Assembly: GCA_023700255.1 (NCBI GenBank)
Contig: JAJPRD010000002.1
Location: 1 to 42,747, forward strand
DNA: 42,747 bases
Reading direction: 5' to 3'
Origin: Candidatus Thalassarchaeaceae archaeon
GTDB lineage: Archaea; Thermoplasmatota; Poseidoniia; Poseidoniales; Thalassarchaeaceae
How positions within the stretch are numbered: position 1 is the stretch's first letter; each line of letters begins with the position of its first letter. The position numbers and the translations under genes are program-made. Of the stretch, positions 1 to 42,747 are shown in pieces. The notes under the pieces are model-generated. The model saw only the letters and a list, made by a program, of their open reading frames with translations. It did no database searches and was not told where the DNA came from.

Positions 1-1817
1 TAGATTCTACAAGAACTTGGATGGGTCGTAGATTACTCAAAGAATGGATTATGCGTCCTTTAACAAATAAACAAATTATTGCATCGCGCCATTCGGCTGT
101 TAACAGTTTATTCAAGGCTCCTAGGAGACTTGATTCTATACGTGAATCACTTAAGTCAATGCGTGATTTAGAGCGTTTATCTACTCGTTTAGCCTATGGT
201 CGGTCTAATGCAAGAGATTTAGTTGCCGTTTCAGAGTGCTTAGAAAGAATGCCTAAATTGCAAACTCTTCTATCTGAAGGGAATTCTGAATTATTACATT
301 CATGTTCTTTAGGGCTAAATGATTTAGAATCTCTATGTGAATTAATTTCAAGCCAAATAATTGATGAGCCGTCTGCATCAATAAGGGATGGCGGGATTTT
401 TAGATCAGGTATTGACAATAAACTTGATGACTTAAGAGAAAAAGCCAATGAAGGTACTAGTTGGTTGAAAGAATTTGAATCTCAAGAGAGGGAAAAACTT
501 GATATTCCTAATTTAAAAGTCAAGCATAACCGACAATTTGGATTCTTTATTGAGATTACTAAATCGCATGTTAACAAGGTTCCTGAAAATTATCGGCGCC
601 GACAAACAATGACTAATGCAGAGAGATATACTACTGATGAATTAGTTGGCTGGGAAGATATAATTCTAACTGCCGATGATCGTGCGAAGGCTCTGGAAAG
701 AGAACTTTTCATTTCACTTAGAGCAAGTGTTGCTAGTTTCTCTTTAGATTTAGCTATTATCGCTAGGAAAATTGCTACAATTGATGTCTTATCTTCTTTT
801 GCATTACATGCAAGAAAAAAGTCTTGGTGTAAACCCGAAATAAATGATGAAAATAAAATAGAAATTATTGCAGGTCGTCATCCAGTATTAGAGGCTGATG
901 GAAGATTTGTTCCAAATGATGTTAAACTCGATAAGAAAAGTAGTTTCCTACTTTTAACAGGCCCAAATATGGGTGGTAAATCTACATATCTTCGCCAAAC
1001 TGCATTGATTTCAATTTTAGCTCAAGCAGGTTCATTTGTACCTGCTGAAAAAGCTAAAATTGGAATCATTGATCGAGTATTCACTAGAGTGGGTGCTCAT
1101 GATGATTTACGCCGTGGTCGCTCGACATTCATGATGGAGATGATAGAAGTTGCACATATTTTACGACGTGCAACTGATAAGAGTCTAATTCTTCTTGATG
1201 AGATTGGAAGAGGTACATCTACTTTTGATGGGCTTGCAATTGCCTGGTCTGTGACTGAAGACATCTGTAGGAGATTGGGTGCAAGAACTCTTTTTGCTAC
1301 TCATTATCATCAATTGATAGGATTAGATGCCGAGTTTGATAATTTAACTAATATTCATGTCCAAGTAGCAGATGTGAATGGTGAAATTAGATTTCTTCAT
1401 ACTATTTCTGAAGGACCCTGTGATGAATCTTATGGGGTTCAAGTTGCTGCTTTAGCCGGCCTACCTACTCCCGTGGTTGAACGTGCTAGGGATTTACTAA
1501 TTTTTCTTGAAAGTCAGGCTCAGGGTGCTAAGGCAGGATCTACTAACTCCCCCGAATCCAGGCCAGAAGGTCAATCCAGTCTCTATGGTTGGATGTTAGG
1601 CTCAGTAGTTCGAAATGTTCCAATCGATAAAGTAGAAAAATCTGTATCTTTAGAGGTTATAGATGAAGTAATAATAGATCCAGTTCTTCAAGAAATTGCA
1701 GAAAGGCTTCGTTCGATTGATCCTGATAACCTTAGCCCTCGAGAATCTCAAGAAGTTCTTTATGCGATGATAGATTCTCTTGGTAAATCTAAATATTCTG
1801 GTTTATTGGAGGAATAA
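1..1817 (+). CDS. mutS: DNA mismatch repair ATPase MutS (5'-truncated by window edge)
   Basis: MutS recognises mismatches and recruits MutL. The frame is open from the first bases: the codons from base 3 read DSTRTWMGRRLL, matching the conserved core-domain motif of MutS1 proteins. The ATG at 21 is therefore internal, and the mismatch-binding N-terminal domains lie outside the window. The clamp segment is visible around 535-650 (GFFIEI, NAERYTT). The ATPase domain follows: Walker A TGPNMGGKSTY near 957, the MutS signature around 1100-1150, Walker B ILLDEIGRGTSTFDG near 1190, and FATHYH near 1300. The C-terminal tail (LSPRESQEVLYAM) resembles bacterial MutS1 rather than MutS2 or eukaryotic MSH. 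mutL begins one base after the stop codon, so the two are co-transcribed. The gene looks intact within the window. Confidence 0.95.
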   Translation, partial: DSTRTWMGRRLLKEWIMRPLTNKQIIASRHSAVNSLFKAPRRLDSIRESLKSMRDLERLSTRLAYGRSNARDLVAVSECLERMPKLQTLLSEGNSELLHSCSLGLNDLESLCELISSQIIDEPSASIRDGGIFRSGIDNKLDDLREKANEGTSWLKEFESQEREKLDIPNLKVKHNRQFGFFIEITKSHVNKVPENYRRRQTMTNAERYTTDELVGWEDIILTADDRAKALERELFISLRASVASFSLDLAIIARKIATIDVLSSFALHARKKSWCKPEINDENKIEIIAGRHPVLEADGRFVPNDVKLDKKSSFLLLTGPNMGGKSTYLRQTALISILAQAGSFVPAEKAKIGIIDRVFTRVGAHDDLRRGRSTFMMEMIEVAHILRRATDKSLILLDEIGRGTSTFDGLAIAWSVTEDICRRLGARTLFATHYHQLIGLDAEFDNLTNIHVQVADVNGEIRFLHTISEGPCDESYGVQVAALAGLPTPVVERARDLLIFLESQAQGAKAGSTNSPESRPEGQSSLYGWMLGSVVRNVPIDKVEKSVSLEVIDEVIIDPVLQEIAERLRSIDPDNLSPRESQEVLYAMIDSLGKSKYSGLLEE

Positions 1818-1818
1818 T

Positions 1819-3765
1819 ATGGCTGGTATTTCTCGGCGTTCTATTCTGCAACTTGATGAGTTAACAATTGATCAAATAGCTGCTGGTGAGGTTGTAGAAC
1901 GCCCAGCCCAAGTAGTCAAGGAATTGGTTGAAAATTCAATAGATTCAGGTAGCAATAAAATACGAATTGAAATTGAAAAAGGTGGTTTTAGTAGGATTTC
2001 AGTAATCGATGATGGTCACGGTATACCTCAAAATGAATTGAAATTAGCGATAAAAAGACATGCTACAAGTAAACTTTCAGGTTCTGAAGATCTTAATACA
2101 ATAATTACAAAAGGTTTTCGAGGTGAGGCATTAGCATCTATTGCAGCAGTTAGTAAGTTAGTATTATCTAGTAAAATTAAAGATTCAAATGGTTATTCAA
2201 TTACTGTTGATAATGGGATGGTTAGCAAAGTAGAACCTATTGGGATAGCACCAGGGACAAAGGTCGATGTCCTGAATTTATTTGCAAAAATCCCCGCTCG
2301 TTTATCATTTCAAAGAAGGCCCTCAACAGAGAATGCTGCGATTATAGATGTTGCAATTTCTTTGGCATTAAGTGAGCCAAAAGCGGGGATTATAGTTGAA
2401 ATTGATGGACGTATAGTTCTTGACTGTCCTCCTTGCGAAGGTATGGAAGATAGGTTATACGACCTTTTTGGTTCGACTTCTTCTAAATTAATTCCCTTGG
2501 AGTGTTCGAAAGAAGATCTTGATGCACCTGGTGATGAAATTTGGGGTGGATGGATATCTCCGCCGGGTATTTCTCGCTCACGTTCTGATGATATTCATAT
2601 TCTAGTGAATGGTCGTCCAGTAAGTGCAGGTCCTTTTCTACAATCTATAAGAAGAGGGTATCATACTAGATTGATGGTCGGACGTCATCCAATAGGAGTA
2701 ATATCTCTCAATTTACCTACGCAGGAAGTTGATGTCAATGTTCACCCTACAAAACGTGAAGTGAGATTACAACATTCTTGGAGAGTACTGGAAAGATTAG
2801 AACGCTCGATAAAATATACTCTCAGTAGAGTTTCAACACAGCCTGAATTCAAAGATTTAACAATATTGAAGGGGATAGGTGCAGAACCGATAGTCAATAA
2901 AGAATCAGAAGTTTATACTCCTTCATGGGTCCAAGTCGAAAATAAAGAAAAAATACAAACTCACTTTAGCAGCATACGTAATTCTAATGTATCAGTTCAA
3001 CGATCAAATAATATATCGTCTCCGAATGAATTAGAACAAAACGTATTACCAGGTTTAGACCCTAATCCAGTATCTCCTTCATTATCTTCTGCCGAACGTT
3101 CATTACACAGACTTTCTAAATTGGGTGATTCAATATCTCCAATTGATGAGCCGGAGCCTAATGCAGCAATTATTCCCGAATTACCTGAAATGGTAGCTCT
3201 TTGTCAGTTCTCAGATTCATATATATTAGCAGAGGGCGATGGGGAACTATTCATTATTGATCAACATGCATTACACGAGAGGATAAGGTATGAAAGATTG
3301 AGACCATCAATGGTTGATTGGTCTCCTCAAGAATTAATAATTGCTATTCCTATCTCATTGGGTGCTAGGGAGTTAGCAGCAGCACGTTCTGAGTCAAATA
3401 GACTCTCCGAGCTAGGGATTAAATTTTCTGAATCAGATAGTGGTATTTTGATAACTTCAGTACCCGATGTACTTGTAGGTGATAATAATATAATTGAATT
3501 CATACATGATATCTTAATTGATATCTCTTCTCGTCCTGAAGCCAGTGGTATAGATACCGTAGAGCAGTTACGCGATAAAGTGGCTTTTATGAGGTCTTGT
3601 CGTGGTTCAGTCAAAGCCAATCAAAAATTAAATTTAGCAGAGATGCGTCGGCTTCTTTTGGACATGAGGACAGTTCCAAACCCTTGGGCTTGCGTACATG
3701 GTAGACCAACAATTCTTCGACTAAGTCAAAACCATATGGACAAGCATTTTGGTCGTCATGGTTGA
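1819..3765 (+). CDS. mutL: DNA mismatch repair protein MutL with endonuclease motif
   Basis: MutL is the GHKL ATPase that couples mismatch recognition to strand incision. The start is ATG 1819, preceded by GGAGG at 1808-1812; an in-frame ATG at 1780 inside mutS is less likely. The predicted protein is 648 residues. N-terminal motifs are IAAGEVVERP, ELVENSIDSG, DDGHGI and GFRGEALASI. The C-terminal domain carries the metal-binding endonuclease motif DQHA-x2-E-x4-E at 3259-3294, plus SCRGSVKA and CVHGRPT, all typical of nicking-type MutL. The usual clamp-binding hexapeptide position reads QELIIA (3328-3345), with alanine where bacteria have proline. A low-complexity Ser/Asn/Pro linker of about 150 residues joins the domains. 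The 3' end overlaps convergent aroA by 10 bases. Confidence 0.95.
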   Translation: MAGISRRSILQLDELTIDQIAAGEVVERPAQVVKELVENSIDSGSNKIRIEIEKGGFSRISVIDDGHGIPQNELKLAIKRHATSKLSGSEDLNTIITKGFRGEALASIAAVSKLVLSSKIKDSNGYSITVDNGMVSKVEPIGIAPGTKVDVLNLFAKIPARLSFQRRPSTENAAIIDVAISLALSEPKAGIIVEIDGRIVLDCPPCEGMEDRLYDLFGSTSSKLIPLECSKEDLDAPGDEIWGGWISPPGISRSRSDDIHILVNGRPVSAGPFLQSIRRGYHTRLMVGRHPIGVISLNLPTQEVDVNVHPTKREVRLQHSWRVLERLERSIKYTLSRVSTQPEFKDLTILKGIGAEPIVNKESEVYTPSWVQVENKEKIQTHFSSIRNSNVSVQRSNNISSPNELEQNVLPGLDPNPVSPSLSSAERSLHRLSKLGDSISPIDEPEPNAAIIPELPEMVALCQFSDSYILAEGDGELFIIDQHALHERIRYERLRPSMVDWSPQELIIAIPISLGARELAAARSESNRLSELGIKFSESDSGILITSVPDVLVGDNNIIEFIHDILIDISSRPEASGIDTVEQLRDKVAFMRSCRGSVKANQKLNLAEMRRLLLDMRTVPNPWACVHGRPTILRLSQNHMDKHFGRHG

Positions 3766-4958
3766 AGTAATTTTAGAGATTTAATCATATCCATGAAATC
3801 TGGATGTGTTACCTTTATTATATCTGAATTAACTATTTCAGCACCACAGTAAGTTGCTAAAATAACTGCCGTCATCGCTAATCTATGATCCATATGCGTA
3901 TCTATAGGGGTTTCAGGGTCCTTTGGAATTTGACCTCCTGATACTGATAAACCATCATCTTTAGAATCACAATTAAGTGAAAAAATATTTAATAATTCCT
4001 TAGTTCTAATGATTCGGTTTGACTCTTTTCCTTTAGCATGGGATGCTCCGGTAATTTCTCCTCCATCAGATATAGCCATTAATGCAGCTAGTGGACTAAT
4101 TATGTCACTCGCATCTCTAAGATTTATTTTATTTACACCAGGCTTCTCTAATTCTTCTAAAGTTCTAAAAAGTAATTCATCATTATCTTGTGCCTCAATT
4201 TCTACTTGTAAACCATCATGTAAGTTATCTAATAAAGTTGCCATTGGGTAAAGGCTCATTTCGCTAGGAATTTTAACAACTTCAGGGGTGACTATTTCCC
4301 AATTAGAAAGTTTTATCGAATCATGTATTAAATCATTCTCGAAACCCGATTCATTTGCTAATTTAATCGTTAATCGTAAGTATCCCCTGCTGACATTTTT
4401 ACCTTTAATTGTTAACTTCATATCATTTTTAAAGTCAGAAGATGATAATATCAGTGCACTTATTGGTTGACTAGATTTTGATGCATCAATCTGAATATCT
4501 TTGGGTTTCAACGGTCCCTTGACGGTACATGGGAATCCATCTGAAGATACTTGACACCCTAATTCTCGTAGACATGCTGCTAATGTCAAATTACTTCTTT
4601 TACGTAAAGATTCATCTCCATCTATTGTCACTTTGACATCAAAATTTGCAGCTATAGCAGTCATTATTCTTGCTACAGTTCCAGAGTTACCGCAGAATAG
4701 CGTACTTTTTGGTGCAATCAGTCCATTTTTATGTGGATTGATAATCCATTTTTTAGGGAATTTTTGTATATCTACAGCCATCTTCTCTAGGCAATTACTC
4801 ATTGAAACAATATCTTCACCAGGCGTGCCATTAAACCTTATTTCTGTACTTTTTGTTGATTTTGATGCAAGTAATAATTGCCTAATCATGTGACTTTTTG
4901 AGGGGGGTAATTTGTATTCGAAAACCCCTATGGGAGTCACCGGTTCAATCCAATCCAC
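3756..4958 (-). CDS. aroA: 3-phosphoshikimate 1-carboxyvinyltransferase (EPSP synthase)
   Basis: This enzyme joins phosphoenolpyruvate to shikimate-3-phosphate in the sixth step of the shikimate pathway. The 400-residue protein shows the family motifs in order: PPSKSHMIR (residues 18-26, phosphate-binding lysine), CGNSGT (89-94), DGDESLRKR (113-121), SSQPISALIL in the middle, and MDHRLAMTAV near the C-terminus. The start appears to be GTG at 4958; an ATG two bases upstream is out of frame. The length is slightly shorter than bacterial enzymes (about 427) and fits archaeal forms. It is the last gene of a minus-strand run from gyrB. aroD, an earlier step of the same pathway, lies about 6 kb away on the other strand. 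Confidence 0.94.
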   Translation of the reverse strand: MDWIEPVTPIGVFEYKLPPSKSHMIRQLLLASKSTKSTEIRFNGTPGEDIVSMSNCLEKMAVDIQKFPKKWIINPHKNGLIAPKSTLFCGNSGTVARIMTAIAANFDVKVTIDGDESLRKRSNLTLAACLRELGCQVSSDGFPCTVKGPLKPKDIQIDASKSSQPISALILSSSDFKNDMKLTIKGKNVSRGYLRLTIKLANESGFENDLIHDSIKLSNWEIVTPEVVKIPSEMSLYPMATLLDNLHDGLQVEIEAQDNDELLFRTLEELEKPGVNKINLRDASDIISPLAALMAISDGGEITGASHAKGKESNRIIRTKELLNIFSLNCDSKDDGLSVSGGQIPKDPETPIDTHMDHRLAMTAVILATYCGAEIVNSDIIKVTHPDFMDMIKSLKLLQP

Positions 4959-4994
4959 ATCTCTGCATAGTTGGGTACTTGTTCAATACTCTTG

Positions 4995-5840
4995 TCAAGG
5001 GTCCACGTTTCTTATCGTTTCTCCAAAGTCTGATTTTTGGTCCCAAGATCTTGCTCTAGTTTCTACTTGATTAATTCTCATTTCTTCTTTAATGCTACCA
5101 CCTCTCAACTTAACTAAATTATTTCTTTTTAATAACTTTGGACTTAATCCAGGTAGGATTACACCGATTGCACGAGGGACTCTTCCAGGATATACGTCAT
5201 TCACATGAGATGCGATATTAGTGGTGCAATTATTGAATAGGCTATTATAAAACTCTGGTTTCTCATTTAATTTATTAGTTCTTTTTAGATAAGATTCTAA
5301 CATTTTACATTGGTTTCCTTCACCTAGTATGATTGCCTCAAAAAGATGTGTCTCTGATTTTCTACACCTACTTCTTACACCTATTGCATCATTCTCTGTT
5401 GCCCACACGTACATTATTTCAAATTCTCTTAATAGGCCCTTTATTGGACTGAATTTCTCACCGGGTTCTCTCCTTACTTCTATTGAACAAGAAATTCTTG
5501 TTCCATCTTTAAATTCAAAACTCAGAAGTGTATGGGCAATGGGTCTTCTTGTTGGGTAAAAATATTCCAATACTAGCCAAATTTTAGTACAATCAGAGAT
5601 TTTAAATGTTTTTTCAATCCAACGTTCATCATAATCTTTTGTAGTTCTCCAGTTGAAATCTCTAATATTCTTAAGTACAACCTCATCATCATTTATCTCT
5701 GCATATGCTATGTTTTTATTTTCATTGACCCATGATAAATCATTTGATGGTTTTAGATGCCTGATACGAATCCAAATAGAATAAACTACAATTAGGGCTA
5801 AAATAATCAGAGCTGAACCCAGTATGGCAAGTGGACTCAT
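4995..5840 (-). CDS. DUF4105 (Lnb N-terminal-like) membrane-anchored protein
   Basis: The 281-residue protein has one N-terminal membrane segment (residues 4-24, PLAILGSALIILALIVVYSI), so the rest is probably outside the cell. The body shows signatures of the DUF4105/Lnb N-terminal periplasmic family: NWRTTKDYDERW (63-74), RPIAHTLLSFEF (99-110) and NNCTTNIASHVN (203-214), the last holding the conserved cysteine. Members are known mainly from bacterial envelopes, and their biochemical activity is not established in general. A papain/NlpC-like thiol role has been suggested by the Asn-Cys-Thr pattern, but that is inference. It lies between tRNA-Ser and aroA with short spacers and no clear functional link to either. 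Confidence 0.75.
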   Translation of the reverse strand: MSPLAILGSALIILALIVVYSIWIRIRHLKPSNDLSWVNENKNIAYAEINDDEVVLKNIRDFNWRTTKDYDERWIEKTFKISDCTKIWLVLEYFYPTRRPIAHTLLSFEFKDGTRISCSIEVRREPGEKFSPIKGLLREFEIMYVWATENDAIGVRSRCRKSETHLFEAIILGEGNQCKMLESYLKRTNKLNEKPEFYNSLFNNCTTNIASHVNDVYPGRVPRAIGVILPGLSPKLLKRNNLVKLRGGSIKEEMRINQVETRARSWDQKSDFGETIRNVDP

Positions 5841-5885
5841 AATGCTTCTGATTATACCTCAAAGAAGAACCCTCCTACGGATTAA

Positions 5886-5972
5886 TGGCGCGGCAGGGGA
5901 GATTCGAACTCCCGAGGTGAAACACCACTGGATTAGCAATCCAGCGCAATGGCCAGGCTATGCGACTGCCGC
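5886..5972 (-). tRNA. tRNA-Ser, anticodon GCU
   Basis: Read on the minus strand, a 7-bp acceptor stem (GCGGCAG with CTGCCGC) closes a class II tRNA. The anticodon stem-loop is CTGGA-TTGCTAA-TCCAG, giving anticodon GCU for serine AGC/AGU codons. A long variable arm of the serine type follows, then the T arm GGGAG-TTCGAAT-CTCCC. The discriminator is G, as expected for archaeal serine tRNAs. The 3' CCA is encoded in the DNA (complement of 5886-5888). No intron is seen in the anticodon loop. It sits downstream of gyrA in the same orientation. Confidence 0.95.
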
Positions 5973-6018
5973 AGTGTCCGTCCGAGTTTTGATTATGGCT
6001 TAAGCAGAACGGTCTCTA

Positions 6019-10761
<4,743 letters not shown>

Positions 10762-10770
10762 AAAATAACT

Positions 10771-10779
10771 GTATATATG
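10771..10779 (-). promoter_or_regulatory. TATA-like box for gyrB
   Basis: On the minus strand the spacer reads CATATATAC, an archaeal TATA-like element about 45-50 bases upstream of the gyrB start. Using the usual distance of about 27 bases from box centre to transcription start, transcription would begin inside the inverted repeat at 10739-10761. This is inferred from sequence only. Confidence 0.4.
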
Positions 10780-10823
10780 GGGTGTCTAGAGGTTATTGAA
10801 TGCTTTCGATATCTTTCTGCAAA

Positions 10824-10876
10824 TAGGTCGAAACAGACCTAAAAAACGACTTTGCTGTTTTTTTTCTCTGAGAAAA
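10824..10876. promoter_or_regulatory. Two further inverted repeats in the gyrB/aroD divergent spacer
   Basis: TAGGTC-GAAACA-GACCTA (10824-10841) and TTTTCTC-T-GAGAAAA (10862-10876) are perfect palindromic elements in the 190-base spacer between divergent gyrB and aroD. The second lies upstream of a weak TATA-like ATTAAA around 10888-10893, which is at the right distance for leaderless transcription of aroD from its ATG at 10918. They could be regulator-binding sites for either gene. No function can be assigned from sequence. Confidence 0.3.
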
Positions 10877-10917
10877 CCCTCGGCACGATTAAACGGGCCT
10901 TATTTGTCCCACAATCA

Positions 10918-11727
10918 ATGAGTTTACCCTTGGTATGCGTTACTCTCACAGGTTGCACTGTTGATGAGATGCTGAAAGATGCTGCAAGGGCTACTGCTGT
11001 TGGAGCCGATATTGTTGAAGTTCGTCTTGATAAATTGTGGACCGTTGAACAAAAACCAGAACCAATTGAACCAACAAATAAGCCTGGTGATGATCGACGG
11101 AAATCAGTCTATGTGGCACCTGATTATCTACCTCAACCTCTCGATTCAGTTGACCTTGATTCTTCACTGATTTCTTTTAGAACAGGTATCGAATTACCGG
11201 TTATTTTAACTTGTAGACCTGAAAGGCAAGGTGGCTATTATCCTGGTTCTGAAAAAGAGCGTATTGCAGTCCTTTCTAAGGCAATAAAAAGTGGAGTTAG
11301 TTGGATAGATCTTGAGATTGATATCGATACGAAGGAAAGAAATAAACTTGTTAAATTAGCAAATGATAAGACGAAAATTATTGCCTCTAGCCATTATGAT
11401 AAATCTCCTAATTCTTCAGAGGATATCATAGATGATATTTCTACAAATTCCAGTTTAGGTGATATAACAAAAATAGTATTCAATACCAATGGTAAAAAAG
11501 ATGCTATGAAGTTATTTGATATTGCATGGGACACCCGTGATTCAGATGATAACATTACCATAATGGGAATGGGTGCTGGTGGAGATTGGACGCGTATACA
11601 TGCACCTTTACTCAACCAAAAAATGGTTTATACAACTATGGAAAATGGTTGGCATCTATCTCAGCAAGGAAGGATAAATGCGAGTGACTTGAAAATTGCT
11701 TGGGACTTACTTGAGTATAGTAACTAG
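10918..11727 (+). CDS. aroD: 3-dehydroquinate dehydratase, type I
   Basis: Type I dehydroquinase removes water from 3-dehydroquinate through a Schiff base on lysine (shikimate pathway). The start ATG 10918 places the first beta strand (LPLVCVTLTG) at the N-terminus; a TTG at 10852 would add 22 unlikely residues. The 269-residue product shows EVRLDKL (34-40, substrate-binding Glu/Arg), TCRPERQGG (98-106), the catalytic histidine in SSHYD (H159), the probable Schiff-base lysine in DITKIVF (K185) and the substrate arginine in MGAGGDWTRIHAP (R226). An insert of roughly 40 residues (41-85, Pro/Asp-rich) follows EVRLDKL and makes it longer than typical forms of about 220-250. It faces convergent exported-protein genes. 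Confidence 0.92.
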   Translation: MSLPLVCVTLTGCTVDEMLKDAARATAVGADIVEVRLDKLWTVEQKPEPIEPTNKPGDDRRKSVYVAPDYLPQPLDSVDLDSSLISFRTGIELPVILTCRPERQGGYYPGSEKERIAVLSKAIKSGVSWIDLEIDIDTKERNKLVKLANDKTKIIASSHYDKSPNSSEDIIDDISTNSSLGDITKIVFNTNGKKDAMKLFDIAWDTRDSDDNITIMGMGAGGDWTRIHAPLLNQKMVYTTMENGWHLSQQGRINASDLKIAWDLLEYSN

Positions 11728-11735
11728 AATCTAGA

Positions 11736-12629
11736 TTATTGTTCCAGTATTGGGACTATTTCTTTTTCTATAATTTCTGTTTTTTCTAGACCATAGGAGT
11801 GGTATTTACTATTGATAATAAAAGGGACAATCAAGCATGACAATGGAAGAACTGCAACTAGTATATATGCTGTAAATTTTGGAATCATTAATCGATTTTC
11901 AACTTCTACTAATAACTCAACATTCAGATTCCCTACTGTGGCTTTTTGGTCATTTGTATGATCATTGTCCCAATTGTCAAAAACCAAGTAATATTCTGTT
12001 TGTCTATTATCAAACCATGACATAGTAGTGGTGTCTACTGATACAGAAAAATAATCATTGGTTACTTTTTCATAGGCATGGACATCCCTAAATGGCATCC
12101 AAGTTAGTGTATCCTTATATTCTACTGGTAAAGGAATATCATCGATCCAATTTTCGAACCTCAATTCATAACTAGTCTTATAAATTCCCCAATTCTGTTC
12201 TGTCATCAAATATACATCAGCTTTAGGGTTTTTTGAAGTTATTTGGGTGTTATTTATAGCTTCTAAATCATTTTCAAATGAGAAACAAAAAGTATAGGAT
12301 TTACCTGTAGTGAGAATCATACTAATCGCTGAAGCAGAATCATTTTCGATATAAATCTCGGTACTAAAATCTCGAACTAATGGCTCTGTAATCTCTTGGT
12401 CGACATCATCCCAACTTTGGTCGAAATCATTCCAACCCCATGAATCAACATCATGTTGGTTAGTTCTTTCTCTGATGTCCCAAGTATTGCTAGCAGGAAC
12501 ATCACAGTTATTTTCTGCAGAAACCATAGGTGTCATGGTTATGGTTAATGCCATTAATATCATTGGTGCTAGGAAGCAGAAGTTTAGAAAAATTGCTTTT
12601 AACTTTATTCCGACAGGCACGTCAATCAT
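11736..12629 (-). CDS. Exported membrane-anchored protein of unknown function
   Basis: The family is not recognised. The 297-residue protein has an N-terminal signal-like hydrophobic stretch (about residues 10-37, ending near VSAENN) and an extracellular body rich in Asp, Asn, Trp and Thr that looks beta-sandwich-like. One C-terminal membrane segment (about 253-275, FTAYILVAVLPLSCLIVPF) leaves a short cytosolic tail with Lys and Glu. Its ATG overlaps the stop of the upstream M30/PKD metalloprotease gene by 4 bases (ATGA), so the two are translationally coupled. It may be an accessory or partner of that protease; this is inferred from context only. Confidence 0.7.
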   Translation of the reverse strand: MIDVPVGIKLKAIFLNFCFLAPMILMALTITMTPMVSAENNCDVPASNTWDIRERTNQHDVDSWGWNDFDQSWDDVDQEITEPLVRDFSTEIYIENDSASAISMILTTGKSYTFCFSFENDLEAINNTQITSKNPKADVYLMTEQNWGIYKTSYELRFENWIDDIPLPVEYKDTLTWMPFRDVHAYEKVTNDYFSVSVDTTTMSWFDNRQTEYYLVFDNWDNDHTNDQKATVGNLNVELLVEVENRLMIPKFTAYILVAVLPLSCLIVPFIINSKYHSYGLEKTEIIEKEIVPILEQ

Positions 12630-15600
12630 TTCCTTCTAGTCCTAATAGGCCGGATGTACCCTGATTCTTTGCTTCTTCGTTCTTCAATTGTCAAGTATTT
12701 TGGTTGTGGTGGAGGGTTATGTTGGTCCATTCCTTGCAATCCTCCCTCCTTTACGACTTCCTGAACGTCATATGTTTCCATTCTTCCTAAAGCGTCTAAC
12801 TCTTCTTCGTCTTTCTGCCTCATAATTAGCCATCCAAGAAGCAATACCGCTGCAACTAATGCCAAAAGGCCCGCACTTCCTGCATCTGGTACAAGATCTT
12901 TCAATGTTAAGTCTGAGATGGACAGTGGTCCCTCGTCATCTTCTATACCTAGTACTGTTATCTCGAATTGTTTACTTGTACAGACATCTACTCCGTCACA
13001 CACTTGTAATCGAATAATTAATGGTTGATATTCTGGTAATGTCCAAACTTGTTCTCCCCATACGAAGTCATTCATTGTATTGCCATCATTATCTAATCCA
13101 TCCTTTGCTATATTTAGATCCCATTCAATTGTTGCTGGAATTGATAGATATCGATTTTGGTCATTTTGATAATTCCCATCTCCGTCCGAGTCTTCATTAA
13201 TGTCAGTATCCATCCAAGCTTCTATTCCATCAATAATATCAATATCTATTACAATAGCTTCTAAATTAACAATATCTCCAACTATTACATATTCTAAACC
13301 AGTGGGGTCGTTAGTTATAATTTCAGGAGATCTTGATACACAGACTAACATACTTGTCGAATTAGTTTCTCCTGCTTCAAAGCCATCTACGACTGTTAAT
13401 GTAACCTCATAGATACCTGGAAGTTGATATTGATGCCATACCCTTACTCCTTCTTCTTGTGGTGAAGAATCGCCAAAGTCCCATATCCATCTTGTGATTC
13501 CACTCCATTCGGGGTCATCTCTATTGATTGAATTCATATCTTGAAACATAGGGTCTGAATCATAGCTTTTTGAACCGTCAAATAATAATGGCATATTTGG
13601 TGCTATGAATGCCCCCCCATCTTCTGTAAATGGTACTTGCCATGTGATTATTTGTTGAGATATGTCATCATTAGATGGGATATAGTCTAGGGAAGATCCG
13701 TTTAAACTCGGTTGTCTAAATTCTAGTTTTGGAATAGGTAGGGGGTTTTCAATTCTAATTGTATATGATTTCTCAGCAGATGGCTGGCCTTTTTCATCAA
13801 TTACCATTAAACTAATACGATATAGGCCAGGTTTAGTAAATGTATGATAAACAGATGTGACATTGTATACTGGTTCTTGGAAATCTGAAATATTCCAAAT
13901 TATTTGCATTGATGAACTATTTCCATCAGGATCAAATGATAAACTTTCGAATATATATTCAGTATCTATATTTCCATCACTAGGTCTAGCAAAAATTGCA
14001 ACAGGTCTCTGATTAATTACAAGAATTTGTAAGGTTGCAATGGATGTATTTCCGTCATCATCAGTGACTTCTAATGTCACGTTTTTCAGTCCGGGTTCTT
14101 TCCATCCAATTATAGGGTTCTGCTCTACTGATTCAGTCACTGAGTAATCTGATGTAAGTGTCATACCTGATCCATCTGTATTTACCCCTTCATCAAACGT
14201 CCAACGATATTCAACAATGAAACCATCTTGGTCCTCAAATACCATTGGCATTTCAAGAGGAGTCAAAGTGTATGTTTGTAAATTTTGATCAAAAATCTGT
14301 TCTGGGATTCGATTGAGGACTCTAATGTATATTGAATAATCTATGAATTGATTTCCATCATCAATAGTCAAAGTTAGAGTGTATATTATTCCATCTGAAC
14401 TTCCATCGACCCATGAATGTCCTAATTCAGCTAGTCCTTTACCTTGCTCAATTTGTCCATCCCCCCAATTCCAAGTAAATGTCATCTCATTTATTGGCAC
14501 GTTATCTTGACTTGATAATGCAGAAAATTGTACTCTTTGATTTGTCATTAATATTAGTTCCGAGTCTTGTATTACTCCATCTACGGTGATTACTGGGGTT
14601 GGAACTGATGTATCATTTACTGATATAGTCCAAGATTGTGGTTCTGAAAAATAACCACCTCTATCTTTCACTGTAAGTATAATTGTGTATACTCCTGAAT
14701 TTAGATATGAATGGGTGGGGTTTTTCAAACCGGAATTTGTATTATCTCCTAAGTCCCAGTAGTAAGCGATTGGTGTCTCATTATGGCTGAATGTTCCATT
14801 TATTTGGCCGAAGCCCCATGTGTCATAACCTGAGCCATACATTGCAATAGGTAGCCAAGTCTGAGTTATGTTTGTGGCCATAGAACCAGATGCTACTGGC
14901 TCCATATTTGCAATACTCACAGGTAGAGAAAATGCTTGGTCGACTACTACTCCAGTGATGTCTGTGATTTTCACACTATAAGTCCAATCTCCTCCTTCAG
15001 GTGGTGTGAACCAGATGCTTTTTTCTGAAGCAACACTATTGCCTGCTGTGATATCAAAAGTTAAAGTATCTACTACTGTGTTGTTTAGGTATGCTTTAGC
15101 TTCAACCTCTAATATTTCAAAAAAAGCATTTGAAGTGACTTCTAAATCAATCCTACTACTATCGTCTAAGTTATTTCCATCTCTATCAAAATTTTCTATT
15201 GCAGTAATTTCTATTTCAGCAGGGTCTGTAATTAATCCCGCTTGCACAGTAATTGCAGCTTCAGGATAAGAACCAGTCGTAATGCCGCAACTAACGAAGT
15301 TATAGTCGCAGTCATCTACTAGTGATTCATACCATGTAATTAACCAAACTTCATCTGTTTCATTTCCAAATCCATAGACTAGCCCGGTTCCTGCACCACT
15401 TGCGGGATCAATCCTTAGTTCATTCATTGACCATGTTCCAGTGGACGATTCTTTAGACATAATGATCCCTTCAAAACCAAATTGGGTGGGGGATATCATC
15501 AGATTTAGAGGTGCTCCTGATCCTTGCGCGAATTTATACGATCTCATACCCCATCCTTCTACTGAATCACTATTGCTTGTCCAATCATCTACCCATTGAT

Positions 15601-16762
15601 CATTATAGCCACTTTTCTGTGCCTTACAAATGAAAGCTGCAGTACAAGCTTCTGACAAGTCAAGATTAGAGAAACCAAATGCTCCTTGCGGGCTATCTAA
15701 TGTGACTGCTGCACTAAAATTAGCATAAATTTCGCTCATAGTTGTGCCTATTGAAACAGAACCAGGTTGTGGATTAGCTGCTAGATTTTCAATACCAGCG
15801 CCTCCTGTTGCAGTATCTGCCACTAGGCTCATAATTGCATTTCCTCCTCCTAGTTTATCTGCTAAATACATCAGGAACATGAATCCTGCTCCATAGTCTG
15901 CAATCCTCTGATTCCACCACCTAACACTCATATTCGCATTTTGTGCCCACTCATTCGCATGGCCTGTAAGTGTATCTGTTACTCCGAAGCAGAGGTAAGC
16001 AGCCATATCTGCTGCCCCCTCATCTATCCATAGATTTTCATAAGGATCTCTGGCATTATGGAGAAGGTGTTGTAGTTCGTGAGCCAATATTGTATTTCTC
16101 CAACTCATATCATCTACATCAATAAATACTGACTCTCTTTGTGATGAAATTCCTGGAGCGAAATAACCTCCTATCCCCCCTCCTCCATCTATTCCTAGAA
16201 TCACTATTTCTAGTTGGCAGTTATTATCAACATCTGGCATCGAACCAAAATAACTAGTGTCAGTTGGATAAATTGTTGACTCGAAAGTTGATGCAATGTC
16301 GTTTAGAGTGGTTGCTGATAGAATTTTTCCATTTTCTATAAATATCGCGGCATTAGATGAAACTTTTTGAACAGTAGCGTCAATATTGCCGCTAGATGTT
16401 GGAACCGTGTCAGTATCTCCTTGACTCCATTCATTTGTACAATTTCGTGTAGAAGATTTCGAGTTTGTATATGATTGAGAGAATGGAAGTACTAGATTCG
16501 GATACCCTTCCTCTATCCATTGTTTTTTCAGATGACTTGTTGCAGAATAAATTGGGTCCGTGTCGTTGTTAAATAGATACTTTTTTCCTTCAGTTGAAGG
16601 ATCAAAATTTTCAAGATTACCTGCTGACACACTAACTTCACTGTTATCCATTGAAGAATTCGCTAGTGCAATTGGAGAAATGCTAGCCAGTAACATTACT
16701 GAAACAAGAAACAAGGGAGTAGTAGTGTTGTTTCGTGGATTAAGTATAGACAATCGTGTCAC
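12626..16762 (-). CDS. Large secreted M30-like zinc metalloprotease with PKD-type repeats and C-terminal membrane anchor
   Basis: From the GTG at 16762 the product is 1378 residues. It opens with a signal peptide (PLFLVSVMLLASISPIALA at about 16-34). The protease domain has the zinc site AHELQHLLH (HExxH at 228-232) and a downstream WIDEGAADMAAYL (E248), a pattern like M30 (hyicolysin) peptidases. Several PKD/Ig-like beta domains follow, recognised by YYWDLGDN, FTWNWGDG and WIWDFGDSS plus YxVTLTVxD strands. A single membrane helix (about 1296-1316) precedes a cytosolic tail of about 62 residues. Alternative starts are ATG 16831 and ATG 16906, but they would put 30 or more residues before the signal peptide. 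It is probably a cell-surface protease feeding on extracellular protein. The M30 assignment is moderate; the metalloprotease call is firm. Confidence 0.82.
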   Translation of the reverse strand: MTRLSILNPRNNTTTPLFLVSVMLLASISPIALANSSMDNSEVSVSAGNLENFDPSTEGKKYLFNNDTDPIYSATSHLKKQWIEEGYPNLVLPFSQSYTNSKSSTRNCTNEWSQGDTDTVPTSSGNIDATVQKVSSNAAIFIENGKILSATTLNDIASTFESTIYPTDTSYFGSMPDVDNNCQLEIVILGIDGGGGIGGYFAPGISSQRESVFIDVDDMSWRNTILAHELQHLLHNARDPYENLWIDEGAADMAAYLCFGVTDTLTGHANEWAQNANMSVRWWNQRIADYGAGFMFLMYLADKLGGGNAIMSLVADTATGGAGIENLAANPQPGSVSIGTTMSEIYANFSAAVTLDSPQGAFGFSNLDLSEACTAAFICKAQKSGYNDQWVDDWTSNSDSVEGWGMRSYKFAQGSGAPLNLMISPTQFGFEGIIMSKESSTGTWSMNELRIDPASGAGTGLVYGFGNETDEVWLITWYESLVDDCDYNFVSCGITTGSYPEAAITVQAGLITDPAEIEITAIENFDRDGNNLDDSSRIDLEVTSNAFFEILEVEAKAYLNNTVVDTLTFDITAGNSVASEKSIWFTPPEGGDWTYSVKITDITGVVVDQAFSLPVSIANMEPVASGSMATNITQTWLPIAMYGSGYDTWGFGQINGTFSHNETPIAYYWDLGDNTNSGLKNPTHSYLNSGVYTIILTVKDRGGYFSEPQSWTISVNDTSVPTPVITVDGVIQDSELILMTNQRVQFSALSSQDNVPINEMTFTWNWGDGQIEQGKGLAELGHSWVDGSSDGIIYTLTLTIDDGNQFIDYSIYIRVLNRIPEQIFDQNLQTYTLTPLEMPMVFEDQDGFIVEYRWTFDEGVNTDGSGMTLTSDYSVTESVEQNPIIGWKEPGLKNVTLEVTDDDGNTSIATLQILVINQRPVAIFARPSDGNIDTEYIFESLSFDPDGNSSSMQIIWNISDFQEPVYNVTSVYHTFTKPGLYRISLMVIDEKGQPSAEKSYTIRIENPLPIPKLEFRQPSLNGSSLDYIPSNDDISQQIITWQVPFTEDGGAFIAPNMPLLFDGSKSYDSDPMFQDMNSINRDDPEWSGITRWIWDFGDSSPQEEGVRVWHQYQLPGIYEVTLTVVDGFEAGETNSTSMLVCVSRSPEIITNDPTGLEYVIVGDIVNLEAIVIDIDIIDGIEAWMDTDINEDSDGDGNYQNDQNRYLSIPATIEWDLNIAKDGLDNDGNTMNDFVWGEQVWTLPEYQPLIIRLQVCDGVDVCTSKQFEITVLGIEDDEGPLSISDLTLKDLVPDAGSAGLLALVAAVLLLGWLIMRQKDEEELDALGRMETYDVQEVVKEGGLQGMDQHNPPPQPKYLTIEERRSKESGYIRPIRTRRK

Positions 16763-16798
16763 ATCCTGTTTATTACAGGTTAATGCCCGTTTGAGACC

Positions 16799-16806
16799 TA
16801 TTTTAA
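16799..16806. promoter_or_regulatory. Possible shared bidirectional TATA element
   Basis: TATTTTAA at 16799-16806 reads as a TATA-like box on both strands. Adding about 27 bases gives a plus-strand start near 16830, exactly the glutaminyl cyclase ATG (leaderless). Subtracting gives a minus-strand start near 16775, just ahead of the GTG at 16762 of the metalloprotease. This supports the chosen starts of both divergent genes. It is inference from spacing. Confidence 0.35.
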
Positions 16807-16829
16807 CATCGATGGAGCATCGTTCGTAC

Positions 16830-17858
16830 ATGATTAAGCACGGGGGATGCCGCAAATCCGTTTCTATCCTGTTTTTCATCATTGTGTTTTCATCATTTTC
16901 GGGCATAGTTTCTTCTAATTCTCATGAATTTTCAGAGTACTACGAGGTTGAAATAGTATCTCCTCAAATAATTGAAAAAATACCTCATGACACTTCAGCA
17001 TTCACTCAAGGTTTGTTGATTTATGACGGATTTTTGTACGAAAGTACAGGATTATATGGTAATTCTAGTTTACGTATTGTTAACATGTCTAATGGGGAGG
17101 TAGAAAAAATGATTATATTACCTGAAAACTATTTTGCGGAGGGATTAGCTATGATTAATCAGTCATTAATTCAATTAACTTGGAATGAAAATATAGGATT
17201 CATATATAACTCGTCATCTTTAGAACCAATAGGGAATTTTACTTATGATGGTGAAGGTTGGGGTATTTGTAACACTGAAAGTAATAAGTTATGGTTTTCA
17301 GATGGGTCTTATGAATTATTCAATTTTATCCCTGAAAATTTATCATTATCTGAACTCTCATTAATTATTAGATACAATGGTTCTACTATTAATCGATTAA
17401 ACGAGTTAGAGTGTCCATCGAATTCTGGTCTCATTTTTGCAAATGTCTGGCTTGAAGACAGGATAATTGGCATTAATCAATCCACAGGGCAGGTTTGTGT
17501 TGAATATGATATTTCAGAAATACGTGCTCAGTATGAAAGCACTACTTCGCGTGAATTAAATGGTATTGCATATGACTCAGAAAGTTCTCTTTTCTGGATC
17601 ACAGGTAAGAATTGGTCTAACTATTATGTAGTTGACCTTCAAGTATATACGAATGATTGTATATCTCAGGAATATCTTGAAGATTGTTGTTTTAAGGATG
17701 AGCGGTCATATTTACAAATTTTAGTTTTGATAATCATTGGGATTTTTGCAATGCCTTTTTCATGGCCACTATTCGGAATGATATTTTACAAGTTATTTGG
17801 GCGACAAACTCATCCGTCACCCCCTTCTGCCACAACAAAGAATGAGCACGAGGGATGA
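16830..17858 (+). CDS. Glutaminyl-peptide cyclotransferase, plant/bacterial beta-propeller type, membrane-anchored
   Basis: These enzymes convert N-terminal glutamine to pyroglutamate. The 342-residue product starts with a signal peptide (KSVSILFFIIVFSSFSGIV). Family signatures follow: PHDTSAFTQGLL, YESTGLYGNSSLRI, YFAEGL, IQLTWNE, GEGWGIC, NELEC, FANVW, LNGIAYD and FWITGKNW, giving the five-bladed propeller of the PF05096 type. Unlike typical secreted members it ends in a membrane helix (LQILVLIIIGIFAMPFSWPLF) and a short basic tail, so it is probably tethered to the outer face. ATG 16830 is chosen from the signal peptide and the TATA spacing; ATG 16812 is an alternative. The next gene starts three bases after its stop. 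Confidence 0.85.
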   Translation: MIKHGGCRKSVSILFFIIVFSSFSGIVSSNSHEFSEYYEVEIVSPQIIEKIPHDTSAFTQGLLIYDGFLYESTGLYGNSSLRIVNMSNGEVEKMIILPENYFAEGLAMINQSLIQLTWNENIGFIYNSSSLEPIGNFTYDGEGWGICNTESNKLWFSDGSYELFNFIPENLSLSELSLIIRYNGSTINRLNELECPSNSGLIFANVWLEDRIIGINQSTGQVCVEYDISEIRAQYESTTSRELNGIAYDSESSLFWITGKNWSNYYVVDLQVYTNDCISQEYLEDCCFKDERSYLQILVLIIIGIFAMPFSWPLFGMIFYKLFGRQTHPSPPSATTKNEHEG

Positions 17859-17861
17859 CGG

Positions 17862-18599
17862 ATGACTGATGAAAACAATACAAGTTCAGGTTTTGAATTA
17901 TGGTTGTATGACTTATCCATTGATCCAGCAACTCGCGTTGCCGGTGCGATACTAATTATTTCTGGAAGTGCATTAGGTGCAATGCTAGGTATCTTGTTAA
18001 TGGCAGCTGATCCTGCTGATATCATGGGTCAAATTGATGATAATCAATCATCTGATGATGTTAATGGTTTGATAATATCAGCTCTAGATGGGAATACAGG
18101 TGGTGACCCAATTGAGGGGGTTTTAGTAGAGTTACTTAATGAAGACAGGACTCTAATTAGTAGTGATATTAGTGACTCAGGTGGCCGTTTCTCTATCAAT
18201 GATGTCCCCCGGCAATCTTCAATTCTTTATGTCCAACATTCTGATAATAAAACGGTGGAAATTTTGTTAATTCCTGGTGATCATTCTCAAATAACTGTTA
18301 CTTTAACACCTGGTGATGGGTTAATTGAAGATGATATGAGGGGTACAAGTTACCTTGCTGAATCAGTATTCGTTGGTTTTTTTGTAGCGGTACTCACTCT
18401 TATTGCCGGGCTTTCTGGAATTGTTGGTGGTTTAGAGGCTTACAACGGTAACAAATACAGCCGTTCTTGGTGGTTAGCTTTCTTTGGTTTATTTAGTAGA
18501 GGCATGATTTTTATAGGACCTTTGCTAATTCTTCTAGGGTTAGGTTTGATGTACTTGACTAGAGACCAATTTACTGATTACTACTCCTCAGAGGATTAA
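17862..18599 (+). CDS. Unknown membrane protein with an extracellular carboxypeptidase-regulatory-like domain
   Basis: The 245-residue protein has an N-terminal helix (about 26-48, AGAILIISGSALGAMLGILL). A stretch of about 100 residues follows (GLIISALDGNTGGDPIEGVLVELLNE... GRFSINDVP), resembling the carboxypeptidase-regulatory/CNA-B type beta-sandwich. Two further membrane helices lie near the C-terminus (about 164-186 and 205-232). No catalytic motif is visible. It follows the glutaminyl cyclase by 3 bases and its stop shares a base with the start of the thymidylate-kinase-like gene (TAATG), so all three appear to be one transcript. The specific function is unknown. Confidence 0.7.
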   Translation: MTDENNTSSGFELWLYDLSIDPATRVAGAILIISGSALGAMLGILLMAADPADIMGQIDDNQSSDDVNGLIISALDGNTGGDPIEGVLVELLNEDRTLISSDISDSGGRFSINDVPRQSSILYVQHSDNKTVEILLIPGDHSQITVTLTPGDGLIEDDMRGTSYLAESVFVGFFVAVLTLIAGLSGIVGGLEAYNGNKYSRSWWLAFFGLFSRGMIFIGPLLILLGLGLMYLTRDQFTDYYSSED

Positions 18600-19951
18600 T
18601 GATTTTCATGTACCTAATAACTGTTGAAGGTGGTGATGGAAGTGGCAAAGGTCTTGCGACAAAAGTGATTGCCCAAGTCCTAGAAAAAGAATTTACTTTT
18701 TCTTCTGTTGAAGTAACCGGTGAACCTAGGAGAGATCACCCTCTTGGAAGGCTCGCCATAAACTCTGTAAGGACAAAAACTATGACTCCAGAAGGTGAAG
18801 CAGGTCTCTTTGCAGCAGATCGTGTCGATCATTCTCATGGGTGGATTTTACCTCGTTTAGAGGAAGGGAAAGTAGTTGTTAGTGAAAGAAATATACATTC
18901 TTCTCTAGTATATCAAGGAATAGTAGGTGGTTTGGGAATTGAAAGAGTATCACACATGAACTCAGCAGCTCTTGTTCCCGACCTTTGTATATGGGTTGAT
19001 TGTGACCCTGAATTAGCTCTAAACAGAATAAGAACTGGAACATTGCGGATTCATTCTGAAAAAGAAGAATACTTCGAAACAAGTTCATTACAAAAAGAGA
19101 TTAGAGCTGGTTATCACAGTCTTCTTTCAGGAGAAATAGAAATGCCAACACCTTTTGATATGGGGGCAATTATAGGACCGGTATTAAATGAAGGAAGCGA
19201 AGAAGAATTTAAGAATGAATTAAGGCTAAGAATTAGGAGGTTTATACATTCTCATCCTACTCCTATCAATGTTAAAACAGAGGTTGTTGAACAAAATCTC
19301 ATTCGAAAACTTCTGATTAAGAGTAAGGGTCAAACTACTCTCGTTGGCCTTGGCGTCGAACCGAATTCTAATCGTGATGCATGGCTTAGTGGTCAAAAAC
19401 CATGGAGGATACTTAAAAATGCGCAATTACACCATGATGAATCATTATTGAAATCTCCTAATAGTATCATATCTTATATCCCAAAAAGTGTTCTTGCCCA
19501 TTCTATTACCTCTATCGTTGGTACTTTATCTATTATGTCTAATGCAGATGTTGGTGAATTACGTTCTGCTCAAGGACCTGTGAGAGCGGTTTCTGAAAGT
19601 CACTCTCATAAGATCATTAGATATCTGAACGATGACTTAGATTGGTTACATCAACATAGATCATTGATAGGCCGCGATACTGCTCGAAACCAAATGAAAG
19701 AAAAATTTCTCCCATTCGGTTACCTTATACTTGCGATATGGCCATTAAGATCTACTATCCAAAAATGGATTAAAGAAAATCCAAACACTCATCTCAGATA
19801 TTGTTTAGGTCAAATAATCCGTTCAGGCGATAATCCTGTAGCAATTGATAATTGTTTACAGAGAATTAAAATTTTAGGTTCAGGAATACCTGATACGGAT
19901 TTACCTGGTGACGAATCTAGCCTGGTTGATTGGTGGCAAGGTAATTATTAA
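18599..19951 (+). CDS. tmk: Thymidylate kinase-like P-loop protein with an unrecognised C-terminal domain
   Basis: Residues 1-215 follow the thymidylate kinase fold: P-loop EGGDGSGKG (10-18), EPRRDHPLGRLA (42-53), LFAADRVDHSHGWILPRLEEGKVV (70-93), the DR(Y/H)-equivalent SERNIHSSLVYQG (95-107), and DCDPELALNRI with an Arg-rich lid. Two motifs deviate. The P-loop has Gly instead of Ser/Thr after the lysine, and DRY is ERN. Residues 225-450 form an extra mostly helical domain that is not recognised; typical Tmk is about 200-215 residues. The start at ATG 18599 has GAGGA just upstream; ATG 18608 is an alternative. dTMP kinase activity is likely but not certain. The stop codons of this gene and the convergent DUF2085 gene overlap by 4 bases. 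Confidence 0.8.
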   Translation: MIFMYLITVEGGDGSGKGLATKVIAQVLEKEFTFSSVEVTGEPRRDHPLGRLAINSVRTKTMTPEGEAGLFAADRVDHSHGWILPRLEEGKVVVSERNIHSSLVYQGIVGGLGIERVSHMNSAALVPDLCIWVDCDPELALNRIRTGTLRIHSEKEEYFETSSLQKEIRAGYHSLLSGEIEMPTPFDMGAIIGPVLNEGSEEEFKNELRLRIRRFIHSHPTPINVKTEVVEQNLIRKLLIKSKGQTTLVGLGVEPNSNRDAWLSGQKPWRILKNAQLHHDESLLKSPNSIISYIPKSVLAHSITSIVGTLSIMSNADVGELRSAQGPVRAVSESHSHKIIRYLNDDLDWLHQHRSLIGRDTARNQMKEKFLPFGYLILAIWPLRSTIQKWIKENPNTHLRYCLGQIIRSGDNPVAIDNCLQRIKILGSGIPDTDLPGDESSLVDWWQGNY

Positions 19952-20697
19952 TCTTTAATCACTAGTTTAGCATTAGCAGGAAGTTTTACTGATCCAGCAT
20001 CCTGAAATTTATTTGGCTTAGAACTGATTGCAGCACAAAACCACCAAGAAAGAATAAAACCTGCCCCCATTCCCGTGATTAATCTGATTGTATTTGTAGA
20101 TTCATATAATGTTAATAGTTGTGTGAAACCATCAATTCCTATTGGGATAGTGCCTAAGGCAAGCAAAGTAATCATAGCTAGCATTCTTCTATCTTTTTCG
20201 TATACAAATTCAATTTTTTCATCACTAAATACAGATAAGAAAGAATCTCTTATAGTCCATCGATTTAAACCTTTTTTCCTCCACAAAAGAGCCCCGGCTG
20301 CCAACCCGATAAATAATCCTACATCTCTTGCACAAACTGCTAATTGATTCCCATTAATTTCCCATGAGCGTTCATGTTTTTGGTGACAATTTAAATCTCC
20401 AAATGCGTAAACAAATGCTGCAATCGGATTTAATTCAGTCCAACTAAATGCTCCTATTTCTTCTTGATTATGTCCTATTTCAGCATTTTCTCCATGATTA
20501 TTATTACCCCATGAACCCCAACCATCTTCTGTAGCGTAATCAAACCTATTTGCTCTTCCGGATAAATCAGGTACTGAATTTGTTGCTAAAAGAAGAGGAG
20601 TGATAAAAAGTAGTAGAACATAACCTCCGGTTAAAGATGCCATGATAAATCCAATCTTTTTTTCGGTCAATCTTTCATTTCTACCATTAGCAAGCAT
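19948..20697 (-). CDS. DUF2085 family membrane protein
   Basis: The 249-residue protein has about five hydrophobic segments. It shows the conserved signatures of DUF2085: NCHQKHERSWEINGNQLAVCARDVGLFIG in the middle and PIGIDGFTQLLTLYESTNTIRLITG near the C-terminus. The paired cysteines and histidine in CHQ and CAR suggest metal or redox chemistry, but the family has no established function. It is the last gene of the minus-strand suf run, 43 bases after the small cysteine-rich gene. An Asn/Gly/Glu-rich segment (WGSWGNNNHGENAE) forms an early loop. Confidence 0.8.
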   Translation of the reverse strand: MLANGRNERLTEKKIGFIMASLTGGYVLLLFITPLLLATNSVPDLSGRANRFDYATEDGWGSWGNNNHGENAEIGHNQEEIGAFSWTELNPIAAFVYAFGDLNCHQKHERSWEINGNQLAVCARDVGLFIGLAAGALLWRKKGLNRWTIRDSFLSVFSDEKIEFVYEKDRRMLAMITLLALGTIPIGIDGFTQLLTLYESTNTIRLITGMGAGFILSWWFCAAISSKPNKFQDAGSVKLPANAKLVIKD

Positions 20698-20740
20698 TTA
20701 TCCCAACTCCTAGTTAATATTTATTATAATTTCATTCTGA

Positions 20741-20881
20741 TTATGGATAAGTTGGAACTCCTTCACAACACGCTTCAACTACTCTTCTACAGGTGGGGCA
20801 TTCCATATGTTGTCTTACTGGTATTGCTGATCCTCTGAAACCACATTCACAAAAGATTTGCTCACAGTGGTCATAATCCAT
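20741..20881 (-). CDS. 46-residue cysteine-rich (zinc-ribbon-like) protein downstream of sufD
   Basis: A short frame reads from ATG 20881 to TAA 20741 on the minus strand and encodes 46 residues. Seven are cysteines (positions 6, 11, 13, 28, 31, 38, 39), arranged as C-x4-C-x-C, CPTC and CC. A CGF...CPTCRR pattern suggests a small zinc ribbon or other metal-binding module. It lies 35 bases after sufD and 43 before the DUF2085 gene, all in one direction, so it is probably part of the suf transcript. The gene is below common length cut-offs and could be missed. Metal type and function are unknown; a link to Fe-S biogenesis is inference from position. Confidence 0.72.
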   Translation of the reverse strand: MDYDHCEQIFCECGFRGSAIPVRQHMECPTCRRVVEACCEGVPTYP

Positions 20882-20916
20882 AACCCTGGTAAGAGAGAGA
20901 GGTACTAATTTGTTTC

Positions 20917-22023
20917 TTATGTAGTCAATGATTTCAGTTCATATTGTAGGTTACCTGCTAGCCACTGATGTAATGTTTCGCTACCCATTTCTGATAGTGT
21001 TGAATTTAGGAATGCTGCAATTAATGCATCTTTTGCATCATCAGGGCTGTAACCTCTCGCTTCTAGATAAAATAACTGTTGTTCATCTATTGGTCCATTG
21101 GCAGTTCCATGACCACAGCCAACTACGTCATGTTCACTAACTTCTAATTCAGGTATACTGTCTGCTTCTGCTTTCTCTGAAAGTAATAAGTTATGGAATA
21201 ATTGACCCGCATCGGCTCCTTTTGCTCCATCTGATACTCTTAGCATCCCCGTACCTATTGTTCTACTATTTCCACCACATGCAGAATGCCAATCTAATCT
21301 GCTAAATGTATTGGGGGCTTGATGATGAATCTCTATGTGGTGATCAATATGCATTTTATTGGCAGATAATATCGATCCTAATACTCGTAAATTACCCCCA
21401 TTCTCATCCATCATATATCTTAGATCAGATTTAGTTCTTTCAGAACCAGAACTAATGCTTCCTGCTTTAACCTGAGCGTCTCTACCAATATTTATTGCAT
21501 CCACTCTTAATAATGTCCCAGAGCTCATTTGCCCAACTAAAATATCGTTAATTATTGTACCTTCTCCTATTTCGCCATTACGTAATAGGCCAAACCATGG
21601 TGCACTACCGACTATTTGAGTTACTATTTCTAATTCACAATGTATTCCAATCTTCATAGTCAAATTCATTGCAGAATTAGAGTTTCCTGAATCTATTTTA
21701 AGTATTACTGGTTGATCGAGAATTGTATTATTTTTCACTTCCAGTGTGAACTTAGAATGACTTGAAACAGCATCTATGAAATTCATTGATACAGGGTCAC
21801 TGTATGTATTTTTTCTTGTATCTATATCTTCTTTAACTATTGAGATACTTTCAGAGATATCGCTTCCATCAAGTAAAAACAAACTTACTTCAGGTATCGC
21901 GAAATCTTCAGGTATTTCTTTAATATTTCCAGTTGGATGGACTTTCTTCCATGGAGAATACCTCCAAAGATGATTCGAATTTTTTGGTTCCTCAAGAGAG
22001 AGGTATGTTTGGCCAGGATTCAT
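20917..22023 (-). CDS. sufD: Fe-S cluster assembly protein SufD
   Basis: SufD partners SufB and SufC in the SufBC2D scaffold. The 368-residue product shows the SufB/SufD beta-helix fold in its middle and the C-terminal family signature LEVSEHDVVGCGHGTANGPIDEQQLFYLEARGYSPDDA. The start ATG 22023 is supported by AGAGGAG nine bases upstream; an in-frame TTG at 22047 overlapping sufB is less likely. It lies 16 bases after sufB. The N-terminal part (before about residue 90) is divergent, as usual for SufD. Confidence 0.9.
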   Translation of the reverse strand: MNPGQTYLSLEEPKNSNHLWRYSPWKKVHPTGNIKEIPEDFAIPEVSLFLLDGSDISESISIVKEDIDTRKNTYSDPVSMNFIDAVSSHSKFTLEVKNNTILDQPVILKIDSGNSNSAMNLTMKIGIHCELEIVTQIVGSAPWFGLLRNGEIGEGTIINDILVGQMSSGTLLRVDAINIGRDAQVKAGSISSGSERTKSDLRYMMDENGGNLRVLGSILSANKMHIDHHIEIHHQAPNTFSRLDWHSACGGNSRTIGTGMLRVSDGAKGADAGQLFHNLLLSEKAEADSIPELEVSEHDVVGCGHGTANGPIDEQQLFYLEARGYSPDDAKDALIAAFLNSTLSEMGSETLHQWLAGNLQYELKSLTT

Positions 22024-22039
22024 TAAAAAAAACTCCTCT

Positions 22040-23464
22040 TTAACCAATACTTCCTTCCATTTCCAAAGCCATCAATTTATTTAATTCAACAGCATATTCC
22101 ATAGGAAGCTCTCTTGTAAATGGTTCAAAGAATCCATTAACAATTAATGCTAAAGATTCTTCTTCTGTGTGCCCTCGACTCATAAGATAAAATAATTGAT
22201 TATCACTTACTTTTGAAACACTTGCTTCATGTTCGCAACGAGCAGTTGGATTTGCGACTTCCATTGTAGGGTATGTATCGCTCCTACTATCTTCATCTAA
22301 TATGAGTGCGTCACAAACAACGTTTAGTTTGCAGTTTTCTGCTTTAGGTGATACAGTAACTAAACCTCTGTAAGAACCTCTTCCTCCGTCCTTACTTATT
22401 GATTTAGACAAAATCTTGCTTGTAGTATTACTTGCGAGATGATGTATTTTAGCTCCTGCATCCTGATGTTGTCCTGCTCCTGAATATGCAACTGAAATAA
22501 CTTCTGCATGAGATCCTTCTCCTTTTAGAATGACAGATGGATATTTCATTGTTAATTTACTCCCTATGTTTCCATCCACCCATTCTATTTTTGAATTCTC
22601 ATGAGCGATGCCTCTTTTAGTTACAAGATTATACACATTAGCACTCCAGTTTTGTATTGTGCTGTATCTAATATGTGCACCTGGTAGTGCTATAAGTTCT
22701 ACAACTGCTGAGTGCAAAGAATCGCTAGAAAAAGTCGGTGCTGTGCACCCTTCTACGTAGTGTATACTACTTCCTTCATCAGCAATTATCAAAGTTCTTT
22801 CAAATTGACCCATGTTATTTGCATTTATCCTGAAATATGCTTGGACGGGCAACTCAACATGGACTCCTTTTGGCACATAGATAAATGATCCACCAGACCA
22901 AACTGCTGTATTTAGAGCACTAAATTTGTTATCAGAGAAAGGGACAACACTACCAAACCATTTCTTTACAAGATCTTCATGTTCTCTCAAACCACTATCC
23001 ATATCTAGGAATATTACTCCTTGTTTTTGTAAATCTTCCCTAATAGAATGATACACTGCTTCAGAGTCATATTGAGCGGTAACTCCACTGAGCCATTTTT
23101 GTTCAGCATCTGGTATCCCTAACTTATCGAATGTATTTCTGATATCTTCTGGAACATCATCCCAATCATTTTCCGTAGCCTCTGATGATCGGAGATAATA
23201 ACAGATCTTATCAAAATCTATGTCGTTAAGCATTGACATATTACCCCATGTAGGCATAGGCCTTTCATCAAAATGTTTGAATGCTTTAACTCTCATTTCT
23301 GTCATCCATTCAGGTTCATTCTTTAATTCTGAGATGTCTCTTACTACTTGCTCAGAGAGACCTGCATCAAAACGGATAGTTGGATTTTCAGGGTCATGCC
23401 AGCCAGCTTTGTAATCGCCAACGACATCTCGTGCTTCACTTGTTGTCACTTCTTTCATCTCCAT
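22040..23464 (-). CDS. sufB: Fe-S cluster assembly scaffold SufB
   Basis: SufB is the core scaffold on which Fe-S clusters are built. The 474-residue length matches bacterial and archaeal SufB. Signatures include [54 protein letters not shown], the cluster/persulfide region [20 protein letters not shown], and [27 protein letters not shown] at the C-terminus. The ATG shares one base with the sufC stop (TAATG), indicating coupling. No SufS or SufU is visible within the window; Nfu lies divergently upstream. Confidence 0.96.
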
Positions 23465-24228
23465 TATTCATTTTTCTCAGGTTCTAGCCAGTCATAACCT
23501 TTTTCTTCAAGCTCAAGAGCTAATTCAGGCCCACCTGTTTTGACAATCTTTCCTGCAATTAGGACATGGATTTTGTCTGGCTGGACGTGTTCTAGTATTC
23601 TCGAATAATGTGTAATAATTAGTGCACCTGAATCTGTACCTCTAATTGCAGCATTAATCCCTTTAGCAACAGTCCTTATACCGTCTATATCTAAACCAGA
23701 ATCAGTTTCATCAAGAATCGCTAATTTTGGTGTAATCAACATTAATTGTAATATCTCAAATCTTTTCTTTTCTCCGCCACTGAATCCATCATTGACATAT
23801 CTTCCGAGGAAAGATGATGGTATATCCAACTCTTTCATACTATCCTTGAGTTTTTTTCTAAATTCTGAACCCTTGGCTGCATCTTCTCCTAGGATCGCTG
23901 ATACTGACTTACGAAGAAAGTTCCCAACTTGTAATCCGGGTACTGATTGAGGATATTGGAATGAAAGAAAAACTCCTTTCCTTGCTCTTTCCCATGGTTC
24001 CATTTCTAGTAGATTTTCACCATTGAGTTCAACAATTCCACTTTCAACTTCATAGTCTGGATGACCCATTATTATGTTAGCAGTAGTAGTCTTACCACTA
24101 CCATTTCTACCCATTATTGCATGAATCTCACCTGGTTTAATGCTCAAATTAATACCTTTAAGGATAGAGGTGTCATCAATCCCAGCATATAAATCTTGGA
24201 TATTTAGTAAGTTTTGCTCATTAGACAT
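23464..24228 (-). CDS. sufC: Fe-S assembly ATPase SufC
   Basis: SufC is the ABC-type ATPase of the SufBCD complex. With ATG 24228 as start the product is 254 residues. Motifs: Walker [12 protein letters not shown]-loop [11 protein letters not shown], signature [13 protein letters not shown], Walker [16 protein letters not shown] and switch histidine IITHYSR. An upstream in-frame ATG (24276) would add 16 residues before the normal SufC N-terminus; a TATA-like TTTATC at about 24306-24311 leaves that start possible. It heads sufC-sufB-sufD and the two small downstream genes. Confidence 0.94.
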
Positions 24229-24350
24229 GCTGTTCCCTAACCTTTCGTGTATGTTCTCCCTTTTCAACCGATGCATATTTCCATGTTCAAATCATTTAGT
24301 AGATAAACTCGAATTGGTCACCCTAAAGTGGAAAAACCTCTTCGGCTTAC

Positions 24351-24851
24351 ATGATGAGTGACTCTCCGGATAATAATCTACCAGCCTCAAAAACTCTTTC
24401 AGAATCATATAGTGAACAAATTGAAGAGATGATGAAAGCAGAGTCAGTTAGAAGAATTCAAGAAAATCATGACCCCAAAGAATTAGAGCGCCTAAATGGA
24501 TTATCTCTAATTCAATTATATGAATCTGATAATCCTGAATTGATCCCGGCCTTAATGTCTAGGTTAGGAGCAGTAAGAGCGGCTCTCGATGGTCATGGTG
24601 GTGGATTAATTATTAGTTCTGCTGAAATTGAAAATACTCATGAGGGTGATAAAGCATTATCTTTAGTAATAGATTTAGATGGTGCTTGTGTTTCTTGCGG
24701 TGCTGCACCAGGAACTCTAAAAGGAATTCAAGATGATTTGCTTATGGATGATGAAATAATTTCGATTCGTTTTTCAGAATCAATGTTAGAATGGTTCGAC
24801 GAGATTCAAAAAGAGTTTGTGCTTAAATTTGGAGGAGTAGTTTTTGTTTAG
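24351..24851 (+). CDS. NifU C-terminal-domain (Nfu) Fe-S scaffold/carrier protein
   Basis: The 166-residue protein has a hydrophilic N-terminal region of about 60 residues. An Nfu domain follows: MSRLGAVRAALDGHGGG (about 69-85), a beta segment, and the cluster-binding CxxC in DGACVSCGAAPGTLKGIQ (C113, C116). Nfu proteins carry Fe-S clusters from the Suf scaffold to target enzymes. It is divergent from sufC with a short shared spacer, supporting a joint role and perhaps joint control. Its stop overlaps the convergent maf stop by 4 bases. Confidence 0.9.
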   Translation: MMSDSPDNNLPASKTLSESYSEQIEEMMKAESVRRIQENHDPKELERLNGLSLIQLYESDNPELIPALMSRLGAVRAALDGHGGGLIISSAEIENTHEGDKALSLVIDLDGACVSCGAAPGTLKGIQDDLLMDDEIISIRFSESMLEWFDEIQKEFVLKFGGVVFV

Positions 24852-25480
24852 AGTAGAATCTCTTTAAGTTCATTTATTGCATTATATGAAAACCCCAATA
24901 CCGTTAAATCATCTCCTCGAATTACCTTTGTATATTCACTAGCATCTCCTGCTAAGTCGTATCCTCCTGCTTTCCCTTCCCAAGAATTGTTTTCAATTAA
25001 TGAAATTAGTTCTTCTTCGTTTAATAATTTAAATTCAACAACGGAGTGATCTGTCCATATTTTGTATCTCCATTCTCCATGTAATGGTTCATATGTATTT
25101 TTATTTTTTTTTAATATCGCCGTAGATGACCAAACTCGGTGCCTCTTTCCTGATAATTTTAGTAACATGTTGGTTGCTTGAACTTTATTCTTAGGTTGAC
25201 CGATTGGAATCAGGTGATTATCCGGATCTTCAACAATAGTATCCGATACAATAATTATTTCTGGAATCTCTCCTTTTGTTTTTTCGATTATACTCCATTC
25301 TACAGCAGCTGATGTTGCCTTGGATAAGCATATTTCTTCTACTTGCTGTTCTACGCTTTTACCATTAATTATATTTTTTTCTTCAGAAAATAACGGTTGA
25401 GCAGTGAGGTGACCTGTATCTATGATATTCTGCAGACAGATAAGTCTTCGTTTAGATGCTGATGCAAGTAGTACCCGCAT
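24848..25480 (-). CDS. maf: Maf/Ham1-fold nucleoside triphosphate pyrophosphatase
   Basis: Maf proteins hydrolyse non-canonical or canonical NTPs to NMP and pyrophosphate. The 210-residue product begins RVLLASASKRRL (the Maf SxSPRR motif with Lys for Pro) and continues with VEQQVEEICLSKA, IIVSDTIVEDP (catalytic Asp) and SWEGKAGGYDLAGDAS, typical of the family. The start ATG 25480 is preceded by AGGTG six bases upstream; a GTG at 25489 directly abutting the S8 protease stop is an alternative. It lies immediately after the giant protease, probably only through transcript sharing. Confidence 0.85.
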   Translation of the reverse strand: MRVLLASASKRRLICLQNIIDTGHLTAQPLFSEEKNIINGKSVEQQVEEICLSKATSAAVEWSIIEKTKGEIPEIIIVSDTIVEDPDNHLIPIGQPKNKVQATNMLLKLSGKRHRVWSSTAILKKNKNTYEPLHGEWRYKIWTDHSVVEFKLLNEEELISLIENNSWEGKAGGYDLAGDASEYTKVIRGDDLTVLGFSYNAINELKEILL

Positions 25481-25489
25481 TTTTGACAC

Positions 25490-28400
25490 CTAAAGGTCAA
25501 TTCTATAGTTACATATAGGACATTTAATCATCTTTAGTCCCACTGACACCTCAAATCTAGATGAACAATCTGGACATATTACTAGGTGACTAGTTAGTGG
25601 ATTTTGAACTATCTGATTAACGGTTGATGGAATGATAAATGCAGGTGTATTCACTTTATTTTCTCCTTTCGGCAATTCTGAATCTTGTCTTTCATTCCTA
25701 CGTTCTTTTCTAGAACTAGCTCCATCTGTTAGTTCGACATCAATCAGTTCAATTTCTGAAGATCTTATTTCAATATCTGTTGGCTCAACTATATCTACTA
25801 CATTTTCTTCTAAAATAATTCTACCAACTGTCTCTCTTCTTCTTTTTCTTCCAACCCATTTCATGGCATTAAATGACATTGTAGTGAGGACTAGTAGGCA
25901 CAGAAGTAGTACAGTTATTGCAACTCCTGACATTAAAATTGCAAAGTTTTGTTCATCAAGTCCTAAGTATATTCTGAATTCATCCAGTAAATTCAAGTTT
26001 CCTTTATCTGGGTCATTATCATCAATTAATGCTCTAATCTCCCAGCCCGATAACTCATTCCAACTCATTAGAAGGGTTTGATCACTTAATGGACTTCTAT
26101 CCGTCGAAGAAAGATGGTTTTTCCCAGAAGTTATTCTATCCGATAGTCCAATCCATTGTTTGTCTTCAGTAGGATTCATCATACCATACTGTATTTGTGT
26201 TCCAGTAGGTCCTACGAAATCATAGAAAATCTGTATACCAAGGTGAGTATCTGTCATTTTTATATTACCAATTCCTTTAGCTGTTACTTCCATACTTAGG
26301 TTATCTATCGGAGTCAAAGTAGAATCAGTAATCATAGCAACTAACTTTGACTCTGAATTAATTCCTTCTTTCCAAACTGCGAATATGTAATCCTTCTTAT
26401 CTATTGTTTTTACAGACATCTGATGCATGTCCGCATTATCTCCTATCGATTTTTTATATGACCAAGATGATTGATCATTTGAGCCGTGAGCATACCATAA
26501 TCCCAATCTTTCTTTACCTGTGATATCATCTCTATTTGATTGATACAGGATATGTGTATTTTCCTCACCAAATTCAACAACTAAAGGTGCCGCTTCATTC
26601 ATATTAATTTCAATCTCATCAATGATATTTGGAGTAAAAGTCCAATCGGAAGATGACGTAGGGAAGTCTGAATTTAGTAAGAAAACATTTGTCAAATCTT
26701 TATATGTTCCTCCAGTTGAAATATCTCTGTGATAGCCTCCAATCATAATGTCAGTGCCTTGAACATCTATATCAATGCCGTAATATTTCCCATCAGATAA
26801 TGATATAGGTTGCAATAAATCCTGTATAGGGGTCATTTCACACGAAGCATCTATTCTTGAATAGCTTAATGTTTGCTGGAAATAACCTTGGCTATCGATA
26901 TATCTTCTTGTCCAAGCAATATGAGCATACCCATCACTTGTACTCCATGAGGTGAAATCTCCTGACCATTTTATTTCAAGCATATTTGAACAGGGGATTA
27001 ATGCGAGATTAGAGTTTAAACGATATAGTGCCAAACCTCCATCTTTACTTGTTATAACTAACCCTTCTCCATTTAGATCGATAATTTTCACAGGTTCTTC
27101 TCCGTAACTAAAGGATATTTTCCTAGCCCCTGTGAGTGATGATTGATCAACTAATATTGTTGTTATTATCTCATTATTGCTCCAATCAAGGTCACTCAAA
27201 GTTTCCCCTTGTATTGTTATTTTCATTTCAATTGGTCCAACCTTATTGGAAATGTGAGCGAATGCAACTTGACTTGCTCCCTGGCCGACAACTAGAGAAA
27301 TTGTAGTTGAGGTAATTTCTGTCCATCCAAGTTCGCTCTTGAACCAGAGTGTAGCGCCTACATTCATAGCATCACTAGATCCTAAATTATCAATTCTTCC
27401 TGTTATCAAGAATTGTTCATTAGGTCTGGGTATTGATGGTTCAGTCTTAACAGCACCATCTCTGAAAGCGAGGTCAACTCCTTGCGGTCTTTGTAATACT
27501 GGGAAAATTATTGATATATCATTATCTGATTCATTATTCTCCTCAATATCATCTAGAGGGTCTAGCGAAATGGTTAGTTGTTTATTTCCAACTGTTGATG
27601 GATTCCAAGATAAAGAAATCTCAATTATATCTCCACTACCTATGCTCTGAATGATGATTTCATCTCTTCTAAAACCATCTTCTAGTAGATATATTGAGAG
27701 TTCATCTGCTGACAAATCTCCTATGTTTCTTATTTGTGCCCTGACCTCCAAAAAAGTATTGACATAAGTTTCAGTCATCGGGATTCCATATTCTTGTATT
27801 GAGATACCAGTTCTAAACATCAAATCCGGAGATGGAGGATTATTGTCAATTTCTATTGTTGTACGTATTTCTTCTGAAGCGACTCCAGCTCCACTCACAA
27901 ATCTTACAGAGAATCTTTGAATGCCATCATCATTATTTCTTGTATCCCAAGGCATTGACCATTGTATTTCTTCATTTCCACTTCCAGAATAATAGGTCAT
28001 ATTCTTCCAATCATCTGTCCCTAATCTCCATTGTAATTGTGCACCATTTACTGTTTTCAATAAACCATTGATTTCAACATTACCGCTCACAATATCTTGA
28101 CTACTTGGTGAATACACTTCTAAAGATATTTCACCAATATTATGTGTATTTTTAGTAGTATTACTCCATTGTTCAAATTCATTTCTTGATTTCACTTCTA
28201 TTTGAAGCGTTTCAGCATCAATATCTTCATCTTCTTCGAAATTTGGTAAATCAAAGTTAGTAGTCCAATTAACGGTTCCAAATGCTTGATGCCAGTCAAC
28301 TAAAACTCCTGTGGAAAGTGGTCCACCTCCTGTAGGTCTATACTTGTAAGTGACTCTAACTTGTACTTCTTCAGTAGTTCCATTTTCTTCTCCAGCATCT

Positions 28401-30292
28401 GTAATATGTCCGCGGACACTGTAACTTTGACCTTCGATAAGCCATAGTCCACTAGGTTTTTCGATAACTGCCCAGTTTCCTACTCCGTCCCCTACTGGTG
28501 GGTCACCACCACCCGTTCCGTTGCCGGGGTCTCCACCACCACTATCATCTCCAAGTAGAGCTTGTAGGATTAAATTCCCATCAATTATTCCAAATCCATA
28601 CTTGTCATTCCATATGTCTGAAACAGAAGGCATGGATGGCGAACCTTTGACTTGTGAATTATTCCTAAGAATATCTTTTACTTCTTGAGGTTCTAGTTCA
28701 TCATCTATTTGTAAAATAACTGCAACTAAACCAGCTACTGCTGGTGTAGACATACTTGTTCCATCCATAGATACGTAACCATCATCCGCTAATCCTGCTG
28801 AATCTTGTCCAGGGATTGTTGAGGTTGATGCAGCATGTTGTGCAGATGTAATTCCTGAACCGGGTGCGACGACATCTGGTTTCAGTTCATCCCACTTGTT
28901 ATCATCGTTATCATCTACTCTTGGCCCTGAGTTTGAGTAATCTGCAATGTCATCATCATTACGTTGTATTGTATTTTGATCATCAATTGCTCCTACAGTT
29001 ATTGCAGCGTCTGCGGCTCCTACTGACGTTACTCGATTGGTACCGTCATTACCTATTGCAGCAATGGGGACAATTCCTGCCTCTGCACAATCATTGACTA
29101 ATCTCGCAGCAGAGTTATTTCCGTCATCTCCTTGATCATTTTCTCCAACTGGTGAACTTCCACTACCGAATGACATTGTCATAACATCTATACCTTCACT
29201 CGAATCATTATTTCCCCAATCTGTATTGACATTTTGAAGAACCCATTGTAGTCCTTTGATTATTGGTCCTTCATCTCCACCAGCACTCCCTCCTGAGTCA
29301 GTCATTACCTTGACATCTACTAGGTAAGAACCTGGAGCATATCCTTGGTTTATTCTTCTATCATCTCCGGTTCCTAATGCAATGCCTGCTACATGAGTCC
29401 CATGCCCATTTCCATCATCAGGGTCAAATTCTCCGTCATTACACTCTTGAGAATTCCATGAGGTTGCGTCACAACCACCTACCCATTTAGGGTCAGAGAG
29501 ATCATCTGGTTGGTTTTCATTATCATTATTTTCATCTGAAAAATCATCCAATGAAAAATGTTCATTATCTACTCCTGAATCTAAAACTGCAATGACTACC
29601 CCTGATCCATCGTAACCGAAATCACGTAAAGTTTCATCATAAACATCTGAACTCCTAACTTTTGAGCCTCTAGTTGCTACACTTAGATATGATATGATTT
29701 TGTCTTGTTCTTCAATCATAACCACTCCATCAAGTTGCCATATCTGAATTAATGAACTTACAGGGACATGATCAATAACAACTGAATCAATATACTCTAC
29801 AGGGAAAAACCATGATCCTTCTTCCTCCCATCCGTGTTCAATTAATATTTGTTTTAAATTTGCTAAATCTGTTTCTCCTGGGTGCCATGAGTAACCTACA
29901 ATTATTGCTGTGGTCATTCTACCATCATCACCAAGTATTGCAGTCGCAGAATGTGATTCTTTTTGACCATCAATCATGTATTGTAGGCTATCTTCCATGC
30001 CATTAGAATCTCGATCAGTTGCAAAATCAACCCACCAATGTGGATTTTCTACAGCAGGTCTAGCATCCCATGGAGGGAAACCGATACCAAGGTACTTCTC
30101 TGGACAAACTTCTTCTTGACACATTAATTCTGGGATATCTAAACTAAATTTTGACACACCAGGATTCTGGTTTTCAATTTGATTAATACTCTCCTCTTCT
30201 GGAATCATTGCTGAAACTCCAGCAGATAAATCTAGGATTAGCATCAATGCTACAACTAACATTGGACCTACTGTTTTTGACGCTCCTATCAT
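25490..30292 (-). CDS. Giant subtilisin-like (S8) surface protease with CARDB-like repeats, membrane anchor and C-terminal zinc ribbon
   Basis: The 1600-residue protein starts with a signal peptide (MLVVALMLILDLSAGVSA). The S8 domain shows the catalytic triad Asp238 (IAVLDSGVD), His297 (GNGHGTHVAG) and Ser513 (DGTSMSTPAVAG), with oxyanion Asn415 (AIGNDG). A Gly/Pro linker (about 590) follows. Next come Ig-like domains, two CARDB-like domains (about 824-930 and 935-1050), a long beta-rich region resembling a propeller (about 1060-1440), a membrane helix (about 1449-1473) followed by KWVGRKRRR, and a cytosolic tail. The tail ends in a CPDC...CPIC zinc ribbon (1573, 1576, 1591, 1594), unusual for a surface protease. 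A perfect hairpin abuts the start codon. It lies 69 bases after the rhomboid gene. Confidence 0.92.
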   Translation of the reverse strand: MIGASKTVGPMLVVALMLILDLSAGVSAMIPEEESINQIENQNPGVSKFSLDIPELMCQEEVCPEKYLGIGFPPWDARPAVENPHWWVDFATDRDSNGMEDSLQYMIDGQKESHSATAILGDDGRMTTAIIVGYSWHPGETDLANLKQILIEHGWEEEGSWFFPVEYIDSVVIDHVPVSSLIQIWQLDGVVMIEEQDKIISYLSVATRGSKVRSSDVYDETLRDFGYDGSGVVIAVLDSGVDNEHFSLDDFSDENNDNENQPDDLSDPKWVGGCDATSWNSQECNDGEFDPDDGNGHGTHVAGIALGTGDDRRINQGYAPGSYLVDVKVMTDSGGSAGGDEGPIIKGLQWVLQNVNTDWGNNDSSEGIDVMTMSFGSGSSPVGENDQGDDGNNSAARLVNDCAEAGIVPIAAIGNDGTNRVTSVGAADAAITVGAIDDQNTIQRNDDDIADYSNSGPRVDDNDDNKWDELKPDVVAPGSGITSAQHAASTSTIPGQDSAGLADDGYVSMDGTSMSTPAVAGLVAVILQIDDELEPQEVKDILRNNSQVKGSPSMPSVSDIWNDKYGFGIIDGNLILQALLGDDSGGGDPGNGTGGGDPPVGDGVGNWAVIEKPSGLWLIEGQSYSVRGHITDAGEENGTTEEVQVRVTYKYRPTGGGPLSTGVLVDWHQAFGTVNWTTNFDLPNFEEDEDIDAETLQIEVKSRNEFEQWSNTTKNTHNIGEISLEVYSPSSQDIVSGNVEINGLLKTVNGAQLQWRLGTDDWKNMTYYSGSGNEEIQWSMPWDTRNNDDGIQRFSVRFVSGAGVASEEIRTTIEIDNNPPSPDLMFRTGISIQEYGIPMTETYVNTFLEVRAQIRNIGDLSADELSIYLLEDGFRRDEIIIQSIGSGDIIEISLSWNPSTVGNKQLTISLDPLDDIEENNESDNDISIIFPVLQRPQGVDLAFRDGAVKTEPSIPRPNEQFLITGRIDNLGSSDAMNVGATLWFKSELGWTEITSTTISLVVGQGASQVAFAHISNKVGPIEMKITIQGETLSDLDWSNNEIITTILVDQSSLTGARKISFSYGEEPVKIIDLNGEGLVITSKDGGLALYRLNSNLALIPCSNMLEIKWSGDFTSWSTSDGYAHIAWTRRYIDSQGYFQQTLSYSRIDASCEMTPIQDLLQPISLSDGKYYGIDIDVQGTDIMIGGYHRDISTGGTYKDLTNVFLLNSDFPTSSSDWTFTPNIIDEIEINMNEAAPLVVEFGEENTHILYQSNRDDITGKERLGLWYAHGSNDQSSWSYKKSIGDNADMHQMSVKTIDKKDYIFAVWKEGINSESKLVAMITDSTLTPIDNLSMEVTAKGIGNIKMTDTHLGIQIFYDFVGPTGTQIQYGMMNPTEDKQWIGLSDRITSGKNHLSSTDRSPLSDQTLLMSWNELSGWEIRALIDDNDPDKGNLNLLDEFRIYLGLDEQNFAILMSGVAITVLLLCLLVLTTMSFNAMKWVGRKRRRETVGRIILEENVVDIVEPTDIEIRSSEIELIDVELTDGASSRKERRNERQDSELPKGENKVNTPAFIIPSTVNQIVQNPLTSHLVICPDCSSRFEVSVGLKMIKCPICNYRIDL

Positions 30293-30310
30293 GGCTCTCT
30301 TAGAGAGCCA
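30292..30310 (-). promoter_or_regulatory. Perfect 8-bp hairpin abutting the S8 protease start codon
   Basis: Read on the minus strand, TGGCTCTC-TAA-GAGAGCCA is a perfect 8-bp stem with a 3-base loop. Its last base is the A of the start ATG (30292). No separate Shine-Dalgarno sequence is seen. In RNA this would place the start codon at the base of a stem and could limit initiation; in DNA it could be an operator. The function is not determined. Confidence 0.4.
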
Positions 30311-30361
30311 GCGTAGAGTGGGGTATAATCTGAACCGATAGTCAATTCAATAATACTGGAA

Positions 30362-31402
30362 TTAAGGCCAAAACAGATGTTCGCCATTAATTGTGCACGT
30401 AAGTCGATACATCTCTCCATTTTCATTTAACTCCACTTCTCCATTGCAAATTGGACAGATTGTATGCTCGGATAATTCCTCTAACCATGCTTGCCTAGTT
30501 TCCAATTCGTCACCTTGTAATTTAAGTTGAATTAGTATTCTCGCTGCATTCCCTTCAAGTGGTTTACCTGCTAACTCCCATGGGTCATTAGTTAAGTCGC
30601 CCATGTTATCTTTAGCAGTCATTCTGATTGATTCATTATGCGATGTGGCAGTAGGCCCTAAATCTTCAACATCCAATGAACTAGGCGCTCCTCTAGCAAT
30701 AACTCTTGCTAGTAAGTAAGCGAGTATAAATCCACCAAAATGTGCCATATGTGCAATATTTGTATCTCCTGAGGTTCCCACCTGAATTGAATAAATTTGA
30801 TAAACTTCTAATCCTAGTCTTACAAACACAATAATCCATATTGGCCACGCTCTTATCAAGAATAATAGTGGGAACTCTACTTCATCATTAGGCCAACATG
30901 CCATATACGCTCCAAGTAGCCCAAATGCAGCTCCACTTGCTCCTATTGCTGGATTATATGAATCTGGATGTGTCATGACCCAGGCAATATTTCCTCCAAT
31001 AAATCCTAATGTATATACTAATATCCATCTCTTACTTCCTAGTCTCTGTTCTAGTGGCACCCCTACTAATCCTATGACAAGAATGTTTGATAATACATGT
31101 AACCAATCAGCATGTAACCAAGCTGCTGTTACAAATCGATATATTTGATCTGGTTCATCAGAGATTATAGGAATCATTGCAAAAAATTCTATTTCATTAA
31201 ATCCTATACTTACTAAACTCGAACTAAATCTAATGAACATTACAAGTAGTAAGGATAAAATCATTGCTAAAGCTACACTGGTTTTTTGTCTATACGAATT
31301 TATGAAAGGTATCAAAGCTACAATGACATAGATTGATAAAAATATCAAATCACTATTTTCCAATTCCGCCCAAAAAAAATCATTGTCGGAGGTGACGGAC
31401 AC
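30362..31402 (-). CDS. Rhomboid family intramembrane serine protease with C-terminal cysteine cluster
   Basis: The 346-residue protein has multiple membrane helices. The rhomboid core reads RFVTAAWLHADWLHVLSNILV (TM2 His/Asn), GASGAAFGLLGAY (catalytic Ser156 in GxSG) and AHMAHFGGFILAYLLA (catalytic His221). Two helices precede the core. The cytosolic tail (about 245-346) ends with CPIC, then Cys and His in TCTINGEHLFWP, a putative metal site. The start is GTG 31402; no better in-frame start lies downstream before the first helix. It is the first gene of a minus-strand run with the S8 protease and maf, and is divergent from ccmAB across a 77-base spacer. Confidence 0.9.
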   Translation of the reverse strand: MSVTSDNDFFWAELENSDLIFLSIYVIVALIPFINSYRQKTSVALAMILSLLLVMFIRFSSSLVSIGFNEIEFFAMIPIISDEPDQIYRFVTAAWLHADWLHVLSNILVIGLVGVPLEQRLGSKRWILVYTLGFIGGNIAWVMTHPDSYNPAIGASGAAFGLLGAYMACWPNDEVEFPLLFLIRAWPIWIIVFVRLGLEVYQIYSIQVGTSGDTNIAHMAHFGGFILAYLLARVIARGAPSSLDVEDLGPTATSHNESIRMTAKDNMGDLTNDPWELAGKPLEGNAARILIQLKLQGDELETRQAWLEELSEHTICPICNGEVELNENGEMYRLTCTINGEHLFWP

Positions 31403-31479
31403 AAATCATATCCGGACGTATTATAGCAATAGCGCCTTCTATACGTTGACGAACGACTCAAACGAGGACCCATGCTCGG

Positions 31480-32901
31480 ATGTATGTGAATGCACAGCCA
31501 TTAATCCAGATATCTAGTTTAGATATTCATAGAGGTAACCGGCTTGTAATATCTGATGTAGACTTAGAATTATCCGAAGGCGAAGTTGTAGCATTAGTCG
31601 GACCTAATGGTTGTGGAAAGACTACTTTAATCGAATCAAGCGCTGGAATGCATGCTATTTCTTCCGGTAAGATTTCTTGGAGGTATGGTGATTCTGAGAT
31701 GAAAATAATCCGTGATTCCGAGGGGCGAAGAAATTCTCTTCCTCCAATGGGATTAACATTACAAAAAAATGGGATGTCAGGGGAAGAAACAGTCGAAGAG
31801 AGAATAAATACTGCGTTAGCTGTTTCTGGTTGTGATGTTAATGAAATTCAGGTATCAAATTTACTTAATTATTGGGGATTAGATCATCGTAATTCTGATC
31901 GAGTGTCTCAACTTTCAGGTGGGCTCGCTAGACGTCTTGCAGTTCTTTCAGGTCTTGCTCCCGCTGTGATGTCTCAGACTCCTCGTACAGTCTTGCTTGA
32001 TGAGCCATCTGAAGGATTAGATGAGTCTGGAATAATATTACTTGTTAATTGGTTAAGAGCCCTTGCATCAAAAGGTCATGGAGTAATGCTAGCAACGCAT
32101 GACCCAAGAATTATACTAGCAGCAGATAGAGTCATTAGATTCGATGAAAAAAATAATTTATCTGAGGAATTACAAGTCCAATCTCTGTCTAATTATGAAT
32201 TGCCAATACCTACCAATGAGGTTAAAATAAGTAAATTTTTAAGTTTGTTTAATTGGGCTTATAAGATGGAAAAAAGAAACCCAGTTGATACAATAGGTCG
32301 TTTCATTCCTTCAGTTTTAGCCCTATTAATGATTCATACATTAATTTCAGAAGATGAAATATCTGTAGCTGGCGCAGATTTTTTGGCAGCAATGATATTA
32401 TTGCCCTCATTTATATCTGTAGTAATACCTCCTGCATTAATTTCGAGGTATGCTGAAGAAAATTGTGGCCGGTGGTGGGCAGCAGTAATAGGGCCTAAAT
32501 TTCGACCTGTTTCATCCATCATAGGTTCTTCAATTATACTTCCGTTACCATTGATTTATGTTTCTTGGTTAGTTCTTAGTGACAATGTTGTATTCGCAGA
32601 AGAAGCAGAAATTTTTACTTGGTTATGGCTTCCTGGTTTGGTTATGTTTAGTGTAGCAATTGCAGCATCTGCTTTACATTTATTAGTTTCTGATTTGAGA
32701 AGGACTGGTGCTTCTGTAGTTTCTCTATTAATGTTGATTTTAGTTTGGCCTTTTATTGAATTAGTTGATGCTTTAGTGATGATTATGAATGATGGTATGA
32801 GCTTCGGTATTTCTTTAGATGAACCATTATCTATGATATTTTTATCTTTCACCGTGAGTATTCTAGTTTGGGCAATATCTGTCTATCTTCCGGATGCCTG
32901 A
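31480..32901 (+). CDS. CcmA-CcmB fusion: heme-export ABC ATPase plus membrane subunit (cytochrome c maturation)
   Basis: Residues 1-220 form an ABC ATPase: Walker A GPNGCGKTT (41-49), signature QLSGGLARR (144-152), Walker B VLLDEPSEGLD (171-181) and switch His in ATHDP (207). Residues about 265-470 hold roughly six hydrophobic segments, starting with a segment around SVLALLMIHTLI, like the membrane subunit CcmB. In bacteria CcmA and CcmB are separate proteins of about 205 and 220 residues that act with CcmC and CcmD to release heme-loaded CcmE. The next genes are ccmC and a ccmD-sized gene, which decides the identity. A membrane-fused ABC2 exporter of other specificity is the alternative if the downstream genes are ignored. 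Confidence 0.8.
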   Translation: MYVNAQPLIQISSLDIHRGNRLVISDVDLELSEGEVVALVGPNGCGKTTLIESSAGMHAISSGKISWRYGDSEMKIIRDSEGRRNSLPPMGLTLQKNGMSGEETVEERINTALAVSGCDVNEIQVSNLLNYWGLDHRNSDRVSQLSGGLARRLAVLSGLAPAVMSQTPRTVLLDEPSEGLDESGIILLVNWLRALASKGHGVMLATHDPRIILAADRVIRFDEKNNLSEELQVQSLSNYELPIPTNEVKISKFLSLFNWAYKMEKRNPVDTIGRFIPSVLALLMIHTLISEDEISVAGADFLAAMILLPSFISVVIPPALISRYAEENCGRWWAAVIGPKFRPVSSIIGSSIILPLPLIYVSWLVLSDNVVFAEEAEIFTWLWLPGLVMFSVAIAASALHLLVSDLRRTGASVVSLLMLILVWPFIELVDALVMIMNDGMSFGISLDEPLSMIFLSFTVSILVWAISVYLPDA

Positions 32902-32939
32902 AAACGAGCATTCATGATAGAGTATGCTTTCGCAGGTTT

Positions 32940-33653
32940 ATGGTCTCAATGAGAAATTCAGGTTGGGCCATGACTTGTGTAGGTGGAGCTGGTGTTTTAC
33001 TGACTGCCGTAATGTCTTATACCTACGCTCCTTTAGTTCAATCTCCTCCTTTTAGATCACCCGAGGCATACCGTATTTTATTCTGGCATGTGCCTTTTGC
33101 TTGGACTTCATTTCTCGCATTTTGTTTATTATTTGTTGGGGCGATTGCTTGGTTTTTGAAAAGGAAAGAGTGGGGCTGGAATTTATTTTCGACAGGATCT
33201 GATTTAGGCTTGCTTTTTGGTCTCGGCGTCGTAATTTCTGGACCAATATGGGGTTCTGCTGAATGGGGTGTACCTTGGGATTGGGGTGATCTTAGACTGA
33301 ATACCTTTGGTTTACTAACTGCTGTAGCACTTTTCATTGTGCTTTCTCGAAGGTCCCAACCCGATGGAATGGATACTAGGGATACACTTTCTACCATCGG
33401 TTTATTTGGTTTTTCACTAGTTCCAATAACTGCAATAGCTACTACTGTTTATCAAAAAAGACATCCCTCAGTTGTTATCACACAATCTGACGAAACGGGA
33501 TTGGATCCAAAAATGTTACAAGTTCTCATTATTGGTATTTGTTCATTTTGGATATTAATGATAGGGCTTTCAATTCTTACGTTTTTATCGTATAAACTTG
33601 AGTATAAATTAAAAAACTTGCTTATGTCTATAGATGATGAGGTGGTTCATTGA
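32940..33653 (+). CDS. ccmC: Cytochrome c maturation heme protein CcmC
   Basis: CcmC is the six-helix heme-handling protein that loads heme onto CcmE. From ATG 32940 the product is 237 residues, close to bacterial CcmC. Visible signatures are RILFWHVPFAW with an axial His (H50), the tryptophan-rich loop EWGVPWDWGDLRLNTFG (108-124) and a second His in QKRHPSVV (H175). An upstream in-frame ATG at 32868 would overlap ccmAB by 34 bases and add a non-conserved Cys-rich leader, so it is disfavoured. GCAGG precedes the chosen start. Confidence 0.92.
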   Translation: MVSMRNSGWAMTCVGGAGVLLTAVMSYTYAPLVQSPPFRSPEAYRILFWHVPFAWTSFLAFCLLFVGAIAWFLKRKEWGWNLFSTGSDLGLLFGLGVVISGPIWGSAEWGVPWDWGDLRLNTFGLLTAVALFIVLSRRSQPDGMDTRDTLSTIGLFGFSLVPITAIATTVYQKRHPSVVITQSDETGLDPKMLQVLIIGICSFWILMIGLSILTFLSYKLEYKLKNLLMSIDDEVVH

Positions 33654-33805
33654 ACGGATTTACTTCATACCTAGTTACTTACTCAATATTGGGTGCTCTA
33701 TTAGCTTATTATATTATTTTTTTAAGGCGGAAATTAGATGATCTTGTTTTTAGAATCGAAGAAGCGGAATTGAAAATTAAGGGTACTAATTCTGAAGATG
33801 AATAA
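33650..33805 (+). CDS. ccmD: CcmD-like 51-residue single-helix membrane protein
   Basis: A TTG at 33650 overlaps the ccmC stop (TTGA) and opens a 51-residue frame. It holds one membrane helix (residues about 7-24, YLVTYSILGALLAYYIIF), a basic boundary RRK, and a charged, probably helical tail (DDLVFRIEEAELKIKG). Size, topology and position directly after ccmC match bacterial CcmD, which is needed for release of heme-CcmE from the CcmABC complex. No Shine-Dalgarno site is needed if translation is coupled by the overlap. It is short and starts with TTG, so automated callers may miss it. Confidence 0.7.
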   Translation: MNGFTSYLVTYSILGALLAYYIIFLRRKLDDLVFRIEEAELKIKGTNSEDE

Positions 33806-33860
33806 TCTAAACTCTCACGAATGATTCTAATGCAGGGTGCTTCCGCGAAGGATGAGGGTT

Positions 33861-34919
33861 ATGTCTAACGAAGCATTTTGTATTGTCTGTGGCGATACTA
33901 CAATACTTTCATCTAACCGTCTTTGCGAAGCTTGTTTTCGTAAACGCGTAATATTATCTAAAATACCAAAAATAATTCAACAATTTCGTTGTCCTAAATG
34001 TGAATCTTACGAAATACGTGGCCGTTGGTCCACTATGGATCATGAACCATTAGCAGACTTAAGAATTAAAGATCATCTTGAAGTTGACGAGAGAGCAGAA
34101 GATGTCAATGTTGAATTTGACCTTCAAGTAATTGATGATAGGACAAATAGAGTTAATTTGGATGTTTCGGGGACTATTGATAATTTCTTTTTCGCAAATA
34201 ATTTTGAGATTTTAATCCAAACTAGTAATGCAATTTGTACACCTTGTACGAGAAAAGATGGAGCCTATTTTGAAGCAATTGTTCAACTTCGTTCAGCAGG
34301 ACGTAAATTGTCCGAAAATGAACTCAGAGAATTGAGGGGTACTCTTGATGAAATGCTTGGAGGTATGGAAGCTGATCCTATGTTCTTCGTAACTCAGGAA
34401 GGAATTGTTACTGGTGGATGGGATCTTCAACTTGGTTCTAAATCAATGGCTAGATCTTGGGGCCGAATTCTAACTAAAACATTTGGTGGGACTATTAAAG
34501 AAACATCTACAGTTGTTGGTATGAGGGATGGAATCGAAATTACAAGACTTACTGTAAGTTACCGTAAACCCGCGTATGCAGTAGGGGATGTCGTTAAGTT
34601 GAGTAATAATTTATGGCTCATAGATTCATGGCAGAAATCTGGACCTATAATTCGTCGTCTGAAATTTTTCCAGCGTTCTGGTGCTTCTTGGAGAGATATG
34701 GAAAAAGCTAGAATAATTTGTCCTCTATCCGAACAATATGTTGTGGATATTATGAATCGAGATAGTTCTGCGGCTGAAGTGATGACTCCTCATGATTATA
34801 CAATGGCTACAGTTGCTTTACCTTATGATGATGATATTAAATCAACAAAATTACGCATAGCTTTCATAGATGATCAATGGATTGCATTACCTGGATTCAC
34901 ACAGGAGGTAGATGTATGA
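33861..34919 (+). CDS. NMD3-like ribosome biogenesis protein
   Basis: NMD3 in eukaryotes is the export adaptor and late assembly factor of the large ribosomal subunit; archaea have a shorter homologue acting in the cytosol. The 352-residue product begins with two zinc-binding knuckles (CIVCGD and CEACFRKR) followed by RCPKCESYEIRGRW, as in the NMD3 N-terminal domain. A beta-rich middle with CTPCTRKDGAYFEAIVQLR and a C-terminal OB/SH3-like region (AYAVGDVVKLSNNLWLI) follow. ATG 33861 is chosen near the first zinc knuckle; ATG 33852 and GTG 33837 are in frame. Its stop overlaps the isomerase start (ATGA). Confidence 0.88.
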   Translation: MSNEAFCIVCGDTTILSSNRLCEACFRKRVILSKIPKIIQQFRCPKCESYEIRGRWSTMDHEPLADLRIKDHLEVDERAEDVNVEFDLQVIDDRTNRVNLDVSGTIDNFFFANNFEILIQTSNAICTPCTRKDGAYFEAIVQLRSAGRKLSENELRELRGTLDEMLGGMEADPMFFVTQEGIVTGGWDLQLGSKSMARSWGRILTKTFGGTIKETSTVVGMRDGIEITRLTVSYRKPAYAVGDVVKLSNNLWLIDSWQKSGPIIRRLKFFQRSGASWRDMEKARIICPLSEQYVVDIMNRDSSAAEVMTPHDYTMATVALPYDDDIKSTKLRIAFIDDQWIALPGFTQEVDV

Positions 34920-35956
34920 GCTCAGAAGATATGCAGGGTCTTCTTGAGAAATACGACTCACGTGATATGGCAGGTTATACTCGTCGTTTTATTGATGATT
35001 TTGAGAATGCAGTAAGTTCAGACTTAGAAATTCCAAAAGATGTTGATTGGACTGGAGTCGTTTGTTTAGGAATGGGCGGCTCAGGCGCTGGAGGTATGTA
35101 TCTTTCTACCTTAGCAGATCATTCAGGTGGAATCCCATTTGTGGTGTGGAGAGACTATGGTTTACCTTCTTGGTGGGGTCCTGATTGGCTAATAATAGCA
35201 ACATCATATTCAGGTAATACTGAAGAAACTCTGGATGGTGTCAATGAGGCTTTAGAATCTGGAGGTACCGTTATTGGTATATCATCAGGTGGTGAATTAG
35301 AAAAAATTCTTTCAGATAACGATGAATGTCTCCATTTAATTGTGCCCGGTGGCCAAATGCCTCGTTCGGCTTTTGGTCATTTATTTGGAACCCAATTGGC
35401 AATATGCTGGGCCCTAGGTATTCTTGAAAAACCGAGTGCTGAAGACATCTCCTCAATGATAATTCGTTTACGTTCTGTATCAGTAGATTCTGATGTATGT
35501 GGTGGAAATGGATTAGTTGTTAATGTTGCTCAATCTATGTTAGGTAAGCAGGTTGGTATAATTACACCAACAATTCTTAGTTCCGCTGGCCATCGTTTTG
35601 CCAATCAATTGAATGAAAACTCAGATACATTTGCACGTCCTACTGAATTACCCGAAATGAATCATAATGAGATAGTCGCTTGGGCATCAGCAGAAAGTGA
35701 TCAACATTCTTTAATCTATTTTTCATGTGATGAGTTACATCCGCGAGTTCGTTCTAGAATGAATTGGATGTTAGAAGAAATTGAGAATGATAACTCTTGG
35801 ATAATTGACTGTGAAGGTGAAAGTTTAGTTGAAAGGCTTCTTTATGCATCTCATATTTCTGATTGGATAAGCATAGCTCTTGCACTATTACAAGGTGTAG
35901 ATCCTTCAGAGATGGAATCTATTGATTCGCTCAAAAGTTATCTTTCTAAAATTTAA
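34916..35956 (+). CDS. Bifunctional phosphoglucose/phosphomannose isomerase (SIS domain)
   Basis: This enzyme interconverts glucose-6-phosphate or mannose-6-phosphate with fructose-6-phosphate. The 346-residue product has two SIS domains. Phosphate-binding GMGGSGAGG (52-60) and ATSYSGNTEE (95-104) are in the first, RSAFGHLFGTQLA follows, and catalytic Glu/His are in PTELPEMNHNE and SHISDWIS near the C-terminus, as in archaeal and mycobacterial PGI/PMI. ATG 34916 has GGAGGT six bases upstream and overlaps the nmd3 stop by 4 bases; an in-frame start at 34877 is rejected. Its TAA overlaps the stop of the convergent M23 gene. Confidence 0.9.
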   Translation: MSSEDMQGLLEKYDSRDMAGYTRRFIDDFENAVSSDLEIPKDVDWTGVVCLGMGGSGAGGMYLSTLADHSGGIPFVVWRDYGLPSWWGPDWLIIATSYSGNTEETLDGVNEALESGGTVIGISSGGELEKILSDNDECLHLIVPGGQMPRSAFGHLFGTQLAICWALGILEKPSAEDISSMIIRLRSVSVDSDVCGGNGLVVNVAQSMLGKQVGIITPTILSSAGHRFANQLNENSDTFARPTELPEMNHNEIVAWASAESDQHSLIYFSCDELHPRVRSRMNWMLEEIENDNSWIIDCEGESLVERLLYASHISDWISIALALLQGVDPSEMESIDSLKSYLSKI

Positions 35957-36534
35957 TAAATAGGTCCCAGAACTAACCTTGGATCCGGGTAGTTAACTAA
36001 TGCTTTGTCTCTATCTTTTGGATCAACTACTCCTGGCATATCGTGAGTTTTAGGCTCAATTATTGATAATTGGAAGTGTAGATGGGGTTCCCATCCTCCA
36101 TTCTCTTCTTTATCTCCCATCCAACAAATTATTTCACCCCTTGAGATTTTCTGACCTATTTTTTTATTACTAATTGATTCTGAGTTTAAGTGACCATATA
36201 ATGCCCAAATAGGGGTATCTCCTACGATATGTTTTGTAATTATCACATGACCATAGTCACCATCAGCTGGGTTGTAACCAAAGTGTGTGATTTCACCATT
36301 ATCAAATGCCATACAAGGCGTACCAACTGGTGCCCCAATATCTATTCCAATATGTAAAAATCTACTATTTTCGAAGAGTTCAGTATTGTACATTCCAGGC
36401 CTTATTTCATCGTATCTACCTATATCGAATTCATATTTTGATGGGCTATCGTTTCCAGTAGTAAAATCTCTAACCTCATATTCTTCTGGAAGGTGGACTA
36501 CCGGGTGGTATCTCCCTGTCTGCCATCTAATCAT
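35953..36534 (-). CDS. M23-family metallopeptidase domain protein without signal peptide
   Basis: The 193-residue protein shows the LytM/M23 zinc site: HIGIDIGAPVGTP (His61, Asp65), YGHVIITKH, ALYGHLN (His115) and EPHLHFQL (His151, His153). M23 enzymes normally cut peptidoglycan cross-bridges or glycine-rich peptides outside the cell. No signal peptide or membrane helix is seen at the N-terminus (MIRWQTGRYHPV), so a cytosolic location is predicted. That is odd for the family and for an archaeon without peptidoglycan. It follows rmuC by 26 bases. The substrate is unknown. Confidence 0.85.
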   Translation of the reverse strand: MIRWQTGRYHPVVHLPEEYEVRDFTTGNDSPSKYEFDIGRYDEIRPGMYNTELFENSRFLHIGIDIGAPVGTPCMAFDNGEITHFGYNPADGDYGHVIITKHIVGDTPIWALYGHLNSESISNKKIGQKISRGEIICWMGDKEENGGWEPHLHFQLSIIEPKTHDMPGVVDPKDRDKALVNYPDPRLVLGPIY

Positions 36535-36560
36535 AATTTAGCGGAGAGGTATTCTTTGTA

Positions 36561-37796
36561 TCATTCTTCTTCTGTTTTGATATTTTCAATAAGTCTTGAG
36601 GAGATATCTACTGGAGTTGCTTTTTCTAGCTTTTTAGTGGTGCTTTCCGCTACTTTTAATTGTTCTAAACGACGTCCTGAAGGCATTATTCTGCTATTAA
36701 ATGAACCTATTGATTCGTTATATGCACCTATTGCCGTAGTTAAACCTCTACCTACTTTATTCAGATGCCCTCCAAAAACAGAAACACGTTCATAGAACTC
36801 AAGAGCAACTGAATGAATTTCTTTAGCGTTTTCTGCAATTGATTGTTGTTGCCAATATATTCCAACAGTTCTTAGAAGAGCAATCAAAGTAACTGGTGTT
36901 GCAATTATCACTTGCTTACTGAAAGCATATTCTTGTAGTGTAGGTTCTATTTCATATGCTGATGAAAGTATCGGCTCAGCAGGTATGAACATTACAGTGA
37001 AATCCGATCCTTCCATATGGCTTGGGTAATCTCTTAAATTCAAATCATCAATATGCCTTTTCACATGTTTCGCATGTTCTGACATTTTTTCCATTCGTGC
37101 ATGAGGGTCTTCAATTTCCAGAGCATCCCAATATGCAGCGAGTGGTACCTTAGCATCTACTGGGATATCTCCTCCCCCTGGTATCCTAGCGATCATATCT
37201 ACTCTTGCTCCTCCTTTTCCAGATAGTAATGTATGCTCTACATCAAAATCACAATGTTCAACCATTCCAGCTGCTTTAGCTATGTTTTTTAGAGATACTT
37301 GCCCCCATTGTCCTCTTGTTTTTATCGATCCACGCAAAGCGGTTGACAACTGAACATTTGTGTCTCTTAGATCAGTTGCTTGTTTCGACAGCCCCTCGAT
37401 TTGGCGTTTTAGACCCATATATGCTCCCTCCCTATCCTTCTCGATTTTATTTGTTTCAATACGTAATTTTTCTAATTGGTCTTTGATAGGTCCTACTAAA
37501 TCATTAACCTCTTTTTTCTTTGCTTCTAAGTTATTTTCTGCTTCTTTTTTTTGAGCATCAAAGCGTTCTCCTGCAAGTTGAAGTAACGTCTCTGATGATT
37601 CGCGATTAACATCTACTGCTATATTTTTCATTTCTGATTTAAGTAAATTCTTAGATTCTTGAAATGACTCTTCTCTAACTTCTATCGTGGCTTCTAAACG
37701 ATTAATTTTTGCTACAGATTTTTGATTAGCCAACAGCCATCCTATCGCCAAACCCGAAAATAATCCAATAATTAAGTAAATCAAATCTAACTGCAT
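36561..37796 (-). CDS. rmuC: RmuC-family DNA recombination/limiting protein
   Basis: RmuC is a predicted nuclease-fold protein that limits inversion at short inverted repeats in E. coli. The 411-residue product has one N-terminal membrane helix (about 4-23, DLIYLIIGLFSGLAIGWLL) and a long coiled coil (about 30-150). The conserved core follows: RGQWGQVSLKNIAKAAGM, GGARVDMIARIPGG, IPVDAKVPLAAY, FTVMFIPAEPILS and ATPVTLIALLRTV. These motifs identify the family clearly. It forms a two-gene run with the M23 protein and is divergent from asd. Confidence 0.93.
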   Translation of the reverse strand: MQLDLIYLIIGLFSGLAIGWLLANQKSVAKINRLEATIEVREESFQESKNLLKSEMKNIAVDVNRESSETLLQLAGERFDAQKKEAENNLEAKKKEVNDLVGPIKDQLEKLRIETNKIEKDREGAYMGLKRQIEGLSKQATDLRDTNVQLSTALRGSIKTRGQWGQVSLKNIAKAAGMVEHCDFDVEHTLLSGKGGARVDMIARIPGGGDIPVDAKVPLAAYWDALEIEDPHARMEKMSEHAKHVKRHIDDLNLRDYPSHMEGSDFTVMFIPAEPILSSAYEIEPTLQEYAFSKQVIIATPVTLIALLRTVGIYWQQQSIAENAKEIHSVALEFYERVSVFGGHLNKVGRGLTTAIGAYNESIGSFNSRIMPSGRRLEQLKVAESTTKKLEKATPVDISSRLIENIKTEEE

Positions 37797-37899
37797 TATA
37801 TTGTGTAGGAACTCGAGAGTACTTAAACTTAGTAAAATAGAAATCTTTTTGTAATCATTAAACCGTTGTTTTTACGTACTATGTATTCTTGCCAGATGT

Positions 37900-39039
37900 A
37901 TGGCTGTATTGGGTAAGGTTCGTTGTGCAATCCTTGGTTCTCGAGGATTAGTTGCCCAAAGATACCTCCAGAGGTTGGTGAATCATAATTGGTTTACACC
38001 TGTATCAGTTATTGGTTCAGAATCAACGGTTGGAATGAAAATAAGTGATCTCCCTTGGCATTTAGATGAAAAAAGACCGGAACTACCTGAAATAGTAGTC
38101 AGAGGGCTCGAAGATATCGATACATTAGTTGATGGATTAAGCGAAGATGGCGTGCAAATTATTTTTTCAGCTCTCCCTGATAACGTAGCATCTCCATTAG
38201 AAGAAAATTTAGTTGAGAAAGGATTTGTGGTAATTAGTCATGCTTTGATTCATAGAATGAAACCAAATATACCACTAGTGATTCCAGATGTTAATCCTAA
38301 TCATTTAAAGATGATTCAATCACAAGAACTTAATAACGGTTTTTTAGTTTCTTGTAGTAACTGTATGGTTGTACCTATTGCTCTAACTATTTCTCCTCTG
38401 TTATCTAATTTCGAAATAAATACTGTACGCGTGACCACTGAGCAATCTCTTTCAGGTGGGGGGCGTAATCTTCTCTCTAGAGGACGGAAAGGACTTCCGA
38501 TTGAATCATCAATTCCAGGTGAAGCCGAGAGTATTGTAAGAGAAATTAAAAAAATATTTGGAACCCTATATGATGATGAAATTAAACCCTTAGATATTGA
38601 TATCAAAGCATGGTGTTCTCGTGTTAAATCGGAACATGGTCATTTGGCCTCAATAGAAATAGATTTCATTAATCAAATCAGTGCTCATGAAATTATTCAA
38701 GCATGGCAAAATTATTCATCTAATGTGAGTAATCTAGAGCTTCCTTCATCTAGTGAATTAATGCAATTCGTAGATGGCAAATTAGATGCTGAAAACCATA
38801 GATGGGCTGGTTCGGAATTAAGACAACCAGGTACTAACCTTTGTTCTGCAATGTCATTATCGGTGGGTGAAATAGAGGTCATAGGAAATAAATTAAGATT
38901 TAAAGTAGTATCTGATAATACTATACGCGGGGCAGCAGGTTATGGGGTGCTTCTTGCAGAATTTCTGCTTGCAGATGGTATGCTGCACGATAAGAACACA
39001 GTATTAGATAGTGATATTTCAAGTTTTAATCAGAAGTAA
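37900..39039 (+). CDS. asd: Aspartate-semialdehyde dehydrogenase
   Basis: The enzyme reduces aspartyl phosphate to aspartate semialdehyde for lysine, threonine and methionine synthesis. The 379-residue product has an N-terminal NADP-binding motif AILGSRGLVAQRYLQ (10-24), FSALPDNVA, the catalytic cysteine in VSCSNCMVVPI (C155), TEQSLSGGGR and RVKSEHGHLASIEI with the active-site histidine. The sequence fits the archaeal/fungal branch (about 350-360) with small additions. ATG 37900 is the start. It is divergent from rmuC, and the METTL5-like gene follows by 29 bases. Confidence 0.9.
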   Translation: MAVLGKVRCAILGSRGLVAQRYLQRLVNHNWFTPVSVIGSESTVGMKISDLPWHLDEKRPELPEIVVRGLEDIDTLVDGLSEDGVQIIFSALPDNVASPLEENLVEKGFVVISHALIHRMKPNIPLVIPDVNPNHLKMIQSQELNNGFLVSCSNCMVVPIALTISPLLSNFEINTVRVTTEQSLSGGGRNLLSRGRKGLPIESSIPGEAESIVREIKKIFGTLYDDEIKPLDIDIKAWCSRVKSEHGHLASIEIDFINQISAHEIIQAWQNYSSNVSNLELPSSSELMQFVDGKLDAENHRWAGSELRQPGTNLCSAMSLSVGEIEVIGNKLRFKVVSDNTIRGAAGYGVLLAEFLLADGMLHDKNTVLDSDISSFNQK

Positions 39040-39068
39040 TTGAAACGTATGGGCTACTCGCAACGCTT

Positions 39069-39680
39069 ATGAGAATCCGCCATCTTTCCATGGCCCTTTC
39101 AAATCTAGAGCCTCATCACTGTAATATTGTTGCCCTCGAACAATATTCTACTGATGGTAATCTTGCAGCACGATTTATGTCAGATATAGTATCCTTTGGA
39201 GACATTAAAGAGGACACTATTGTAGGAGATTTAGGTGCTGGTAACGGGATACTTGGTATCGCAGCATTGAAATTAGGCGCGAAAAAAGTATTTTTCGTTG
39301 AAACTGATACTGAAGCATGTGAAATTCTTGATAATAATTTATTATCGAATGATCTCCAAGATTCTGGTGAAATAATAAATGAACACGTAGGTGGTATTTT
39401 TTCTCTACCTCAAGTTGATTTGATAATCTGTAATCCTCCATGGGGAAAGCAAAAAGAGAAAGCCGATAGACCATTTTTGAATTTGATACTGAACAATGGT
39501 TCTCCTGCACATTTGCTTCATAGCTCAACTGCAGCTCATATACGTCCATTTTTTGAATCAGAAGGCTGGAATGTAGAAAAATATGGGGAAGCCGATTTTG
39601 CTCTACCTGCAACATACTCTCATCACAAAAGGCAGAGGGATAAGACAAAAGTCGGCTTCTGGAGATTATCTCCTAGCTAA
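39069..39680 (+). CDS. METTL5-like rRNA adenine-N6 methyltransferase
   Basis: The 203-residue protein is a class I SAM methyltransferase with SAM loop GDLGAGNGILGI (53-64), acidic VETD (77-80) and the N6-adenine catalytic motif NPPWG (122-126). The N-terminal LEQYSTDGNLAARFM (23-37) is the hallmark of the METTL5/archaeal group, which in eukaryotes makes a single m6A in 18S rRNA. An equivalent small-subunit rRNA target is likely but inferred. It is followed by csl4, an RNA-processing gene, in the same direction. Confidence 0.87.
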   Translation: MRIRHLSMALSNLEPHHCNIVALEQYSTDGNLAARFMSDIVSFGDIKEDTIVGDLGAGNGILGIAALKLGAKKVFFVETDTEACEILDNNLLSNDLQDSGEIINEHVGGIFSLPQVDLIICNPPWGKQKEKADRPFLNLILNNGSPAHLLHSSTAAHIRPFFESEGWNVEKYGEADFALPATYSHHKRQRDKTKVGFWRLSPS

Positions 39681-39736
39681 TGCATTGATTGTTAACATCC
39701 GTTTTCTTCATACGTGGTTGGCTAGTCGCCAGACCA

Positions 39737-41002
39737 ATGAGTGCTTCAGCAGGCGACTTTGTTACACCAGGCACATCTGTTGTAATTGATGATGGATTAA
39801 CTCTTGGAGATGGCATAATTTCCACTGAATCTGGTTTTTTAGCATTGCTTTCAGGGAAGTTAGTTGAAAATAGCGGGGTAGTTTCTGTAGAGATAGAAGG
39901 TTCTACCGCTAACTTACCAAAAATTGGTGATGTAGTAATAGGGCAAGTAAACCGTCTCAATGCTAAAACTGCTGAAATTAGAATTCTTCATATTGAGAAT
40001 AAAAAAGGGGGAGAAAGAGGTATTCCTGCACTAAAATTATTTGCAGATATATATGTTACCGATTTTGTCGATCGATACCTGCCTTCAGCAGGAGATGCAA
40101 TGCGTTCTAGAGATATAGTTAGAGCGAAAATAACTCAGTTTGAACCAATGCTAAAGGCATCAACTCGTGAAGATCCTGAACTCGGTGTATTATTCGCAAT
40201 TTGTCCAGCATGTGGTAAAGAGCTTGAAAAAAGCGATTCAGTACCTGATTTTAACGTATCATGTCCTAGATGTGATTATACTGGTTATCGAGCGCTTTCT
40301 AGTGGTTTTGGCCACGGATATAAAATCCCTGAAGATACAGATGTTGAATCATTAAATCGTTCAGGTGAGCGTTGGTCGTCCGAAGCAGAAAAAATGTTGG
40401 GTCATGATGGTGCACGTCCTTATCTTTCTCCTTTGGCAGATTTTAGAAGAGGCATTAATCATGAGATTCCAGCATCCGCTGCTAAGATGCGTGGTAATAA
40501 TTCTGGAGGTAATCGTTCAGGTGGTCAACGTAGAGAGATGCATAAAACAACCTGTACTATGTGTTCAACTTCTACACAAGTACCATTCAAACCAACTCCA
40601 GGTAAACCTATACGATGTCGTGATTGTATGAATAAGGTTAATGACGGCACTGCAAGTAAAGAAGAATTGTCTGCAGAGCGAGTGGTTCTGAAATCTGCTA
40701 GAGCTAAATCAGGTGAATCTTCCGGTGTGAAGTTATTCGTTGGTAGTATCTCTTGGGATGCTTCAGAGGATGACTTAGAAAAATTATTTTCTACTTATGG
40801 TGAATTAAAAGAAGTTCATATCGCTAAAGATCGAGAGACTGGGAAATCAAGAGGTTTTGCTTTCATTAAGTTTTCAAACCTCAAAGATGGTCAAAAAGCA
40901 GTGAAAGAATTAGATGGTTCAGAATTCCATGGTAGGAAACTCAGTGTCCAAGAATCTAATGAATCTCGTGGCGGGTCTAATGATAGGCGTCGTAGGAAGT
41001 AA
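39737..41002 (+). CDS. csl4: Exosome subunit Csl4 fused to a CxxC-x17-CxxC zinc domain and an RRM
   Basis: Residues 1-185 are archaeal Csl4, the RNA-binding cap of the exosome. They comprise an N-terminal domain (FVTPGTSVVIDDG), an S1-like domain (about 62-140) and the zinc ribbon CPAC...CPRC (156, 159, 176, 179). After a Gly/Arg-rich linker comes a second zinc motif, TCTMCSTSTQVPFKPTPGKP then CRDC (273, 276, 294, 297; exactly 17 residues between the pairs). A canonical RRM follows (332-406) with RNP2 KLFVGS and RNP1 KSRGFAFI, then an Arg/Ser/Gly tail. Ordinary archaeal Csl4 stops at about 180-200 residues. ATG 39737 is chosen; a TTG at 39689 is in frame but unlikely. The fused domains probably widen RNA contact. 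Confidence 0.88.
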   Translation: MSASAGDFVTPGTSVVIDDGLTLGDGIISTESGFLALLSGKLVENSGVVSVEIEGSTANLPKIGDVVIGQVNRLNAKTAEIRILHIENKKGGERGIPALKLFADIYVTDFVDRYLPSAGDAMRSRDIVRAKITQFEPMLKASTREDPELGVLFAICPACGKELEKSDSVPDFNVSCPRCDYTGYRALSSGFGHGYKIPEDTDVESLNRSGERWSSEAEKMLGHDGARPYLSPLADFRRGINHEIPASAAKMRGNNSGGNRSGGQRREMHKTTCTMCSTSTQVPFKPTPGKPIRCRDCMNKVNDGTASKEELSAERVVLKSARAKSGESSGVKLFVGSISWDASEDDLEKLFSTYGELKEVHIAKDRETGKSRGFAFIKFSNLKDGQKAVKELDGSEFHGRKLSVQESNESRGGSNDRRRRK

Positions 41003-41013
41003 GAGAGTTATTC

Positions 41014-42747
41014 ATGGCCAATACTGATACCCCAACCGATATGGAGGGGTGGCTGGTAATCGATGGTTACGAGGATGAGCCTGCTGCTTTTGGCGTGCCT
41101 AACTACCTTGGTTTTCATATAAGGTATATCTGTGGAGTTTTAGAATCTCGAGGGATTCCTTACACCTATATGACTGTAGATCAGTGGCGGTTGAAGTATA
41201 AGCATCTCATTAAAAATAAAATTGATAGAGATCAACTTCGCCGTGAATTATCGAATTTATCAGGGACGATAGTTCTTGCTGGCTCTATTGTTCCCGGTAA
41301 ATATGTGCGAGGCACCCCTATTAGTCAGAAAGAATTGGACGAAATTCTTGCAGTATTTCCCAAAGAACAACCAATTTTGTGTGGTGGTTGGGCTATTAAA
41401 AATTGGCGTTATTCTGGCTGGACACCTTTACGTTCGAATTTATTTTGTGCAGTTAATGATATTGATGCCTCGCTTAATGATTTCATATCTACTGGTGCTT
41501 GGAAGCATAGTAAAAGGACCCAAGAACAGTGGTCGTTATGGGCTCATCATGGTTCTAAATCAAAGGCAGTGACTGATCATCCGGATTTATTGACAGAAGA
41601 TGGTCGTTCAGGGCCATTAACCTATGAAATTGAACTTTATCAGGGCTGTGTGAGATTCAAAAGAGGGTGTAAATTTTGTATTGAACCCAAAAAGGGTGTC
41701 CCTCTATGGCGCAGTGAAGAGGATGTATTGAGAGAGATATCTAGCGCTATTGATTCTGGTGTACGTAACATCCGTATTGGAGGTGCAACAGATATCTACA
41801 CTTACCGTGCAGAGGGCGTCAGAGATCTTGAATACCCTATCCCTAATCCTGAGCCTATTTCTAAAGTTCTTTATGGTGCCAGAGATGATGAAAGATTGGA
41901 AATATTACATGTAGATAATGGCAATCCTTCAATAGTTGCAGAGAATATTGAACCATCTACGGAGATAACAAAATGTATGATCGATACTCTTAGTGATGGT
42001 GCAGTTTTATCCTTTGGTTTAGAATCTGCTGATCCTAAAGTTCATGGAATGAATTGGCTTAATTGTGATTCAGAGCAACTTAAGATTGCGATCAGGCATA
42101 TCAATGATTTTGGCAGATTTAGGGGTGAAAGAGGTCTACCTAAACTTCTACCTGGTCTCAATTTCATCGCAGGATTAAACGGAGAAAATAAAAATAGCTA
42201 TGCTTTGAACCTTCGATTATTAGAAGATTTACGTTCTGAAGGTTTATGGTTAAGGCGAATTAATATAAGACAGGTAGAAGGCCAAGGTTTTCAAGAAATT
42301 TCAGAGCCAGATTTTCATTCATTCAAGAAAACAGTTCGTGAAAGAATCGATAAACCGTTACTCGAAGAAATGTTTCCTACCGGTTTAATTTTAAATGATA
42401 TTTGGTGGGAAACTCATGGGGATAGGATTCGAATACCTGAACACGTTTTGAATCCAATTCATAGAGATCCATCAATATATGGTAAATCCGGTATTACTTT
42501 TGGTAGACAAATTGGTGCATACCCAATTTTAGTAGGTGTACCTTACCAAATACCACTTGAAAACAGTTCAGATATCTTAGTTACTGGGCACGGAATGAGG
42601 AGTATCTCTGGTGTGGAAATAGGACTTAATATTAATTCAGTATCTCAACAACAGTTGGAATCTATACCGGGAATTGGTAAAAAAGCAGCTTGGAGAATTG
42701 TTAGTACCCGTGCAAAAGCGAGTCGTAAATCGGAAGTCCCTTTCGAG
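41014..42747 (+). CDS. COG1031-type radical SAM protein with helix-hairpin-helix (3' end cut by window)
   Basis: From ATG 41014 the frame runs open to the last base (578 codons), so the C-terminus is missing. The start WLVIDGYEDEPAAFGVPNYLG and RYICGVLESRGIPY match the archaeal COG1031 family. The radical SAM cysteines are in GCVRFKRGCKFC (residues 212, 219, 222), spaced C-x6-C-x2-C rather than the common C-x3-C-x2-C. RNIRIGGATDIYTY and FGLESADPKVHGMN follow. Near the edge a helix-hairpin-helix motif (LESIPGIGKKAAWRIV) suggests nucleic acid binding. The substrate is not established. It follows csl4 by 11 bases, so an RNA modification role is a reasonable inference. Confidence 0.87.
   Translation, partial: MANTDTPTDMEGWLVIDGYEDEPAAFGVPNYLGFHIRYICGVLESRGIPYTYMTVDQWRLKYKHLIKNKIDRDQLRRELSNLSGTIVLAGSIVPGKYVRGTPISQKELDEILAVFPKEQPILCGGWAIKNWRYSGWTPLRSNLFCAVNDIDASLNDFISTGAWKHSKRTQEQWSLWAHHGSKSKAVTDHPDLLTEDGRSGPLTYEIELYQGCVRFKRGCKFCIEPKKGVPLWRSEEDVLREISSAIDSGVRNIRIGGATDIYTYRAEGVRDLEYPIPNPEPISKVLYGARDDERLEILHVDNGNPSIVAENIEPSTEITKCMIDTLSDGAVLSFGLESADPKVHGMNWLNCDSEQLKIAIRHINDFGRFRGERGLPKLLPGLNFIAGLNGENKNSYALNLRLLEDLRSEGLWLRRINIRQVEGQGFQEISEPDFHSFKKTVRERIDKPLLEEMFPTGLILNDIWWETHGDRIRIPEHVLNPIHRDPSIYGKSGITFGRQIGAYPILVGVPYQIPLENSSDILVTGHGMRSISGVEIGLNINSVSQQQLESIPGIGKKAAWRIVSTRAKASRKSEVPFE

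Follow-up and report, generated by a model that had tools for sequence, protein, structure and literature searches.

The stretch of DNA analysed here (the window, 42,747 nucleotides) carries, within a run of suf genes, a frame of only 46 residues that includes seven cysteines, and this raises two questions: is the frame a gene, and does its product belong to the iron-sulfur machinery encoded next to it? A reading of the window made from its sequence alone had proposed a metal-binding or persulfide-handling partner of SufBCD, perhaps working with the adjoining DUF2085 membrane protein. Marine Group II archaea abound worldwide but have no isolates in culture (PMC6336850), so that conserved microproteins are easily missed in them.

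A small gene under purifying selection in marine archaea

The frame, hereafter orf46, spans positions 20741..20881 of the reverse strand, start and stop codons included, and encodes from its ATG the protein MDYDHCEQIFCECGFRGSAIPVRQHMECPTCRRVVEACCEGVPTYP, with cysteines C6, C11, C13, C28, C31, C38 and C39. On the same strand, 35 bases separate it from the end of sufD upstream (20917..22047) and 43 from the start of the DUF2085 gene downstream (19948..20697), while sufB (22040..23464) and sufC (23464..24276) lie beyond sufD. Pfam and NCBIfam back the identities of SufC, SufB, the SufBD-core protein and DUF2085; against the NCBIfam SufD model, sufD scores 166.9 bits, under the cut-off of 222. The frame, its C-x4-C-x-C, CPTC and CC motifs, its spacers and its orientation were thus correctly described in the sequence-only reading.

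In a protein search of 60 related genomes, matches to orf46 at E <= 9.3e-12 were found in 21, the window's own included, all in one taxonomic family (f1), and one of them, in genome G028, has an internal stop. In a second family, f2, the same search gave no match better than E 0.0017. A scan of a species-genome collection with two short conserved peptide patterns, which could overlook more distant relatives from outside the class, led to 101 confirmed relatives, of which 80 loci were kept. All 80 are from marine euryarchaea, with labels such as Candidatus Thalassarchaeum, Thalassarchaeaceae, Poseidoniales and Marine Group II, and many are named just Euryarchaeota archaeon. The pattern C-x4-C-x-C-G-x13-C-P-x-C-x6-C-C is present in 80/80 of these f1 loci, which were located via conserved peptides of orf46 itself and are therefore biased towards well-conserved copies. 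A profile built from 59 sequences (the window and 58 of the 66 distinct proteins from the loci, eight being excluded) found matches in 90 of the 292 class genomes searched, of which 83 belong to f1 and seven to f3, a family of the same class but of a different order, which we guess to be Marine Group III. Among 389 genomes of the phylum, a search gave matches in 42, of f1 and f3 only, and no f2 genome was among the profile matches at E <= 0.001 in either set. As far as searched, orf46 is restricted to marine archaea of one class.

The coding sequences bear clear marks of selection. The median dN/dS is 0.083 (184 pairs with dS of 0.1 to 1.5), and in 78 of the 81 aligned coding sequences (the other three had N or an incomplete 40-codon block) a single third position is invariant in 40 codons, as compared to 21 first and 25 second positions. 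The 59-sequence f1 alignment has 21 invariant columns, start Met included, and 17 columns are invariant across 23 chosen f1 and f3 sequences. Thus, orf46 is a genuine gene under purifying selection. The sequence-only reading had proposed conservation of the cysteines and the ratio of synonymous to non-synonymous changes as checks, and both bear out its conserved cysteine protein, for which metal binding is plausible. A viral origin was discarded, since none of the 30 viral-contig stretches that matched the peptide pattern encodes a relative; VVEACCEG had two exact viral DNA matches, without a ribbon, and one of these has a stop codon just upstream.

Gene neighbourhoods and the suf genes

The gene lies directly behind sufD in 63 of the 80 loci, on the same strand and at a median distance of 36 bases, which makes a Suf link possible; the next gene is DUF2085 in 31 of these loci and a convergent gene, memX, in 32. 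The other 17 loci have no sufD, with at least 2,948 upstream bases covered (in one of them, L146, 393 of the nearest 1,500 upstream bases are unread). Three of them carry memX and DUF2085, and 14 are in other places. For example, in L148 orf46 is preceded by a thioesterase and small proteins and followed by NfeD-like (below cut-off) and flotillin-like genes, and in L190, from genus g8, its neighbours are MsrA, a radical SAM wyosine-type protein, a desaturase and OsmC. In all seven f3 loci orf46 is found between urocanase and sdhB, convergent with the latter; in L187, the f3 locus scanned by Pfam, urocanase, an iron-sulfur subunit and a fumarate-reductase-type flavoprotein were recognized.

The memX product has approximately 260 residues and appears membrane-anchored by eye (e.g. 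L084, 6221-6991, plus strand). The gene is located between sufD/orf46 and DUF2085 in many relatives, such as L063, L064, L066, L067, L068, L082, L087 and L088, is not at the corresponding place in the window, and in one copy gives a sub-threshold Smr-domain match. A tRNA-Glu gene was seen upstream of orf46 in the four g3-type loci scanned, approximately 30 bases away in L171, L172 and L063 and approximately 400 in L170; it is a possible clue to how the gene moved, and memX-DUF2085 behind a tRNA-Glu counts among the varied settings of orf46. The divergent neighbour of sufC in the window (24351-24851, plus strand) encodes a protein of 166 residues, whose NifU-like match is sub-threshold (E 0.00084), and such a protein also adjoins suf in the four f2 loci examined.

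Most of these genomes are incomplete and a single absence is weak evidence, but assembled sufD-DUF2085 intervals document absence directly. In five genomes (G008 and G011, of the same genus, G031, G017 and G027), sufB, sufC, sufD and DUF2085 are assembled in a row without orf46, and the orf46 profile has no match anywhere in these genomes. In addition, two genomes of genus g7 (G028 and G168) carry decayed copies, in which a stop interrupts the frame and the CC pair is altered (L196, 6001-6141; L065, approximately 2371-2475). Loss of the cysteines or a disrupted frame in close relatives had been named by the sequence-only reading as what would count against it; these two genomes display such damage, besides the outright absences, and the other copies seen are free of it. 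As five genomes keep suf and DUF2085 without orf46 and two others carry broken copies, SufBCD and DUF2085 do not need it. The suggested collaboration with DUF2085 was rejected: DUF2085 is nearly universal, with matches in 136 of the 148 genomes of the family, the five without orf46 among them, whereas orf46 is patchy. Since a tree of 39 SufD proteins did not resolve the family backbone, we make no claim on the number of orf46 losses or moves.

The region upstream of orf46 also bears on its relation to suf. A conserved element, with consensus gaAa...aTT.g..Cc (capitals, at least 80% of sequences; small letters, at least 55%), occupies a fixed place in 57 distinct suf-linked sequences, between approximately -36 and -20 relative to the start codon (20901..20917 on the reverse strand of the window), and could be a promoter of orf46's own. 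No Shine-Dalgarno-like consensus is present before orf46 in these 57 sequences; sufB and sufD, by contrast, have ggagg- or Ggt-like consensus sites. The base at -1 is a pyrimidine in 54/54 distinct 36-mers, all of them related sequences, compared with 87 of the 137 genes of the window's genome that lack a Shine-Dalgarno. In 15 distinct non-suf upstream sequences, a similar A+T block is followed by cc one base further out, while the five f3 upstream regions read share neither the consensus nor a steady pyrimidine at -1.

A matrix of the element, built from 45 sequences, scores above 4 at that distance before just 3 of 251 genes (approximately 321 kb of the window's genome), starts being taken as those of the longest open frames and hence noisy, and a clear match was not seen by eye in six tRNA upstream regions; the element was thus dismissed as a promoter in general use in this genome. 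The positions at which it is strongest (-33, -27 and -21) share one codon phase, which counts against a promoter, as do the f3 regions without the consensus or a steady pyrimidine; against coding, each frame has a stop in 27 to 29 of the 54 distinct stretches compared. The element fits a putative leaderless promoter of orf46's own in f1 and, given its rarity before other genes, such a promoter is something we infer.

Could orf46 nevertheless be a dedicated Suf accessory, co-transcribed with sufCBD, that ferries persulfide sulfur, iron or a nascent cluster to SufBCD or away from it? The tight, same-strand placement behind sufD in most loci and the seven conserved cysteines would be expected of such a protein, and the f3 copies adjoin a gene for an iron-sulfur protein, sdhB, though convergently. 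Known Suf accessory proteins, such as SufE, SufU, SufA and SufT, are likewise small or cysteine-dependent and encoded beside sufBCD; orf46 differs in that its linkage to suf does not hold throughout the family and in that 23 members gave no match to the SufE, SufU, SufA and SufT families of Pfam and NCBIfam at E <= 1. Against the proposal stand the 17 loci elsewhere, the seven f3 copies between urocanase and sdhB and the five genomes that keep SufBCD without orf46. Moreover, all 23 f2 genomes examined match sufD, yet f2 has no orf46 match at E <= 0.001, and the fixed upstream element, together with the lack of a Shine-Dalgarno-like consensus of the kind seen for sufB and sufD, suggests separate expression. 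Varied neighbourhoods and suf-bearing genomes without orf46 led us to reject the SufBCD partnership of the sequence-only reading as the main interpretation, and since orf46 is also found away from suf, we regard a dedicated role in the assembly machinery as improbable. Adjoining sufD in one lineage is no evidence of Suf function; the position of orf46 after sufD would reflect a neighbourhood specific to the lineage rather than membership in the Suf machine.

A putative zinc ribbon and a candidate second site

The cysteines fall into distinct groups. The first knuckle, C11-x-C13-G14 (20840..20851, reverse strand, as for the other motifs), provides putative zinc ligands and is kept in 80/80 f1 loci and, as C-x-C-G, in 7/7 f3 copies. 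The second, C28-P-x-C31 (20789..20800), is predicted to complete the set on the basis of its conservation and of an hhalign alignment to the TiaS zinc ribbon. The vicinal pair C38-C39 within VVEACCEG (20765..20770), a putative second metal or thiol site, is present in all 80 f1 and all seven f3 copies and altered in the two broken ones. C6 (20864..20866) is missing from the seven f3 copies, which carry a cysteine near the C-terminus, a few residues past the CC pair (CCEGNNC, CCEGNSC or CCEGSRC), and preserve a total of seven cysteines in the aligned part; the pattern looks as if one ligand had been swapped. Five f1 copies (L141, L142, L159, L167 and L168) have both C6 and a cysteine as last residue, and in f1 copy L147 extra cysteines are confined to a stretch with many unread bases. 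H25 is invariant in the 59 f1 sequences and retained in 7/7 f3 copies.

We propose that C11-x-C13 and C28-P-x-C31 would hold one structural Zn2+, and that a second, softer metal or thiol site would be made up of C38-C39, probably H25 and one movable cysteine (C6 in f1, the C-terminal cysteine in f3). Polar residues that are near-invariant (R/K23, Q24, H25, E27, E36 and E40) would serve to bind a single conserved partner, either protein or RNA, and orf46 would then act as a small metal-dependent adaptor. The apparent natural ligand swap offers a sharp and cheap test of a second metal site.

Comparisons to known families and structures gave weak matches. With 20 fixed f1 columns besides the start Met, orf46 matched no known family of Pfam, NCBIfam or PHROGs at cut-off or with E below 0.01; the weak matches (DUF1363, BCAM0308, NrdD, HypA and three PHROGs without assigned function) reach E 0.012 at best, and six weak NCBIfam families, among them NrdD, HypA and RNA polymerase subunit P, came from single members. 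NrdD, HypA and subunit P are zinc-site proteins. An AlphaFold2 model built with the 59 sequences has a mean pLDDT of 61.5, with residues 39-46 under 50, and is too poor to be used as a structure. With Foldseek nothing was found at E <= 0.001, and the list of weak hits (best E 2.5) includes several zinc ribbons or fingers, namely RNA polymerase small subunits, TFS4 and TiaS; VIA-align returned NrdD chains only (Z 2.6), and sequence comparison to solved structures returned two RING proteins (E 0.73 and 6.6).

TiaS, recurrent among the weak hits of the initial search of 60 genomes, was for this reason chosen for comparison by hhalign: the core C-x-C-G-x13-C-P-x-C aligned to five f2 TiaS ribbons with a probability of 86 over 30 ungapped columns, a biased result in that the ribbons were cut by a pattern of near-identical spacing. 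This pattern yielded a ribbon in five of six loci, and three of the five TiaS identities were confirmed by Pfam. These three proteins match Pfam Zn_ribbon_TiaS (PF23783) at E 3.6e-10 to 7.2e-10, while 0/23 orf46 members do so at E <= 1, and the family profile, at E <= 10 in the 60 genomes, reached one known TiaS place (G038, E 0.29) and two further long frames, in G013 and G023, without singling out TiaS. Taken together, the biased choice, the profile search and the lack of a Pfam TiaS match reduce the hhalign result to shared spacing. Indeed, orf46 and the C-terminal zinc ribbon of several f2 TiaS proteins (PF23783; PDB 5xob) have the C-x-C-G-x13-C-P-x-C spacing in common, but the ribbon lacks equivalents of C6 and CC, and TiaS frames have 398 to 422 residues with catalytic TCKD and FLD domains, as opposed to 46.

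Possible roles and kinship among microproteins

We consider it somewhat probable that orf46 is a stand-alone, lineage-restricted zinc-ribbon microprotein that has an additional metal or thiol site and acts as a small adaptor, and we infer its metal, fold and partner. A bolder version would make it a new two-site thiol family, in which the zinc ribbon is accompanied by a swapped-cysteine metal or persulfide site, formed by the vicinal CC, the invariant histidine and one cysteine that would have changed place, N-terminal in one lineage and C-terminal in another; such a protein, encoded by a relocating gene with its own promoter, would detect or buffer stress from oxidants or metals on behalf of Fe-S functions. 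We hold this version to be rather doubtful.

Two other roles were weighed against the adaptor. A thiol redox switch, in which a CxC/CxxC zinc centre opens on oxidation and protects Fe-S or other oxidant-sensitive functions, would make use of both knuckles and of the extra vicinal CC, and some neighbours (suf, MsrA with OsmC, sdhB) are tied to oxidative damage or Fe-S. These neighbours, however, were chosen after the fact, and flotillin-NfeD and urocanase do not fit. Hsp33 has a zinc centre that opens on oxidation, with a longer knuckle spacing; orf46 has a CxC and a CxxC motif, with 14 residues between the knuckles, and we judge Hsp33-like switching unlikely. A ribbon that binds nucleic acid, RNA polymerase or the ribosome and regulates gene expression, in the manner of archaeal mini-ribbons, seems to us very doubtful: orf46 is acidic (7 Asp/Glu versus 4 Arg, and no Lys), unlike many nucleic-acid-binding ribbons, and matches no DNA-binding family of Pfam or NCBIfam at its cut-off. 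This role would agree with the presence of RNA polymerase ribbons and TiaS among the weak structural hits and with the TiaS ribbon alignment, and has a precedent in Brz, a small zinc-finger protein described as a regulator of bop in Halobacterium (PMC2253796).

The small adaptor that we favour has counterparts in size and motif among the haloarchaeal C(P)XCG zinc-finger microproteins (HVO_2753, HVO_0758 and others), which are presented in PMC11241148 as proteins of less than 70 residues with two cysteine-pair motifs and mostly unknown functions. The standard motif there is C-x-x-C(G), slight variations being allowed and a longer spacing being named as a variant, and such motifs may bind zinc, another metal or nothing, which AlphaFold2 cannot tell (PMC11241148). 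With 46 residues, C11-x-C13 and C28-P-x-C31, orf46 falls within the size and motif-pair definition and is, like them, an archaeal protein with two knuckles, one of them CPxC. It differs, in a likeness judged by motif, in its first knuckle, C-x-C as opposed to the standard C-x-x-C; in the lack of G after the second knuckle in most members; and in three further conserved cysteines, the vicinal pair included. Thus, orf46 could be considered a new, lineage-restricted variant of the broad zinc-finger microprotein kind, with an unusual first knuckle and an extra thiol set. No paper on the orf46 protein was found in the literature searched. A Thalassarchaeaceae-specific module of 39 protein families has been reported (PMC9258230), and orf46 may be one of them.
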